Source: Rubrivivax sp. (GTDB taxonomy: Bacteria > Pseudomonadota > Gammaproteobacteria > Burkholderiales > Burkholderiaceae_C). Taken from it: a stretch of 64,000 nt of DNA. The stretch spans positions 1-64,000 of the forward strand of contig JAEUPB010000039.1 of NCBI GenBank assembly GCA_016789955.1, read 5' to 3'. Below, in pieces: positions 1 through 64,000 of this stretch. The stretch's first letter is position 1, and every line of letters starts with the position of its first letter. A program made the position numbers and the translations under genes. The notes below the pieces were generated by a model. It saw only the letters and a list, made by a program, of their open reading frames with translations. It did no database searches and was not told the DNA's origin.

Positions 1-1
1 G

Positions 2-676
2 GCCGCCCTGGCCCTGACGAGCGCATGGCCGCTGGCCCAGGCGCACGAGATGACCTACAAGGTCTTCCAGCAGTTCTACGAGCCTGACACTCAGCCGAAG
101 GACACGCTGTTCATCGGCACCTTCGACTTCAACGAGCACACCGGCGAGGTGACGAACCTGAAGGGCAAGCTCAGCGAGTCGATGACCGGCACCACCGGTT
201 ACCCCGGCGACGACATGACCTGGCTGGACCTGAACTACCAGCTCAAGTCGACACGCGACGACGCGCTGGGGGGCTGGTTCGTGACCACGTTCTTGAACAA
301 CGACACCAAGACATTCTTCGGAGGCACCTGGGCGCCAGCCGACGGTGTGGCCAAAGGGGGCGTCTACTACGACTATCCGAAGACCAACGCAGGCAACGCC
401 TACGCGATGATCTTCGTGCCGGACGATCCGCTGATGCCGCTGACCCAGGCGCAGATCGACAAGCTGGCTTACGCCGACTGCGCACCCGGCGGCATGATGG
501 GCGCCGCCTGCATGACCGGCACGACCGTGGCCGGCTATGGCGCCGTCGGCACGATGGGCGGCTACCCGGTGCTGCAGACCATCACCGCCGTGCCCGAGCC
601 GCAGACCTACGCGATGCTGCTCGGCGGCCTGGGGTTGTTGGCCGGGGTGGTGCGCCGCCGCCGCGCCAATGCCTAA
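2..676 (+). CDS. PEP-CTERM sorted exported protein, 5'-truncated by the window edge
   Basis: The reading frame is open from base 2. Its first visible residues are a hydrophobic signal-peptide tail ending in an AQA cleavage-like site just before the ATG at 50, so the true start lies upstream of the window. The mature part is about 200 residues, rich in Asp, Thr and Tyr, with a Cys/Met/Gly-rich stretch near residue 150. The C-terminus is a textbook PEP-CTERM signal: VPEPQTYAML, a hydrophobic helix, then RRRR. Such proteins are exported, processed by an exosortase and usually placed on the surface or in the exopolysaccharide matrix. A copper chaperone gene follows after 33 bases on the same strand. 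I do not recognise the mature domain. Confidence 0.85.
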   Translation, partial: AALALTSAWPLAQAHEMTYKVFQQFYEPDTQPKDTLFIGTFDFNEHTGEVTNLKGKLSESMTGTTGYPGDDMTWLDLNYQLKSTRDDALGGWFVTTFLNNDTKTFFGGTWAPADGVAKGGVYYDYPKTNAGNAYAMIFVPDDPLMPLTQAQIDKLAYADCAPGGMMGAACMTGTTVAGYGAVGTMGGYPVLQTITAVPEPQTYAMLLGGLGLLAGVVRRRRANA

Positions 677-709
677 GATCTGCACCCTTGCCTGCACAGG
701 AGCATCCCC

Positions 710-1156
710 ATGAAGAAGGTTCTCGCCGCCCTGCTGATGAGCGCCGCGTTCGCGGCCCACGCCCAGACCACCGTCAAGGACCCGTGGGTCCGCGGCACGG
801 TGGCCGGGCAGAAGGCCACCGGCATGTTCGGCCAGGTCACGTCCACCAGCGGCGGCAAGCTGGTTTCGGCCAGCTCGCCGGTGGCCGGCGTGGTCGAGAT
901 CCACGAGATGGTGATGGACGGCAATGTGATGAAGATGCGCGCCGTCACCGGGCTGGAGCTTCCCGCCGGCAAGGCGGTGGAGCTCAAGCCCGGCGGCTAC
1001 CACGTCATGCTGATGGACCTGAAGCAGGAGCTGAAGGCCGGCGAGTCAGTGCCGGTGACGCTGGTCATCGAAGGCGCCGGCGGCAAGCGCGAAAGCGTGG
1101 AGCTGAAGGCGCCCGTCAAGGCGCTGGCTGATGCCGGCGGCCACAAGAAGCACTGA
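710..1156 (+). CDS. PCu(A)C-type periplasmic copper chaperone
   Basis: This 148-residue protein has a clear signal peptide cleaved after AHA (about residue 18) and one PCu(A)C (DUF461) domain. The Cu(I) ligand pattern H-x10-M-x21-H-x-M is exact: His65, Met76, His98 and Met100. The family carries Cu(I) in the periplasm and delivers it to the CuA or CuB sites of cytochrome oxidase. An AGGAGC-like ribosome site precedes the ATG. It lies 33 bases after the PEP-CTERM gene and probably shares its transcript, and it is convergent with ruvA 6 bases away. No Sco or oxidase gene is nearby, so the client enzyme is not shown here. Confidence 0.93.
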   Translation: MKKVLAALLMSAAFAAHAQTTVKDPWVRGTVAGQKATGMFGQVTSTSGGKLVSASSPVAGVVEIHEMVMDGNVMKMRAVTGLELPAGKAVELKPGGYHVMLMDLKQELKAGESVPVTLVIEGAGGKRESVELKAPVKALADAGGHKKH

Positions 1157-1162
1157 GCCGCT

Positions 1163-1738
1163 TCAGCGGTTCAGTGTCTTCAGCGCCAGCTTGATGCCGT
1201 CGCTGACGGCCACCTCCGGCGGCAGCGCCTTCAGCGCGGCTGCCGCTTCGCGCTCGTTGTAGCCCAAAGCCAGCAGCGCCTGGACGATGTCGGTCTGGGT
1301 GTCGCTGCGCGCTGCGGCCGCCGGCAGGCCCAGGTCGGGGCCGAGCTTGCCCTTCAGCTCCAGCAGCAGCCGCTCGGCGGTCTTCTTGCCGATGCCCGGC
1401 ACCTTGACCAGGCGGCCGCTTTCCTGCCGCGACACCGCATCGGCCAGGTCGGCCACGCTCAGCCCGGACAGGATCGACAGCGCGGTGCGCGGACCGACGC
1501 CGCTGATGCGCACCAGCTGGCGGAAGGTGTGGCGCTCGTCGGCGGTGAGGAAGCCGAACAGCGCTTGAGCGTCCTCGCGCACCACGAAGTGCGTCAGCAG
1601 CGACACCCGCTCGCCCAACGCGGGCAGGTTGTAGAAGGTACTCATCGGCACGTCGACCTCGTAGCCGACGCCCTGCACGTCCAGCAGCACCTGCGGAGGT
1701 GATTTCTCGGCGATGAGACCTGTGAGCCGTCCGATCAT
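1163..1738 (-). CDS. ruvA: Holliday junction branch migration complex subunit RuvA
   Basis: 191 residues beginning [12 protein letters not shown], the normal family length and start. RuvA tetramers bind four-way junctions and load the RuvB motor. The N-terminal OB fold is followed by two helix-hairpin-helix motifs (SGVGPRTAL and PGIGKKTAE, about residues 75-120) and a C-terminal RuvB-contacting domain with the [12 protein letters not shown] helix. The open frame runs further upstream, but the extension overlaps the response regulator gene and looks unlike RuvA. ruvB and ruvC are not adjacent, which departs from the common ruvCAB cluster. Here ruvA lies 32 bases downstream of the response regulator and may be co-transcribed with it. 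Confidence 0.97.
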
Positions 1739-1770
1739 GGTGCGGCCATTATGGGCCGCCGTATCGGGGC

Positions 1771-2427
1771 TCAGCGGCCGAACAGGCCCATGCGCTGCGC
1801 TTCCAGCGCCGCTTCGGCGCGCGAGCTGACGTTCAGCTTGCGGTAGATCTGCTTCACGTAGTCGGCAATGGTGTGCCGCGACAGCGACAGCTGCTGGCCG
1901 ATCTCGGGCAGCGTGTAGCCCTTGGCCACGCGCAGCAGCACCTCGGTCTCGCGTTCGGTCAGCGACACGTGCGGCATGGCCGAAGGCGAGGCCGGCTGCG
2001 GCTTGGACTTGGCGGCGAAGTAGGCCATCACGCGGCGCGCGATCGAAGGCGACAGCGGCGGCTCGCCCTGGCTGATGCGCTGCAGCTGCTCGATGATCAG
2101 CTCGCGCGCCTGTTCCTTCAGGATGTAGCCGAAGGCGCCGGCCTGCAGCGCCGGGAACAGATGCTCGTCGTCGTCGTGGATGGTGACGATGACGCTTTGC
2201 ACCTCGGGCTGCAGGTCGCGCAGCTTGGTCACCACGTCGACGCCGCTGCCGTCGGGCAGGCCCAGGTCGATCAGCGCGAGATCGAAGCGCTGCGTGGCCA
2301 CCATGGCCATCGCGTCCTGGATGCGCGCGCTCTCGCTGATCACGGCGTCGGGGAAGACCTGCAGCACCAGTTTTCGCATCCAGGCGCGAATCTCGGGCAG
2401 GTCTTCGAGCAGGAGGATGTGTTTCAT
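1771..2427 (-). CDS. NarL/LuxR-family two-component response regulator
   Basis: 218 residues starting [12 protein letters not shown]; an upstream in-frame ATG at 2454 is less likely. The receiver domain (1-120) carries an acidic pocket near residue 9 and the phospho-acceptor Asp54 in [10 protein letters not shown] linker leads to a C-terminal LuxR helix-turn-helix (about 150-215) with the [16 protein letters not shown] and [12 protein letters not shown] signatures. It sits directly downstream of the histidine kinase at 2507-4399, which has the matching HisKA_3 type of phosphotransfer domain, so the two should be a cognate pair. The ligand is not evident. Confidence 0.92.
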
Positions 2428-2506
2428 CGGGTGCGGCCGCGCCGGGCATGGCACGCGGCCCCTGGGCAGGGGGTTGACGACGATGTTATCGGCCGTCTTT
2501 TCTACC

Positions 2507-4399
2507 TCATGACACCCCGGTGGCCCGATCCAGTGGAAGCGTGAGGCGTATCACGGTCCCATATCCCGGTCCCGACTCGACCAGACATTGGCCCTGCAGC
2601 TGCTTGGCGCGGTTCTTCATGCTGGCCAGGCCGTGGCCCTTGTCCAGGCGCGAATCCACGTCTTGCTGCGCGATGCCGTCGCCGTTGTCCTGGATGACGA
2701 GCTGGAAGTCGCCGTCGGCGGTGCCGCAGGTCACCGAGCAGTGCGACGCGCCGCTGTGCTTGATGATGTTGCTGGTGGCTTCGCGCAGGATGCGCGTGCA
2801 CTGCACATAGGCGCGCGAACTCAGCATGTGCGGCGCCTCGTCGGGGCCGTGCCACTCGCCCTCGATGCCGGCCTGGCCCAGGCGCGACACGGTCTCGGCG
2901 CGCCAGTCGCCCATCGCGTCGGCCAGGCGCACCGGCCGGCCGGTGAGGCCGCGCACCGACAGGCGCATCTCCTCCAGCGCCTCGCGCGCCAGCGTGCTGA
3001 TGCGGTCGGACTCGCTGGTGTGCACGATGGTCAGCAGCTTGGCGCCGAGGTCGTCGTGCAGGTCGGCGGCGATGCGCTTGCGTTCCTTCTCGGCCACCTT
3101 CTCCGCCACCTGCTCGGCGCGCTGCTCGGCCAGGTGCCGCAGGTTGCGCTCGATCTCCGTGGTGGCCTCGCGGACGCGCTGCTCAAGTTCGCGCTTGTGC
3201 AGTTCGAGCTGCGCCCGCGATGCTTCGGCCTCGCGGCGCGCGCGGCCGTGCTGCATGACCAGCCGCAGGCCCGCGAAGGTGAGCATCAGCGGCAGCGCCG
3301 CGGCGGCCACGCGGGCGGGCAGGTGCGCGGGGTCGCGGGCTTCGGCCAGGCTGTCCAGCAGCACCGCCAGCGCCGTGCCGCCCAGCAACGCCGCGGTGGT
3401 CCAGCGCGTCTCGGCGCTGCCGGGGTGGCGCAGCAGCAGCGCCGCCGCCACCACGATCTCGACGGCGAACACGAAGTACCACAGCAGGGCCATCGCGTGC
3501 AGCCGCTCGGCGCCGGCCACCAGCAACGACAGCACCACGAGCGCGAACTGCGCCGGCAACCCCGCGTCGGCCGCCTTCAGGCGCAATCCGCGCGAGCGCA
3601 GCAGGAACTGCGCCGCCGCCCAGGCGATCAGCGCCAGCAGCGCCAGCAGCACGAACTCCGAGACGCGGTGCGATACCGGCACGTCGCGCAGCCAGTGGCG
3701 GGCGTCGAAGGCGGCCAGCCCGACGCACACCGCCCCGAAGTACGCCAGCCGGCTCTCGCTGCGGTTGGCATAGCCGAGCACGAACATGAAGCCGCCCATC
3801 AGCAGCAGGATGGCGCTGGCCCCTTGCGCGAAGCCGGCCGCCCACGCCACCTGCCGGGCGTGATAGGGGGCCAGCACGGCGTGCGGCCCCACGACAAGCG
3901 CGGAGAGGCCGCCGGCCCGTTGTGCCGAGCCCACCTCTTCGAGGCGGTGGCCGGCCACCTTGATGTCCAGCTCGTTGCGGCCGGCTACCAGCAGCGCCGC
4001 CGGCAGGCTCACCAGCTGCGGGTGGTTGCACAGCTGCGTGACGGGCTCGCGCATGCGCCCGCCGCTGGCCACCAACTGGCCATTGACGTGCACCTCGTAG
4101 TTCGAGCACACGCGCGCGATGTACAGCGCCAGCAGCCCGGGGGTCTCGCCGCGGAACGCCGGCCGGTGGTCCATCTCGGCGCGATACCACAGCGTGCCCT
4201 GGAAGCCGGGGCGACTCTCGGCCCATGCATCGGGCAGCGTCACGGCCTGCACGGGCGCCGGCACGGCCGGGAACTCCACCCCGTCGCCCTCGGCGACCAC
4301 GGCGCCGCGAAGCACCTGCGTGCCCGGCAGTGCCTCAGGGTTGGCACCGGCCAGCGTGCACCACGCCGCCAGCAGCAGGACCAGCAGACTCCTCACCAT
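2507..4399 (-). CDS. Membrane sensor histidine kinase, NarX/DesK type (HisKA_3)
   Basis: 630 residues. A signal peptide (about 1-20) precedes an extracytoplasmic beta-rich region of about 170 residues resembling the sugar-binding-like 7TMR-DISM extracellular domain. A run of about seven hydrophobic helices (about 190-400) and a coiled coil follow, then the phospho-acceptor motif ERKRIAADLHDDLGAKLL and a C-terminal HATPase domain with NIIKHSGA, DNGDGI and GHGLASMKNRA. This is the layout of 7TMR-DISM sensors feeding a NarL-type regulator, and such a regulator follows 79 bases downstream. The ATG at 4399 is chosen because it places the signal peptide at the N-terminus; the open frame extends about 107 codons upstream in Arg-rich, unlikely sequence. 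Confidence 0.92.
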   Translation of the reverse strand: MVRSLLVLLLAAWCTLAGANPEALPGTQVLRGAVVAEGDGVEFPAVPAPVQAVTLPDAWAESRPGFQGTLWYRAEMDHRPAFRGETPGLLALYIARVCSNYEVHVNGQLVASGGRMREPVTQLCNHPQLVSLPAALLVAGRNELDIKVAGHRLEEVGSAQRAGGLSALVVGPHAVLAPYHARQVAWAAGFAQGASAILLLMGGFMFVLGYANRSESRLAYFGAVCVGLAAFDARHWLRDVPVSHRVSEFVLLALLALIAWAAAQFLLRSRGLRLKAADAGLPAQFALVVLSLLVAGAERLHAMALLWYFVFAVEIVVAAALLLRHPGSAETRWTTAALLGGTALAVLLDSLAEARDPAHLPARVAAAALPLMLTFAGLRLVMQHGRARREAEASRAQLELHKRELEQRVREATTEIERNLRHLAEQRAEQVAEKVAEKERKRIAADLHDDLGAKLLTIVHTSESDRISTLAREALEEMRLSVRGLTGRPVRLADAMGDWRAETVSRLGQAGIEGEWHGPDEAPHMLSSRAYVQCTRILREATSNIIKHSGASHCSVTCGTADGDFQLVIQDNGDGIAQQDVDSRLDKGHGLASMKNRAKQLQGQCLVESGPGYGTVIRLTLPLDRATGVS

Positions 4400-4553
4400 T
4401 TCATTGTTGCAGCCCGGCGGCGGCGCCCGAGGGGGTGTTGCCGCCGGCGCTGCGACAATTCGCCGCCCCCGCCTGCTGGCGTGACCGGCCGCGCGGCCGC
4501 ATCTGCGGCGTCGGCGACACCTGCGCCCGATCCACTGCCACCTGCCCACCGCC

Positions 4554-5840
4554 TTGATTCGCCGCCACCGCATCGTCCATGCCGACCCGCGGCGGCTCGC
4601 CGGCCTGTGCGGCCCGCTGGATGTGCACCTGCGGCAGATCGAGCAGGCGCTGGAAGTGCGCATCAGCCGTCGAGACGCAGAGTTCCGCATCGAGGGCGCG
4701 CGCGAGGCGGTGCAGCGCACCTCGGCGCTGCTCGACCGACTGCACGACAGCGCCGCCCGCGGCCTCGACGAAGAGCGACTGCGCCTGCTGCTGGTGGAGG
4801 CGGCCGCCCCGGTGCCCGAAGTCGCGGCACTGCGGGCGCTGCGCGGCGCGGCTGCCGCGCCGGCACTCGACCGTGCACCCGACCGTGCACTCGACCGTGC
4901 ACCCGACCGTGCACCCGACCGTGCACCCGACCGTGCACCCGGCCGCGCATCGGCGCGGGACCCGGCGCCGCCATCCCACGCTCAGGCATCGCTGGTGCTG
5001 CACACCCGGCATGCCGACCTGGCCGGCCGCACCGCGAACCAGGTGCAGTACCTGCGGCAGATTCTCGACCACGACATCACCTTCGGCATCGGCCCGGCTG
5101 GCACCGGCAAGACCTTCCTGGCGGTGGCCTGCGCGGTCGATGCGCTGGAGCGCCAGGGCGTGCAGCGCATCGTGCTCACGCGCCCGGCGGTGGAAGCCGG
5201 TGAGCGCCTGGGCTTCCTGCCCGGCGACCTGGCGCAGAAGGTCGACCCCTACCTGCGCCCGCTGTACGACGCGTTGTACGACCTGATGGGCTTCGAGCGC
5301 GTGGGCAAGGCCTTCGAGAAGGGGCAGATCGAGGTCGCGCCGCTGGCCTTCATGCGCGGGCGCACGCTGAACCACGCCTTCGTCATCCTCGACGAGGCGC
5401 AGAACACCACGCGCGAGCAGATGAAGATGTTCCTCACGCGCATGGGCTTTCGCAGCAAGTGCGTGGTCAATGGCGACGTGAGCCAGATCGACCTGCCCAA
5501 GGGGCAGGGCAGCGGCCTGATCGAGGCGCGCCACCTGCTCGCCCAGGTGCAGGGCATCGCCTTCACCGACTTCACGGCCGCCGACGTGGTGCGCCACCCG
5601 CTGGTGGCGCGCATCGTGCAGGCGTACGAGCAGCCCGCCGGCGCGGCGCGGCCGGCGCCCGCCAAGGGGGCCCGCGCCGCGCCGCGCGTGGCGCCGCCGG
5701 AGGTGCAGAGTAAGGCGGCAGGTGAGGCGCCAGGTGAGGCGCCAGGTGAGGTGCCGAGAGAGGTGCCGAGAGAGGTGCCGAGTGAGGTGCCGAGTGAGGT
5801 GCCGCCCGAGGCACGTGCCGATCCACGTGCGGGCCCATGA
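4554..5840 (+). CDS. phoH: PhoH-family ATPase with two tetrapeptide-repeat insertions
   Basis: 428 residues from a TTG start, chosen because [22 protein letters not shown] matches the usual N-terminus of beta-proteobacterial PhoH. The order is a KH-like N-terminal region (1-100), a low-complexity insert of DRAP repeats (about 106-129), and the ATPase core with Walker A GPAGTGKT, the [17 protein letters not shown] motif, Walker B VILDEAQN and the [10 protein letters not shown] motif. A second low-complexity tail of xEVP/GEAP repeats begins near residue 390. PhoH proteins are ATPases linked to RNA metabolism and normally precede ybeY, as here; the two overlap by ATGA. Both repeat tracts have a 12-bp period and stay in frame, so they look like expansions rather than damage. 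Confidence 0.95.
4869..4940 (+). repeat. 12-bp tandem repeat inside phoH (6 units)
   Basis: Six consecutive copies of gaccgtgcaccc, one of them with ctc in place of ccc, encode DRAP/DRAL tetrapeptides in frame with phoH. A seventh, diverged unit (GRAS) follows. The near-identity at DNA level points to recent slippage or unequal exchange. Confidence 0.95.
5721..5804 (+). repeat. 12-bp tandem repeat at the 3' end of phoH (7 units)
   Basis: Seven 12-bp units of the form ggtgaggcgcca to agtgaggtgccg encode [12 protein letters not shown] and SEVP tetrapeptides in the C-terminal tail of PhoH. The units are more diverged than those at 4869. The tract ends about 30 bases before the phoH stop and the ybeY start. 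Confidence 0.93.
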
Positions 5841-6283
5841 ACCGGCCCGCCCTGCGGCTGAGCCTGCAGTTCGCCGACCCGCGCCACCGCGCCCTGCTGC
5901 CGCGCCACCGCGTCGCGCGCTGGGTGCGCCGCGCGCTCGAGGGCGCCGATGCGCAGATCACCGTGCGTATCGTCGGCGAGGACGAGGCCCGCGCCCTCAA
6001 CCGCGGCTACCGGCGCCGCGACCACGCGACCAACGTGCTCACCTTCGACTACCAGCGCGAGCCGCTGGTGGTGGCCGACCTCGTGCTGTGCGCGCCGGTG
6101 CTGCAGGCCGAGGCGCAGGCCGCCGGCGTGCCGCTGCAGGCCCATTACGCGCACCTGCTGGTGCATGGCACGCTGCACGCGCTGGGCTACGACCACGAAC
6201 GCGTGCGCGATGCCAAGGTGATGGAAGCGCGCGAGAGCGCACTGCTGCAGGCGCTGGGCTTCGCCGACCCGTACCGGCGCTGA
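5837..6283 (+). CDS. ybeY: Endoribonuclease YbeY, rRNA maturation factor
   Basis: 148 residues. The zinc-binding signature [11 protein letters not shown] (H3xH5xH) is intact near residues 114-124, and the conserved Arg in [16 protein letters not shown] is present. YbeY is a single-strand endoribonuclease involved in 16S rRNA 3'-end maturation and 70S quality control. The start overlaps the phoH stop by ATGA, the standard arrangement, and indicates translational coupling. The N-terminal 40 residues are Arg-rich but of normal length. Confidence 0.96.
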
Positions 6284-6302
6284 GGCGCCAGCCCGCCACG
6301 TC

Positions 6303-6346
6303 GGCGGTGCGGCGGTGAGGCGGTGAGGCGGTGGGGAGGCGGTGCG
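6303..6346 (+). repeat. Imperfect ggcggtga-type repeat between ybeY and upp
   Basis: A run of imperfect 8-9 bp units (gcggtgcg, gcggtgag, gcggtggg) occupies the short gap between the convergent ybeY and upp genes. No clear hairpin with a T-tract is visible. It may be simple sequence drift. Confidence 0.6.
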
Positions 6347-6382
6347 GCCCGTCAGCCTGCCGCGCGCGCCCCTGGCGCCCGC

Positions 6383-7039
<657 letters not shown>

Positions 7040-7227
7040 GGCGGCGATGCTGCCATAGCTTGCCCGCTTGGCTGCGCTTTACCCCGCTTCGCCTTGCTGT
7101 GCGCCGCGTCGGCGCTTCACGAAGACCTGGCCGGTGCATGTGCTTCACCCCACGCGGCCGCCCGTTCGCCCCAACCTCTCCTGCGCCCGGCCCGGCCGCC
7201 GCTGGCCGCGGTGTATGTTCGGCGGCC

Positions 7228-8370
7228 ATGAGCTTCGCCAGCGCCGCTGCCGGCACCCCCATGCCGCCCGGGCCCGCCGCCGCTGCCGTCGCCGCAGCGC
7301 CGGGGTGGCCGGCGGGCACACGGCGCGCGTTTGTCGTCGCCTGGGTCGTGTTCTGGCTGCTGCTGGTCACCGTGGCCGTGCAGGAGCACCTGCGCCAGGG
7401 CCAGCCCGATGTCTGGCGGCCGTTGCTGTGGGAACTCTCCAGTTGCCTGGTGGCCACGCTGCTGCTCGCGCTGGCGTGGCCGCAGGTGCCGCGCCTGGAC
7501 GACCGGCTGGCCACGCCCGGCGCGTGGGTGCTGCCGCCGCTGGCACTGCTGCTGGTGGCCGCGCCGCTGTTCGTGGTGCTCGTCTACGGCCTGCGGCACG
7601 GCGTGTACGCGTTGGTCGGCCAGACGTACCGGCATGCGCCGTGGGCGCAGCTGTTCGTCTACGAGACCATCAAGTTCTCCATCTTCTACCTGCTGTTCGT
7701 GGCGGTGATCTTCGGCCTGCGTTCGTTCGCGGCGTTCCATGCCGAGCGCCACCGCGCCGAGCGTGGCCTGGCGCTGGCGCGCGAGGCGCAGCTGGCGCAA
7801 CTGGCGCAGCAGATCGAGCCGCACTTCCTGTTCAACGCGCTGGACACGGTGGCCGCGGTCATCCCCACCCAGCCGGCGCTGGCCGAGCGGCTGCTGCTTC
7901 GGCTGGCCGCGCTGCTGCGCGCGGCCACCGACCTGACCCGGCGGCCGTTCGTCAGCGTCGACGACGAGTTGAACCTGCTCGAGGGCTACGCGGAGATCAT
8001 GGGCCAGCGCTTCGCCGACCGCGTGTCGATCACCTGGTCGATCGACCCCGCCGTGCGCGCGTGCCGGGCGCCGGCGCTGATCCTGCTGCCGTTGCTGGAG
8101 AACGCGTTCCGCCACGGCGTCGAGCGCCATCGCGGGCCGGTGGCGATCGACATCCGCGTCGGGTGCGTGAACGCCGGGCGGGTGCCGCAGGTGCGTGCCA
8201 GCGTGGCCTGCAGTGCCGGCCACATCGAAGCGACGGCAGCGCCCGGCGTGGGGCTGGCCAACGTCCGGCAGCGGCTGGCCCTCGCGCACGGCGAGGCCGC
8301 CTCGCTGGAGGTGGGGCCGCGTGCGGGCGGCGGCGTCACGGCCACGGTGGCGTGGCCCTGCGAGTCGTGA
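7228..8370 (+). CDS. LytS/YpdA-type membrane histidine kinase
   Basis: 380 residues. Four hydrophobic segments lie between about 30 and 170, followed by a short coiled coil and the His_kinase domain with QIEPHFLFNALDTV, where the His is the phospho-acceptor. The C-terminal ATPase part carries LLPLLENAFRHGV and PGVGLANVRQRLAL. The ATG at 7228 is preferred; the open frame extends 56 codons upstream without a hydrophobic or family-like segment. A LytTR regulator begins 28 bases downstream. The N-terminal sensor is too simple to name a ligand. Confidence 0.9.
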   Translation: MSFASAAAGTPMPPGPAAAAVAAAPGWPAGTRRAFVVAWVVFWLLLVTVAVQEHLRQGQPDVWRPLLWELSSCLVATLLLALAWPQVPRLDDRLATPGAWVLPPLALLLVAAPLFVVLVYGLRHGVYALVGQTYRHAPWAQLFVYETIKFSIFYLLFVAVIFGLRSFAAFHAERHRAERGLALAREAQLAQLAQQIEPHFLFNALDTVAAVIPTQPALAERLLLRLAALLRAATDLTRRPFVSVDDELNLLEGYAEIMGQRFADRVSITWSIDPAVRACRAPALILLPLLENAFRHGVERHRGPVAIDIRVGCVNAGRVPQVRASVACSAGHIEATAAPGVGLANVRQRLALAHGEAASLEVGPRAGGGVTATVAWPCES

Positions 8371-8398
8371 GGGTGCGCATCGTGAGGTGCCGGCCGCG

Positions 8399-9187
8399 AT
8401 GACCGCCGTGATGACTGCCATGAAGGCAGGCGGTCCGACCACGATGCGCCTGCTGCTCGTCGACGACGAAGCGCCGGCGCGTGCGCGGTTGCGGCGGCTG
8501 CTGGGGGCCTTTGCCGGCATCGAGGTGGTCGGCGAGGCCGTCGATGCCGACGCCGCCCTGGCCGCGTTGCCGGCCCTGGCGCCCGACGCGCTGCTGCTGG
8601 ACATCCAGATGCCGGGCGCCAGCGGCCTGGACCTCGCCGCGTCGCTGCCGGAGCCGGCGCCGGCCGTCGTCTTCGTCAGCGCCCACGGCCACTACGCGCT
8701 GCCGGCGTTCGACACCGCGGCCGTGGACTACCTGCTCAAGCCGGTGGAGCCCGAGCGGCTGGCGCGGGCGCTCGAACGCCTGCGCGCGCGGCTGGCCGCG
8801 GGGCGCGGCGGCGCGCGCTCCGCTGCGCCGTTGCCTCCCCCGGCACAACTGCTGGTGCCTGACCGCGGCCGTGTGCATGTCATCGCCTGCGGCGACATCC
8901 TGTGGCTGGAAGCGGCCGACAACTACGTGGTCGTGCACACCGCCGATGGCCGCGCGCCGCTGATGCGGCGCACGCTGGCGGCATTGCTGGCCGACCTGGG
9001 CGCGGGCTTCGTGCGCACACATCGCAGCGCCGCCGTGGCGCTGGCGCAGATCAGCGCCGTGCTGGCCGGCGAGCATGGCGAGGCCGACCTCGTGCTGCGC
9101 AACGGCGCACGCGTGCCGTGCAGCCGCGCGCAGCGCCCGGTGGTGCAGGCGGCCCTGCAGGCCTCGGCGCTGCCGCCGCGGCCGTAG
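8399..9187 (+). CDS. LytTR-family response regulator
   Basis: 262 residues from the ATG at 8399, which has a GAGGTG ribosome site nine bases upstream. In-frame ATGs at 8411, 8420 and 8444 are possible; the last gives the tight MRLLLVDDEAPARARL family start. The receiver has the phospho-acceptor Asp in LLLDIQMPGASG and the AVDYLLKPVE segment. The LytTR DNA-binding domain (last 100 residues) has DILWLEAADNYVVVHT and FVRTHRSAAVAL. It is the evident partner of the upstream LytS-type kinase. Confidence 0.91.
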   Translation: MTAVMTAMKAGGPTTMRLLLVDDEAPARARLRRLLGAFAGIEVVGEAVDADAALAALPALAPDALLLDIQMPGASGLDLAASLPEPAPAVVFVSAHGHYALPAFDTAAVDYLLKPVEPERLARALERLRARLAAGRGGARSAAPLPPPAQLLVPDRGRVHVIACGDILWLEAADNYVVVHTADGRAPLMRRTLAALLADLGAGFVRTHRSAAVALAQISAVLAGEHGEADLVLRNGARVPCSRAQRPVVQAALQASALPPRP

Positions 9188-9347
9188 CGCGGCGGCGGTC
9201 GGGCGGCAGCGGTCGGGCGGCGCCGCCGCATCGAGGCCGATGTGCGCGCACGCGCACAAGCAGGCCCGTGCCGCGGTTCGCCCCGCCGGGCGCGGCCTTC
9301 GCCCCACCGGCGTTTGCAGCCGGGACCGCGCGGCCTACCGTCGCCGC

Positions 9348-10622
9348 ATGACGACATCCCGCATCCCCACCCGTGCTCTTGCAGCGCCCGCCGAGGTGCC
9401 GATCCGGCCGCGCGAGTACTTCATCGACTGGCTGCGCATCCTGGCCCTCGGCCTGCTGATGGTCTACCACGTCGGCATGGCCTACGTGGGCTGGACCTGG
9501 CACGTCAAGAGCGCCTGGAGCGCCACGATGGCCACGGCCGTCGAGCCGTGGATGCGGCTGGCAGCGCCCTGGCGCATGACGCTGTTGTTCGTGGTGTCGG
9601 GCATGGCGCTGTCGCTGATGCTGCAGCGGCGCGCCGCCGAGGCGGCGGCCGGCAGCGGGGGCGGCTGGCTGCGCCAGCGGGCGCGGCGGCTGCTGCTGCC
9701 GCTGCTCACCGGCGTGGTGCTGGTCGTGCCGGTGCAGTCGTACTTCGAGGTGCGCCAGTTCCACGGTTATGCCGGCAGCTTTGCCGAGTTCCTGCAGCTG
9801 TACTTCACCGGGCACGGCGGCTTCTGCAACGCCGCGCGCGGCTGCCTCATCCTGCCGACCTGGAACCACCTGTGGTTCCTGCCCTACCTTCTCGTCTACA
9901 CCGCGGTGCTGGCCGGTGTGCTGTGGCGCTGGCCGCAGGCGCTCGACCCTGCCGCGGCGGCGCTCGTGCGGGCCATGGCGGGCTGGCGGCTCGTGGCCGG
10001 GCCGATCGCCTGGCTCGTGCTCACGCGCCTGGTGCTGGCGCCGCTGTTCGGCCAGACGCACGCCCTGGTCGACGACTGGTTTGCGCACGCACAGTACGCC
10101 GCGGCTCTTGCGCTGGGCGTGCTGCTGGTGCGGCCGGCCGCGGCGGCGCTGCTGCTGCCGCGCTTTTCACAATTGCGCTGGCTGGCGCTCGCGCTGGGCC
10201 TGCTGTGCTGGGCGCTGCTGGTGGCCACCCAGGCCGGCCCAGCCTGGCGCGCACTGCCGTGGAGCGTGATGCAGTGGTGCGGCGTGGTGGCGGCGATCGG
10301 CTTCGCCCGCCTGCACCTCGGGCGCGACCACGCGTGGCGGCGCTATCTGTCGGGCGCCGTGTTCCCCGTCTACCTCGTGCACCAGACGGTCACGGTGGCC
10401 GCGGTTGCGCTGCTCGCGCCGCTGCGCCTGGGGTTCGCGGCCGAGGCGGCGCTGCTGCTCGGGCTCACCTTCACTGCCGGCATCGTGGCTTACGAGGGGG
10501 TGCGCCGCGTGCCGAGGCTGGGTGAATGGTTCGGCGTGGCCGAGCCGCAGCGCGTGCCGCCGGCGCCCGCCGGGGGCCGCGCGTACCGCCACGGCCGCAG
10601 CCACGGCAACGCCGGCGCTTGA
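9348..10622 (+). CDS. Acyltransferase 3 family integral membrane protein
   Basis: 424 residues with about ten hydrophobic helices. The N-terminal motif REYFIDWLRILALGLLMVYH contains the Arg and His that are catalytic in acyltransferase-3 (OafA/OpgC-like) enzymes, which move acyl groups to extracytoplasmic glycans or lipids. The FLPYLLVYTAVLAG and PVYLVHQTVTVA segments are typical of the glucan-modification subgroup. The acceptor cannot be told. It starts 160 bases after the LytTR gene and precedes the c-subunit gene by 84 bases. The C-terminal 40 residues are Arg/Pro-rich and probably disordered. Confidence 0.87.
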   Translation: MTTSRIPTRALAAPAEVPIRPREYFIDWLRILALGLLMVYHVGMAYVGWTWHVKSAWSATMATAVEPWMRLAAPWRMTLLFVVSGMALSLMLQRRAAEAAAGSGGGWLRQRARRLLLPLLTGVVLVVPVQSYFEVRQFHGYAGSFAEFLQLYFTGHGGFCNAARGCLILPTWNHLWFLPYLLVYTAVLAGVLWRWPQALDPAAAALVRAMAGWRLVAGPIAWLVLTRLVLAPLFGQTHALVDDWFAHAQYAAALALGVLLVRPAAAALLLPRFSQLRWLALALGLLCWALLVATQAGPAWRALPWSVMQWCGVVAAIGFARLHLGRDHAWRRYLSGAVFPVYLVHQTVTVAAVALLAPLRLGFAAEAALLLGLTFTAGIVAYEGVRRVPRLGEWFGVAEPQRVPPAPAGGRAYRHGRSHGNAGA

Positions 10623-10949
<327 letters not shown>

Positions 10950-10976
10950 GGCGCACCGGCGCGGCGGCGGCGCCAA

Positions 10977-11009
10977 CACCGCGCCACCACCGCGCCACCA
11001 CCGCGCCAG
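10977..11009 (+). repeat. 11-bp direct repeat (3 units) downstream of the c-subunit gene
   Basis: Three near-perfect copies of caccgcgccac lie between the c-subunit gene stop and the convergent XRE gene. A G-run follows. I see no clear terminator stem. Confidence 0.75.
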
Positions 11010-11035
11010 GGGGGGCGCCTCCGGCGTGCGCAGGT

Positions 11036-11893
11036 TCAGCGCGGCGGCAGCGCGGCGTGGATGGCGCGCAGCGCGCTGGCCGTGGCCTCGTCAGCCGGCA
11101 GCAGCGTCTCCACTGCCAGCTCGGCCAGCGTCACGTCGCGGGGTGCACCGAACACGGTGAGCGCGGAGATGAAGTTGAGCGGCCCATGCGGCGTGTCCAG
11201 CGCCAGCGGCACCGCCATGTCGTGAAGCGGCTCGCCGGCAGGGATGGTGCCTTCATCGCTCTCGGCCCCGGCATCGTCAGCCGGCCATGGCGGCCGGCCT
11301 GCCGGTGCAGGCAAGGCTTGCAGTTCGGCGTGCAGCGCCGCCAGTGCGGGGTCGCCGGTCGCCGCGGCCTGGCGCGCCAGCCGCTGCAGCACGTAGCTGC
11401 GCCAGGGGGCGAGATTGCGGATCATCGGCGCCAGCCCCTGCGGGTGGAGCGCCAGGCGCAGCACATTCACCGGCGGCTTCGCCAGCGCCGGCGCGACGAG
11501 GGCGAGCAGGGCCGGCACGAGGCGGTTGTGCGCCACCAGCTGCCAGTGGCGGTCGACCGCCAGCGCCGGGCTCGGCTCGTGGGCATCCAGCAGGCGCTGC
11601 AACGCCGCGCGCACCGGTGCCGCCGCCGGGTCGGTCAAGGGCCGCTCGGTGTACAGCGGCGCGAAGCCCGCTGCAGCCAGCATCGCGTTGCGCGCGCGCA
11701 GCGGCAAGTCCAGCTGCTGCGCCAGCCGCAGCACCATCGCCCGGCTGGGCGATGCCTTGCCCGATTCCAGCCAGCTCAGGTGGCGGGCCGAGACATCGGC
11801 ATCCAGCGACAGCGCCAGCTGGCTCTTGCCGCGGTGGCCGCGCCACCGGCGCAGCAGCATGCCGAAGTCGTCGGCGCGTGCCGCCTGGTCCAT
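11036..11893 (-). CDS. XRE-family regulator with MmyB-like ligand-binding domain
   Basis: 285 residues. A Cro/C1-type helix-turn-helix spans about 12-70 (RGKSQLALSLDADVSARHLSWLE). The C-terminal 200 residues match the MmyB-like (MLTR) domain, with RPLTDPAAAPVRAALQRLLDAHEPSPALAVDRHW and NRLVPALLAL among its conserved stretches. Regulators of this kind commonly control an adjacent oxidoreductase. Here the neighbour on the far side is the unrelated ArsR operon, so the target is unknown. Confidence 0.9.
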   Translation of the reverse strand: MDQAARADDFGMLLRRWRGHRGKSQLALSLDADVSARHLSWLESGKASPSRAMVLRLAQQLDLPLRARNAMLAAAGFAPLYTERPLTDPAAAPVRAALQRLLDAHEPSPALAVDRHWQLVAHNRLVPALLALVAPALAKPPVNVLRLALHPQGLAPMIRNLAPWRSYVLQRLARQAAATGDPALAALHAELQALPAPAGRPPWPADDAGAESDEGTIPAGEPLHDMAVPLALDTPHGPLNFISALTVFGAPRDVTLAELAVETLLPADEATASALRAIHAALPPR

Positions 11894-11949
11894 GCGGGTT
11901 CGGTGCGGGCCGCCAGCGTGGGTGTGTCAGAACAACGTGGCGTCGATTC

Positions 11950-12597
11950 TCATCGCGCAGCCGCGGCGCCTCGCCGCAACTCGCCGCTGCGCCATAGGCG
12001 CCACAGGCACCGCACGCGCCGCACGCCCCAGCTGATCGACAGGCCGATCGCCGCCACCACCGCCCCGCCGAAGGTGACCAGCTTCACCTGTGTGGCCAGC
12101 CCGGCGATGGCCACGGTGGTGGGCTCCAGCGCCGGGTAGGAAGTCAATGCGAGGGCCAGCGCCGCGTCTTCCACCAGGTCGGCCGCGGCAGGAACCAGCG
12201 CGCCGGCGGTCGCCACGACCCGCCGCCATCGTGCCGAGAGCAAGTGCGCCGCAGCGCCGTGCAGCCAGATCCCCAGCCAGCCGACATTGGCCAGCACGAC
12301 CAGCAAGTCCCATCGCAGTTGACGCAGGTACATGTCGATGCCGGCGCTGCCGATGCGCTGCAGCACGGCGGCCATCTCCGTGACGCCGGCCGCAGGCCGC
12401 TCTTCGAATGGCGGCCGCGGCGCGAGCAGCGCGGCCACGTCGGCGTAGGGTCCGAGGGCAGCCAGCCCGCCGGCAACGGTGAGGGCGGCGAGCCCCAGGG
12501 CGGCCAGGGCGGCCCGGCCGGCCCAATCGACACCCCGGGCGGCGGGCCCCGGGCCGGGCTGGGCCACGGACCTCACGTCGGATCGATCGCCACTCAT
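11950..12597 (-). CDS. Multi-pass membrane protein, third gene of the ArsR-SRPBCC operon
   Basis: 215 residues with about four hydrophobic segments (about 27-50, 95-120, 125-150, 165-190) and a positively charged C-terminus. I do not recognise the family. The start ATG overlaps the stop of the SRPBCC gene by ATGA, so it should be translated from the ArsR-led transcript. The operon context suggests a function tied to whatever the ArsR regulator senses. Confidence 0.78.
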   Translation of the reverse strand: MSGDRSDVRSVAQPGPGPAARGVDWAGRAALAALGLAALTVAGGLAALGPYADVAALLAPRPPFEERPAAGVTEMAAVLQRIGSAGIDMYLRQLRWDLLVVLANVGWLGIWLHGAAAHLLSARWRRVVATAGALVPAAADLVEDAALALALTSYPALEPTTVAIAGLATQVKLVTFGGAVVAAIGLSISWGVRRVRCLWRLWRSGELRRGAAAAR

Positions 12598-13022
12598 CGA
12601 TGCGCCTCCTGCGCCAGTTCGTCCAGCAATTGCGGCAGCTTGTGGCCATAGATCTTGCGTGAGCCGAGCGCAAGCAGGCGCGAGACCAGCCACGCGCGAA
12701 GGCCGGCGAAGCCGGTCTGCTCCACGACGAGGCGCGTGCCGCCGGGTGCATCGCCGAGCGAGAAGGTGATGCGGGTGTCGATCGGCCCGCCGGCCCACGA
12801 CAGCACCAGCCGCTGCTGCGCGACGAGTTCGAGCACCTCGCAGCGCACGATGCCGTCGAAGCCGGGGCCGGGTTCGGTGCGAAAGGTGAATCGATGCCCG
12901 ACCTCGGGCTTGAAATCGTTGGGCATCAGCCACCGGGCAAGCAACTCCGGCTCGACCAGGGCGCGCCACACCAGCGCGCGAGGGTGCGGGTAGACGCGCT
13001 CGATGCGCAAGGTGGTGCTCAC
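12594..13022 (-). CDS. SRPBCC/AHSA1-family START-like domain protein
   Basis: 142 residues from a GTG that overlaps the ArsR stop by GTGA. The sequence shows the Activator of Hsp90 ATPase (AHSA1) pattern: RIERVYPHPRALVWRALVEPELLARWLMP, then a beta-rich cup ending in LVVEQTGF and a C-terminal helix. Such proteins bind hydrophobic ligands in a helix-grip fold. Pairing with an upstream ArsR regulator is a very common arrangement. An in-frame ATG at 13133 is rejected because it overlaps the ArsR coding region. Confidence 0.9.
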   Translation of the reverse strand: MSTTLRIERVYPHPRALVWRALVEPELLARWLMPNDFKPEVGHRFTFRTEPGPGFDGIVRCEVLELVAQQRLVLSWAGGPIDTRITFSLGDAPGGTRLVVEQTGFAGLRAWLVSRLLALGSRKIYGHKLPQLLDELAQEAHR

Positions 13023-13363
13023 GGTTTGGGCCTTTCGCGGCGTGTCGGCCGGCTGCGGCGCGCCTCTTCGTCGAGCAGGTTGCCCAGCCGGTCGAGCCGG
13101 CGCTGCCAGAAGCGCCGATAGTGCAGCAGCCAATGGGTCATCTCGCCGAGCACCTGGCCCGACAGCCGGTAGCGCCGGTGGCGGCCTTCCTGCGTCACGG
13201 CGACGAGCCCCGACTGTCGAAGCAGCCGCAGGTGCTTCGACAGGGCCGGCTGCGAAAAGCTGAAGTGTTCCAGCAACTCGCCGACCGTGCGCTCGCGCTC
13301 GGCCAGCAGGCCGACGATCGCGCGGCGGCTCGGGTCGGCCAGCGCATGGAAGGCGAGATCCAT
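13019..13363 (-). CDS. ArsR/SdpR-family winged-helix repressor
   Basis: 114 residues starting MDLAFHALADPSRRAIV, the family's usual opening. The winged helix has GELLEHFSFSQPALSKHLRLLRQSGLV and a basic wing (EGRHRRYRL). No metal-binding cysteine pair is visible, which fits the SdpR/AHSA1-linked subgroup rather than a metal sensor. The region just upstream (13364-13392) is AT-richer than its surroundings and contains TATATTCCA and GGTTATG, a plausible promoter/operator. It heads a three-gene overlapping operon and probably represses it. Confidence 0.92.
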   Translation of the reverse strand: MDLAFHALADPSRRAIVGLLAERERTVGELLEHFSFSQPALSKHLRLLRQSGLVAVTQEGRHRRYRLSGQVLGEMTHWLLHYRRFWQRRLDRLGNLLDEEARRSRPTRRERPKP

Positions 13364-13589
13364 GCCGCTATTATATTCCACACTGGTTATGTAATGGTCG
13401 AGCCTGGTCCCGCATGGTCGCCGCTTGCCGGCGCGCCGGGTGTCAGGTTGGCGGGGTGCGCCACCGCAAGGCGACGTGCCCACGCGACGAGGGGCGCCGG
13501 TGCGATACGCCGTGCCCGTAGCGTGCGGCGCCGGTGCGGCGCCGGTGCGGCGCGAGATGCCGGCGGGCTGTGCGCCCGAGCCGGCGTGA

Positions 13590-14975
<1,386 letters not shown>

Positions 14976-15045
14976 GCGGTCATTCTTGCATCCCGCCCAC
15001 CGGCGCCCCACGCGCCCATGGCGGACCCGCGGACGTGGGCGGCCG

Positions 15046-16302
<1,257 letters not shown>

Positions 16303-16364
16303 GCGGTGAGGGTCTCGTCCAACGGCGCAGCATACTGCGCCCTCCATGGCCGCAGGAGGTGTGC

Positions 16365-17141
16365 ATGTCGGGCGACGTCGAGTTCACGAGCACCGGGCGG
16401 GTGGCGGTGATCAGCCTGCACCGTCCGGCGCAACGCAACGCGGTCGACGGCCCCACCGCCACCGCGCTGCGCGAGGCGTTCGAGAGCTTCGAATCCGACG
16501 CCACGCTGCATGCGGCCGTGCTGCACGGCCGCGGCGGCCACTTCTGCGCCGGCGCCGACCTGCACGCGCTGGGCGACCCGGTGCGGCGCAACGTGCTCGC
16601 CGCCGATGGCCGCGGCGCGGGGCCGATGGGTCCGACGCGCATGGACTTCACGAAGCCCGTGATCGCCGCGATCGAAGGCTATGCGGTCGCGGGCGGCCTC
16701 GAGCTCGCGCTGATGTGCGACCTGCGCGTGGCCGCGCGCAGCGCGGTTTTCGGCGTGTTCTGCCGCCGCTGGGGCGTGCCGCTGATCGACGGCGGCACGG
16801 TGCGGCTGCCGCGCATCGTCGGCATGGGCCGCGCGCTGGACCTCATCCTCACCGGCCGTGCGGTGGCTGCGGACGAAGCGCTGGCGATGGGCCTGGCCAA
16901 TCGCGTCGTCGACGACGGCCAGGCGCTGGACGCGGCGCTCGAGCTGGCGGCGCAGGTCGCGGCCTTCCCTCAGCAGTGCCTGCGTGCCGACCGCGCGTCG
17001 GCCCACGCCCAGTGGGACCTGCCGATGGCCGAGGCGCTGCAGCGCGAAGGGGCCGGCGGCCACGCGGCAGCACTCGCCGAAGGCCTCGCCGGCGCCGCAC
17101 GGTTCTCGGGCGGCGCCGGTCGCCACGGCACGGCGGCCTGA
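16365..17141 (+). CDS. Enoyl-CoA hydratase/isomerase (crotonase) family protein
   Basis: 258 residues with a strong AGGAGG site five bases before the ATG. The crotonase fold is shown by the oxyanion-hole segments HFCAGADLHAL and GYAVAGGLELALMCDLRVA and by the RWGVPLIDGGTVRLPRIVG motif characteristic of the EchA-like subgroup. It should act on acyl-CoA thioesters; the substrate cannot be inferred. It is transcribed divergently from the URC1 homologue with 62 bases between the starts, and is convergent with the PLP-enzyme gene. Confidence 0.9.
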   Translation: MSGDVEFTSTGRVAVISLHRPAQRNAVDGPTATALREAFESFESDATLHAAVLHGRGGHFCAGADLHALGDPVRRNVLAADGRGAGPMGPTRMDFTKPVIAAIEGYAVAGGLELALMCDLRVAARSAVFGVFCRRWGVPLIDGGTVRLPRIVGMGRALDLILTGRAVAADEALAMGLANRVVDDGQALDAALELAAQVAAFPQQCLRADRASAHAQWDLPMAEALQREGAGGHAAALAEGLAGAARFSGGAGRHGTAA

Positions 17142-17182
17142 CGCGAAGTCGCCGCCAGCGACCGGGAGGGAGCTCGGGGGCT

Positions 17183-18121
17183 TCAGGTCAGGTACTTGAG
17201 CCCGGTATCGCACATCACCGTGACCACCGTCGCCGCCGGGCCCAGGTCGGCCGCCACGCGCAGCGCCGCCACGACGTTGGCGCCGGTGGAGGTGCCGGCG
17301 TGCAGCCCTTCCTCGGCCGCGAGCCGCGCGGCCATCGCCCGAGCGTCGTCGGTGGACACGCGCTCGATGCGCGAGGCCAGCTCCGCGCGCCACATCGGCA
17401 CCACGTAGCCCGCACCGATGCCGTCGATGCGGTGCGCGCCGCTGGCGCCGCCCGACAGCACCGCCGACTCGGCCGGCTCCACGGCGACCACCGTCGCGTG
17501 CGGCGCCCAGCGGCGCACGCCCTCGCCCAGCCCTCGGATCGACGCCGCGGTGCCCACGCTCTGCACCAGCGCATCGATGCGGCCGCCGGTCTGCTGCCGG
17601 ATCTCGTCGGCCATGCGATGGTAGGCGGCGAGCTGGTCGAGGTTGTTCATCTGGTCGGTCCAGAAGCTGCCCGGCAGCGCCGCACTGATCTCGCCGGCCA
17701 GCGCGATCATGTCGCGCGTCAGCTGGCCGGTCATGCGGCCGCCGTCACTGGCCACGATGCGCAAGCGCGCGCCGAGCACGCGCATGTGCTCGAGCTTGGC
17801 GGCCGCGAACGCATCGGAGCTGACGACGTGCAGCGGATGCCCCTTCACGGCGCACACCAGCGCCAGCGAGACGCCGGTGCTGCCGCCCGTGTACTCGACC
17901 ACCGGCGCCCCGGGTGCGAGCCGTCCGTCGGCCTCGGCGGCCTCGACCATCGCCAGCGCCATGCGGTCCTTCATGCTGCCGGTGGGGTTCTCGCTCTCCA
18001 GCTTCAGCAGCACGCGCGCTCCGCCGGCCGGCGCAATGCGCCGCAGCGGCACCATCGCCGTGCCGCCGATGCGGCCGAGGATGTCGCCGACCGGCGGCGG
18101 CAGGGGCGTGCTCGTCGTCAT
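17183..18121 (-). CDS. Cysteine synthase-family PLP enzyme
   Basis: 312 residues of fold-type II PLP enzyme. The Schiff-base lysine is Lys51 in NPTGSMKDR, the phosphate- and substrate-binding loop is EYTGGSTGVSLA, and the C-terminal STGANVVAAL and CDTGLKYL motifs are typical of the CysK/CysM/cystathionine beta-synthase group. The exact reaction is uncertain, since PTGSMKDR with TGGSTG is also seen in homologues of unknown substrate. It is divergent from a MarR regulator only 41 bases away, which suggests that regulator controls it. Confidence 0.88.
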   Translation of the reverse strand: MTTSTPLPPPVGDILGRIGGTAMVPLRRIAPAGGARVLLKLESENPTGSMKDRMALAMVEAAEADGRLAPGAPVVEYTGGSTGVSLALVCAVKGHPLHVVSSDAFAAAKLEHMRVLGARLRIVASDGGRMTGQLTRDMIALAGEISAALPGSFWTDQMNNLDQLAAYHRMADEIRQQTGGRIDALVQSVGTAASIRGLGEGVRRWAPHATVVAVEPAESAVLSGGASGAHRIDGIGAGYVVPMWRAELASRIERVSTDDARAMAARLAAEEGLHAGTSTGANVVAALRVAADLGPAATVVTVMCDTGLKYLT

Positions 18122-18133
18122 TCCATGTACCTA

Positions 18134-18152
18134 CAACAGTTGCAGATGCATA
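18134..18152 (+). promoter_or_regulatory. Putative MarR operator in the cysK-like/marR divergent gap
   Basis: The 41-base gap holds CAACAGTTG, a perfect 4+1+4 palindrome, running into TTGCAGATGCAT, an imperfect inverted repeat with TTGCA/TGCAT arms. It is the only AT-richer, dyad-symmetric stretch between the two start codons, where a MarR dimer would be expected to bind. This is inference from position and symmetry only. Confidence 0.45.
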
Positions 18153-18162
18153 TGATAGGCGG

Positions 18163-18675
18163 ATGTCGATCTCCCCACCCGCACCGCCGCGCGCGGTGCG
18201 CACGCAGGCTGGCGGCGTGATCGCCGCCGACCTCGGCTGGCACGCCCGCGGCGTCGCGCGGCGCATCACCGCCGCGCTGGACGCAGCCCTGGCGCCGTCC
18301 GGGCTGACGAGCCCGCAGTTCGCGCTGATGTGCCTGGTGGCGTCCGCGCCCGACGACACGCTGGGCGCGCTGGCCGCGGCAGCGGGCGTCGACCCGTCGA
18401 CGATGTCGCGCAACGTCGATCAGCTCGTCGCGGCAGGGTGGGCGGAGCTGGTGGCGGTGGAGCGCGACCGCCGGCGACGCGCCGTGTGGCTCACCGAAGA
18501 AGGCGTGCGGCGCCTGCAGCAGGCGATGCCGCTGTGGCGCACGGCCCATGCGGCGGTGGAGCGCGGTGTCGGGGCGGCCCTGCGGCCGAGGTTCGTCGCC
18601 GCCGCGGCGGCACTGGATCGTGCGCTGCCCGTCAGCGCTTCCAGAACGCGATCATCCGCTGCAGCTCGGCGCTGA
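18163..18675 (+). CDS. MarR-family transcriptional regulator
   Basis: 170 residues from the ATG at 18163; an earlier in-frame start would lie inside the divergent PLP-enzyme gene. The winged helix is clear: LTSPQFALMCLVASAP, LAAAAGVDPSTMSRNVDQLVAAGW and the basic wing VERDRRRRAVWLTEEG. The last 44 bases overlap the 3' end of the HDOD gene on the other strand. The likely target is the divergent PLP enzyme. Confidence 0.91.
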   Translation: MSISPPAPPRAVRTQAGGVIAADLGWHARGVARRITAALDAALAPSGLTSPQFALMCLVASAPDDTLGALAAAAGVDPSTMSRNVDQLVAAGWAELVAVERDRRRRAVWLTEEGVRRLQQAMPLWRTAHAAVERGVGAALRPRFVAAAAALDRALPVSASRTRSSAAARR

Positions 18676-19792
18676 GCGCCGGGGCGCGCACGTGCTCGGT
18701 CAGCTTGGCCAGCCGCGCATCCGACAGATGGCCACGGAAGTGGTGCAGCTCGGCATCGGCGGTGGCGGCCAGATCGAACGTCAGCAGATCGGGCACTTCA
18801 CCGACCGCCAGGCGTTCGCCCAGGCGGGCACAGAGATAGGCCAGCGCGAGCCGCGGTGCACGCGCCGGATCCAGCCCCTGCGCGGGCGTGCTCAACACGG
18901 TGTCGATGTCGGCGGCCTCGGCCACCAGCCGCTCGGGCAGGCCCCACTCGGTCATCAGCAGCCGGCCGATCTCCGACGCCGGCAATCCCATGCGTTGCTG
19001 CTCGGCCTCGGCGCGGGCGAGCAGGTCGCGCGCCGGGATCTGTGGCAGCAGGGCGCGCGGCATCGTCGCCGCCGTGGCCAGGCGGCCGAGGAACGACAGC
19101 ACCACGGCGCTGACGGTGAAGCCCGGCTCGGCCATGCCGAGGCGGTAGCAGAGCTGGTGCGTCAGCTCGCTGGCCAACGCGCTGGCGCGCCACGTGGCGT
19201 CCAGGACCTGCTGGCGTTCGGGACTGTCGGCCTTGAACGCGGAGATCAGGATGTACTGCAGGCACAGCGTGCGCACGGTGTTCAGGCCCAGGTAGGTGAC
19301 GGCCTGGCCGACGCTGGTGACCGGCGACTTGAGGCCGTACAGCGGCGAGTTCACCGCGGTGAGCACCTTGGCCGCGATCAGCGGCTCGGCGCTGATCAGC
19401 TCGACGAGCTGCGCCGAGTTGGCGGCTTCGAGGAACTCGGGCGACATCAGGTGGCGCAGCAGCTTGGGCGGGCGCGGCACCTCGCGGAAGGTGTCGACGT
19501 AGGATTTGCGGCGCTCGGGCGGCAGCTCGGCGGCGCGTTGCGGGCGGTAGGACGCCAGCGCCGCCACCGGCTCGGCCGGCGCTGCCGCCACGGCCACGAC
19601 CGGATCGGCCTTCGTGCCGGCACCGGCCAGCGTCGGCTGCCTCGCCGGCGCCGCCGCGGCACCCGGAGCCGGCGCCGCGCGCCGCGCCGGTGCGGCCGCG
19701 GGCGTGCCGCCACGGCTGCCCGAGCGCTTGAAGAGCATGGCTGCCACGGCCGCGGCCGTGAGCAAGGCGAGAGCGGCAAGGAGATAGCTCAT
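18632..19792 (-). CDS. HDOD-domain protein with membrane anchor
   Basis: 386 residues. A single N-terminal transmembrane helix (about 3-20) is followed by a Pro/Ala-rich linker of about 70 residues and then an HDOD domain (about 105-300) with LPPERRKSYVDTF-adjacent helices, VNSPLYGLKSPVTSVGQAVTYLG and LGRLATAATMPRAL. HDOD domains are HD-related but usually lack the metal-binding HD pair and act in signalling; no such pair is visible here. It stands alone downstream of ribE, with 131 bases between. Confidence 0.87.
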   Translation of the reverse strand: MSYLLAALALLTAAAVAAMLFKRSGSRGGTPAAAPARRAAPAPGAAAAPARQPTLAGAGTKADPVVAVAAAPAEPVAALASYRPQRAAELPPERRKSYVDTFREVPRPPKLLRHLMSPEFLEAANSAQLVELISAEPLIAAKVLTAVNSPLYGLKSPVTSVGQAVTYLGLNTVRTLCLQYILISAFKADSPERQQVLDATWRASALASELTHQLCYRLGMAEPGFTVSAVVLSFLGRLATAATMPRALLPQIPARDLLARAEAEQQRMGLPASEIGRLLMTEWGLPERLVAEAADIDTVLSTPAQGLDPARAPRLALAYLCARLGERLAVGEVPDLLTFDLAATADAELHHFRGHLSDARLAKLTEHVRAPALSAELQRMIAFWKR

Positions 19793-19923
19793 GGGGGGGC
19801 CTCGCGGAGGCGACGGGCCACGCGCGGGTCAGGTCATTCTGCAAGTCGGGCTCGCGGCCCCAGGGGTGCAAAAGCGCGGGGAATCGGCCCCAGTCGCGGG
19901 TTTCTGCGGGGCCCGCGGAGGAA

Positions 19924-20628
19924 TCACCGGATGGCCGGCGGCGGCCGCGCCAGATCCTCCAGCGCCTGCCCTTCGCGGGCCAGCAGCCGTTCCAGCAAAG
20001 GCACCAGCGGCCCGAGCCGCTCGTCGAGCGCGTTACGCACGGTGTCGACGAAGACCTGCGTCTGCCGCTCGATCTCGATGTTGAGGCGATCGCCCTCGCG
20101 CTTGTCGCCGAAGGTCGTCATGCGCAACGTCTCGGGGATCAGCCAGACCTCGAACCAGCCGTCCCGGCGATCCACCTCGGCCACCGTGAGGCTGGCGCCG
20201 TTCACCGCGATGTAGCCCTTGGCGAACACGTAGCGCATCGCGGCCTTCGGCAGCGAGATGCGCAGCACGTGGTTGTTCTCCGGGCGGCGGACCTGCACCA
20301 GCGTGCCGGTGGCATCGACGTGGCCCGACAGCGGATGCCCGCCGATCTCGGCGCCGTCCTTCGCCGCGCGCTCGACGTTGACGCGGCTGCCCACGCCGGC
20401 GTCCGACAGCGTCGTCAACGCGAGGCTTTGCTGCATCACGTCGAAGCAGGCGCGGTCCGGCGTCGGCCGCTCGGTGACGGTGAGGCACACGCCGTCCACC
20501 GACACGCTGGCTCCGATCGACAGGCCCTCATCGAAGCCCGGCGGGAACGCCAGCGTGCAGCTGCGCAAGCCGGGCCGCTCGACCAGCCGCTCGACGGTGG
20601 CCACGCCCTGCACGATGCCGGTGAACAT
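19924..20628 (-). CDS. ribE: Riboflavin synthase, alpha subunit
   Basis: 234 residues with a GGAGG site seven bases before the ATG. The two internal barrels are evident: MFTGIVQG with SIGASVSVDGVCLTVT, then HVDATGTLV with GYIAVNGASLTVAEV. The enzyme dismutates two 6,7-dimethyl-8-ribityllumazine molecules to riboflavin. The C-terminus is about 20 residues longer than usual and Pro/Arg-rich. No other rib gene is adjacent; instead a TauD-like dioxygenase gene ends 11 bases upstream, so they probably share a transcript. Confidence 0.95.
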   Translation of the reverse strand: MFTGIVQGVATVERLVERPGLRSCTLAFPPGFDEGLSIGASVSVDGVCLTVTERPTPDRACFDVMQQSLALTTLSDAGVGSRVNVERAAKDGAEIGGHPLSGHVDATGTLVQVRRPENNHVLRISLPKAAMRYVFAKGYIAVNGASLTVAEVDRRDGWFEVWLIPETLRMTTFGDKREGDRLNIEIERQTQVFVDTVRNALDERLGPLVPLLERLLAREGQALEDLARPPPAIR

Positions 20629-20639
20629 CCCGCCGCCTC

Positions 20640-21689
20640 CTATTGCGCCGCCAGCGGCGCCACGAGCCGCATGCGCGGCACCTCGACGCCGCCGCGCCGC
20701 CCGGGCACCACGCTGCCGTAGCGCTCGGCGTAGACCGGCGGCAGCGGCCGAGCGTCGTCGGGCGCCAGCCAGAGGCGCAGCAGGTGGCGGCGCTGCTGCG
20801 GCGTGTCGGTGAACGCGGTGCGGTCGTGCAGCAGCGTGTGGTTGTGGACGAACTGCAGGTCGCCGCGTTCGAGCCGCATCAGGAAGTGCAGCTGCGGGTC
20901 CTCGGCCAGCGCATCGAAGGCATCGAGGGCACGCACCATCGCGTCGGTGAGCCGGGGCGCGTCGGCGTAGCGCTGCGCCGAGTCGATGTACTGGCGCTGG
21001 TAGATGGTCGACATCAGTCCCTCGTGCCAGCAGTACACCGGGATCGTGAAGTAGGGCTTGCCGCCTTCGGGCACCTCGCCGCGGCGGTCGGTGGCCACGG
21101 GCTTCAGCAGCTCGGCGGCCAGCTCCGGGCTGCGGGCGAGCAGCTCGTTCCACATCGTGTTCGACGACACCAGCGCCGAATCGCCGCCGCGCACCGCGGT
21201 CTGCAGGCACAGCAGGCCCACCACGTCGCAGCTGTCGGTGTGGAAGGTCTGCCGCTCGGCGGTCTGGTAGATGCGCACGTTCGGGTCGTCGCTGGCCAGG
21301 CCCAGGTCCTGCACGTGGCCGAGCAGGTGCCCGCGACCGTTCTGCGAGCGCGCGTGGCCGAGGTGCGCGCCGAGGCCGAAGAAGGCCGTCGCGCTCTCGC
21401 GCATCGACCAGCGCTGCACCGGCAGCCCGCGCGCCAGCACGAAGCCGCGGCCGCGCAGCAGCGTGTCGCGCCAGCCTGCGAGGCGCGGGGCCAGCATGGG
21501 CAGCGGGAACCGTTCGCGCGTGATCTGCGCGATGTCGGCCCCGCGCCGCACCAGCGGCTCGGCGGCGGCGGCGATCTCGTCGATCTCCGCGGCGCTCAGC
21601 GGCTCGATCCAGTCTTCGCGGCGGGCCATCCCGGCGCCCAGCCACGCGGTCGGGCCCGTGAGGCGCGGCGGCAGCTCGGTGGGGTGCAT
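20640..21689 (-). CDS. TauD/TfdA-family Fe(II)/2-oxoglutarate dioxygenase
   Basis: 349 residues. The iron facial triad is visible as H-T-D in RQTFHTDSCDVVGLLCL and the distal His in FVHNHTLLHDRTAF, and the 2-oxoglutarate-binding Arg should be in RRHLLRLWL. The family hydroxylates or cleaves small organic substrates. This subgroup (long, with an N-terminal helical part) is not assigned. It is 11 bases upstream of ribE and divergent from a P450, with only 17 bases between the two start codons. Confidence 0.9.
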   Translation of the reverse strand: MHPTELPPRLTGPTAWLGAGMARREDWIEPLSAAEIDEIAAAAEPLVRRGADIAQITRERFPLPMLAPRLAGWRDTLLRGRGFVLARGLPVQRWSMRESATAFFGLGAHLGHARSQNGRGHLLGHVQDLGLASDDPNVRIYQTAERQTFHTDSCDVVGLLCLQTAVRGGDSALVSSNTMWNELLARSPELAAELLKPVATDRRGEVPEGGKPYFTIPVYCWHEGLMSTIYQRQYIDSAQRYADAPRLTDAMVRALDAFDALAEDPQLHFLMRLERGDLQFVHNHTLLHDRTAFTDTPQQRRHLLRLWLAPDDARPLPPVYAERYGSVVPGRRGGVEVPRMRLVAPLAAQ

Positions 21690-21706
21690 GGCCGATACGA
21701 TAGACC

Positions 21707-22912
21707 ATGGATTTCGACCTCGCGTCGTTCACGCTCGCGCAGCCGCCGGCGGGCTTCATCGAAGACCCCTACCCCGTCTACGCCGAGCTGCGCCGCCGCT
21801 CGCCGGTGCACCCGCTCGCGGCGGGCAGCGTGCTGCTGACGCGCCACGACGACGTGCTCGAGGTCTACCGCAGCCCGCACGCCAGCTCGGACAAGAAGCG
21901 CGAGTTCGCGCCCAAGCTCGGCGACTCGCCGCTGTTCGAGCACCACACGACCAGCCTCGTGTTCAGCGACCCGCCGCTGCACACGCGCGTGCGCCGGCTG
22001 CTGATGGGCGCGCTGAACCAGCGCGCCATCGCCCGCATGGAACCCGGGCTCGTCGCGCTCGTCGACGGCCTGCTCGACCGGCTGGCCGATGTGCGCGAGC
22101 CCGACCTCATCGAGGACTACGCCGCGCGCATCCCCGTGGAGGTGATCGGCAACCTGCTCGACGTGCCGCACGACGAGCGCGAGCCGCTGCGCGGCTGGTC
22201 GCTGGCGATCCTGTCGGCGCTCGAACCGGCGCCGTCGCAGGCGGTGCTCGACACCGGCAATGCGGCGGTCCGCGACTTCCTTGCGCAGTTGCGGAGGTTG
22301 ATCGCCGAGCGGCGCCGCGATCCCGGCGACCCCGAGGCCGACGTGCTGACGCGGCTGCTGCAGGGCGAGGTGGGCGGCGAGCGCCTCACCGAGAACGAGC
22401 TGCTGCACAACTGCATCTTCCTGCTCAACGCCGGGCACGAGACGACCACCAACCTGATCGGCAACGGACTGCATGCGCTGATGACGCACCGCGGCGAGCT
22501 CGAACGCCTGGCGGCCGATCCGGCGCTGCTGCCCACCGCGGTGGAGGAGCTGCTGCGCTACGAGAGCCCGCTGCAGCTCAACAACCGGCTCGCCACCGCG
22601 CCGATCGAGTTGCGCGGGCAGGTGATCCCGGCAGGCACCTTCGTCACGCTGGGCATCGGCGCGGCCAACCGCGACCCCGAGGTCTACGCCGAGCCCGACC
22701 GGCTGGACATCGCGCGCAGGCCCAATCCGCACCTGGCCTTCGGGCAGGGCGCGCATGCGTGCGCGGGGCTGAACGTGGCACGGCTCGAAGCGCGCATCGC
22801 CATCGGGCGGCTGGTGGCGCGGCATCCCCGCGTGGCCTTGCGCGGCGAGCCGCTGCGCGACCGGCGCGTGCGCTTCCGCGGCTTCCGCTCGGTGCCGTTC
22901 ACGCTGGGCTGA
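21707..22912 (+). CDS. Cytochrome P450
   Basis: 401 residues, the usual size of a soluble bacterial class I P450. Visible signatures are the I-helix AGHETTTN, the K-helix ExxR in EELLRYESP, and the heme-binding loop FGQGAHACAGLNVAR with its axial cysteine. Residues around ANRDPEVYAEPDRLDIAR are typical of the bacterial CYP107/CYP109-like group. No ferredoxin or reductase gene is adjacent. It diverges from the TauD-like gene and is followed by the AlkC-like gene after 14 bases. Confidence 0.95.
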   Translation: MDFDLASFTLAQPPAGFIEDPYPVYAELRRRSPVHPLAAGSVLLTRHDDVLEVYRSPHASSDKKREFAPKLGDSPLFEHHTTSLVFSDPPLHTRVRRLLMGALNQRAIARMEPGLVALVDGLLDRLADVREPDLIEDYAARIPVEVIGNLLDVPHDEREPLRGWSLAILSALEPAPSQAVLDTGNAAVRDFLAQLRRLIAERRRDPGDPEADVLTRLLQGEVGGERLTENELLHNCIFLLNAGHETTTNLIGNGLHALMTHRGELERLAADPALLPTAVEELLRYESPLQLNNRLATAPIELRGQVIPAGTFVTLGIGAANRDPEVYAEPDRLDIARRPNPHLAFGQGAHACAGLNVARLEARIAIGRLVARHPRVALRGEPLRDRRVRFRGFRSVPFTLG

Positions 22913-22926
22913 GCGAGCCGCGCTCG

Positions 22927-24063
22927 ATGGGCGAACCCTTCAAGAACCTCATCGGCCGGGCGCTGGTCGCCGACGCGGCCGAGCACCTGCGTCGCACGTG
23001 GCGGCGCTTCCCGGCCGCGGACTTCGTGGCCGATGCCGGTACCGGCCTCGACGCGCTGGAGATGAAGGCGCGCGTGCTGCACATCGCCACCGCGCTGGAG
23101 CGCGCGCTGCCCGACGACTTCGACCGGGCGGCCGGCATCGTCGAGCGGGCGCTGGCGCCGCCGCACGTCGACGAGGACCTCGGCGCGATGCGCACCGGCC
23201 CGCAGGGCCTGGCCGGCTGGATCGTCTGGCCGCTGGGCGAGTGGGTGGTGCGGCGCGGCATGTCGACACCGGAGCGGGGACTGCAGGCGCTGCGCGAACT
23301 GACGCAGCGCTTCAGCGCCGAGTTCGCGGTGCGGCCCTTCATCGTGGCGCACCCGTCGATCGTGTTCGATCACTTCGGCCGGTGGGCCGCGGACCCCAAC
23401 CTGCACGTGCGGCGCTGGGTCAGCGAAGGCTCGCGGCCGCGCCTGCCGTGGGGCTTGCGGCTGCACGCGCTGGTGGCCGACCCGTCGCCGACGCTGCCGC
23501 TGCTGCGCACGCTGCAGGACGATGCCAGCGGCTACGTGCGCCGCAGCGTGGCCAACCACCTGAACGACATCGCGAAGGACCACCCGGCGCTGGTGGCGGA
23601 CTGGCTCGCCGAACACCTGCCGGGCGCGCCGGCCGAGCGGCGGCAGCTGCTGGCGCATGCCAGCCGCACGCTCGTCAAGCGGGGCGACGCGGCGGTGCTG
23701 AAGGCGTGGGGCTACGCGCGCGGGTTCCGCGGCGACGCGACGCTGGCGCTGACGCCCGCGCGCCTGCGCATCGGGCAGAGCGTGGCACTGCGGGCCACGC
23801 TGCGGTCGACCTCGCGGCGATCACAGCGCCTGGTCGTCGACTACGCCGTGCACCACGTGAAGGCCGCCGGCCACGCCACCGCCAAGGTCTTCAAGGGCTG
23901 GACCCTCGATCTCGCCGCGGGTGCCTCGGTGCAGCTCGACCGGTCGCACTCGATGCGGGAAGTGACGACGCGGCGCTACCACCCGGGCCTGCACCGCGTC
24001 GAACTGCTCGTCAACGGGGAGACGGCGGCCGCAGCGTCGTTCGACCTGCGGCCGGCCGCCTGA
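22927..24063 (+). CDS. AlkC-like DNA alkylation repair protein
   Basis: 378 residues from the first ATG after the P450 stop. HEAT-like helical repeats fill about 1-270, with conserved pieces such as RPFIVAHP, LHVRRWVSEGSRPRLPWG and YVRRSVANHLNDIAKDHP. The last 100 residues look like a beta-sandwich (VALRATLRSTSRRSQRLVVDYAVHHV) as in AlkC glycosylases carrying an Ig-like domain. The AlkC/AlkD superfamily excises alkylated bases. It probably shares a transcript with the P450. The catalytic residue cannot be assigned by eye. Confidence 0.87.
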   Translation: MGEPFKNLIGRALVADAAEHLRRTWRRFPAADFVADAGTGLDALEMKARVLHIATALERALPDDFDRAAGIVERALAPPHVDEDLGAMRTGPQGLAGWIVWPLGEWVVRRGMSTPERGLQALRELTQRFSAEFAVRPFIVAHPSIVFDHFGRWAADPNLHVRRWVSEGSRPRLPWGLRLHALVADPSPTLPLLRTLQDDASGYVRRSVANHLNDIAKDHPALVADWLAEHLPGAPAERRQLLAHASRTLVKRGDAAVLKAWGYARGFRGDATLALTPARLRIGQSVALRATLRSTSRRSQRLVVDYAVHHVKAAGHATAKVFKGWTLDLAAGASVQLDRSHSMREVTTRRYHPGLHRVELLVNGETAAAASFDLRPAA

Positions 24064-24074
24064 AGCGCCGGCGC

Positions 24075-24590
24075 TCAGCCGCCGAACGACTGCCCGAACG
24101 CGAACACCGAGTTCGGCGCGTTGGTGCGCACCGTGCGCTGCGGCAGCGGCGCCGGGGTCACCGGCCGTCCCGGGCGGCGCTCGTCGACGTAGCCGCGGGC
24201 GCGCTGCTCGTCGACCAGCGACAGCAGCGTCACGGTTGCCAGGTGGCGCAGCATCACCTCCTGCACGTCGGACCACAGCGTGCCGGTGAGGTGCGGCGCA
24301 CGCTGCTCTTCCGGGGCCACGGGGCCGCCTTCCAGGTCCTCGACGGCCAGCACGATGTCGGCCACGCTGATCTCGATCGGCGCGCGGCCCAGCGTGTAGC
24401 CTCCGCCGGGACCGCGCGTGCTGTGCACGAGCCCGCTCTTGCGCAGCCGGCTGAACAGCTGCTCGAGGTACGACAGCGACACCTGCTGTCGTGCGGCGAT
24501 GCCGGCCAGGGCCACCGGACCGCCCGGAGACCGCAGGGCCAGGTCGATCATCGCGTTGACGGCAAAGCGGCCCTTGGTGCTCATGCGCAT
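24075..24590 (-). CDS. Rrf2/IscR-family regulator without cluster-binding cysteines
   Basis: 171 residues aligning at the start with IscR (MRMSTKGRFAVNAMIDLAL). The winged helix has QQVSLSYLEQLFSRLRKSGLV and the RGPGGGYTLGR wing. The region that binds a [2Fe-2S] cluster in IscR contains no cysteine here, and the whole protein has none, so it cannot bind a cluster through Cys. The C-terminal 40 residues (Arg/Pro-rich, then NSVFAFGQSFGG) are extra. It diverges from the NhaR-like gene across the most AT-rich stretch of the area. Confidence 0.9.
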   Translation of the reverse strand: MRMSTKGRFAVNAMIDLALRSPGGPVALAGIAARQQVSLSYLEQLFSRLRKSGLVHSTRGPGGGYTLGRAPIEISVADIVLAVEDLEGGPVAPEEQRAPHLTGTLWSDVQEVMLRHLATVTLLSLVDEQRARGYVDERRPGRPVTPAPLPQRTVRTNAPNSVFAFGQSFGG

Positions 24591-24714
24591 GTCCAGACTC
24601 CAGAGGAAGTTGAATCAGACACGCAATCTAGGGATATACGTTGTTCGCGTAAATGCGATATTTCGAAGACTTTCATTCGAGAAAAACTGATCGTTTGCGA
24701 TTTGATCGACTGAG
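24591..24714. promoter_or_regulatory. AT-rich divergent promoter region between rrf2-like and nhaR-like genes
   Basis: This 124-base gap is much less GC-rich than the flanking genes, especially from about 24640 to 24710 (gatatacgtt, gcgatatttc, gatcgtttgcgatttgatcg). It should hold the promoters and operators of both regulators. The direct repeat gcgatattt/gcgatttga is a possible protein-binding element. No precise -35/-10 pair is called. Confidence 0.6.
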
Positions 24715-25611
24715 ATGAACTTCAAGCACCTGCACTACTTCTGGGTCGTGGCCCGGGCCGGCGGCGTCATCCGTGCCGGCGAGCAACTGCACACCACGCC
24801 GCAGACGCTGTCCAGCCAGATCAAGCTGCTCGAGGGACGGCTGGGCCGCAAGCTGTTCCGCAAGAGCGGCCGCGGGCTGGAGCTGACCGAGGACGGCCGC
24901 GTCGCACTGACCTACGCCGACCAGATCTTCGGCCTGGGCCAGGAGCTGGAAGGCGCGCTCCGGCGCCAGCGCTCGAGCACGCGGGTCATCGAGTTCCGTG
25001 TCGGCGTGTCCGATTCGGTGGCCAAGGCGATGGCCTATCGCCTGCTGGAACCTGCGCTGCAGCTCGGCGAGCCGGTGCACCTGCATTGCGGCGAAGGGCA
25101 CCTCGACGACCTGCTGGGCCAGCTCGCGCTGCACCGGCTTGACCTCGTGATCGCCGACGCCCCGATGCCGGCGCGCCTGAGCGTGAAGGCGTTCAACCAC
25201 GCGCTGGGCACGTCGACGGTGGGATTCTTCTGCACGCCCGAGGTGCGGCGCACGCTCCGCGGCGCCTTCCCGCAGTGCCTGCAGGGCGCCCCGATGCTGT
25301 TGCCCGGCGCCAGCACCGCGCTGCGCATGCAACTGGAAGCCTGGCTGGCGCGCTGGAAGGTGCAACCGGTGGTGCTGGCCGAATTCGACGACGGTGCGCT
25401 GATGAAGGCCTTCGGGCGCGAAGGCCGCGGCGTCTTCCTGGCCCCGGCGGTGCTGAAGGACGACGTCTGCGCGCAGTACGGCGTCGAAGTCGTGGGCCTC
25501 AGCGACGAGCTGGTGGAGGAGTTCTTCGCGATCTCGGTGGAGCGCCGCATCACCCACCCGTGCGTGGCCGCCATCACGCAGGCGGCCCGGGGCGAGCTGC
25601 TGACGGCATGA
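24715..25611 (+). CDS. nhaR: LysR-family regulator of the NhaR subgroup
   Basis: 298 residues. The N-terminal MNFKHLHYFWVVARAGG, TPQTLSSQIKLLEGRLG and GLELTEDGRVALTYADQIF closely follow NhaR, an activator of sodium/proton antiporter and other osmotic-stress genes. The co-inducer domain is complete. No antiporter gene is nearby, so the regulon here is unknown and the symbol is by similarity only. A BTAD-type regulator gene starts 81 bases downstream on the same strand. Confidence 0.88.
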   Translation: MNFKHLHYFWVVARAGGVIRAGEQLHTTPQTLSSQIKLLEGRLGRKLFRKSGRGLELTEDGRVALTYADQIFGLGQELEGALRRQRSSTRVIEFRVGVSDSVAKAMAYRLLEPALQLGEPVHLHCGEGHLDDLLGQLALHRLDLVIADAPMPARLSVKAFNHALGTSTVGFFCTPEVRRTLRGAFPQCLQGAPMLLPGASTALRMQLEAWLARWKVQPVVLAEFDDGALMKAFGREGRGVFLAPAVLKDDVCAQYGVEVVGLSDELVEEFFAISVERRITHPCVAAITQAARGELLTA

Positions 25612-25692
25612 TCGGCCGATGAACGCCGACCGGCCGTCCCGCAGGCGCTCGCTCCCTCCCGGGGGGGCGGGCCGCAGGCCGTTGGAGGCTCC

Positions 25693-28600
25693 TTGAACGG
25701 GTCCGCGGACACGGTGCTGCTGCGGTTGGCCGCGGCGCCCCGGCTGTGCCTGCCGGGCCGGCCTCCGCTGACGCTGCCCGACCTCGATGGCGCCCTGCTC
25801 GCGTGGCTGGCGGTGGAAGGGGCCACGCCGCGCGAGCGCCTCGCCGCCTTGCTGTGGCCCGAATCCGCCGCGGACGCCGCGCGCAATGCGCTGCGCCAGC
25901 GCCTGTTCCGCCTGCGCAGGCTCGCCGGGCGCGACCTCGTCACCGGCTCGGCCCAGCTCGCGCTCGCACCGGGTGTGGCCCACGATCTCGCCGGCGGGGC
26001 CGAATCGGTGCTGGGCACCCTGCAACTGCCCGGCCTGGCCGAGTTCGAGGCGTGGCTGGAGCAGCAGCGTGCGCGCGGCCAGGGCGAGCGCCGCCGGCAG
26101 CTCGAAGCGCGCATCGAGCGGCTGGAGTCCGACGGCGATCTGGCCGCCGCATTGCCGCTTGCCCGACAGCTCGTGCTGGACGAGCCGCACAGCGAGGATG
26201 CACACCGCCGCCTGATGCGGCTGCACTACCTGCGCGGCGACCGCGCGGCGGCGCTGCTGGCCTTCGACCGCTGCGAGGCGGTGCTGAAGGACGAGGTCGG
26301 CGCGCGGCCCGGCGAGGCCACGCTGGCGCTGCTGCAGATCATCGAGGCTTCGGCGCCGCCGGCGGCGCCGACCGCCGCCGCACAGGTGCCGGTATCGCTG
26401 CTGCGCCCGCCGCAGCTGGTCGGCCGCGACGACGAGCTGGCGCTGCTGCGGCGCGCGCGCGACGTCGGCGACATCGCGCTCGTGATCGGCGAGGCGGGGA
26501 TCGGCAAGTCGCGCCTGCTGCAGACGGTGGCCGCCAGCCGAACGGCGCTCGCCTCGGCGCGCCCCGGCGATGCGCTGGTGCCGTATGCCTCGCTGGCCCG
26601 GCTGCTGGCCACGCTGCTCGCGCGCAGCCCGGCGGCGTTCGATGCCGAGCTGCGGCGGCGGCTGGCGCCGGTGCTGCCCGCGCTCGCCCCGCAAGCGCCC
26701 GCCACCCCCGATCGCAGCGCACTCGACCGGCCGCTGGCCGCGCTGCTGCAGCGGCTCACAGGGGAGCTCGACGGCATCGTGCTCGACGACCTGCACTTCG
26801 CCGACACCGCCAGCGTCGAGCTGCTGCACGGCGTGCTGGCGGCCCCGCGCGAGGCACGGCGCGGGCCGCCATGGTGCATGGGCCTGCGGCCGCCCGAAGC
26901 CGGCTCGGCGCAGCAGAAACTGCTGGTGGCGCTGGCTTCCACGGGGCCCTGCGCCACGGTGCAGCTGCAGCCGCTGTCGGTGGCCGCGGTGGCCCGGCTC
27001 GTCGACACGCTGCGGCTGCCTGGGGTCGACGGGGCGACGCTCGCGCCGGCGCTGCGTCGGCACAGCGGCGGCAACCCGCTGTTCGTGCTGGAGTCGCTGA
27101 AGATGGCCTGGAGCCAGGGCGCGCTGCAGCCCGGCGCCGCCCCCGCGACCACGCTGCCGGCGCCGCGCACGCTGTCGCAGCTGATCGGGCAGCAACTCGC
27201 ACGCCTGTCTCCGGGCGCGATGATGCTCGCGCGCCTCGCCGCCGTGGCCGGGCCGGACTTCTCTCTTCCGCTGGCCGAGCAGGTGCTCGCACAGAGCGCG
27301 CTGGCCCTGGCCGACCCGTGGCACGAGCTGGAGGCCGGCCGGGTGCTGGTGGGGCTCGGGTTCGCGCACGACCTGATCCACGAGGCGGTGCTGGCCGGCG
27401 TGCCCGCCCTGATCGCCCGTCACCTGCACGGCCAGGTGGCGCAGCGGCTGGAAGCGGCGCAAGGGGAGCCGGCCCGCATCGCGGCGCACTGGATCGCGGC
27501 CGGCGAGCGCGAACGCGCGCTGCCGGGCCTGCGCGCCGCGGCGCAGCGGGCTCACGCGGCACTGCGCGAGACCGAGCACATCGACTTCCTGCTGCGGGCC
27601 GCCGACATCGCCGAGGACAGCGGGCGGCTCGACGACGCCTTCGACTGCGTGGCCGCCGCGGTGAACTCGCACATGAACACGATCCGCCAGGCGAGCGGCT
27701 ACCCGCTGCTGGACCGCCTCGACCGCCTCGCGCGCAGCCCGGCTCAGCAGGCGCTGGCCTGGGGCAGCCGCGCCTGGTACAGCGCGCAGCTGGCCGATGT
27801 CGACACGGCGATCCGCTTCGGGCAGCGAGCGCTCGCTCTCGCCTCGACGCTGCCGGATCAACGCCTCGCCGCGATGGTCCGCCAACGCCTGGGCGCCGCG
27901 CTGGGAGCTGCCGGCCGGCTCGACGAGGGCCTGACGCAGATGCAGGCGGCGCTGCCGATGCTGGCCTCGAGCCCGCACGCCGACGAGCGCGCCGAGTTCC
28001 ACGGCAACGTGGCGGTGCTGTTCGACAACGTCGGCCTGTTCGACGACGCCGCGCGCCACCGCCAGCAGGCCATCGACGCGACGCGCGAACTCGGCGACCA
28101 CGCGCACCAGGTCGGCCTGTGGGCCAACCACGCCGCCAGCCGGCTGCGCGTGGGCGACGTGGCCGACGCGTCGGACGCCGTGCAGCAGGCCGGGCGGCTG
28201 ATCGCGGCCTACGAGCTGCGGGGCAGCACGGTGGGCTTCGTGGCCGTGCTGCGGGTGCAGGTGGCGCGCGCCGAGGGCCGCTACGACGAGGCCTTCGCAG
28301 CCGCCGAGGACGCACGGCGCGAACTGCAGGCGAGCAACCCGACACGGTTGCCGGTGGTGGCGCTGTACGAGGGCCTGGTGTGGCTGGACCTCGGGCAGCC
28401 GGCGCGCGCGCGGCAGGCCTGGCTGGGCTGTGAGGACGCGCTGCCGCCGCACCTGGAAGCCCGTCGGCAGCTGTTGCTGGCGCGGGTGGCGCGGCTGCTC
28501 GGCCTCGACACCGCGGCGCACGGGGCCGCTGCGAGACACGCGGCGCCGGCCCAGGGCTGGCCGGAGGTGTCGCTGCTGGTGCAGATCGAACAGGCCGCCG

Positions 28601-28953
28601 GGGACGAGGACGATCGCGCGCTCGCCGAGCTGCAGGCCCGCGCGCTGGCCGACGGGCTGCCGGGCGCGGCGCTGGCCGCCTGGCTGCGCCGGCGCGATGT
28701 CGACGCCGCCCACGACGCTGCCGCGATGCTGGCGCGGGCCGGCCGCTACGCCGCGCCGCTCGACTACAGGGCTGCCGCCTGGCACCAGGCCGCACGGCTC
28801 CTGGATGCGGCCGGGGACCGCATCCGCGCCGGACAGGCGTCCGCCGACGGGCGGCGCTGGGTGGAGGCCGCCGAGGCCCATGTGGCCCCGGCCCTGCGCG
28901 ACGGGTTCCGGCGGCGCAACCCGGTCAACGCGACCTTGCTCGGGCTGGCGTAA
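25693..28953 (+). CDS. BTAD/AfsR-like ATPase transcriptional regulator
   Basis: 1086 residues from a TTG with GGAGG four to five bases upstream. The order is an N-terminal regulatory/winged-helix-like part (LAALLWPESAADAARNALRQRL), a bacterial transcriptional activation domain (about 110-220), an AAA-like ATPase with Walker A GEAGIGKSRLL (about 266-276) and Walker B IVLDDLHFAD, and a long C-terminal array of TPR-like helices. This is the SARP/AfsR-MalT style of large ATP-dependent regulator. The ligand and targets are not apparent. A 68-residue membrane-protein gene follows after 89 bases. Confidence 0.88.
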   Translation: MNGSADTVLLRLAAAPRLCLPGRPPLTLPDLDGALLAWLAVEGATPRERLAALLWPESAADAARNALRQRLFRLRRLAGRDLVTGSAQLALAPGVAHDLAGGAESVLGTLQLPGLAEFEAWLEQQRARGQGERRRQLEARIERLESDGDLAAALPLARQLVLDEPHSEDAHRRLMRLHYLRGDRAAALLAFDRCEAVLKDEVGARPGEATLALLQIIEASAPPAAPTAAAQVPVSLLRPPQLVGRDDELALLRRARDVGDIALVIGEAGIGKSRLLQTVAASRTALASARPGDALVPYASLARLLATLLARSPAAFDAELRRRLAPVLPALAPQAPATPDRSALDRPLAALLQRLTGELDGIVLDDLHFADTASVELLHGVLAAPREARRGPPWCMGLRPPEAGSAQQKLLVALASTGPCATVQLQPLSVAAVARLVDTLRLPGVDGATLAPALRRHSGGNPLFVLESLKMAWSQGALQPGAAPATTLPAPRTLSQLIGQQLARLSPGAMMLARLAAVAGPDFSLPLAEQVLAQSALALADPWHELEAGRVLVGLGFAHDLIHEAVLAGVPALIARHLHGQVAQRLEAAQGEPARIAAHWIAAGERERALPGLRAAAQRAHAALRETEHIDFLLRAADIAEDSGRLDDAFDCVAAAVNSHMNTIRQASGYPLLDRLDRLARSPAQQALAWGSRAWYSAQLADVDTAIRFGQRALALASTLPDQRLAAMVRQRLGAALGAAGRLDEGLTQMQAALPMLASSPHADERAEFHGNVAVLFDNVGLFDDAARHRQQAIDATRELGDHAHQVGLWANHAASRLRVGDVADASDAVQQAGRLIAAYELRGSTVGFVAVLRVQVARAEGRYDEAFAAAEDARRELQASNPTRLPVVALYEGLVWLDLGQPARARQAWLGCEDALPPHLEARRQLLLARVARLLGLDTAAHGAAARHAAPAQGWPEVSLLVQIEQAAGDEDDRALAELQARALADGLPGAALAAWLRRRDVDAAHDAAAMLARAGRYAAPLDYRAAAWHQAARLLDAAGDRIRAGQASADGRRWVEAAEAHVAPALRDGFRRRNPVNATLLGLA

Positions 28954-29042
28954 CGCGGGCGTAACGCCGGGCTGCGCACACTGGCTGCGTCGCGGGGGGA
29001 ACCGGAAGGCCGGCCCCGCCACCCACACCAGGGAGCCCGCAG

Positions 29043-29249
29043 ATGAACCCGACCCTCGACGCCACGCTGAACTGGCCCGGCCGCCGCCAGGCCCTGGCGA
29101 GCGACTCCGTTTCCGCACCGCCGCCGGTCACCGACCCGATCGAGGCGATGGCCCAGGCCGACCGCGCCGATTGGGTGCTGATGCGCCTCATCCTCTGCGC
29201 CGCCACGGCCACGCTGCTGCTGGCTCTGGCGGCGAGCCTGCCGCCGTGA
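29043..29249 (+). CDS. Small single-pass membrane protein
   Basis: 68 residues, with AGGGAG about eight bases before the ATG. The first 45 residues are polar; residues about 46-65 (LMRLILCAATATLLLALAAS) form one transmembrane helix at the very C-terminus. I recognise no family. It sits between the large BTAD-type regulator and the convergent secreted-protein gene. Codon pattern and ribosome site make it credible, but a spurious call remains possible. Confidence 0.6.
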   Translation: MNPTLDATLNWPGRRQALASDSVSAPPPVTDPIEAMAQADRADWVLMRLILCAATATLLLALAASLPP

Positions 29250-29262
29250 CGCGGCCGCGCGG

Positions 29263-30342
29263 TCAGCGCTTCTCGCCCTTGTCTCCCGTCCGGTCGCCGC
29301 GATCGGCCCGCCGCACCGGCGTGTAGTCGGCGGGCAGCCGCATCAGCGCCGAGTCCGGCTCGCCGCGGCGCACGTTCTGCAGTCGGTACAGCGTCTCGCC
29401 GCTGCGCGGGTCGAAGTCGCGTGACGAGACGGTGAGCATCAGCTCGGGCGAGGTCCACACCTCGCGGACGATCTGGATCGGCTTGTCGTTGCCGATCTTG
29501 CCGGCCTCGATGGTCCACGTGGTGCGCTCGCCGTTCACGCGCAGGCCTTCGATCTCCCGGGCCGGCAGCGGCGTCACCGCGCCCGGCCCGCGCGGCGTGA
29601 AGGCGCGCAGCGCGGCTGGCATCGGCGGCGCCGGGAAGTCGCCGGGCGGGCCGTCGAAGCGCATCACGCGCACGTCGATCTCGCGCTCGCCCGGCGGGCC
29701 GAAGCTGATCACCGCCGGCGCGGCGCCCGCGGCGACCGGCCACGGCGGGCTTGGCGGTGTGGGCGGTGTGGGCGGTGTGGGCGGCGTCGGAGGCGTGGGC
29801 GGCACGCCTGCCGTGGCGCCGGGGCCGGCGGCGCTGCTGAAGCCATGGCTGCGCATGCGCTCGGAGACCTCGCGCGCCCAGTCGCGCATGCGCTGGGCGT
29901 ACTCGCGCATGCGCTCGCCCTGCTCGCGCATCGCCGCGTCGTCGAGCAGCGCCACCGGGCCGGCGCTGCGGTAGGTCTTGCGCTCGGGGTCGAGCACCCA
30001 GCTCTCTCGCGTGGCGGGGTCGTGCAGGTACACCACCTTGCGCCCGCCGCGCTCGACCTCCTGACGCGTGCGCCCTTCGCCGTCGCGGCACAGCCGCGTG
30101 GTGCGCTTGTTCGACACGCGGTTGGGCGCACCGCCACCGGGGTCGGCCAGCCACTGCACGGCCTCGTGCACGGCTTCGGCGCAGTAGGGCGCGCCCTTCA
30201 CGAGCCGGCTGCCGCCGGCGTCGGCCGTCGGATGCAGCATCGTCTGCGCGCCGGCCATCGGCGCAGTGAACGCCAGCGCGGACAGCGCGGCGCGGGCGAT
30301 CGGCGCGGCGGCAAGCCGCGGGGAGGGGGGTCGGGTCATCAT
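29263..30342 (-). CDS. Secreted protein of unknown function in the ECF sigma operon
   Basis: 359 residues with a signal peptide cleaved near AGAQT (about residue 33). The N-terminal half has two Cys (in YCAEAVHEAVQW and TTRLCRDGEGRTRQE) and a RGGRKVVYLHDPATRESWVLDPERKTY stretch that looks like an outer-membrane or periplasmic beta domain. A Glu/Arg-rich helix and a (PPT)n tract follow, and the C-terminal half (INGERTTWTIEAGKIGNDKPI-like) repeats the theme. The start overlaps the anti-sigma stop by ATGA, so the three genes form one unit. It may be the envelope stress target or sensor. Confidence 0.8.
   Translation of the reverse strand: MMTRPPSPRLAAAPIARAALSALAFTAPMAGAQTMLHPTADAGGSRLVKGAPYCAEAVHEAVQWLADPGGGAPNRVSNKRTTRLCRDGEGRTRQEVERGGRKVVYLHDPATRESWVLDPERKTYRSAGPVALLDDAAMREQGERMREYAQRMRDWAREVSERMRSHGFSSAAGPGATAGVPPTPPTPPTPPTPPTPPSPPWPVAAGAAPAVISFGPPGEREIDVRVMRFDGPPGDFPAPPMPAALRAFTPRGPGAVTPLPAREIEGLRVNGERTTWTIEAGKIGNDKPIQIVREVWTSPELMLTVSSRDFDPRSGETLYRLQNVRRGEPDSALMRLPADYTPVRRADRGDRTGDKGEKR
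29753..29797 (-). repeat. 9-bp tandem repeat encoding (PPT)n
   Basis: Five 9-bp units of the type ggcggtgtg (plus-strand reading) encode Pro-Pro-Thr triplets in the secreted protein of the ECF operon. The first three units are identical and the next two diverged. It would be a rigid linker between the two halves of the protein. Confidence 0.9.
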
Positions 30343-30899
30343 GGTCCAGGCCTCGTCGACGCGGGCCGGTGCACGACCCGCAATGCCAGCACCTCGCCGG
30401 CGGGATTGAGCAGCAGTTCGGCGCGCACCGGCTCGGCGGCGCGCGCGGGGTCATAGGGCAGCCCCCAGGCCGCGAGGTGCTCGCGCGGTACGTCGGCCTG
30501 CACGAGCCAGGCCGGCGCCGGGCCTTCGCCGGCCAGCCGCACCCAACGGTCGCCGGAGACCACCGGCACGAAGCGGTCGTCGGCCGCAGCCAGGCTGCGC
30601 GAGACATCCGCGCGCGGCGGCAGCGCGGCCACCAGCACGAACCAGCCCACCCCCGCCACCAGCGCGAGGCCGGCCAGCGCACCGGCCCACAGCGGCGCAC
30701 GCATGCCATGCCCACCGAGCCACGCGGTCCAGCCGCGCGACGGCACGACGGCGGCGCCAGCCGGCCCGCGCGGCACTCCCACGAGCGCCTGCAGCAGCGC
30801 GGGCGGCAGCGGTGGTACCGGTTGCGCGGCCAGCTCGGCCGCGGCCTGCTTCAGCAGCCGTGCCAGCGGCACGGGGCCAGCGTTGCGCGGGTCGTTCAT
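30339..30899 (-). CDS. Membrane-anchored anti-sigma factor-like protein
   Basis: 186 residues with one transmembrane helix (about 72-95, ending FVLVAALPPR). The short cytoplasmic N-terminus would hold the sigma factor; the C-terminal 90 residues would be periplasmic. Identification rests on position: its ATG overlaps the stop of the ECF sigma gene by ATGA, and the secreted-protein gene overlaps its own stop. No zinc-binding anti-sigma motif is visible, so it is not the ZAS type. Confidence 0.75.
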   Translation of the reverse strand: MNDPRNAGPVPLARLLKQAAAELAAQPVPPLPPALLQALVGVPRGPAGAAVVPSRGWTAWLGGHGMRAPLWAGALAGLALVAGVGWFVLVAALPPRADVSRSLAAADDRFVPVVSGDRWVRLAGEGPAPAWLVQADVPREHLAAWGLPYDPARAAEPVRAELLLNPAGEVLALRVVHRPASTRPGP

Positions 30900-31501
30900 G
30901 ACAGGGCTCCAAGGGCACCGCCGAGCAACTCGGCGAGCCGAATGCGGGCGCGGTGCAGCCGCGTGCGCAATGTGTTGAGTTCGATGCCGGCGATGCGCGC
31001 GGCCTCGGCGTACGGCCGCTCCTGCAGATCCACCAGCACCACCGCCTCGCGAAACGTCACCGGCAGCCGGCGCAGCGCGCCCCACAGCGCCTGCGTGTCC
31101 TGTTCGCGCACGAGCAGCGTCTCCGGTGTCGCCTCGTCTCCGGCAGGGAACGGGGCTTCCCCGCCGTGGTCGTCGTCGTCGATCGACACGTGCTGCCGCT
31201 GCTGCCGCCACTGCGCCAGCAGCGCGTGCCGGGCTGCGCCGGCGAGGTAGGCGCCGAGGCTGCCGCGCTGGGCGTCGTAGCCGTGCGGCTGCGCGGCGAA
31301 GGCCATGAAGGCGTCCTGCGTTGCGTCGGCGGCCCAGGCGGTGTTGCCGCACATCGCCAACGCGTAGCGGTAGACCGCCGGTGCCTCGCGCCGGTACAGC
31401 GCCGCCAGCGTGGCCCGGTCGCCGCGCACCAGACGGGCCACCAGCGTCGCGGTGTCCGGCTCGTCGGCACCGGGGCCGCGGGGGACGAACGACAGCATCA
31501 T
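30896..31501 (-). CDS. ECF-family RNA polymerase sigma factor
   Basis: 201 residues with region 2 (LYRREAPAVYRYALAMCGN, ATQDAFMAFAA) and region 4 (LRRLPVTFREAVVLVDLQERPYAEAARIAGI, TLRTRLHRARIRL). It heads a three-gene overlapping operon with a putative anti-sigma factor and a secreted protein. A GGAACTT-16-CTATAG element lies 29 bases upstream of the start, matching the general form of ECF-dependent promoters and suggesting autoregulation. Confidence 0.93.
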   Translation of the reverse strand: MMLSFVPRGPGADEPDTATLVARLVRGDRATLAALYRREAPAVYRYALAMCGNTAWAADATQDAFMAFAAQPHGYDAQRGSLGAYLAGAARHALLAQWRQQRQHVSIDDDDHGGEAPFPAGDEATPETLLVREQDTQALWGALRRLPVTFREAVVLVDLQERPYAEAARIAGIELNTLRTRLHRARIRLAELLGGALGALS

Positions 31502-31530
31502 CGGGTGGGCTCGGGCGGCGGCATCGAGGG

Positions 31531-31559
31531 CTATAGCGCCGGCTGCGGCGGAAAGTTCC
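31531..31559 (-). promoter_or_regulatory. ECF-type promoter of the sigma/anti-sigma operon
   Basis: On the minus strand GGAACTT (31559-31553) is followed after 16 bases by CTATAG (31536-31531), and the sigma gene starts 29 bases further on. GGAAC is the hallmark -35 core of many ECF factors, so the operon is probably driven by its own sigma. The call rests on sequence form and placement only. Confidence 0.6.
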
Positions 31560-31689
31560 CGTGCGCCGGATCCGGTTCATCCCGGATGACTGCAGCCTGT
31601 CGGCCGCGCCCGCCGGTGCGTCGAACGCGCGTGGCCGGCCGGTCCTCCGCTGCGTACAGTGGGCACCACACGATACAGACCGAGCGCCG

Positions 31690-33102
31690 ATGTCCCCCGC
31701 CGCACCCAAGCAACGCCCCTGGCTGGAACACTGGCAGGGTCTCTACTCGACGGTGCTGCGCGCGTTCCACCGCTACGCCAACTGGCTGGTGGGCATCAGC
31801 TGGCGGCGCTTCGCGGTGCTGTCGCTGCTGCTGGTGATCCTCGCCAACCTGCTGCAGGAAGTCCCGCCGTTCTCGTGGCGCGTCACCGAGACCATCGAGG
31901 GCAGCGAGGTGCAGCCGCCCAAGCCGCCCCGCGCGCCGGAAGCGCCGAAGGCCGCGAAGGCACCCAAGGAACCGGTGATCCGCATCGAGAAGAGCCTGCC
32001 CGGCGCCAGCAGCCCCACCGGCATCGACATCACGATCGACGAGCGCGGCATCCGCATCACGCCCAAGAACGCGTCCGCTGCTGCGTCCGCCGCCTCGGCG
32101 GCCTCGGGCGTGGCCACCGGCAAGCCGGCCGTGCCGCGCATCGCCATCAACCTGCCCGAGAACGCCAGCAGCGAGGAAGCGCGCGACGCCATCCAGGACG
32201 CCGTGCAGGCCCAGCGCGAAGCCATCGCCGACGCCCGCGCCGCCCGCCAGGAGGCCGAGGAAGCGGCCCGCGAGGCCGCCCGCGCGGCGCAGGACGCCGT
32301 CGGCCTGCACGGCCCGGTGCAGCGCACGCGCCGCATCCACATCGGCGACTTCCTCAACGACCTGGCGGTGATCTGGGTGCTCGGCTCGGCCATCATCAAG
32401 ATCACCTACAAGGGCCGCATGCAGGCCGAGGTGAAGGCCGCGCAGGCCACCGAGACGGCCGAGGCCGAATCGCTGAAGCGCCAGGTGGTGGAGGCGCGCA
32501 TGGCGGCGATGCAGGCGCAGGTGGAGCCGCACTTCCTGTTCAACACGCTGGCGTCGATCGACCACCTGATCGAGACGGACCCCCCGCGCGCCAGCCAGAT
32601 GCAGAAGAACCTGATCGCGCTGCTGCGCGCCAGCATGCCGACGATGCGCGAGACCGGCGACGGCGCGCCTCGCGACCTGGGCCGCGAGCTGGCCGTGATC
32701 CGCCCCTACCTCGAGATCCTGAAGGTGCGCATGGAGGAGCGGCTCAGTACCAGCATCGACGTGCCCGACGGGCTGCTGTCTGCCGAGTTCCCGTCGATGA
32801 TGATCCAGACGCTGGTGGAGAACGCCATCAAGCACGGCCTGGAGCCGAAGGCCGAGGGCGGCTCGCTCGCAGTACGGGCGGAGATCGTGCATGGCAAGCT
32901 GGCCGTGACGGTGGCCGACACCGGGCTGGGCTTCGGCAAGGCGGCCACCGCCGGCACCGGCGTCGGCCTGGCCAACATCCGCGAGCGGCTGCAGCTGCTC
33001 TACGGCCACCGCGCGTCGCTGACGGTGGCCGAGAACCCCGGCGGCGGCACGCTGGTCACCGTCACCGTTCCCTACAAGTCCATCGAAGGGGCATCCGCAT
33101 GA
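31690..33102 (+). CDS. LytS-type histidine kinase with a long charged extracytoplasmic region
   Basis: 470 residues from the ATG at 31690. One transmembrane helix (about 36-53) is followed by about 150 residues that include a Pro/Lys segment and an Ala/Glu/Arg-rich heptad stretch (about 155-205) likely to form a coiled coil. A second helix (VIWVLGSAIIKITYKG) leads to the kinase domain with QVEPHFLFNTLASID and the ATPase motifs LVENAIKHGLEPK and GTGVGLANIRERLQL. The next two genes each overlap by ATGA: a small membrane protein and a LytTR regulator. The 188-base region upstream is shared with the ECF sigma operon. Confidence 0.9.
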   Translation: MSPAAPKQRPWLEHWQGLYSTVLRAFHRYANWLVGISWRRFAVLSLLLVILANLLQEVPPFSWRVTETIEGSEVQPPKPPRAPEAPKAAKAPKEPVIRIEKSLPGASSPTGIDITIDERGIRITPKNASAAASAASAASGVATGKPAVPRIAINLPENASSEEARDAIQDAVQAQREAIADARAARQEAEEAAREAARAAQDAVGLHGPVQRTRRIHIGDFLNDLAVIWVLGSAIIKITYKGRMQAEVKAAQATETAEAESLKRQVVEARMAAMQAQVEPHFLFNTLASIDHLIETDPPRASQMQKNLIALLRASMPTMRETGDGAPRDLGRELAVIRPYLEILKVRMEERLSTSIDVPDGLLSAEFPSMMIQTLVENAIKHGLEPKAEGGSLAVRAEIVHGKLAVTVADTGLGFGKAATAGTGVGLANIRERLQLLYGHRASLTVAENPGGGTLVTVTVPYKSIEGASA

Positions 33103-33485
33103 AGACGTTCGTGAAGGTGCTGGGCGCGCTCGTCGTCGCGCTGATCCTGGTGAGCGCCGCCACTGCCGCGGCGCTGTACTACGGCGCGCTGCAGATCGAC
33201 CCGGGCGCCACCATCGTCATCGACGACGAGGTGCTCGACATCGCCGGGCTGGGTGCCGGCCACGCGCTGGTCGCCTTCGCGGCGGTGCTGTTCGCGATGC
33301 TCGTCGTGTTCACCGTGGTGCCGCTGGCGCTGCTGGGCGCGCTCGGCGCCGTCCTGTGCGGCCTGGCGGTGGCCGCGGTGGCGGTGGGTGGCGTGGCGCT
33401 GCTGCTGTTCTCGCCGCTGCTGCTGGTGGGCCTCGTGGTCGTGTGGCTGGTGCGGCGCGCGCGGCGCACGACAATCCCGGCATGA
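33099..33485 (+). CDS. Small membrane protein between kinase and regulator
   Basis: 128 residues. One helix at the N-terminus (about 5-28), an acidic segment (about 33-50), then two or three closely spaced helices (about 55-120) and an Arg-rich C-terminus. No family recognised. Both ends overlap neighbours by ATGA, with the kinase upstream and the LytTR regulator downstream, so all three must be made together. It could be an accessory sensor or modulator of the kinase. Confidence 0.82.
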   Translation: MKTFVKVLGALVVALILVSAATAAALYYGALQIDPGATIVIDDEVLDIAGLGAGHALVAFAAVLFAMLVVFTVVPLALLGALGAVLCGLAVAAVAVGGVALLLFSPLLLVGLVVVWLVRRARRTTIPA

Positions 33486-34366
33486 ACGACACCCGCAGAC
33501 CCACCGCGGTGCTCGCCGACGACGAGCGGCTGATGCGCGAGCAGCTGCGCGCGCGCCTGACCGAGGCGTGGCCCGAGCTCGACATCGTGGCCGAGGCGCG
33601 CAACGGCGTCGAGGCCGTGGCGCTGGTCGACGAACACCGCCCCGACATCGTGTTCCTCGACATCCGCATGCCCGGGCTCACCGGCGTCGACGCGGCGCGG
33701 CAGATCGCGCAGATGGGACCGAAGCGTGCGGCCGGCGGCGATGCGGAAGAGGCGGACGACCCCGATGCCGACGACGACGTGCTGCTGCCCGAGATCGTCT
33801 TCATCACCGCCTACGACCAGTACGCCGTCGAGGCCTTCGAGCAGGGTGTCGTCGACTACGTGCTCAAGCCCGCCGAGCGCGACCGACTGGCGGTGACCGT
33901 GCAGCGCCTGCAGGCGCGGCTCGCGCAGCGGCGCGACGGCGACGCTCCCGCCGCAGCGGGCGTCGACGCGCGCCCGGCGGTGCCGATGCAGCAGCTCCTG
34001 CACCAGCTCTCCGCGCGGCTGAACCCGCAGGGCACGCCGAACTACCTGCAGTGGATCCAGGCCAGCGTCGGCCAGGCGATCCAGATGATCCCGGTGGAAG
34101 ACGTGCTGTTCTTCATCAGCGACGAGAAGTACACGCGCGTGCAGACGGCGCAGGTCGAGGCGCTGATCCGCAAGCCCATCAAGGAACTCGTCGACGAGCT
34201 GGACCCGCGGCTGTTCTGGCAGATCCACCGCAGCACGCTGGTGAACGTGAAGGCGATCGCCGGCGTCACGCGCGACTTCCGCGGCCGCCAGATCGTCGCC
34301 GTGAAGGGCCACCCCGAGAAGCTCGAGGTGAGCCGCAGCTACGCGGGGCTGTTCAAGGGCATGTGA
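33482..34366 (+). CDS. LytTR-family response regulator
   Basis: 294 residues. The receiver starts MNDTRRPTAVLADDERLMREQLR; the phospho-acceptor Asp lies in DIVFLDIRMPGLTG. An acidic insert of about 25 residues (Asp/Glu-rich, about 85-105) interrupts it before FITAYDQYAVEAFEQGVVDYVLKPAE. The C-terminal LytTR domain has VEDVLFFISDEKYTRVQT and FWQIHRSTLVNVKAIAGV. It is translationally coupled to the preceding membrane protein and is the partner of the kinase at 31690. Confidence 0.92.
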   Translation: MNDTRRPTAVLADDERLMREQLRARLTEAWPELDIVAEARNGVEAVALVDEHRPDIVFLDIRMPGLTGVDAARQIAQMGPKRAAGGDAEEADDPDADDDVLLPEIVFITAYDQYAVEAFEQGVVDYVLKPAERDRLAVTVQRLQARLAQRRDGDAPAAAGVDARPAVPMQQLLHQLSARLNPQGTPNYLQWIQASVGQAIQMIPVEDVLFFISDEKYTRVQTAQVEALIRKPIKELVDELDPRLFWQIHRSTLVNVKAIAGVTRDFRGRQIVAVKGHPEKLEVSRSYAGLFKGM

Positions 34367-34403
34367 GCGGGCGGCCGGCGCGCCGCTGTGGGCGTTCCCC
34401 GGC

Positions 34404-35405
34404 TCACACCCGCGCCTGCGGCACGATTTCCATCTGCGCCGGCCGCGCGCCGCGCAGCACGTGCAGCGTGGTGCGGCGGCCGATGCGCTCACGGCCCAGC
34501 AGCCGGTGCAGGCGGTCCACGTCGCCCACGCCGTCGCCATCGACCCGCACGATGCGGTCGCCGGCGCGCAGCCCGGCCTGCGCGGCCGGCCCGTCGGGCA
34601 GCACCTCGTCGATCTGCACCGCCGAGTCGTCGTCCAGCTCGAGCGCACGGCGCATGCGGCGGGCCAGCGGCACCGTGCGCGCCGACACCCCCAGCCACGC
34701 GCGCCGCACGCGCCCGTGCTGCAGCAGCTCCACCGTCACGGCCTGCGCGGTGTTGGCCGGCACCGCCAGGCACAGCGACTGCGCGCCGGCGACGATGGCG
34801 GTGTTCACGCCGATCACGCGAGAACGGGTGTCCAGCAGCGGGCCGCCGGAGTTGCCCGGGTTGAGGCTGGCGTCGGTCTGGATCATCCCGTCGATCAGCC
34901 GGCCGTTGGGTGCCCGCAGGCTGCGGCCGAGCGCCGAGACGACGCCGGTGGTGACGGTGTGCGTGAGCCCCAGCGGGCTACCGATCGCGATGGCCACCTG
35001 GCCCACGCGCACGGCGGCCGAGTCGCCCAGGTCCAGGTGCGGCAGCCGCTGCGACCCCGGCGCGTGCAGCAGCGCCAGGTCGGTGTCGGCATCGGTGCCC
35101 ACCACGCGTGCCGGCAGCATCGTGTCGTCGTCGAGCACGGCGTGCACGCGCGCAGCGTCGCCGCCGGCCTGCACGACGTGGCAATTGGTGAGCAGGTAGC
35201 CGTCGGGCGTGATGTAGAAGCCCGAGCCGCTGCCGCCGCCGCGGCGCCGTCCGCGCGCAGGCTTCGGGGGTTCTTCCACCCGCAGCGACACGACGGCCGC
35301 AAACGAGCGCTCCAGTGTGCGGATCACGGCCTGCGAGTAGGCGTCGAGCAGCGCGAGGTCGTCGGCCGGTGCGCGGGAACCGTCATGGTCGTCGGATGGC
35401 AGCAT
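34404..35405 (-). CDS. HtrA/DegP-type serine protease with one PDZ domain, no signal peptide
   Basis: 333 residues. The S1C protease domain has the full triad: His76 in TNCHVV, Asp109 in DTDLALL and Ser186 in NPGNSGGP. One PDZ domain follows (about 245-325, DGPAAQAGLRAGDRIVRVDGDGV). The N-terminus is acidic and hydrophilic with no signal peptide or anchor, so it may stay in the cytoplasm, unlike DegP/DegS. It is the last gene of a three-gene operon, nine bases after a LuxR-type regulator gene, which is preceded by a catalytically degenerate HtrA homologue. Confidence 0.92.
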   Translation of the reverse strand: MLPSDDHDGSRAPADDLALLDAYSQAVIRTLERSFAAVVSLRVEEPPKPARGRRRGGGSGSGFYITPDGYLLTNCHVVQAGGDAARVHAVLDDDTMLPARVVGTDADTDLALLHAPGSQRLPHLDLGDSAAVRVGQVAIAIGSPLGLTHTVTTGVVSALGRSLRAPNGRLIDGMIQTDASLNPGNSGGPLLDTRSRVIGVNTAIVAGAQSLCLAVPANTAQAVTVELLQHGRVRRAWLGVSARTVPLARRMRRALELDDDSAVQIDEVLPDGPAAQAGLRAGDRIVRVDGDGVGDVDRLHRLLGRERIGRRTTLHVLRGARPAQMEIVPQARV

Positions 35406-35414
35406 GGTCTCTTC

Positions 35415-35951
35415 TCACAGCCCCACGAGGCCCAGCCGCAGCCCGAGCCGCACGGCTTCGGTACGGCGCGATGTGCCGGTCTTCTCGAGGATCTGCGCGA
35501 CGTGGAACTTGGCCGTGTGCGGCGAGATGCCCAGGCGCTGCGCGATGTCGTGGTTCGGCAGTCCCTGCGCGAGCAACTCGAAGACTTCGAGCTCGCGCGG
35601 CGTGAGCGGGTCGCGCAGGTCGTCGGTGGCCTCGCCGCGCGCGGCCGCCGGCAGCACGCCCGGGTCGTGCACGTCCAGCCCTTGCGCCAGCGCGGCCACC
35701 GCCACGCGCATGCGCTCCGGGCCGGCATCGGGCCTCAGCACGGCCAGCGGACGGCCGGCGAGCTGCCGGGCCTGATCGGCGTCCGGCGCGATGCCGTGCA
35801 GCCACAGCAGCGGCACGCCGGCCGGCAGCTCGTGCCACGCGACGATCGCCTCGACCTGGATGTCGATGCCCTCGGGCGGCGGCATCGCGCGCAGCGCGGC
35901 GGCTGCACCGGCAGCGGTCCAGCTCGAGGGGCTCCAGACGACCAAACGCAC
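35415..35951 (-). CDS. LuxR-type regulator with degenerate receiver-like domain
   Basis: 178 residues. The C-terminal 65 residues are a clear LuxR helix-turn-helix (LTPRELEVFELLAQGLPNHD, ISPHTAKFHVAQILEK). The N-terminal 105 residues have receiver-like alternation, but at the phospho-acceptor position the strand reads LLWLHGIAPD with no Asp. Phosphorylation is therefore unlikely, and control by protein-protein contact is more plausible. It lies between an inactive and an active HtrA-like gene on one transcript. Confidence 0.88.
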   Translation of the reverse strand: MRLVVWSPSSWTAAGAAAALRAMPPPEGIDIQVEAIVAWHELPAGVPLLWLHGIAPDADQARQLAGRPLAVLRPDAGPERMRVAVAALAQGLDVHDPGVLPAAARGEATDDLRDPLTPRELEVFELLAQGLPNHDIAQRLGISPHTAKFHVAQILEKTGTSRRTEAVRLGLRLGLVGL

Positions 35952-35977
35952 GGGTCGGCGCAGCTCGTGTCGGAAGC

Positions 35978-36901
35978 TCAGTGGCAGCGCGACGCCGGCC
36001 GCTCGCCGATGTCCACCACCACGTCCAGCGGCTGCCCGCCGCGCAGCAGATGCAGGCCGACGCGCGCCCCCACGGGCTCGCCACCGAGCAGCGCCAGCAG
36101 CGTCTCCACGTCGCCCACCGGCTGCCCGCCCACCGACAGGATCACGTCACCCACCAGCAGGCCTGCGCGTGCGGCCGGGCTGTCGTCGGCGAGACCGGCG
36201 ACCAGCAACCCCCGGCCGTCGCGCCCCAGCGCCACCGCCTGCGCGGCGATGCCCAGGTAGCCGCGCACGATGCGACCGTGCTGCAGCAGCTGATCGACGA
36301 CACGGTCCACCGTGGCCAGCGGCAGCACGATGCCGTGGTGGCGTGCCAGCGCGGCGCTGGCCACACCGATCCAGCGGCCGGATGCATCGGCCACCGGCGC
36401 GCCGTTCAAGCCCGGGTAGAGCCCGCCGTCCAGCCGCAGCAGCGCATCCACCGAGCCGCCGCGCCAGGTGCGCCACGCGGTGCCCACGGCGCCCAGCCGC
36501 CCGAAGCTCGCGTGCAGCAGACCCGAGGGCTCGCGGCCCACTGCGAACACCGCGTCGCCCGCCTGCAGGCTGTCGCCCAGGCGGCGTTCGGCGGCCGGAC
36601 CGGTCTCGGCTGCGACCTCGATGACCGCGAGATCGGTGCTCGGGTCGACGCCGCGCACGGCGGCCGTCTGCGTGTCGCCGCCGGGCGCGGCGACGCGCAC
36701 CTTGTCGGCGTGGCCGATGGCCGAAGCGGTGGTCACCACCACGCCGGGCCTGAGCACGACCCCGGCGGCCGCGCCGCGCCGGCGCGTGGCCAGGCCGACG
36801 ACGCTGGCGCCGAGCGCCGCGACGGGCGCGGCCAGCGAGCCGGTTGACTCGCGCGCATCGGCGGCGGGGGTGGGCGAGGAAGAAGGAGATGCAGCGGACA
36901 T
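35978..36901 (-). CDS. HtrA-like pseudoprotease with PDZ domain
   Basis: 307 residues with the same layout as the HtrA at 34404: protease-like domain (about 30-205), then PDZ (about 215-300, SPAARAGLLVGDVILSVGG). The catalytic His is replaced (TNCHVV becomes TTASAI, Ser60) and the catalytic Ser is replaced (GNSGGP becomes GLNGAP, Asn166), while Asp90 remains in STDLAVI. It should bind but not cleave. No signal peptide is evident. It is first in the operon, 26 bases before the LuxR gene. Confidence 0.88.
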   Translation of the reverse strand: MSAASPSSSPTPAADARESTGSLAAPVAALGASVVGLATRRRGAAAGVVLRPGVVVTTASAIGHADKVRVAAPGGDTQTAAVRGVDPSTDLAVIEVAAETGPAAERRLGDSLQAGDAVFAVGREPSGLLHASFGRLGAVGTAWRTWRGGSVDALLRLDGGLYPGLNGAPVADASGRWIGVASAALARHHGIVLPLATVDRVVDQLLQHGRIVRGYLGIAAQAVALGRDGRGLLVAGLADDSPAARAGLLVGDVILSVGGQPVGDVETLLALLGGEPVGARVGLHLLRGGQPLDVVVDIGERPASRCH

Positions 36902-36989
36902 GGGAGGCGCCGGGCAGATCCGGCCGTGAGCAGATGCCGCACATCGTCGGCCGATCGCGCCCCGTGCACATCGCCCGATCGGCCGGGAA

Positions 36990-37013
36990 CGGCCTGCCCG
37001 AACGGGCAGGCCG
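36990..37013 (-). terminator. Hairpin terminator after the molybdoenzyme large-subunit gene
   Basis: CGGCCTGCCCG and CGGGCAGGCCG form an 11-bp perfect stem around a two-base loop, one base beyond the stop codon of the large-subunit gene on the minus strand. The following bases (TTCCC) give only a weak U-tract. It should separate this transcript from the pseudo-HtrA operon. Confidence 0.7.
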
Positions 37014-37014
37014 A

Positions 37015-39243
37015 CTACGTGGAGCCGGCAGCCCCTTTCACAAGGTCGGCCCGCATCGGCAAGCGTCGCAGCCGCCGGCCGCTGGCGCGGAAGATCGCGT
37101 TGGCCAACGCCGGCGCGACCGTGGGGATGCCCATCTCGCCGCAGCCCACCGGGTCCACCGTCGAGGGCACGACATGCACCTGCATGCGCCGCGGCACCAG
37201 CGCCTGCGGCAGCAGCGGGTACTCGGCGAAGCTGCCTTGCACCACGCGGCCGCCGTCGACGGTGATCTGCTGCAGCAGTGCCGCGGCGAGGCCGTCGAGC
37301 GTGCCGCCCTGCATCTGTGCCTCGATGCCCAGCGGGTTGATCGGCCTGCCCACGTCCACCGCGCAGGCGACGTGCTCGATGCGCACGCCCTGGGGCCCGC
37401 CCATCGCCACCTCGATGGCGTGAGCCGCGTAGCCACCGAACGTGAAGTGGCACGCGAGGCCCACGCCGCGGCCGGCCGGCCGTGCACGCGGCCAGTCGAT
37501 CGCCGAGGCCACCTGCCGCAGCACGGCGGCCAGCCGCGCGGGTTCGAAGGTCGGCCCCCCGTGCTGGCCGTACGGCAGCCGCCCCTCGCGGTCGAGCAGC
37601 TCGAGCCGCAGTGCCAGCGGGTCGCGGCCAGCGGCATGCGCCACTTCGTCGAGGAAGCTCTGCACGACGAAGGCGTTGGCCCAGTGCGCGGGCGCGCGCC
37701 ACGAACCGCGCGGGATGCCGCTCTGTGCCGCGCACCACTCCAGCCGCAGGTGCGGCACCAGGCGTGCCGGGAAGTCGTCGACGTAGAGCTCGCTGGTCCA
37801 GTCGTCCTCGGGCTTGATGTCGGCGCGCCGGTAGTACTTCGACGCGCCGGCGAGCTTGTGATTCCAGGCGGTGACGCGCCCGCGGCCATCGAGCGCGGCC
37901 GTCAGCCGGTGGTGGCCGGCCGGGCGGTAGAAGTCGTGCCGCAAGTCGTCGTCGCGCGTCCACATCAGCTTGACGTTGCGGCCGCTGGCCTTGGCGATCA
38001 GCACGGCCTCGGCGACGAAGTCGCTGCTGAGCCGCCGGCCGAAGCCGCCGCCGGCCCGCGTCATGCGCACATCCACGCGGTCGCGCGGGATGCCGGTGTG
38101 GTTCATCACGCGCCGCGGCGCCGCGCCGGGGCTCTGCTGCGAGCCGACGACCCGCGCGCGGCCGTTCTCGAACTGCACAACGACGTTCGGCGGCTCCATC
38201 GGCGCGTGGCTCGCGAACGGCACGCGGTAGGTGGCCTGCACCGTGCGCGCGGCCTGCTGCAGCGCGGCCTCGAGGTCGCCGTCGCTGCGCACCACGCGGC
38301 CGGGCGATTCGAGCAGCCTCTCGCATTGCGCAGCGAACGCCGCGCTCGACTCTCGCACGTGCGGCCCCGGCTGCCACCGTACCTTCAGCGCGGCACGCCC
38401 GCGCAACGCCGCCCAGGTGTTGCGCGCGAGCACGGCCACACCGGCGGCGAGGTTCTCGGCCAGCGGCTCGCCGGGCTTGGGCCCCGGGATCGCGACCACG
38501 TCGACGACTCCCGGGACCGCGCGCGCCGCGCGGTCGTCGAACGACTCGAGCGCGCCGTCGAAGGTCGGGCAGCGGGCCATCACGGCGACGAGCGTGTCGT
38601 CGGGCGTCACGTCGAGTCCGTAGACGGCGCGCCCGGTGACGATGTCGTGGGCATCGACCACCCGCTGCGGCGTGCCGACGATGCAGAAGTGCGCGGGGTC
38701 CTTCAGCGCGGCCTTCTCCGTCGGAGCCGGCAAGGCGGCCGCCTGTGCGGCGAGGGCCGCGTACGGAAGGCGGCGGCCGTCGGCATGCAGCACGTGTCCG
38801 TCTTCGGTGCGCAGCACCGCGGCATCGGTGTTCCAGCGAGCCGCCGCGGCTGCCACCAGCAGCGCGCGGGCGTCGGCGCCGAACTGCCGGTGGTCGGCCC
38901 AGGCTTCGGGGATGTTGGTGCTGCCACCGGCGCCCTGGCTGCCGACGCGCCACCGCGGCGGCTGCACGAGGAAGTCGACCATCAGCGGCAACTGCTCCAC
39001 GCGCACGTCGGCCCAGCGCACGTCGAGTTCCTCGGCGATCAGCATCGGCAGCGCGGTGCGCACGCCCTGGCCGATCTCCGGTGCCCGGCAGCCGATGACC
39101 ACGCGGTTGTCGGGCTCGATGCGGATCACGAGACCCAGCGCGGTGCCGCTGCCACCTTGCGCCTCGGTCGGCCGCAGCCACAGCGCACCACCGGCGGCGA
39201 GCCCGGCCTGCAGCACCGCGCGGCGGGTCGGCAGGCCCGTCAT
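37015..39243 (-). CDS. Molybdenum hydroxylase large subunit, isoquinoline 1-oxidoreductase beta-like
   Basis: 742 residues with a Tat-type N-terminus ([16 protein letters not shown]), as in IorB-type enzymes exported with bound cofactor. Motifs of the aldehyde oxidase/xanthine dehydrogenase family are present: [51 protein letters not shown] and the terminal [19 protein letters not shown] with its likely catalytic Glu. The reaction is hydroxylation of an aromatic heterocycle or aldehyde; the substrate is not given. The start overlaps the small-subunit stop by ATGA. No cofactor-insertion (XdhC) gene is nearby. Confidence 0.93.
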
Positions 39244-39728
39244 GGCCGCCGCCCCGCGGCCGCGGACATGCGCTCGGCGGCCAGGCGGATCGCACGGCGG
39301 ATGCGCACCTGCGTGCCGCAGCGACACAGGTTGGTGATCGCATCCAGGTCGGCGTCGACAGGATCCGGCCGACGGGCCAGCAGCGCCACCGCGGCCATGA
39401 TCTGGCCGGCTTGGCAGTAGCCGCACTGCGCCACGTCCTCGTCGATCCACGCCTGCTGCACCGGGTGCAGCCGCTCGCCCTGCGCCAGGCCTTCGATGGT
39501 GCGCACGCGGGCGCCGCGCAGCGCGTCCATGCGCACGGTGCACGCGCGCACGGCCCGCTCGTTCACGTGCACCGTGCAGGCGCCGCACTGCCCGACGCCG
39601 CAACCGTACTTGCTGCCGGTGAGCCGCAGATCGTCGCGCAGCGCCCACAGCAGCGGCTGGGCGCCATCACCGCCCCAGCGCACCGGCTCGCCGTTCACCT
39701 CCAGATCGATCATCACGCCATCGTCCAT
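39240..39728 (-). CDS. Molybdenum hydroxylase [2Fe-2S] small subunit, isoquinoline 1-oxidoreductase alpha-like
   Basis: 162 residues with GGAGG seven bases before the ATG; an in-frame ATG at 39713 is a weaker choice. The plant-ferredoxin cluster site is [15 protein letters not shown] with a later Cys, and the second cluster uses CGYCQAGQ and CRCGT. It passes electrons from the molybdenum centre of the large subunit, with which it overlaps, to an unknown acceptor. There is no FAD subunit, which fits the two-subunit isoquinoline oxidoreductase type. Confidence 0.94.
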
Positions 39729-39899
39729 GCCCTGGCCTCCGCGCCGGTCGGGTCGGCCTGCTGCCACCCGCAGACGACGATGCTGGAGGGACTCGTGGTG
39801 GCCCTGCCGGCGGCGTGCGACGGACGACCGGTCGCAGCCGATGGGCCGCGGCCCGCGACCGGCCGCGATCACGGCCGCCGCGGCGCGAACCGGTGCGAC

Positions 39900-41528
39900 T
39901 CAGCGCGGCGACGCGGTGGCGGCCAGCGGCCGCCGTCCCTGCAGGTCGCGCATCGCCTGCGGCAGGTAGTCGCCGATCGCCGGCAGCGGCTGGATGTCGG
40001 GTGAGCTCGCAGGCTGGTAGAGGTACACGCGGCCCTGCTTGATGCCGACGTAGGTCTGCGTCGGCTCGTAGTAGCGGTAGCGGTAGCCGTTCCACGTGAG
40101 GGATGGCGGCGCACCCTTCAGCAGGTCGGGGAAGGTGATCTGGCCCCAGTCGAGCAGCAGGTCGGCGAAGTACGCCTCGGTGGGGGTGTCCCACGCGATC
40201 AGGCGGTCTCCGGCGATCTCGGGCTTCGCGGCGTAGACGGTGGCGCCGATGCCGTCGAGCGCGGAGAGGATCGGCGTCAGCAGCTCGGCCTGCAGGTCGT
40301 CGGTGGCGGCTCCGGGATCGCCCCGCCACACGCGGCTGCCGTTGACCAGCGCCACCACCGTGAGGCGTTTGCCGCCCGTCACACGCGGCGTGCTGACCCA
40401 GCCGGCGCGGGTGCCCGGCAGGCTGCCCTGGTAGCGCACCGCCCGATCGGCCGAGCCGGCCAGCGCGGGCAGCGTCTCCACGCCCAGCCCGACGTTGCGT
40501 GTGCCGTCGGCCGGCGTCTGCTCGGCCTGCATCTGCGCCCATGTGGCGGGCTGCAGCAGCGCCGGCAGCCGGATGCCCTGCAGACGCTGCACGAAGCGAG
40601 TGACGGTGAGGGCGGACGCGACCAGCCCTGCCGCACCGCCGTAGCCTTCGAGCGTGTAGCTGCCATAGGGACGCGCCACCCGCGCGGGCTCGGGGGCGGC
40701 ATAGAGCTTGGGGATCGGCGTGACCTGCGCTGCGCCGGGCACGTCGTGGTACGTCGCCTCGCCTTCGGTGATCTGTGCGGGGAGCACGTTGCCGACGCGC
40801 ACGCGGCCGCTGGACAGCGCCTCGGGCCCGAGCAGCTCGGCGAGCTGCGCATCGATGGAACGCCCGTCGACCAGCTCGGCGATCCACTGCAGCCAGAGGT
40901 AGCCGATGTCGTTGTCGGCGTGGCGTGCGCCCGGGTCGAAGTTGAGCCGTCCGTCCAGCAACCACTTCTCGATCTGTTCGCGAGCCGAGGTGCGCGTGAA
41001 CCCGCCGGAGTCGACGTAGTAGCCGCCGGCGATGTCGGTGCCGCCGGCAGCGCGGTCGAGGCCCCAGGTGCTCGTGAGCAGGTGGCGCACGGTGACCTGC
41101 CGGATCCGGTTGTCCGCCGGCAGGAAGGCCACCTGGAACCGGATGAAGTCCCAGGCAAACGCGTCCAGGCTCAGCCGGCCCTTCTCGACCAGCCGCAGGA
41201 TCAGTGCCGCCGTGAAGGTCTTGCTGACCTGAGCCAACCGGTGCTCGAGCCACGGCGACATCGGCAGGCTGCGCGCGCGGTCGGCGACTCCATAGCCTTG
41301 CGCGTAGACGATGCGGTCGTCGTAGGCGACCACCACGCTGGCGCCGGGCTGGCCGTAGCGGGCGAGGTAGCCGTTCACCGCCTGGTCGACGGGCGCGAAC
41401 GCCGGATCGACCGGTCCCACCTGCGGCTGCGCGCGCACGGCCAGCGCGAGCGACGTCAACAGCACGAAGGCGGCAACGCCGCGGATGCACCGGATTCCCA
41501 CCACGTCTGGACTCCTGACGACAGACAC
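39900..41528 (-). CDS. Class C beta-lactamase-fold exported protein lacking the nucleophile
   Basis: 542 residues with a signal peptide (about 1-33). Residues 45-400 follow the serine beta-lactamase/EstB family (QPGASVVVAYDDRIVYAQGYG, VRHLLTSTWGLD). At the SxxK motif the sequence is AQVSKTFTA: Lys103 is kept but the nucleophile is Gln100. The YxN position reads HADNDIGYL, again unlike an active enzyme. After about residue 460 a separate module contains NGYRYRYYEPTQTYVGI, which recurs in the lipoprotein at 46972. It is probably a binding protein. It stands alone between the molybdoenzyme and Rep genes. Confidence 0.85.
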   Translation of the reverse strand: MSVVRSPDVVGIRCIRGVAAFVLLTSLALAVRAQPQVGPVDPAFAPVDQAVNGYLARYGQPGASVVVAYDDRIVYAQGYGVADRARSLPMSPWLEHRLAQVSKTFTAALILRLVEKGRLSLDAFAWDFIRFQVAFLPADNRIRQVTVRHLLTSTWGLDRAAGGTDIAGGYYVDSGGFTRTSAREQIEKWLLDGRLNFDPGARHADNDIGYLWLQWIAELVDGRSIDAQLAELLGPEALSSGRVRVGNVLPAQITEGEATYHDVPGAAQVTPIPKLYAAPEPARVARPYGSYTLEGYGGAAGLVASALTVTRFVQRLQGIRLPALLQPATWAQMQAEQTPADGTRNVGLGVETLPALAGSADRAVRYQGSLPGTRAGWVSTPRVTGGKRLTVVALVNGSRVWRGDPGAATDDLQAELLTPILSALDGIGATVYAAKPEIAGDRLIAWDTPTEAYFADLLLDWGQITFPDLLKGAPPSLTWNGYRYRYYEPTQTYVGIKQGRVYLYQPASSPDIQPLPAIGDYLPQAMRDLQGRRPLAATASPR

Positions 41529-41587
41529 CGGAGCCTATCGTGCACCGTCTGCCGCGGCCATCCCGCAGCCCGGCGTGTCCATGTGTG

Positions 41588-43612
41588 TCAGCGCGGCCCG
41601 GCGCCGGGGGCCGCGGCCGTGCGCGCCGCCATCTCGTCACGCAGGCGCTTGAGCTTGGCGCGCGGATCTTCCTGCGCCACCGCCTCGTCGAGCTTCATCT
41701 CGGCGATGAAGCGGCTGGGCACGCCGGCCACGGTCTCGCGGCCGCGCTTGCGCCGGCGCAGCGTGCTGACGACCAGCGTGCGCCGCGCGCGCGTGATGCC
41801 GACGTACATCAGCCGCCGCTCCTCCTCCAGGCGCTCGGCGGTCATGTCATCGTCTCCACTGCGGAACGGCAGCAATCCTTCGTTGACGCCGGCGAGGATC
41901 ACGTGCGGCCACTCCAGGCCCTTGGCGGCGTGCAGCGTCGAGAGCGTCACCACGTCCTGCTCGTCGTTGCGCTCGGCCAGGCTGATGATCACGCTGATCG
42001 TCTGCGCCACGTCGAGCACGCTGGAAGGCTCCTCTCCGGGCTCGCCGCCGCAGCGCTTGCCGATCCAGTCGACGAACTCGAGCACGTTGGTCCAGCGCGC
42101 CTGCGCGAGCTTCTCGCTGTCCTCGCCGTCGTGCAGGTGCTGCTCGTAGCCGATCGCCTTCAGCCACGCCAGCAGCATCGCGCGCGCGTCCTCGGTGCCG
42201 CGCGTATGCCGCGCCTGCTCCTCCATCGCGTGGATCTCGCGGCCGAACTCCTGCAGCGCCTCCACCGCCTTGCCCTTCATCACCGTGGGCAGCGTCGGCG
42301 CGAACAGCGCCTCGAAGAGGCTGGTCTTCCACTTGCCGGAGAACTCGCCCAGCGTGGCCAGCGTCTGGTGGCCGATGCCGCGCTTGGGGGTGGTGACCGC
42401 CCGCAGGAAGGCCGGGTCGTCGTCCTGGTTCACGAGCAGGCGCAGCCACGCGCACAGGTCGCGTATCTCGGCGCGGTCGAAGAAGCTCTGGCCGCCCGAC
42501 ACCTTGTACGGAATCTGCGCCGCGCGCAGCTTCTGCTCGAAGGCCTTGCTCTGGTGGTTGGCGCGGTAGAGCACCGCCACGTCCGAGAGCTTGGTGCCGC
42601 CGGCCGCGCGCAGCGCCTTCACGCGGCCCACCGCGCGTTGGGCCTCGTGCTCCTCGCCGTCGCACTCGAGCACCTTCACCGGCTCGCCGTCGCCGAGGTC
42701 GCTCCACAGCTTCTTCTCGTAGATCTTCGGGTTCTTCGCGATCACCGCATTGGCCGCGCGCAGGATGTGCCCGGTGGAGCGGTAGTTCTGCTCCAGCGGA
42801 ATCACCGTGAGCTGCGGGTACTCCTGCGGCAGGCGCTTCAGGTTGTCGATGGTCGCGCCGCGCCAGCCGTAGATGCTCTGATCGTCGTCGCCCACCGCGG
42901 TGAAGCGAGCGCGCTCGCCCACCAGCGCCTTCAGCAGTTCGTACTGCACGGCGTTGGTGTCCTGGTACTCGTCGACGAGCACGTGGCCGAAGGCGTTCTG
43001 CCACTTCGCGCGCGCCTCGGCGTCGCGCTGCATCAGCGCCAGCGGCAGGCCGATCAGGTCGTCGAAGTCCACGCTCTGGTAGGCCGCGAGGCGCTCCTGG
43101 TAGCGGTGCATCACGCGCGCGGCGACCTTCTGGTCGTCGTCGGCCGCCACGCCCTCCGCCGCCGCCGCGTCCAGCCCCTGGTTCTTCCACAGGCTGATCG
43201 TCCATTGCCAGCGGCGTGCCAGCGCGTTGTCGGTGCTGCCGCCGCAGTCGCGCAGCACGCCCAGCACGTCGTCGCTGTCGAGGATCGAGAAGTTCGGCTT
43301 CAGCCCGACGCGCTCGCCATCGGCGCGCAGCATGCGCACGCCCAGCGCGTGGAAGGTGCAGATCACCAGGTCCTTCGCGGCACGCGGGCCGACGATGTCG
43401 CGCGCCCGCTCGCGCATCTCGGCGGCGGCCTTGTTCGTGAACGTGATCGCCGCGATCTCGCGCGGCGCCACGCCGCTCTGCAGCAGCCGGGCGATCTTGT
43501 GCACGATCACGCGCGTCTTGCCCGAGCCGGCGCCGGCGAGCACGAGGCAAGGCCCCGAGAGGTGATGCACCGCCTTCATCTGCGCGGGGTTGAGCGAGGC
43601 GGGAGCGGACAT
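41588..43612 (-). CDS. rep: UvrD/Rep-family superfamily 1 DNA helicase, Rep type
   Basis: 674 residues, the size of Rep. Helicase motifs are intact: Walker A GAGSGKT, TFTNKAAAEMRERA, motif II VLVDEYQDTN, DDQSIYGWRGA, EQNYRST, STLHAAKGLEW and YVGITRARRTL. Rep is a 3'-5' helicase that helps forks pass protein blocks and restarts replication. The ATG at 43612 gives the usual MSAPASLNPAQMKAV opening; the open frame upstream is unrelated. No operon partner is visible. Confidence 0.95.
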   Translation of the reverse strand: MSAPASLNPAQMKAVHHLSGPCLVLAGAGSGKTRVIVHKIARLLQSGVAPREIAAITFTNKAAAEMRERARDIVGPRAAKDLVICTFHALGVRMLRADGERVGLKPNFSILDSDDVLGVLRDCGGSTDNALARRWQWTISLWKNQGLDAAAAEGVAADDDQKVAARVMHRYQERLAAYQSVDFDDLIGLPLALMQRDAEARAKWQNAFGHVLVDEYQDTNAVQYELLKALVGERARFTAVGDDDQSIYGWRGATIDNLKRLPQEYPQLTVIPLEQNYRSTGHILRAANAVIAKNPKIYEKKLWSDLGDGEPVKVLECDGEEHEAQRAVGRVKALRAAGGTKLSDVAVLYRANHQSKAFEQKLRAAQIPYKVSGGQSFFDRAEIRDLCAWLRLLVNQDDDPAFLRAVTTPKRGIGHQTLATLGEFSGKWKTSLFEALFAPTLPTVMKGKAVEALQEFGREIHAMEEQARHTRGTEDARAMLLAWLKAIGYEQHLHDGEDSEKLAQARWTNVLEFVDWIGKRCGGEPGEEPSSVLDVAQTISVIISLAERNDEQDVVTLSTLHAAKGLEWPHVILAGVNEGLLPFRSGDDDMTAERLEEERRLMYVGITRARRTLVVSTLRRRKRGRETVAGVPSRFIAEMKLDEAVAQEDPRAKLKRLRDEMAARTAAAPGAGPR

Positions 43613-43933
43613 CGTGCGCGAACAGCAGCATGCGCCGGCGGTCGGCGGCACACGTGAGAGGTGGAAGGGAACGCGTCGTCCGGCGGCGCGAAGCAGCCCG
43701 TCGTCGACGGCCGCGGATGATACGCAGCGGCCTTGGGTCCATCGGCCCTGCGGGCGAGGCCGGCGGTCGTGACGCATGCCACGCGCCGCGCCACGGCCGG
43801 CGCTGGCGGGCCCCCTCGTTCGGGGTGATCGCGGGCGTCGGCTGTCCGGGCGGCCAGTGCGCGCGCGGACCCCGGCCGGAACACTGCGGCGCAACACCAC
43901 GGCACGGCGGCACCCAGGCCGCCACCCTTCACC
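43613..43933. other. Non-coding gap between divergent rep and PEP-CTERM genes
   Basis: These 321 bases separate the starts of rep and the frameshifted PEP-CTERM gene. No convincing ORF, RNA gene or hairpin was found. Base composition is as high in GC as the flanks, with no AT-rich promoter-like patch. Both promoters must lie here or within the flanking genes. Confidence 0.6.
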
Positions 43934-44724
43934 ATGACCCACCGACACCCGATCACCCACGTCGCCACGGCACTGGCCCTGGCCGCATGCGCCGCGCTGG
44001 CCACCCCGCCCGCGGACGCCGCCCTCGTGGCCCGCAGCCTGGACGGCGACGCCACCACGGTCGAGGCCTACCACGACACCAGCCGCGGCATCACCTGGCT
44101 GCGCGATGCGAACGCCTTGGCCGACGCCTACGGCCTCGCCGCCACGATGGGCTACGCCGCAGCCACCGCGGCGCTGGCCAGCTTCAACGCCGACCCCACG
44201 CTGAACTACGGCCACGATGGCTGGCGGCTGCCCGATGCCGCCGGCGTGCACATCGTCGGCGGGGCGGGCTGCCAGTTCGGCACAACGGCACCACCGACTG
44301 CGGCGACAACGTGGACGTCGCCAGCAGCGAGCTCGCACACCTCTTCCACGTGCTGCTGGGAAACCTGAGCTGGCGCGACACCACCGGTGCCGTGCGCCCC
44401 GGCGTGGCCGGCATCGACTGGGGCCTCGTGGACACCGGCGACTTCGACGACCTCGACGCCGTCGGCTACTGGAGCCGCACCACGAGCTACCGCCTGGTCT
44501 TCGGCATCGCGCAGCCCGGCCAGGTGGTGTTTCAGATGAACACCGGCAGCCAGACGATCAACAGCCCCGGTGCGCTCAACGCCGCCTGGCTGGTGCACGA
44601 CGGCGACATCGGCACGGCCGTCGTCGAAGCCGCCGTCGTGCCGGCGCCGGGTTCGCTGGCGCTGCTCGCGCCGGGCCTGCTGGCACTCGGCCTGGCACGG
44701 CCGTCCCGACGCCGCGGCGCGTGA
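43934..44724 (+). pseudogene. PEP-CTERM protein with DUF1566-like domain, frameshifted near 44283
   Basis: The first frame (from 43934) encodes a signal peptide ending near PADA and SRGITWLRDANALADAYG with YGHDGWRLPDA, as in Lcl/DUF1566-type PEP-CTERM proteins. At about 44281-44285 the homology moves to another frame (NGTTDCGDNVDVASSELAHLF, GIDWGLVDTGDFDDL, YWSRTTSYRLVFGIAQ) and ends with the sorting signal VPAPGSLALLAPGLLALGLARPSRRR. Restoring one base after ttcggcac gives a continuous protein of about 263 residues. It is either a recent one-base deletion or a sequencing error; there is no slippery heptamer. The second PEP-CTERM gene follows after 50 bases. Confidence 0.85.
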
Positions 44725-44774
44725 GCGGCCGCGATATCCCACCCCTGTCGTCACCCCCTCCGGAGAACCTTTCC

Positions 44775-45431
44775 ATGACCCTCGCCACCCCCTTGCGCCG
44801 CACCTCGGCAGCGCTGCTGCTGTCCCTGGCCGGCGCCAGCCAGGCCGCCATCGTCGAAGGGACCGACGTCGGCCCGTTCCGCACGTTCGTCGACACCGCC
44901 ACCGGCACCGTCTGGGCCGACCTGGACAACCACCTGACGTTTACCGGCTCCGGTTTCGCGTTCCGCTACGCCGACCGGGCGGACTACCTCGCCGCGCTGC
45001 AGGCTGCCGGCTTCGCCTGGGCCACCACGACGGAAGTCGCGGCGCTGACGGCAGCCGTGCCGATGGCGACCACGCCGGAGTTCGTGACCCTGGGCGGATC
45101 GATGGCCAGCCTGAGCTTCGGCGAGACCACCACGCTCGACGGCTACGCGGACGTCGGCGACGGACTGGTGCAGCGGCACTACGGCCTGCCCGACTACGGC
45201 GCGGGCACCGCGACCTGGGCAGTCGGCGGCTGGACCCCCTGGCCGTCGGCGCTGAACGACTCCGGCCTGTGGGCCTACATCCCGGGGGCGCCCGGGCCGG
45301 CGCCCGGCGTGCCGCTGCCCGGCACGCTGGCGCTGGTGGCCGCCGGCCTGTGCATCGCGGCGCGGCGCCGCGGGGCCGTGCGGCAACCCGCCGCCCCGCG
45401 GGCATCGGCCCGCGCAGAATCGGCCCCATGA
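44775..45431 (+). CDS. PEP-CTERM-like exported protein, variant sorting signal
   Basis: 218 residues with GGAG about ten bases before the ATG and a signal peptide ending ASQAA. The mature part (EGTDVGPFRTFVDTATGTVWADLDNHLTF) resembles the DUF1566-like domain of the preceding gene. The C-terminus reads GVPLPGTLALVAAGLCIAARRR, a VPLPGT variant of the PEP-CTERM signal, followed by a further Ala/Arg-rich tail. The stop overlaps the phoD-like start by ATGA, so the two are translated together. Confidence 0.85.
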   Translation: MTLATPLRRTSAALLLSLAGASQAAIVEGTDVGPFRTFVDTATGTVWADLDNHLTFTGSGFAFRYADRADYLAALQAAGFAWATTTEVAALTAAVPMATTPEFVTLGGSMASLSFGETTTLDGYADVGDGLVQRHYGLPDYGAGTATWAVGGWTPWPSALNDSGLWAYIPGAPGPAPGVPLPGTLALVAAGLCIAARRRGAVRQPAAPRASARAESAP

Positions 45432-46954
45432 GGGACCTGCCCCGCCGCTCGCTGCTGCTGGCCGTCGCCGCCAGCCTTGCCACCCCCGGACGCATCGTGC
45501 GCGCCGCCGACGTGCCGCGCTTCGGGCTCGGCGTCGCATCCGGCACGCCCACCGCACAGGGCGTGGTGCTGTGGACGCGACTCACCGGCGACGAGCTGCC
45601 CGCCGAGGTGCCGGTGCAGTGGGAACTGGCGCACGACGAGGCCTTCACGCGCATCGCCGCGCGCGGCACCGAGACCGCCCGCGCCGACGAAGCGCACTCG
45701 GTGCACGCCGAGCCGCGCGGCCTGGAACCTGCGCGGGGCTACTGGTACCGCTTCCAGGCGCTGGGCCAGCGCAGCGCCACCGGGCGGACGCGCACGGCGC
45801 CGGGCCCCGGCGACGAGGTGCGCCGCTTCACGTTCGCCACCGCGAGCTGCCAGCGCTACGAGCACGGCCACTACGCGGCCTGGCGCGACGTGGCCGGGTC
45901 GCCGCCGGACCTCGTGCTGTTCCTCGGCGACTACATCTACGAGTACGCCGCCAACCCGCGCGCCCTGCGCACCACGCACGGCGGCCGCACCGAAGACCTG
46001 CCCGCGTACCGGCAGCGCTACGCCGACTACAAGGCCGACCCGCACTTGCAGGCCGCGCACGCGACCGCGCCGTGGATCCTGATCTGGGACGACCACGAGG
46101 CGGAGAACGACTACGCCGGCCTGCTCGGCGAGCGCCGCCAGCCGAACTTCGAGGCACAGCGCGCCGCCGCCTACCGCGCGTGGTGGGAGCACCAGCCGGT
46201 GCCGCGCGCGATGAAGCCCGTGGGCCCCGACGCGCGCATCCACGGCAGCCTCGACTGGGGGCGCCTGGCGCGCATCGTCACGCTCGACGACCGCCAGTAC
46301 CGCGACGCGCAGGTCTGCCCGCGCCCCGGCCGCCCCGGCGGTTCCGCGTTCCCGATGCTGGCCGACTGTCCGCAGCTGCTCGAACCGGCGCGCACGCTGC
46401 TCGGCCGCGAGCAGGAAGCGTGGCTCGCCGGCCAGTGGAGTCGCGAGCACCGGTGGAACCTGCTCGCGCAGCAGACGCTGATGGCACGCTGCTCGCGCAC
46501 CGCGCCGTGGGTGGAGGGGAAGCGCGCCGGCCAGTACTGGACCGACGGCTGGGACGGCTACCCCGGCGCGCGCGAACGGCTGCTGCGCGGGATGATCGAG
46601 GCACGTGCCGCGGGGCCGGTGGTGCTCGGCGGCGACGTGCACGGCAATTTCGTCGCCGACTTGAAGGTGGACTACGACGACGAACGCGGCGCCGTGGTGG
46701 CCAGCGAGTTCTGCGGTACGTCGATCACCTCCGACGGCGGCCCGCAGAGGCTCGTCGACGAACTGCGCCCGCACAACCCGCACCTGCACCACGCGCGGGT
46801 CGACGAGCGTGGCACGACGCGCTTCGTGCTCGAACCCGGCCGGCTGCAGGCCGAGCTGCGCGTGGTCGAGGATCCGAAGCGCGCCGACAGCCCGGTGCGC
46901 AGCGGCGGGCGCTACGCCGTCGAGCAGGCCAAGCCGGGCGTGCAGCGGGCCTGA
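45428..46954 (+). CDS. phoD: PhoD-like alkaline phosphatase
   Basis: 508 residues. The N-terminus LPRRSLLLAVAASLATPG has a Tat-type twin arginine, as in PhoD. The metallophosphatase core is complete: FATASCQRYEHGH, LFLGDYIYEY, IWDDHEAENDY and VLGGDVHGNF, which supply the Fe/Ca ligands. An N-terminal beta domain (about 30-130, PRFGLGVASGTPTAQGVVLWTRL) precedes it. PhoD releases phosphate from phosphodiesters and monoesters outside the inner membrane. It is coupled to the upstream PEP-CTERM gene; no Pho box was identified. Confidence 0.93.
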   Translation: MRDLPRRSLLLAVAASLATPGRIVRAADVPRFGLGVASGTPTAQGVVLWTRLTGDELPAEVPVQWELAHDEAFTRIAARGTETARADEAHSVHAEPRGLEPARGYWYRFQALGQRSATGRTRTAPGPGDEVRRFTFATASCQRYEHGHYAAWRDVAGSPPDLVLFLGDYIYEYAANPRALRTTHGGRTEDLPAYRQRYADYKADPHLQAAHATAPWILIWDDHEAENDYAGLLGERRQPNFEAQRAAAYRAWWEHQPVPRAMKPVGPDARIHGSLDWGRLARIVTLDDRQYRDAQVCPRPGRPGGSAFPMLADCPQLLEPARTLLGREQEAWLAGQWSREHRWNLLAQQTLMARCSRTAPWVEGKRAGQYWTDGWDGYPGARERLLRGMIEARAAGPVVLGGDVHGNFVADLKVDYDDERGAVVASEFCGTSITSDGGPQRLVDELRPHNPHLHHARVDERGTTRFVLEPGRLQAELRVVEDPKRADSPVRSGGRYAVEQAKPGVQRA

Positions 46955-46971
46955 GACGGGTACCGCCTCCG

Positions 46972-49347
46972 ATGCGAGCCCTGCACCGACTCGCACCGGG
47001 CCTCGCAGCCCTGGCACTGCTCGCGTCGTGCGGCGGCGGCGGCGACGCCCCGCCACGCTCGACGCCGGCCAGCGGCGCCACGGCCTTCCGCGACGCCGTG
47101 CAGCTCGCGATCAGCGGCAGCCCGCGCCGCACGCGACTGGCCGTGGCGTCTGCGGCGGCCACGGCCGTCGATCCGATCGAGGCGGCCGAGCAGCTGCTCG
47201 ACTTTGCCGAAGCCAGCTTCCCCGAGCTGTTCCCGGGCCCGCAGGCCAGCGCCGACCTCGCCGGCTACCGCTACCGGTACTACCCGGCCACCGGCCTCTA
47301 CCTCGGCGTGCGCGACGGCCAGGTCCATGGGCTCGGCGGCGCCTTCGGCAGCGAGGTGGTGGGCTTCGGTCCGCTCACGCAGTTCATCACGCCGGCATCG
47401 CCGCCCGCGCCATGCGCCGATGCCGACGCCGCCTCCGACACGCACCTGACGCGCCGCGCGTCGGTGGGGCGCAGCGCCACGCTGCTGGTGATGGGCTGCC
47501 GCGGCGCCGTGGCCTCGGCGCAATGGCGGCAGCTCGCCGGGCCGGCCGTGCCGCTGGTGTCGGCGCGCGGGCAGGCGCTGTCGTTCGTTCCCGATGGCGC
47601 CGGCACCTACCGGTTCGCGGTCGACTATGTCGATGCCGCCGGCGACTCACGCAGCGCCACGCTGGCGCTGCCGGTGGCCGACGCCTCCCCGTCACGCGCA
47701 CGGCTGGCGCTGCGCACCAACCCGACCGTGCGCATGGGCGGGCCGGTGTCGGTGCGCGCCTGGCCGCAGGCAGCCGATGGCGACGCGGTCTCGTCGATCG
47801 CCTGGGCGCAGCTCGAAGGCCCGGCGGTGACGCTGGACACGACCGACGACCACGTCGCCCACTTCACCGCGCCGCAGGTGGCGGCCGACACGCTGATCCG
47901 GCTGCGCGCCACCGTCACCACGGCCGCCGGCGACAGCGCGCTCGACGAGGTGGCGGTGCTCGTCGAGCGCCACGCGCAGGCACCGGCGGGCGACCCCTAT
48001 GCGCTGTGGAGCGGCGAGCACCTGGAGCGCGTCCACCCGCACGACCCCGCCAGCCGCCACGCCGCCAACCTCGAGCGCTGCTCGTACTCGACGAGCCAAT
48101 ATGCCTCGGGCGCGCGCTACAACCTGTGCACGCTCGGCACGCTCCCCTTCCTCGGCCAGGAGACCTTCGGCGCGCTGCCCACGGTGGAGCAGGTGATGGA
48201 CCGCGTGCTCGTCTCGCACGACTGGATGGGCCGCAACTTCGAGGCCTTCCTGCGCGAGCACGACCGCGAGGGCGACTTCCGCCGCATGCTGCAGAGCGTG
48301 ACGACGATCGTGATCGGGTCGCGCATCCGGCCGTCGTACCACTACGCGGGCACCGGCGCGATCTACCTCGACGCCGACAGCTTCTGGATCACGCCCGAGG
48401 AACGCGACACGCTCAACGAGCGGCCCGACTACCGCTCCACCTTCGACGACGGGCTGCAGTTCGACAACCTGTGGCGCTACGTGCGCGGCAACCGGAGCCT
48501 GTTCCTGTTCGACGACCCGCGGCAGCGCGTGACGCGCAGCATCGATCGCGTGCGCGACGAGGCGGCGCCGCTGATGTACCACGAGCTCGGGCACGCGCTG
48601 GACTACCTGCCGCCGACCTCGTACGCGGCGGTGTCCGACCGGCTGTCGGCATGGTCCAACCTGTACAACCGCATGGTGCGCTACGAGCTGGCCTCGGACG
48701 CGCTGGCCGCGCAGCACCCGCTGGCCTCGGCCGAGATGAAGGCGCTGGCGCAGGTGGCCTACCGCGGCGAGACGGCCACCGATGCGCAGAGGGCCTACAC
48801 GCCGGAGCAGGTGGCCGGCTACTTCGCGCCCGACCTCGCCACCGACGACTACGCCTACACCTCGCAGTTCGAGGACCTGGCGATGACGCTGGAGGAGCTG
48901 CTGATGGCGTCGCGTCTCGGCGTGCAGCGCGACGTGGCCTACAGCGGCAAGATCGGCGACGAAGACACCTCGACGACGATCATCGTGCGCTGGGGCCAGC
49001 GCGGGCGCGTCGGCGAGGCGGCGATCCGGCCCAAGGCGCGCGAGATCGCGCGGCAGCTCGTGCCGTGGTTCGATCCGGCCGAGGTCGATCGGCTGGCGGC
49101 ACCTCTGGCGCTGCGCGCCGGCGAGTCGTGGCGCGCCAACCTGGGCGCGCCGTCGCTGCTGCGCCAGCCTCTGCGCGCCGAGCCGCGCTGGCTCGAGGCA
49201 TGGCGAATGCGGCATGAACTGCGCCGCATCGCCGACCAGCGGCGCGCGGCGCAGCGCGCGTTGCCGCTGCCGCCGCCCGATGTGGCCGCGCCGCCGTGGG
49301 CGCGGCAGATCAGTCGCCCGCGGCCGGCTGGCCTCCGGCCGCGCTGA
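46972..49347 (+). CDS. Secreted lipoprotein zinc metallopeptidase with Ig-like repeats
   Basis: 791 residues. The N-terminus ALALLASCGGGGD is a lipoprotein signal with Cys about residue 20. A short module near residue 97 (AGYRYRYYPATGLYLGVRDG) matches one in the beta-lactamase-fold protein at 39900. Two Ig/PKD-like domains follow (about 145-345). The catalytic half has HELGH at residues 537-541, the zincin HExxH signature, with a possible third ligand Glu in EDLAMTLEELLM. The last 38 bases overlap the convergent MFS gene. The substrate is unknown; an envelope or extracellular target is likely. Confidence 0.85.
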   Translation: MRALHRLAPGLAALALLASCGGGGDAPPRSTPASGATAFRDAVQLAISGSPRRTRLAVASAAATAVDPIEAAEQLLDFAEASFPELFPGPQASADLAGYRYRYYPATGLYLGVRDGQVHGLGGAFGSEVVGFGPLTQFITPASPPAPCADADAASDTHLTRRASVGRSATLLVMGCRGAVASAQWRQLAGPAVPLVSARGQALSFVPDGAGTYRFAVDYVDAAGDSRSATLALPVADASPSRARLALRTNPTVRMGGPVSVRAWPQAADGDAVSSIAWAQLEGPAVTLDTTDDHVAHFTAPQVAADTLIRLRATVTTAAGDSALDEVAVLVERHAQAPAGDPYALWSGEHLERVHPHDPASRHAANLERCSYSTSQYASGARYNLCTLGTLPFLGQETFGALPTVEQVMDRVLVSHDWMGRNFEAFLREHDREGDFRRMLQSVTTIVIGSRIRPSYHYAGTGAIYLDADSFWITPEERDTLNERPDYRSTFDDGLQFDNLWRYVRGNRSLFLFDDPRQRVTRSIDRVRDEAAPLMYHELGHALDYLPPTSYAAVSDRLSAWSNLYNRMVRYELASDALAAQHPLASAEMKALAQVAYRGETATDAQRAYTPEQVAGYFAPDLATDDYAYTSQFEDLAMTLEELLMASRLGVQRDVAYSGKIGDEDTSTTIIVRWGQRGRVGEAAIRPKAREIARQLVPWFDPAEVDRLAAPLALRAGESWRANLGAPSLLRQPLRAEPRWLEAWRMRHELRRIADQRRAAQRALPLPPPDVAAPPWARQISRPRPAGLRPR

Positions 49348-50512
49348 CGCCGCCGGCGGGGCGCTCGCCCGGCAGGGCCGACAGCACGGCCGCGGTGAAC
49401 AGCGCCACGCCGGCCATCGCGGCGAACAGCGTGCCGAAGCCCGCGGCCTTCACCGCCGGCCCCAGCGCCCACACCGCCGCCGAACTGATGGCCAGCGAGA
49501 TCGCCAGCCGCAGCCCGGCCACGCGGCTGCGCATGCGGTCGTCGACGTAGCGCACGATGGTGGCGTCGGTGAACGGGATCGCGCCGAAGATGAAGATCAT
49601 CGAACCCAGCAGCGCGAGCCAAGCCCACCAGCCCTGCGCCGTGGCGGCGAGCGCCAGCATCGGCACCTGCACCAGCACCACCACCAGCCACAGCGGCTTG
49701 AGCGGGTAGCGGTCGATCAGCCGCCCCACCACCACCTGCGCCACCGAGGCCACCGCGTAGACGGCGCCCAGCAGCAGCCCGAGCGTGGACGGGTCGGTGA
49801 CGATCGCCGAGAGCCGTTCGCCCAGCATCTGCCCGTTGCCGTTGGTCGTGAGGTTGAAGATCAGCCCGCTCGAGGCGTTGGCCAGCGTCATCACCGCCAG
49901 CACGCGCAGCAGCGCCGGGCGCGACAGCGACACCGCGGCCTTCTTCGTGCGCTGCGCCGGTGGCTCGGTCTCGCGCGGCGCCACGCGCCAGAACACCGCG
50001 CCGGCCACCAGGCACAGCACGCCCGGCACCGCGAACGCCGCGCGCCAGCCGGCGTGCTCGACGAGGAAGCCGGTGACCACCGCTGCCGCCGCGATGCCCA
50101 GGTTGCCGGACAAGCCGTTGACGCCGATCGCCGCACCCGGGTTGGCCGCCTTCTGCACGAGCATCGGGATGCCCACCGGGTGGTAGATGGCCGAGAAGGT
50201 GCCCATCAGCGTGAGCGCCGCGGCCAGCGTCCACGGGCCGGTGGTGGCGGCGATCAGCAGCGCCGAGAGCCCCATGCCGGCGAAGAACACCAGCATCATC
50301 TGCCGCCGCCCCCATTGGTCGCCGAACTTGCCCGCGGGCAGCGAGCCCAGGCCGAACATCAGGAACGCGCCGGCGCCGTACGGCATCAGGTCTTCCCAGC
50401 GCGCGAGGCCGAAGTCCTGCGCGATCGCAGCCACCGCGGTGGCGAAGATCAGCAGGAACAAGTGGTCGAACGCGTGCGCGATGTTCAGCAGCAGCGAGAG
50501 GGATCGGCTCAT
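49310..50512 (-). CDS. Major facilitator superfamily transporter, Fsr-like
   Basis: 400 residues with about twelve transmembrane helices. The loop 2-3 signature is GKFGDQWGRRQMM and the N-terminal HAFDHLFLLIFATAV and YHPVGIPMLVQ segments resemble fosmidomycin-resistance (Fsr) type exporters. The substrate is not given. It is divergent from an AEC transporter gene with 63 bases between starts, and its 3' end overlaps the metallopeptidase gene. Confidence 0.9.
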   Translation of the reverse strand: MSRSLSLLLNIAHAFDHLFLLIFATAVAAIAQDFGLARWEDLMPYGAGAFLMFGLGSLPAGKFGDQWGRRQMMLVFFAGMGLSALLIAATTGPWTLAAALTLMGTFSAIYHPVGIPMLVQKAANPGAAIGVNGLSGNLGIAAAAVVTGFLVEHAGWRAAFAVPGVLCLVAGAVFWRVAPRETEPPAQRTKKAAVSLSRPALLRVLAVMTLANASSGLIFNLTTNGNGQMLGERLSAIVTDPSTLGLLLGAVYAVASVAQVVVGRLIDRYPLKPLWLVVVLVQVPMLALAATAQGWWAWLALLGSMIFIFGAIPFTDATIVRYVDDRMRSRVAGLRLAISLAISSAAVWALGPAVKAAGFGTLFAAMAGVALFTAAVLSALPGERPAGGVSAAGGQPAAGD

Positions 50513-50575
50513 CGCGCGATGCTAGGACGGAACGCGCGTGGCCGCAGTGCTCCGCGGCGAGAATCGGCGCCGCCG

Positions 50576-51550
50576 ATGCAGCCGATCCTCGCCGTCACCA
50601 TCCCCTTCTTCGCGCTGGTCCTGTGCGGGTACCTGGCCGGGCGCCAGCACGTGCTGCCCGAGAGCGCGATCCCGGGGCTGAACGTCTTCGTCCTGTACTT
50701 CGCGCTGCCGTGCATGCTGTTCCGCTTCGGCGCGCAGACGCCGGTGCTCGAGCTGCTGAGCCCCGCGGTGCTGGGCGTGTGGCTGGTGTCGGCGCTGCTG
50801 ATCGTGTTCGTCACCGTGGCCACCACGCTCGGGCCGAAGGTGCCGATGAAGGATGCCGCCTTCGGCGCGCTGGTTGCCGCGTTTCCGAACACCGGCTTCA
50901 TGGGCGTGCCGCTGATGGTGGCACTGGTGGGTTCGGCCGCCGCGGCGCCGATGATCGCCACGATCCTCGCCGACATCTTCGTGACCAGTTCGCTGTGCAT
51001 CGGCCTGGCGCAGCTAGGCGGCCGCGACAGCACGCGTGCCGAGGTGGTGAGGCGCGTGCTGCGCGGCACGCTCGTGAACCCGCTGCCGTGGGCCATCGCG
51101 CTGGGCGGCGTGTTCTCGGTGATGGGTTGGCGGCTGTGGGGCCCGCTGGACGCAGCGGTGAAGATGCTCGGCGACGCCGCGTCGCCGGCGGCCCTGTTCA
51201 CGATCGGCGCCGTGCTGTGGCGCTCGGGCCTGCACGCGCACACGCGCACGCCGGCGCGCCGCTTCCTGCCGGTGGCGCTGGTGAAGCTGGCGATCCACCC
51301 GCTGCTGGTGGCGGCACTCGGCGCGGTGGCGATCCAGCTGCAGCTCGGCCTCACGACCTTCCAGCTGACGATGATGATCCTCACCGCCGCGCTGCCCAGC
51401 GCCAGCAACGTGGCGATGCTGGCCGAGCGCTACGGCGCCGACAACGGCCGCATCGCGCGCATCATCATGACGAGCACCGTGCTCGCCTTCGCGAGCTTCA
51501 CGCTGCTGGCCTGGGCGCTGGGCGTGCAGCCGCGCCTGCCGTCGCCGTGA
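50576..51550 (+). CDS. AEC-family (auxin efflux carrier-like) transporter
   Basis: 324 residues with about ten transmembrane helices in two similar halves. The signature blocks ALPCMLFRFGA, AFGALVAAFPNTGFMGVPLMVALVG and LPSASNVAMLAERYGAD are typical of the AEC family of bacteria, which move dicarboxylates or other organic anions. It is followed after 35 bases by a small secreted DUF1161 protein on the same strand. Confidence 0.92.
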   Translation: MQPILAVTIPFFALVLCGYLAGRQHVLPESAIPGLNVFVLYFALPCMLFRFGAQTPVLELLSPAVLGVWLVSALLIVFVTVATTLGPKVPMKDAAFGALVAAFPNTGFMGVPLMVALVGSAAAAPMIATILADIFVTSSLCIGLAQLGGRDSTRAEVVRRVLRGTLVNPLPWAIALGGVFSVMGWRLWGPLDAAVKMLGDAASPAALFTIGAVLWRSGLHAHTRTPARRFLPVALVKLAIHPLLVAALGAVAIQLQLGLTTFQLTMMILTAALPSASNVAMLAERYGADNGRIARIIMTSTVLAFASFTLLAWALGVQPRLPSP

Positions 51551-51585
51551 AGGCCGCTCCCACACGAACCTCCGAGGTCCTCTCC

Positions 51586-51894
51586 ATGCACACCCCGCCA
51601 CGATGGGCCGGCCTGCTGCTCGCATCGGCACTCGCGCTGCCGGCCGCCGCCGAAGGCCTGAGCTGCGAGACGCTGCGCGAGCAGATCGGCGCGAAGATCC
51701 GCGCCGGCGGCGTTTCGCAGTTCACGCTGGTCATTGCCGAACAGTCGGCCAAGGTGGAGGGCCGCGTGGTGGGCAGCTGCGGGCGCGGCAGCCGCAAGAT
51801 CGTCTACACCGCCGGCAAGGGCAGCAGCGGCGACGCGATCCTCACCGAGTGCAAGGACGGCACGGTGTCGGTGGGCGGACGCTGCGGGCGGTAG
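51586..51894 (+). CDS. DUF1161 small secreted protein
   Basis: 102 residues with a signal peptide ending PAAAEG (about residue 23). The mature part has four cysteines in the DUF1161 pattern (LSCETLREQIGAKI, VGSCGRGSRKIVYT, TECKDGTVSVGGRC), probably two disulfides. The family is periplasmic and of unknown function. It may share a transcript with the AEC transporter. Confidence 0.9.
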   Translation: MHTPPRWAGLLLASALALPAAAEGLSCETLREQIGAKIRAGGVSQFTLVIAEQSAKVEGRVVGSCGRGSRKIVYTAGKGSSGDAILTECKDGTVSVGGRCGR

Positions 51895-51918
51895 CGGCGC
51901 GGGCGGCGGGCGTTCGCG

Positions 51919-52452
51919 TCAGGCCGGCGGTGCGTGCCGGTACACCGCCGCGGTGCTGCCGAGGAAGTCGATCTCGCGGTCGAGCATGGCACCCAGCCGC
52001 AGTGCCAGCGCCACCGAGCGCGTGTTGTCGGGGCGGATCAGGCTGATCAGCTCGTCGCGGCCCAGTTCGCTGCGGCCCACTTCGATGGCCGCGCGGCAGG
52101 CCTCGTAGGCGAGGCTGCGGCCCCAGAACTCGCGCGCCAGCAGCCAGCTCAGCTCGCACCCGGGCCAGCCCTCGGGTTCGAGGAATCCGGCGCGGCCGAC
52201 GAGCCGGCCGTCCTCGCGCGACTCCAGCGCCCAGGTGCCGTGGCCCAGCAGCGCCCACTGGCCGCAGAACATCGCCAGGTGCCGCCAGGCCACGTCGCGC
52301 GCCACCGCGCCGCCGCTGCCGATGTGGCGCATCACCTCCTCGTCGGCGCACATCGCGGCGTAGGCGTCGAGGTCGGACTGGCGGAACGGCCGCAGCTTCA
52401 GGCGTTCGGTGAGGACGATCATCGGAAGAATCTCGGGGTCGTGTTCGCGCAT
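51919..52452 (-). CDS. GNAT-family N-acetyltransferase, RimJ/RimL type
   Basis: 177 residues from the ATG at 52452; the ATG at 52422 (MIVLTERLKLRPF) gives a tight family start and is equally likely, since neither has a strong ribosome site. The fold is shown by TERLKLRPFRQSDLDAYAAM, GRAGFLEPEGWPGCELSWLL, the acetyl-CoA loop near EFWGRSLAYEAC and IRPDNTRSVALALRLG. The acceptor is unknown. It diverges from a glutathione S-transferase gene with 48 bases between the starts. Confidence 0.9.
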   Translation of the reverse strand: MREHDPEILPMIVLTERLKLRPFRQSDLDAYAAMCADEEVMRHIGSGGAVARDVAWRHLAMFCGQWALLGHGTWALESREDGRLVGRAGFLEPEGWPGCELSWLLAREFWGRSLAYEACRAAIEVGRSELGRDELISLIRPDNTRSVALALRLGAMLDREIDFLGSTAAVYRHAPPA

Positions 52453-52500
52453 ATCGTGCGAGGGCCTGCATTCTGATCGCCGCCGCAAGGAGAAGACCGC

Positions 52501-53151
52501 ATGATCACCCTGCACTACCACCCGAGCAATGCGAGCTTCGCGCCGCACGTGCTGCTGCGCGAGATCGGCGTGCCGTTCGAGCTGGCCCATGTCGACCGAG
52601 ACCACGACGCGCACAAGGCGCCGGCCTACCTGAAGCTCAACCCCAACGGGCTGATCCCGGTGCTGGTGGATGGCAGCCTGGTGCTGTACGAGACCGCCGC
52701 AATCTGCCTGCACCTGGCCGATGCGCACCCGGCTGCGGCCCTCGCCCCGGCCCTGGGCACGGCCGAGCGCGCGCACTGCTACAAGTGGCTCGCGTGGATG
52801 ACCAACACGCTGCAGGCCACGCTGATCGCCTACTTCTATCCGGAGCGCTGGGTCGACGACGGCAACGCCGCCGGCGCCGCGCAGGTGCGCGCGCACGCGA
52901 TGGCCAAGGTGCACGGCCACCTGCAGCAGCTCGACGACCAGCTCGCCGCGCACGGCCAGCCATGGCTGCTGGGTGCGCAGTACTCAGCGGCCGACCCCTA
53001 CGCCTTCATGCTGTGCCGCTGGACGCGCGGCTTCGCGAGCCGCCCCGCGCGCGAGTTCCCGCACCTCGCGCCGTACCTGCAGCGCATGGTCGAGCGGCCG
53101 GCGGTGCGGCGGGCGATCGAGGTCGAGGAGCTGAAGCCGCCGCTGTACTGA
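52501..53151 (+). CDS. Glutathione S-transferase family protein
   Basis: 216 residues with AAGGAG before the ATG. The thioredoxin-like N-domain has LHYHPSNASFAPHVLLREIG, the cis-Pro loop NPNGLIPVLVDG and the glutathione-contacting YETAAICLHL. The C-terminal helical domain contains WLLGAQYSAADPYAFML with its N-capping box. The N-terminal catalytic residue looks like Ser or Asn in HPSNASF. It is a beta-class-like proteobacterial GST; the substrate is not known. Confidence 0.93.
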   Translation: MITLHYHPSNASFAPHVLLREIGVPFELAHVDRDHDAHKAPAYLKLNPNGLIPVLVDGSLVLYETAAICLHLADAHPAAALAPALGTAERAHCYKWLAWMTNTLQATLIAYFYPERWVDDGNAAGAAQVRAHAMAKVHGHLQQLDDQLAAHGQPWLLGAQYSAADPYAFMLCRWTRGFASRPAREFPHLAPYLQRMVERPAVRRAIEVEELKPPLY

Positions 53152-53180
53152 CCGCTGCGGCGCTGCACGCGCGTGGCGCG

Positions 53181-53528
53181 TCAGCCCATCTTCACCGCGG
53201 TGCCGCTGACGGCCACCATCATCATGCCGTTGGCCTCGCCGAGCACCTCGTAGTCGAAGTCGATGCCGACGATGCCGTTGGCGCCGAGCTCCTTGGCCGC
53301 CTCGATCATGTCCTCCAGCGCGGCGTCGCGGGCACCGGAGAGCGCGCGCTCGTAGCCGCCGGCCCGCCCGCCGACCACGTCGCGGACCGACGAGAACAGG
53401 TCGCGGAAGATGTTGGCGCCGATGATGGCTTCGCCGTTGACGATGCCGAGGTAGTGCTGCACCGCGCGCCGCTCGGGCACGATGGTGGCGAGCAGGAAGT
53501 CGGGATCCTTCTTCGAGAACCAGCCCAT
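53181..53528 (-). CDS. YbjQ/UPF0145 family protein
   Basis: 115 residues. The motif pattern IVPERRAVQHYLGIVNGEAIIGANIF, GGYERALSGARDAALEDM and LGANGIVGIDFDYE matches YbjQ (DUF74), which forms beta-barrel pentamers and has no established function. An older link to heavy-metal binding is unproven. It begins 28 bases after the DUF1992 stop on the same strand and may be the last gene of that unit. Confidence 0.92.
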   Translation of the reverse strand: MGWFSKKDPDFLLATIVPERRAVQHYLGIVNGEAIIGANIFRDLFSSVRDVVGGRAGGYERALSGARDAALEDMIEAAKELGANGIVGIDFDYEVLGEANGMMMVAVSGTAVKMG

Positions 53529-53556
53529 GTCATGTGCTCCCAGGCCGCGCGGGCCG

Positions 53557-53931
53557 TCACCAGGTTCCGCTCGAGCGCAGGTGCTCGAGCCGCAGCGCCA
53601 GCGCCTGCCGCTTCTCGGCGATGCGCTGCTGCAGCGCGCGCGCCGCGGCCGAGCCGGCCGGCATCGCGTCCAGCTCGGCCTGAAGCGCGGCGATCTCGCG
53701 CATCGCCTCCACCTCCGCGGGCACGACGCCGGCGTCCTTCAGGATCTTCATCGGCATCTTCAGCTCGTCGGGCGTCTCGGCATACCCGTCGCCGAGGTTC
53801 AGCGGCTTGCCATAGCTCGGCGCCGCCCGCAGCTCGCCGCTGTGCTGGGCCTCGGCCAGCTTGTGGCCGATCTCGTCGTCGAGCAGGCGCAGACGCTGCT
53901 CCTTCTTTTCCTGCGCCGAGGATTCACTCAT
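53557..53931 (-). CDS. DUF1992 (DnaJ-like C-terminal, YhdN) protein
   Basis: 124 residues, rich in charged helices. The LDDEIGHKLAEAQHSGEL, PSYGKPLNLGDGYAETPDELKMPMKILKDAG block is the DUF1992 signature. The C-terminal half is a coiled coil (QAELDAMPAGSAAARALQQR). The function is unknown. Its start overlaps the stop of the TPR gene by ATGA, so the two are coupled. Confidence 0.92.
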   Translation of the reverse strand: MSESSAQEKKEQRLRLLDDEIGHKLAEAQHSGELRAAPSYGKPLNLGDGYAETPDELKMPMKILKDAGVVPAEVEAMREIAALQAELDAMPAGSAAARALQQRIAEKRQALALRLEHLRSSGTW

Positions 53932-55277
53932 GAGTACGCCAGCTCCGAGGTGCCCATCTGCTCGATCCAGTGGCGCGTCAGCGGCGTCACCGGCTTGGCC
54001 AGGCGGCGCTCGTTGATGAGCGCGCGGCCGATGTCGCGGCGGCTGCCGCGCGCGGCGGCGGCCAGCAGCGAGAGGTCGATCAGGTCGCGTTGCGCATGGC
54101 TGCCGCCGAAGCGTTGCGCCGTGCCCCGCACGGCATAGAGCGCTGCGGCCGCCTCGTCGTGCGCGCCGCGGGCGTGCGCGATCAGCGCGCGCATCAGCGG
54201 CAGGCCGACCTCGCGCGACATCGGGTGGTTGCTGCGACGCGCGTCCTCGGCGTCGAGTGCGCGGGTGGCGCAGCGGGCCGTCCACGCTTCGGCCGCGGCC
54301 ACGCGCCCGGCGGCCAGCAGCGCCAGCACGTGGTGCACGTCGTTGAACGCGTAGTAGCCGCAGGCCGCCTCGGCGGTGTCCCAGCCGTCGGCCACCGCGG
54401 CGGCCAGCGCCGACACGTCCTCGCCCAGCAGGTGCAGCCGCCACAGCATCGACGCCGCGTCGACTCGGTTCAGCGTGATCTGCAGCGCCGCGCCGCTGAG
54501 GTGGGTGTCGATCAGCCGCAGCACGCCGGCGGTGTCCAGCGCCTCGAGCCGGAACAGCGCCTTGTGCCACCACAGGTGACACGCGAAGCCGTTGCCTTCG
54601 GCCCACGCGGCCTGGTGCTGGCGCAGCCACACGCCGCCTTCCTCGTGCCGGCCCTGCATCTCCATCACGTGCGCCACCGCGTGCACGGCCCACGGGCCGC
54701 GCGGGTCCAGGGCCAGCGCCTCGCGCGCGGCATCCTCCGCCTGCGCGTAGAGGTTGTTCTCCTCCAGGCCGAAGGCGTAGAGGCCCATCACCAGCGGCCG
54801 CAGCGGGTCGCCCTCGGCCCACGCCGGCAACGCGCGCGCCGGGCGCTGTCGCAGCTGCGGCGAGTCGCCGCGGTAGAAGTCCCACAGGTGCGCCCACTGC
54901 AGCGCGAGAGCGTCGGTCGGGTGTTCGAGCAGCAGCTCGTCCCAGGTGCGGCAGGCGGCCTGCCAGCGGCCGTCGAGCACCTGCTGCACGGCGTCGAGGT
55001 GGCGCTGCTCGCGCGCCGGCGCATCGCGCGTGAGCGTCCTCGCGGTTGCCAGTGCGGCCGTGGCTTCGGCGAGCACGGCGGGTTCGGTGAGGCTGGCGAG
55101 AAAGCCGGCCTTCATCACGTGCGGCAGCGCCCAGCCGGGGTCGTGCGCGGCGGCGGCATCGAGGTCGGCCAGCGGCACGTCGTAGAACGACATCATCCGC
55201 CACAACGCCTGCTCGGCCGCCGCGCGCGCGGCGGGCACGTCGCTGCCGGTGGGGCAACCGCGGAGGTCGGCGGGCAT
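53928..55277 (-). CDS. TTC38-like tetratricopeptide repeat protein
   Basis: 449 residues of paired helices without signal peptide. Segments such as AAAAHDPGWALPHVMKAGFLA, HLDAVQQVLDGRWQAA and ALALDPRGPWAVHAVAHVMEMQGRHEEG follow the TTC38 pattern. It is a cytoplasmic scaffold-type protein of unknown role. The ATG at 55277 is chosen; the open frame reaches 55448 but adds an Arg/Ser-rich stretch unlike the family. It overlaps the DUF1992 start downstream and diverges from the repeat-protein gene. Confidence 0.87.
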   Translation of the reverse strand: MPADLRGCPTGSDVPAARAAAEQALWRMMSFYDVPLADLDAAAAHDPGWALPHVMKAGFLASLTEPAVLAEATAALATARTLTRDAPAREQRHLDAVQQVLDGRWQAACRTWDELLLEHPTDALALQWAHLWDFYRGDSPQLRQRPARALPAWAEGDPLRPLVMGLYAFGLEENNLYAQAEDAAREALALDPRGPWAVHAVAHVMEMQGRHEEGGVWLRQHQAAWAEGNGFACHLWWHKALFRLEALDTAGVLRLIDTHLSGAALQITLNRVDAASMLWRLHLLGEDVSALAAAVADGWDTAEAACGYYAFNDVHHVLALLAAGRVAAAEAWTARCATRALDAEDARRSNHPMSREVGLPLMRALIAHARGAHDEAAAALYAVRGTAQRFGGSHAQRDLIDLSLLAAAARGSRRDIGRALINERRLAKPVTPLTRHWIEQMGTSELAYS

Positions 55278-55448
55278 GGTGGCGCGACTGTAGCGCGGCA
55301 GCGCGCAGCTCCGTCGTCCCGCGCCGGAGGGCGCCGAAACACCCGGTTGCCATTGCGACACCGCACGTCGGTATCCCTCGCCGCTGCGCCCGCTCTGTCC
55401 GATCAGGCCGGCGCGCCAGGGGCGTCGGCCGCAACAGGAGTACCGCAT

Positions 55449-56150
55449 ATGTCTTCGAACTCATCCTCCAGCGGCGGCCGCGGCAACGGCCGCGACGACG
55501 GCGCAGGCCACGATGCCGGTGACGACCACGGTGTCGACGATCCCGCCACGCACGACGTCGGCGACGACCACGGCGTGGACGATCCGGCGACCCACGACAT
55601 CGGCGACGACAAGGGCGCCGACGACCCCGCCACGCACGACGTGGGCGACGACAAGGGCATGGACGATCCCGCCACGCACGATGTCGGCGACGACCACGGC
55701 GGCGCACGCCAGCTCGGCCTCTTCGTCAACCAGGCCACGCAGCAGCTCGTCTTCAGCGCCGACTCGACGGAGCTCGAGCACTGGCGCGGTGACGACCGGC
55801 TGACGGCGCTGGACCTGTCGGTGTCGGTGCCGGGCTCGGCCAGCGCCGACAGCTCACCGGTGTGGCGCTTCCACGACCCGGTGTCCGACGTCTACTTCTG
55901 GACCGCCGACGACAGCGTGCGCGATTCGCTCGTGCGCAGCCACCCGGAGCTGGAGTACTCGGGCGAGGCCTTCCATGCCTGGCGCGACGACGGCGGCGGC
56001 ACGCACCAGGCGATCGGCGTCGTGTGGGACCACGACCATGGCGGCGACTACGGCCGCTTCGTCTATGCACCGGTCGACGACGCCGTGCGCATCGCCGGCC
56101 AGAGCAGCAGCGACGGCATGGAGTACCTCGGCATCGCGTTCTGGATCTGA
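55449..56150 (+). CDS. Asp/His-rich tandem-repeat protein with DUF5648-like C-terminal domain
   Basis: 233 residues. The first 29 are Ser/Gly/Asn/Asp-rich with no signal peptide. Residues 30-85 are four 14-residue repeats of DDPATHDVGDDHGV type, very acidic with regular His, suited to binding divalent metal. The C-terminal part (about 88-233) contains VWRFHDPVSDVYFWTADDS and ELEYSGEAFHAW, the pattern of the DUF5648 module found in surface and secreted proteins. It faces a type I-like export operon across a 56-base gap containing a terminator. Export as its cargo is inference; a Gly-Gly pair at residues 9-10 is the only leader-like feature. Confidence 0.83.
   Translation: MSSNSSSSGGRGNGRDDGAGHDAGDDHGVDDPATHDVGDDHGVDDPATHDIGDDKGADDPATHDVGDDKGMDDPATHDVGDDHGGARQLGLFVNQATQQLVFSADSTELEHWRGDDRLTALDLSVSVPGSASADSSPVWRFHDPVSDVYFWTADDSVRDSLVRSHPELEYSGEAFHAWRDDGGGTHQAIGVVWDHDHGGDYGRFVYAPVDDAVRIAGQSSSDGMEYLGIAFWI
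55536..55703 (+). repeat. 42-bp tandem repeat (4 units) in the Asp-rich protein gene
   Basis: Four units of 42 bp begin with gacgatcccgccacgcacga or close variants and encode the 14-residue acidic repeats. Changes between units are few and include codon-altering ones (Val/Ile, His/Lys, Val/Ala/Met), so the units have begun to diverge. A partial unit lies on each side. Confidence 0.93.
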
Positions 56151-56173
56151 CGAGCCCGACGCCCCGCCCGCAC

Positions 56174-56197
56174 GAGGGGCCGCACATGCGGCCCCTC
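56174..56197 (+). terminator. Rho-independent terminator after the Asp-rich repeat protein gene
   Basis: GAGGGGCCGC and GCGGCCCCTC form a perfect 10-bp stem around ACAT, followed by TTGCCTT. It lies 23 bases after the repeat-protein stop and just before the stop of the convergent ABC gene, so it could also help end that transcript from the other side. Confidence 0.8.
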
Positions 56198-56206
56198 TTG
56201 CCTTCA

Positions 56207-58354
56207 TCAAGGATGCGCGATGACGACCAAGGCGTCGGAGCGCTGCATCGCGCAGCGCAGGCAGCGCGCCAGCGTCTGCGGATCGAGCGCCGCGAAGCTC
56301 TCGTCCATCACCGTCAGCGGCGCGCGCTGCAGCAGCGCGCGCGCCAGGAAGATGCGGCTGCGCTCGCCGTGCGAGAGCTGCCAGCCGGTCTCGCCGACGC
56401 GCTGCTGCAGCCCCGCGGGCATGCGGTCGATCAGTTCGCCCAGGCCGAGTTCGCGGCACAGCCCCTCGGCTTCCGCGAGGTCGGCCAGCGAGGGCGGCCA
56501 GTCGCGCCCCATCAGCAGGTTGAAGGCGAGCGTGGCCGACAGGATGTGGTTCTCGTGGAACTGCGGCGCCGAGGTGGCCAGCCGGTGCCAGTCGTCGCCC
56601 AACGTGTGACGGTCCCAGCCGGCGAGCAGCAGCAGCCCGGCCTGCGGCGTGCGCAGGCCTGTCAGCAAGGCGGCCAGCGTCGACTTGCCGGCGCCCGACG
56701 GGCCTTCGAGCAGGATGCGGTCGCCGTGGTGGATGCGCACGTCGGCCTGCGCAAGCACGGCGTCGCCGGCGGCGGCATGGCGGAACTGCAGGCCGCTGGC
56801 GTCGAGCAGCGGTGCGCCGGCCGCCGCGTCGGCGCGCGGCGGGGCGGGCACGAAGATGCGCGGCGGCGCGCGGCCGGCATCACCGCCGGCTTCGAACAGG
56901 TCGCGCACCTGCTGCCACGCGACCCCCGCGCGCGCCAAGCCCGCCAGGCCCGCGGACATGCCGCCGAACGCGCGCTGCGCGAGCAATATGCCGCCGACGC
57001 TGATGGCGAGCGGCGCCACGCCCGCCGCACCCTCGCCCAGCAAGGCCGGCGCGAGGGCCGCCACCGCGGCGATGGTCCAGCCCGCGGGCACGCCGGCCTG
57101 CACCGGCGTCGCGGCGCGGTCCATCGCTTCCGAAGCGGCGAGGTAGCCGTGCAGCGCCTGGTCCTCGCGCGCGTCGCGCAGCGCCGGCCGCTCCTGCGCC
57201 AGCCGCGTGCGGTGGCCGACCATGCGCTCGACGAGATCGTGCGTCAGGTCCAGCCGCGTCATCACCCAGCCGCGCAGCCGCGCACCGTAGCGCCCCGCGA
57301 GCAACGCGGTGAGCACCAGGCACGCGGCCAGCAGCACGAGATGCCCCACCGGCACCGCGCCTTGCGCCAGCACCCACGCGGCGAACGCCAGCTCCAGCAA
57401 CGACACCACAGCCGCGAGGCCGCCGCTGAGGGCCAGCGACTCCAGCGCCTGCGACTCCAGCACGCGGCCGAGCAGCTGGCCCACGCCCTGCTCGCGCACG
57501 CGGTCGATCGGCAACCGCATCGCGCCGGCCATCAACCGCGACTTCAGCAGCCGCCCCGCCTCGCGCGCGAAGCCGGCCTGCAGCGCCTGCCCCGCGAGTC
57601 GCAACGGCACCAGCGACAGCAGCGCCAGCGCCCACGCGGCGAGCCAGCCGGCGTCGAGCCGGCCGCCGAGCGCGGCCTGTCCGATCAGGCCCCAACCGGC
57701 GATCTCGAGCGCGTAGAGCAGCGCATACGTGCCGAGCACCGCCCCGAGCCGCGCCGGCAGGCCGGCCGAGACCAGCTGGCGCACGAACGGCGTGGTGGCG
57801 GGCTGGCGCAGCATCCAGCACGGCCCGGTGCGTTCGGTGGCCAGCCGCTCGCGGCGCAGCGCGGTGCGCACGGCCGGACGCCTCGCGGCCGGCACGTCGG
57901 CCAGCGCGAGCAAAGCGTCGAGCTCACCTTGCACGGCGCGATCGTGGCGCGCGGTCAGCGCGTCTTCCGCGGCTGCCAGCTGGCAGGCGCGCGGCTGCAG
58001 GTCGGGGCCGAGCAGTTTCAGCCCGCGGCCGCGGCGGCCGAGCAGCACGAGAAACACCGGCGCCGCACCGCCCTCGATCGGCAGCACCGCGGGAGCAGCG
58101 CCGCGCAGCAGCGCCGGCGCTTCCGGCACCGAGGCATCGACCGAAGCGACCTCCACGCCCAGCTGTGCGCCGGCCCACTCGATCCAGCGGCGGCGCTCGG
58201 CCTCGTCGGTGGCCGCCTCGCCACGGCCCGCCGGTGGCGCGCCCAGCGGCTGCGCGGCGGCATGGCCCAGCCCGCTGCGCACCGCCAGCAGCTCCAGCGC
58301 CTCGCCGAGGCGCTCCACCGGCCACGCCAGGGCGGCAATCGACGGATGGTTCAT
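56207..58354 (-). CDS. ABC exporter (TMD-NBD half) with degenerate C39-like N-terminal domain
   Basis: 715 residues. The first 190 have a shape like a C39-peptidase-like domain (AGAQLGVEVASVDASVPEAP, VFLVLLGRRGRGLKLLGPDL), but the positions of catalytic Cys, His and Asp are not conserved. A six-helix export domain follows (about 195-470) and then a nucleotide-binding domain with Walker A GPSGAGKST, an unusual signature LSHGERSRIFLA, Walker B LTVMDESFAALD and the His switch in VVIAHP, which ends the protein. It overlaps the peptidase-ABC gene by ATGA and is probably its heterodimer partner. Confidence 0.9.
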   Translation of the reverse strand: MNHPSIAALAWPVERLGEALELLAVRSGLGHAAAQPLGAPPAGRGEAATDEAERRRWIEWAGAQLGVEVASVDASVPEAPALLRGAAPAVLPIEGGAAPVFLVLLGRRGRGLKLLGPDLQPRACQLAAAEDALTARHDRAVQGELDALLALADVPAARRPAVRTALRRERLATERTGPCWMLRQPATTPFVRQLVSAGLPARLGAVLGTYALLYALEIAGWGLIGQAALGGRLDAGWLAAWALALLSLVPLRLAGQALQAGFAREAGRLLKSRLMAGAMRLPIDRVREQGVGQLLGRVLESQALESLALSGGLAAVVSLLELAFAAWVLAQGAVPVGHLVLLAACLVLTALLAGRYGARLRGWVMTRLDLTHDLVERMVGHRTRLAQERPALRDAREDQALHGYLAASEAMDRAATPVQAGVPAGWTIAAVAALAPALLGEGAAGVAPLAISVGGILLAQRAFGGMSAGLAGLARAGVAWQQVRDLFEAGGDAGRAPPRIFVPAPPRADAAAGAPLLDASGLQFRHAAAGDAVLAQADVRIHHGDRILLEGPSGAGKSTLAALLTGLRTPQAGLLLLAGWDRHTLGDDWHRLATSAPQFHENHILSATLAFNLLMGRDWPPSLADLAEAEGLCRELGLGELIDRMPAGLQQRVGETGWQLSHGERSRIFLARALLQRAPLTVMDESFAALDPQTLARCLRCAMQRSDALVVIAHP

Positions 58355-61155
58355 CGCGACCCTCCCACGGCCTGCGCCGGCGCTGCGGCCACGTCTGCAG
58401 CGGGAGCTGCATCGACCACGCGCCCGTCCTGTACCGCCAGCCGCCGCCACTGCGGCCCGCTCCACACCTCCTTGCGCAGCGCGCGCTCGGCGGCCAGCAG
58501 CGCGCGGTAGCGCGACGGCTGCAGCGCCAGCGTGCGCGGCGCGCCGTCCTCGACGATGCGGCCGTCGTGCACGACGATCACGCGGTCGAAGGCCAGGGTC
58601 TCGCCCACGTCGTGCGTCACGCACAGCAGCGTGTGCGCGCGCCACCAGCGGCGCGCATCGGTCAGCAGCGCGTGGCGCTGCGCGCGGTCGAGGCCGCGGA
58701 ACGGTTCGTCGAGCAGCACGAGTCGGGTGTCGGTGGCCAGCAGCGCGCGAGCCAGGCGCACGCGCTGGCCCTCGCCGCCGGACAGCCGCCCACCGCCTTC
58801 GCCCAGCAAGGTCTGCAAGCCCTGCGGCAACCGCGCCAGCACGCCGCGCAGCCGTGCCGTCTCGATCACGTCGGCCAGCCGCGTGCGGTCTTCCGGCCGC
58901 GCGGCCTCGGTGAGGTTGTCGAGCAGGCTGCGGTTCCACAGCTGCACCGCGGGGTCGACCCACGCGGTCATCGCGCGCAGCGCCTCGACCTCGGCGGCGC
59001 CGGCCGGCCGGCCATCGAGCATCAGCTCGCCGGCCGCAAGCCGGTGCCAGCCGAGCAGCACGCCCAGCAGCGAGGACTTGCCTGCGCCCGAGGTGCCCAC
59101 CACGGCCACGTGCTCGCCGGGGCGCAGCGCGAGCGTCACGTCGTGCAGCACCGGGTGGCCGGCGGCGACCACGTCGCCGCCGCGGATCTCCAGCGCCACG
59201 CCGCGCTGCCGGGCCACCGCGGCCGGCAGCGGATGGGGCACGCGGGCCGCACCCTCGGTGGCCGCCACCGGGGTCGCCGCGTCCTCCGGCGCCGTCAGCG
59301 GTTCCAGCAGGCGCATCAGCACGTTGCGCTGCGCCGGATAGGCCTGCGCGACGCCCGATAGCCGCGCGCCCAGCGCCGGCAGCTTCAGCGCGAAGTACGC
59401 CAGCAGCAGGTCGGTGCCGGCGAAGGCGCCGGCGTGCAGCACATGGCTGGCCACGAGGCCGATCGCCAGGCCGGTGCCGACGAAGCCCTGCAGCCCGCGC
59501 GACAGCAGCGCGATGCGCTCGCCGCTGCCCACCGCCTCGGTCCAGGCGACGAGCAGGCTCTCGTGCTGCGCCGCCACGTTGGCCTCGGCGCGGTGGGCGC
59601 GCACGGGCACCAATCCGAGCAGCGCGTCGAGCGTGTAGCCGTTCAGCGCCGCATGGTGGTTGCGCGCGCGCAGGTCGCGCTCGCGCAGCATCGGCTGCAC
59701 CAGCCACGGCAGCGTGACGGCCGCGGCGGTAAGGGCGAGCGCCCAGGCCGCGCTGTGCGGCGCCAGCCACAGCACGACGGCCAGCGTGCAGGCCAGCTCG
59801 AACAGCGTCTGCACGCCCTGGAACCCGAGCGCGGGCACCTGCCGCGTGAGGTGCAGCGCGTGGCTGCGGTCGGCCATGTCGGAGACCGGGCGGCTCTGGA
59901 AGTAGCGGTCGGCCAGGCGCGGCAGCTTGCGCAGCAGCGCCATGCGCAGCCGCGCGTCGAGGTGGCGGCCATGGCGCTGGATCTCGCGCAGCACCGGCAG
60001 GTCGATGGCGGCCAGCAGCAGCATGAACACGAGCAGCGACACGAGTGCCGTCAGCGTCTGCCCGGGGCCGTGCAGCAGCGCCGGCAGCTCGAACAGGCCG
60101 CGCAGCAGCAGCGTCTCGACCAGCACCGCGCCGGAGGCCACGGCGATCGCAGCGGCCAAGGCCAGCGGGGCCAGCAGGCCGTCCTTGCGCAGCGAGTGCC
60201 AGACCTTGGCCAGCACGCGCACCGGCGGCTCGTTCAGCGCGGCCGCGAGGTCGGGCGAGAGGGGTGGCAGCGTCGGATCGGCGGCCGGGGCTGCGGTGGC
60301 GGCATCGCCGGCAGCCGGCGCGGCCCGCAGGCCCGACACGCGCAGCAGCACCGCGCCGCGCAGGCGCAGCTGCGGCCCGAGGTCGTCGGCCCCGGCGCCC
60401 TCGTCGTGCGCCACGGGCAGCACGCTCCACTGGTTCTCGGGAATCACCTCGGTGATCTGCTCGACCGGCCGCTCGGCGCAGCGCCCGCACAGCGCCCCGA
60501 CGAGCCGCAGCGCCGCGTCGCCGCGTGCGATGCCGCCGGCCGCGACGATGGCCTGCACGAGCCGCAGCGCGGCGTCGAGCGTCGCGATGCCGCGCCAGCC
60601 TGCGTCCTGCAGCGCCTGCGCGACGATCGCCTCGGCGGCCTGCGGCCCGGCGCCCATCGCGCACAGGGCCGCGCGCCACGGCGCCCGCGCCTCGGCCTCG
60701 CCGGCCCACAGCCGCCAGTCCGCGGCCGGCACCTCGGTCTCGTGGCGGAACAGGTCGGCGCGCAGCCGCTGCACCGGCACCCAGCGCCGGCCGAGTGCCG
60801 GGTCCATCACCTGCACCCAGGCGCCGACACGGCGCCAGGCGACGACGAAGTGCGTCGCCACGTCGGCATGGCGCACCACCAGCAGTGCCGGCAGCGGCAG
60901 CCCCTCGCCATGCGCCGGCAGCACGTGGTCGACGGGCAGCATCTGCTGCTGCGCGGCCAGGCCCAGCTGTTGCGCGACGACTTCCAGCGTGTCGATCGAC
61001 GTGCCGTCGACGTCGGTCTGGCAGGCCTCGCGCAGCCGGCCGTAGCCGACCGGCACGTGGTGGCCTTCGAGCAGGCACTTCAGCGCCGCGGGGCCGCAGT
61101 CCATCGACGAGGTCTGCACGACCTCGGGCGCCCACCAGCGGCGTGCGCGGGTCAT
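58351..61155 (-). CDS. C39 peptidase-containing ABC exporter with a large insert
   Basis: 934 residues. The N-terminal C39 peptidase is intact: Gln14 and Cys20 in VVQTSSMDCGPAALKCLL, His102 in THFVVAW and Asp118 in QVMDPALG. It should cut a leader, typically after Gly-Gly, during export. An insert of about 230 residues (about 130-355, with IPENQWSVLPVAHDEG and QLRLRGAVLLRVSG) separates it from the six-helix export domain. The ATPase has Walker A GTSGAGKSS, signature LSGGEGQRVRLA and Walker B RLVLLDEPFRGLD. Starts and stops overlap neighbours by ATGA on both sides. Confidence 0.92.
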   Translation of the reverse strand: MTRARRWWAPEVVQTSSMDCGPAALKCLLEGHHVPVGYGRLREACQTDVDGTSIDTLEVVAQQLGLAAQQQMLPVDHVLPAHGEGLPLPALLVVRHADVATHFVVAWRRVGAWVQVMDPALGRRWVPVQRLRADLFRHETEVPAADWRLWAGEAEARAPWRAALCAMGAGPQAAEAIVAQALQDAGWRGIATLDAALRLVQAIVAAGGIARGDAALRLVGALCGRCAERPVEQITEVIPENQWSVLPVAHDEGAGADDLGPQLRLRGAVLLRVSGLRAAPAAGDAATAAPAADPTLPPLSPDLAAALNEPPVRVLAKVWHSLRKDGLLAPLALAAAIAVASGAVLVETLLLRGLFELPALLHGPGQTLTALVSLLVFMLLLAAIDLPVLREIQRHGRHLDARLRMALLRKLPRLADRYFQSRPVSDMADRSHALHLTRQVPALGFQGVQTLFELACTLAVVLWLAPHSAAWALALTAAAVTLPWLVQPMLRERDLRARNHHAALNGYTLDALLGLVPVRAHRAEANVAAQHESLLVAWTEAVGSGERIALLSRGLQGFVGTGLAIGLVASHVLHAGAFAGTDLLLAYFALKLPALGARLSGVAQAYPAQRNVLMRLLEPLTAPEDAATPVAATEGAARVPHPLPAAVARQRGVALEIRGGDVVAAGHPVLHDVTLALRPGEHVAVVGTSGAGKSSLLGVLLGWHRLAAGELMLDGRPAGAAEVEALRAMTAWVDPAVQLWNRSLLDNLTEAARPEDRTRLADVIETARLRGVLARLPQGLQTLLGEGGGRLSGGEGQRVRLARALLATDTRLVLLDEPFRGLDRAQRHALLTDARRWWRAHTLLCVTHDVGETLAFDRVIVVHDGRIVEDGAPRTLALQPSRYRALLAAERALRKEVWSGPQWRRLAVQDGRVVDAAPAADVAAAPAQAVGGSR

Positions 61156-62372
61156 CGGCGCACCGAGGCGCCGGCCACCGGGCCGGTGGCCGCAGCCGGC
61201 AACGGTGGCGGTGCCGACGATGGACCATCCAGCGCGCGGCCGGCGGCGCGCAGCGCCAGCGCCACAGGTGCCAGCTGCTCCACGTCGACCTCCACCACAC
61301 CGGGCTGGCCGTGCTGCAGCGGCAGCGCCGGCCCGGCGGCCACCAGCGGCTGCAGCTCCACGCGCACGAGCTGCCCGCGCCACTCGCCGGCCACGCGCAG
61401 CACGCGCGCCGGCACGCTGCCGTACTGCGCCCACGGCCAGCCTTCGAGTCGCAACCGCGCGATCTGCCCGGGTTGCAGCCGGCCGAGCGCGCGCGCCGGG
61501 TCGAACTCGGCCACGACGAGCAGCTCGCCGTCGGGCACCACGGTGGCCAGGGTCTGGCCTTCGGCCACGTAGCTGCCCGGGCGCAGCGGCTGCACCTCGG
61601 CGAGCACGCCCGAGACCGGCGCACGCACCTGGTGGCGTTCGAGCGCCTGTTCCAGCCGCGCATGCGTGGCCGCGGCGGTGGCGAGGTCGCCCTCGAGCGC
61701 GACGATCTGGCGGCGCAGCGCCTCGCCCTGCACGCGGCCCTGCTCGGCGCGTGCATGCACGTCCAGCGCCTGGCGCCGGGCCTCGGCGATGGTGGCGTCG
61801 CGCGCGGCAGCGAGGCGGCGCGCCTCGGCTTCGGCGCGCAGCGCCTCGATCTCGGCCACGCTGCCGGCGCTGGCCTCGCTGCGCAGGCGGCGCGCGTGAT
61901 CGGCCGCGAAGTCGGCGGCGGCCACGGCCTCGCGGGCGCGCGCCACGGCCACCTGCGTGCCGGCCGTGGCGGTGGCCTGCTCGGCGGCCACGGCGGCCTG
62001 CTGTGCAGCCCACTCGTCGCGCGCCGCGGCCAGCCGCGGCGCCAGGGCCCGCGTGCGCGCCTGCTCCTCGCCGAGCTGCAACCGTGCGGCCCCGGCGTCC
62101 AGTTCCACCAGCACGTCGCCGGCGCGCACCGGGCGGCCGATCGCCAGGTGGCTCACCGTCACCGCCCCGGCTTGCGCCGGCGCCAGCGGATGCGGTGCCT
62201 GCACCACCTCCAGCCGCGCGTGCCGCGACACCTCGACCACGGTGACGCGGCCGAGCACGAACCACGCGAGCCAGGCGCCGAGACCCAGCGCGGCCAGCCC
62301 CCACAGCCACAGGGCGGGGCGGCCGGCGTCGAGCGCGAGCGCGCGGGCGGTGCGGCTGAACGGCGCGGCCAT
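61152..62372 (-). CDS. HlyD-family periplasmic adaptor (membrane fusion protein)
   Basis: 406 residues. One N-terminal transmembrane helix (about 20-45) is followed by a lipoyl/barrel-sandwich half-motif (SHLAIGRPVRAGDVLVELDAG), a long Ala/Arg/Glu coiled-coil hairpin (about 105-240) and the second half-motif HQVRAPVSGVLAEVQPLRPGS. It would link the two ABC proteins in the inner membrane to the outer-membrane channel encoded just upstream. It overlaps the downstream ABC gene by ATGA. Confidence 0.93.
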   Translation of the reverse strand: MAAPFSRTARALALDAGRPALWLWGLAALGLGAWLAWFVLGRVTVVEVSRHARLEVVQAPHPLAPAQAGAVTVSHLAIGRPVRAGDVLVELDAGAARLQLGEEQARTRALAPRLAAARDEWAAQQAAVAAEQATATAGTQVAVARAREAVAAADFAADHARRLRSEASAGSVAEIEALRAEAEARRLAAARDATIAEARRQALDVHARAEQGRVQGEALRRQIVALEGDLATAAATHARLEQALERHQVRAPVSGVLAEVQPLRPGSYVAEGQTLATVVPDGELLVVAEFDPARALGRLQPGQIARLRLEGWPWAQYGSVPARVLRVAGEWRGQLVRVELQPLVAAGPALPLQHGQPGVVEVDVEQLAPVALALRAAGRALDGPSSAPPPLPAAATGPVAGASVRR

Positions 62373-63934
62373 CAGCGGGTCTCCATCGTGAGGGGGCGGG
62401 CAGCGGCCGGGCTGGACGCGACGAGATCGGCAAGGGCGGCGGCACCGGCGGTGGCAGTGGCGTCTCCCCAGCCGCCGCCGAGTGCACGCACGAGCGCCAC
62501 CGTGGCGGCGTGGCGCGCACCCTGCACCTGCGCGGCAGCCAGTGCATCGCGCAGCGCGCGCCGCTCGGCATCGAAGACCTCCAGCGTGCCGACCAGGCCG
62601 CGCTCCAGCCGCGAGCGCGTCAGCGCCAGCACGCGGGTGGATTCGTCGAGCGCGGTGCGCCGCGCCGCGGCTTCGGCGGCGAGGTGGCGCAGCGCCGAAA
62701 GCTGTTCCTCCACCTCGCGCAGCGCGGTGAGCATCTGGCCGCGCCAGGCGGCAACCGCCGCGTCGTGGGCGGCGCGCGCGGCATCGGTCTCGGCGTCGCG
62801 GCGGCCACCGTCGAACAGCGGCAGCGACAGCAATGCGCCCAGGCCCCAGCTGCGCGCCGACGAGCGCAGCAGTTCGCCGAGGTCGGCCGAGGCCACGCCG
62901 CCCGACGCGGTGAGCGTGATGCCGGGCAACGCGGCGGCGCCGGCCACGCCCACGCGCTGGCGCGCGGCCTGCATCGCACGCTCGGCGGCTGCGACATCGG
63001 GGCGGCGCGACAGCACCGCGCTGGGGATGCCGGGCGGCACGACCGGGGGATCGGGCAGCGCGGCCGGTGCACGTGTGGCATCGGCCGCAGGCGCTGCCAG
63101 CGGGTCGGGCGCGAGGGTCGAGGCGACGTCGACGTGGTGCGCGCCCAGCAGGTGCGCCAGCGCGATGTGCTGCGCGGCGCGTTCGCGGTCCAGCGCCAGC
63201 GCCTGTGCATCCAGCGCCACGGCTTCCGCACGCGCGGCGCCGCTGTCCGCCGGCGATGCGAGGCCGGCGCGCTCACGGCGTTCGATCAGCCGCGCGGTCT
63301 CGTGCTGCGCGGCGGCGCTGCGGCGCAACGTGGCGCGCTGGGCGTCGAGGCTGCGCAAGGCCTGCCAGGTGGCGGCCACGTCGGCCTGCAGCTGCAGCCG
63401 CGCGGCGCGCCACAGGGCTTCGCGCTGTTCGGCGTCGAGCTGCGCGGCCCGGGCGGCCATCGACAGGCGCCCGCCGACATCCATCTCCAGTTCGGCTGCA
63501 AGCCCGGCTCTCAGCAGCGTGCCGTCAGCCCCCGCGGCGTTGATCAGCGGCCCGCCCTGGCGCGACACGCCGGCGTTCAGGCCCAGCTGCGGCCGTTGCG
63601 CGGCACCGGCCGCGCGGGCCAGCGCACGCGACTGTTCGAGCCGTGTCAGCGCCTGCTGCAGCTGCGGGCTGGCGGCCATCGCGCGCTGCACCGCGGCGTC
63701 GAGCGCGGGATCGGCGTAGAGGCGCCACCACGCGCCATCGGCCGGCGTCGCGGCCGCAACCGGCGCGGCGGCGGCCGATGGGGCCGGGTGGGTGAAGCGT
63801 GCCGGCGCAGCAGCCCCCTCGATCGGTGGCAGGTTCGGCGTCGCACAGCCGTAGAACACGAGCAGCAGCGCCACTGCGCACGCGGCGGACGCTCGCGCGC
63901 GTCGCGATCGGCATGGACGTGAGAGCGGCTTCAT
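62372..63934 (-). CDS. Outer-membrane efflux lipoprotein of the TolC/NodT family
   Basis: 520 residues. The signal peptide ends in a lipobox (VFYGCAT, Cys about residue 30), so it is lipid-anchored like NodT/OprM rather than TolC. Two outer-membrane efflux repeats are visible: WWRLYADPALDAAVQRAM with SPQLQQALTRLEQSRA, and later LSRRPDVAAAERAMQAARQRVGVAGAAALPGI with LSLPLFDGGRRDAE. It is the first gene of the export operon, with the HlyD start touching its stop. Upstream sequence to the window end (63935-64000) shows no gene, so an operon start or further gene may lie beyond. Confidence 0.93.
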   Translation of the reverse strand: MKPLSRPCRSRRARASAACAVALLLVFYGCATPNLPPIEGAAAPARFTHPAPSAAAAPVAAATPADGAWWRLYADPALDAAVQRAMAASPQLQQALTRLEQSRALARAAGAAQRPQLGLNAGVSRQGGPLINAAGADGTLLRAGLAAELEMDVGGRLSMAARAAQLDAEQREALWRAARLQLQADVAATWQALRSLDAQRATLRRSAAAQHETARLIERRERAGLASPADSGAARAEAVALDAQALALDRERAAQHIALAHLLGAHHVDVASTLAPDPLAAPAADATRAPAALPDPPVVPPGIPSAVLSRRPDVAAAERAMQAARQRVGVAGAAALPGITLTASGGVASADLGELLRSSARSWGLGALLSLPLFDGGRRDAETDAARAAHDAAVAAWRGQMLTALREVEEQLSALRHLAAEAAARRTALDESTRVLALTRSRLERGLVGTLEVFDAERRALRDALAAAQVQGARHAATVALVRALGGGWGDATATAGAAALADLVASSPAAARPLTMETR

Positions 63935-64000
63935 CGGTGTGCCGGGATTCGCGAGGGACGGGCGGGTCGGGGTGTTCGGCAGGCGGCGCCCGCCGCAAGC

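Follow-up and report, generated by a model that had tools for sequence, protein, structure and literature searches.

A putative six-gene operon pairing a short-leader peptide and a candidate maturation protein with a two-part C39 exporter in Rubrivivax sp.

The window (the whole 64,000-nt stretch of Rubrivivax sp. DNA that was analysed, from a genome 79.6% complete) carries close to its end four minus-strand export genes that overlap head-to-tail. The first encodes an outer-membrane factor of NodT type (62372..63934, 520 aa), which matches TIGR01845 at 283.5 bits (cut-off 210.05) as well as OEP (PF02321), and which by eye is a lipoprotein with a lipobox-like FYGC (VFYGC). It overlaps by 1 nt the gene for an HlyD-type periplasmic adaptor (61152..62372), assigned from HlyD_3 (PF13437; 44.7 bits, cut-off 22.2), with TIGR01843 and TIGR03794 under their cut-offs. 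There follow, with 4-nt overlaps at both junctions, the genes for ABC1 (58351..61155, 934 aa), composed of an active-looking C39 domain, a TMD and an NBD, and ABC2 (56207..58354, 715 aa), in which the C39-like domain is degenerate. The preliminary description had read these four genes as one unit, and this holds, given the 1–4 nt overlaps and the conservation of HlyD-ABC1-ABC2 in the same order and on the same strand at all 34 loci with an HlyD match of at least 60 bits (own locus included). It had also proposed a look past position 64000 for a leader-bearing precursor, and there the minus strand of the contig encodes both a 52-aa precursor ORF (contig 64261-64103; L075:103-261) and a 640-aa protein, C2 (contig 66180-64258; L075:258-2180), the precursor start overlapping the C2 stop as ATGA. 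As judged from gene layout, the operon is thus one of six genes, C2, precursor, outer-membrane factor, HlyD, ABC1 and ABC2, with the four export genes as its tail. Genes were called with a home-made codon-usage script, and counts of neighbours are therefore approximate.

The two ABC halves are distinct, and their residues, together with profile alignment by hhalign, agree with the earlier proposal that one has an active and the other a degenerate C39 domain. ABC1 matches PF00005 and Peptidase_C39 (PF03412, E 1.2e-16), of which its own genome yielded no second domain at E<=0.01, and has the Cys, His and Asp of the motifs DCGPA, HFVV and DPALG, which we take to be the catalytic residues. The N-terminal domain of ABC2 is C39-like (hhalign probability 95.6%, E 1.1e-8), lacks the His and has a Cys region that could not be aligned. 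Among ABC1 proteins with the region aligned, the C39 Cys is present in 37 of 42 (own included) and gone in five, so that not every member would be a peptidase.

NBD motifs were counted only where the protein covered 55% or more of the query and coincided with a called gene, which left 46 ABC1 and 63 ABC2 from the 72 loci. The Q-loop Gln is absent from all 46 ABC1, replaced by Pro in 43 and by Thr in three (the window protein has Pro and an intact LSGGE), and the second signature Gly is absent from all 63 ABC2, which read LSHGE in 62 cases (the window protein included) and LSQGE in one; moreover, 60 of the 63, again including the window protein, terminate one residue past the H-loop His. By the geometry that we assume for such dimers, both defects would fall within one composite ATP site and leave the other canonical in nearly all sequences, which is the signature expected of a heterodimer. 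ABC1 lies immediately before ABC2 in 43 of the 46 loci judged (exceptions L046, L061 and L067), an HlyD match of 60 bits being missing in 12 of the 46, and the ABC1 and ABC2 identity matrices correlate over 44 loci with r 0.895, against at most 0.217 when the labels were shuffled 500 times, a control that does not remove shared ancestry. Fixed gene order, adjacency and complementary motif loss thus favour the heterodimeric peptidase exporter suggested in the preliminary description. It is improbable that ABC1 and ABC2 operate instead as two separate homodimers, as might be supposed from the TMD and NBD present in each and from the three loci where no ABC2 match directly follows ABC1, given the adjacency at the other 43 loci, the correlated divergence and the concentration of both degenerate motifs in one of the two sites. 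Plasmid records gave no match to ABC2 at E<=1e-60, and papers matching the string LSHGE, judged by title, included none on ABC transporters.

Facing ABC2 on the plus strand is a gene (55449..56150) with a 42-bp tandem repeat in 4.6 copies, whose acidic 233-aa product has a DUF5648-like stretch (20.1 bits, under the Pfam cut-off of 25) and, by eye only, no visible Sec signal. By eye, the 56-nt gap between these convergent genes holds a perfect inverted repeat (56174..56197; 10-bp stem, 4-nt loop), likely a terminator shared by ABC2 and the repeat protein, which a terminator scan did not list. Its adjacency, convergent orientation, acidity and apparent lack of a Sec signal had made the repeat protein a candidate type I cargo, to be checked by its co-occurrence with the ABC genes. 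That proposal was not borne out and now seems extremely improbable: tblastn (E<=1e-4) found the protein beside none of the 71 homologous loci, of which 12 extend <1.5 kb past ABC2, and among 299 genomes of the family it appeared only here, apart from a single partial match of 50 residues in a genome where ABC2 had no match. Furthermore, it is separated from ABC2 by the inverted repeat, has by eye no AG or GG leader near its N-terminus, and is 233 residues long, against up to ~10 kDa described for cargos of active-C39 exporters (PMC8277102). A small precursor gene in homologous operons, which had been named beforehand as speaking against the repeat protein, is what operons of the C2 type carry. 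We therefore place the repeat protein outside the export system. The most likely natural cargo is instead a tiny peptide, modified by an enzyme, whose gene lies past the window end.

The precursor starts with MKIKTNLRAG and continues into a core that is rich in Gly and contains an Arg-Cys motif. Using a strict regular expression written after the first peptides had been seen, so that its counts at these loci are not independent, we found 36 ORFs in 27 of the 72 ABC2 loci (own included); its absence from 45 of 71 is partly because many contigs are short. Altogether, 38 peptides share the ten-residue start (Met first in 36), which is closed by Ala-Gly, as the expression requires, and is followed by variable cores of 6–50 residues, an arrangement characteristic of RiPPs, whose short precursors place a conserved leader before a variable core. 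Among tests made after the expression was written, two were favourable: 0 ORFs appeared when all 72 loci were simulated five times with an order-2 Markov model, and a 30-base DNA pattern of the precursor start occurred in one of the 299 family genomes, our own, with a single match at the window operon, and in none of the other 298. Four new loci from a later phylum sample (L083–L086) were unfavourable: none of the four had a motif peptide in the vicinity of the ABC genes, and none of their four genomes contained the strict pattern. A relaxed motif, [VILM][KQERT][TSA]x[VIL][RKQ][AG]G, gave 64 real matches, singly uncertain, including most strict ones and a few inside called genes, versus 13 in one simulation. 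The precursor is on the C2 strand in all 21 loci with C2 (own included), and in 19 of them its start position ranges from overlapping the C2 stop to 346 nt past it; in L041 precursor and C2 form one in-frame fusion, and in L002 the precursor is upstream of C2. The core contains Arg-Cys in 26 of 28 precursors from C2 loci (absent from the other two) versus two of ten elsewhere.

C2 had no usable match in Pfam, NCBIfam, PHROGs, PADLOC, PDB sequences or PDB folds. Its N-terminal domain is nonetheless predicted to adopt an RRE-like (RiPP-recognition) fold, as in RiPP maturation proteins (pLDDT 90.5 for the model of the isolated domain). Foldseek ranked MINA53 and NO66 first for this domain, followed by TruD, McbBCD, PbtF RRE, TigE and MccB entries; the four best matches are not RiPP proteins, and those to RiPP proteins have E 0.018–0.4. 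The rest of C2 had no PDB fold match at E<=0.001, so it is conservation alone that suggests an enzyme, with 66 columns, His, Asp, Arg, Glu and Cys among them, invariant across 21 sequences. The idea that C2 is a heme dioxygenase was dropped, there being no such enzyme among the 50 fold-search matches listed. In a 398-genome sample of the phylum, C2 was found only here and, as a partial match, in a single genome in which ABC2 had none.

Known maturases adjoin ABC2 homologues elsewhere: an MvdD-type ATP-grasp in L024 and L031, LanB in L069 and a LanC-like protein in L063, each locus with a small ORF bearing the relaxed motif. In L024 and L031 there are precursors resembling PFFA(Q/R)(F/Y)LE...V[KR]T[DN]V[KR]AG. 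These neighbours, the RRE-like domain, the invariant columns of C2 and the association of Arg-Cys with C2 all argue against export of an unmodified small peptide, a bacteriocin or signal, with C2 acting not as an enzyme but as a chaperone that binds the peptide or as an immunity-like factor. The lack of a recognised fold or family past the RRE-like domain would suit such a role, which we nevertheless regard as rather unlikely.

Among described systems, NHLP/N11P is the closest in layout, with three genes for HlyD, a peptidase-ABC and a non-peptidase ABC and one conserved leader type serving various maturases (PMC2887384). It is very improbable, however, that the export genes belong to this group as ordinary members, and membership was rejected: scores for TIGR03794, TIGR03796 and TIGR03797 are 30.5, 175.7 and 86.6 bits against curated cut-offs of 156.2, 853.3 and 709.4, NCBIfam gave no match to the precursor up to E 10 and thus no recognised NHLP or N11P leader, the precursor's leader has ten residues unrelated to nitrile hydratase or Nif11, and ABC2 stops just after the H-loop His. 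With PCAT/AMS exporters such as PCAT1 and LahT, among which we also count CvaB and LagD, the system shares an active-looking N-terminal C39 domain, a small-peptide cargo and a double-glycine-type site, here predicted. PCAT1 differs in having a C39 domain on each protomer and a cargo that loses 24 of 90 residues (PMC8277102), whereas the window system has two different halves and ~10 leader residues. Microviridin/graspetide clusters, which commonly have double-glycine motifs and C39 exporters (PMC13039773 and PMC8939145), are resembled by L024 and L031 with their ATP-grasp neighbours, but at the window locus C2 is present, the core differs, and by eye no ATP-grasp was recognised among the surrounding gene calls. 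Microcin B17 (McbA/McbBCD) is similar in its Gly-rich core with Cys and in the McbBCD chain 6gri_2, presumably McbB, that resembles the C2 RRE-like domain (Foldseek prob 0.97); it differs in that YcaO (PF02624) was not found at E<=0.01 in the 79.6% complete genome, on which ground a TOMM (YcaO-dependent RiPP) was ruled out, and in that the rest of C2 matches no PDB fold. An HlyD adaptor and an outer-membrane factor are shared with HlyBD-type type I systems, from which the locus departs by an active-looking rather than C39-like domain in ABC1, by its two ABC halves and by the absence of a supported large cargo.

Gene order, the precursor family, the motif pairings, the predicted RRE-like fold and the complementary NBD degeneracy lead us to consider it probable that the locus encodes a RiPP-type pathway that combines an undescribed candidate maturase, a precursor whose leader is very short and a C39 exporter built as a heterodimer. 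C2 would most likely bind the leader through its N-terminal domain and modify the core, at a site probably close to the conserved Cys, through the domain for which no chemistry is predicted. ABC1 and ABC2 would pair as a heterodimer in which the C39 domain of ABC1 cleaves after Ala-Gly and the degenerate ABC2 domain serves to dock or position the substrate, while the one consensus ATP site powers export via HlyD and the outer-membrane channel. C2 and the ten-residue leader appear new. The strings KVKTNVKAG and KTNVRAG were not found in the literature searched, and no description of the ABC pair or of the precursor was seen among the matches listed, by title and start of abstract, in a collection that covers few subscription papers. 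The chances are about even for a wider reading, in which C2 founds an undescribed family of RiPP maturases (an RRE joined to an all-helical domain for which no related structure has been solved) modifying the Arg-Cys core, the ten-residue leader serves both RRE and C39 peptidase, and the heterodimeric C39 transporter is common, in mix-and-match fashion, to several RiPP classes in at least five phyla.

If so, the ten-residue motif and the recognisable ABC pair would offer a handle for peptide natural products, reaching precursor genes (here 16–60 codons) that gene finders tend to miss, and would flag in C2 a protein whose chemistry no solved fold lets one guess. One could then test how short a leader can be and still serve both a C39 peptidase and an RRE, and why an exporter would have one working and one dead peptidase domain and a single consensus ATP site. 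The poly-Gly core of the window precursor is itself atypical, being similar throughout, among the 38 peptides, only to that of L012.

The four export genes overlap head-to-tail, as the preliminary description had it; they lie on the minus strand, and each is backed by family scans: an outer-membrane factor (63934-62372), HlyD (62372-61152), the C39-peptidase ABC half ABC1 (61155-58351) and a second half, ABC2 (58354-56207). The contig has 109,587 bases and the operon extends beyond the window. The region past 64000, proposed as the place to seek a leader-bearing precursor, indeed holds a 52-aa ORF beginning MKIKTNLRAG (contig 64261-64103; near end 103 bases past the window's final base) and a gene for a 640-aa presumed maturase, C2 (contig 66180-64258), both upstream of the outer-membrane factor. 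The precursor ATG, preceded by AGGAG, shares bases with the C2 stop (ATGA). MKIKTNLRAG is followed in order by RGGRCSG, a glycine run and STTPDDTVGS. The locus is most likely a six-gene RiPP-type operon with four of its six genes inside the window. This kind of operon is itself already known; the libraries and literature searched did not yield its combination here of a putative AG leader of ten residues, a previously undescribed RRE-like protein (RRE, RiPP-recognition domain) and a probably heterodimeric C39 exporter.

Searching genome contigs with ABC2 peptides gave 71 loci (L-numbers below; 72 with the window's own), labelled in their records as Proteobacteria, Chloroflexi, Planctomycetes, Acidobacteria, Myxococcota and others. 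Sequence comparison bore out the proposed asymmetry of the two halves: ABC1 has a C39 peptidase domain with its catalytic residues, and the N-terminal domain of ABC2 is C39-like with those residues lost. At positions that we take to be the Q-loop and signature from the usual ABC motifs, ABC1 (n=46) retains the signature GG and has the Q-loop Gln replaced by Pro in 43 proteins and Thr in 3, and ABC2 (n=63) retains the Gln and reads LSHGE in 62 signatures and LSQGE in one. In a head-to-tail NBD dimer, ABC1-type and ABC2-type losses share one composite site and one consensus site remains, as in known heterodimeric exporters. ABC2 ends one residue past the H-loop His in 60/63 proteins. Among the 46 loci with an ABC1 match of at least 500 residues, ABC1 immediately precedes ABC2 in 43 (40 by match distance; L008, L064 and L065 by gene maps), the exceptions being L046, L061 and L067, and 12 have no HlyD match of at least 60 bits; where such a match exists, the order and strand of HlyD, ABC1 and ABC2 are always kept (34/34). 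Divergence of the two halves is correlated over 44 loci (r 0.895, against a maximum of 0.217 in 500 shuffles, in which shared ancestry was still present).

C2 was found, by a home-made gene caller and clustering, in 20 of the 71 loci besides its own, and near C2 each has a tiny ORF with a start like that of the 52-aa ORF. A strict precursor motif, M[KNQE][VI][KQE][TS][NSKH][VIL][RK]AG, was present in 36 ORFs spread over 27/72 loci (own included) and in none from five order-2 Markov simulations covering all 72 loci; a strict precursor is missing from 45 of the 71. All 21 C2 loci carry a strict-type precursor on the C2 strand, starting in 19 anywhere from within an overlap of the C2 stop to 346 nt past it; in L041 it is joined in frame to C2, and in L002 it lies upstream. 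The core contains Arg-Cys in 26/28 precursors of C2 loci versus 2/10 of other loci, in C2 loci frequently as a C-terminal [ST]RC[AV]G[IYLV]. Rendered as a 30-base DNA pattern, the motif matched the window's own genome once, at the operon, and none of the 298 other family genomes searched. Acidobacterial ORFs in L030 and L036 comprise only 16 codons, the ten motif residues plus six; these very short candidate precursors (L030:966-1016, L036:6895-6945; MKVKSNVKAG at their start) lie directly upstream of HlyD. A single ORF at L032:13460, with repeated KVKSGVKAG and NHNEAQ linkers, resembles a multi-peptide precursor.

Searches of Pfam, NCBIfam, PHROGs and PADLOC found nothing that matched C2, and PDB sequences gave no significant match. 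Its 21-sequence alignment has 66 invariant columns, including His, Asp, Arg, Glu and one Cys. The full AlphaFold2 model (pLDDT 85.8) had no PDB match at E<=0.001. Modelled separately (pLDDT 90.5), the N-terminal 96 residues matched best MINA53 and NO66 entries (E 5.5e-4 to 7.5e-3), in regions that we take to be their winged helices, and next the RiPP proteins TruD, McbBCD, PbtF (its RRE), TigE and MccB (E 0.018-0.4). Since this profile of matches is typical of an RRE, C2 reads, on these models, as an RRE-like domain plus a mostly helical remainder, and we infer that it is a candidate enzyme. A 360-aa stand-alone relative of its central part, lacking the RRE-like part (L087:8268-9350; profile E 1.5e-24), adjoins a weakly SBP56-like protein.

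A relaxed motif applied to small ORFs only, [VILM][KQERT][TSA]x[VIL][RKQ][AG]G, gave 64 matches, most of the strict ones among them, versus 13 in one simulation. Precursors so found in L024, L025 and L031 are presumably microviridin-like, and MvdD-type ATP-grasps adjoin those of L024 and L031. Others lie near an FGE-type protein (L049-L051; Pfam, L049), a LanC-like protein (L063) or, as a Cys-rich peptide, a full LanB (L069, whose contig holds only the end of ABC2). ABC2 homologues thus resemble the NHLP system, described as sharing leader and exporter among differing maturases (PMC2887384), in likewise mixing and matching one exporter with varied maturases. The relaxed leader motif also turns up in small ORFs of L021, L022 and L029, those of L022 and L029 having CGCKxRQxxLN in common.

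The preliminary description had proposed as cargo the acidic Asp/His-rich repeat protein (55449-56150), which is encoded in the opposite direction to the export genes and has a sub-threshold DUF5648 match. We find nothing to back this role: the protein was found alongside none of the 71 homologous loci (12 have <1.5 kb past ABC2), the 299 family genomes yielded only the protein itself and a partial match, 50 residues long, in a genome where ABC2 had none, and exporters with an active C39 domain are described as taking small cargo (PMC8277102). The 56-nt gap between ABC2 and the repeat protein contains a perfect inverted repeat (56174-56197), which was not among the terminator-scan results; because it separates the genes, they are probably transcribed separately.

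ABC2 occurs in 1/299 genomes of the window's family, so the operon is patchily distributed. A later 398-genome phylum sample gave ABC2 in four genomes besides the window's own, and C2 only in the window's own and, partially, in one without an ABC2 match. The four further ABC2 genomes have no motif peptide near ABC2 and the strict pattern nowhere (0/4 each); they may have other leaders, remote precursors or a different role. The C39 Cys is lost in 5/42 ABC1 proteins (L056, L061, L062 and L064, labelled Chloroflexi in their records, and L043, presumably so from its genus), which suggests a repurposed, non-proteolytic exporter. The Cys-less ABC1s and motif-less genomes therefore make the exporter family broader than the peptide family. 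All of these five loci except L056 have an SPFH-cluster neighbour.

SPFH/Band 7 proteins (Pfam on L021 and L042) adjoin ABC2 homologues in L043, L061, L062 and L064, and also in L021, L029, L034, L046 and L048; most of this group also has, by eye, pentapeptide-repeat-like proteins. Eight loci (L004, L009, L010, L018, L019, L027, L033, L041) have a 358-407-aa protein next to the operon, of SAM-methyltransferase type in the one member scanned (Pfam, L009). In L004, L005, L009 and L015 the stretch from C2 to HlyD carries, on the strand of HlyD, a histidine kinase (Pfam, L004) and what by eye is a response-regulator-like gene, a possible regulatory pair. Sigma-factor-like (by eye) and subtilase-type (Pfam on L017) genes lie near the ABC pair in L017, L027, L037 and L041.
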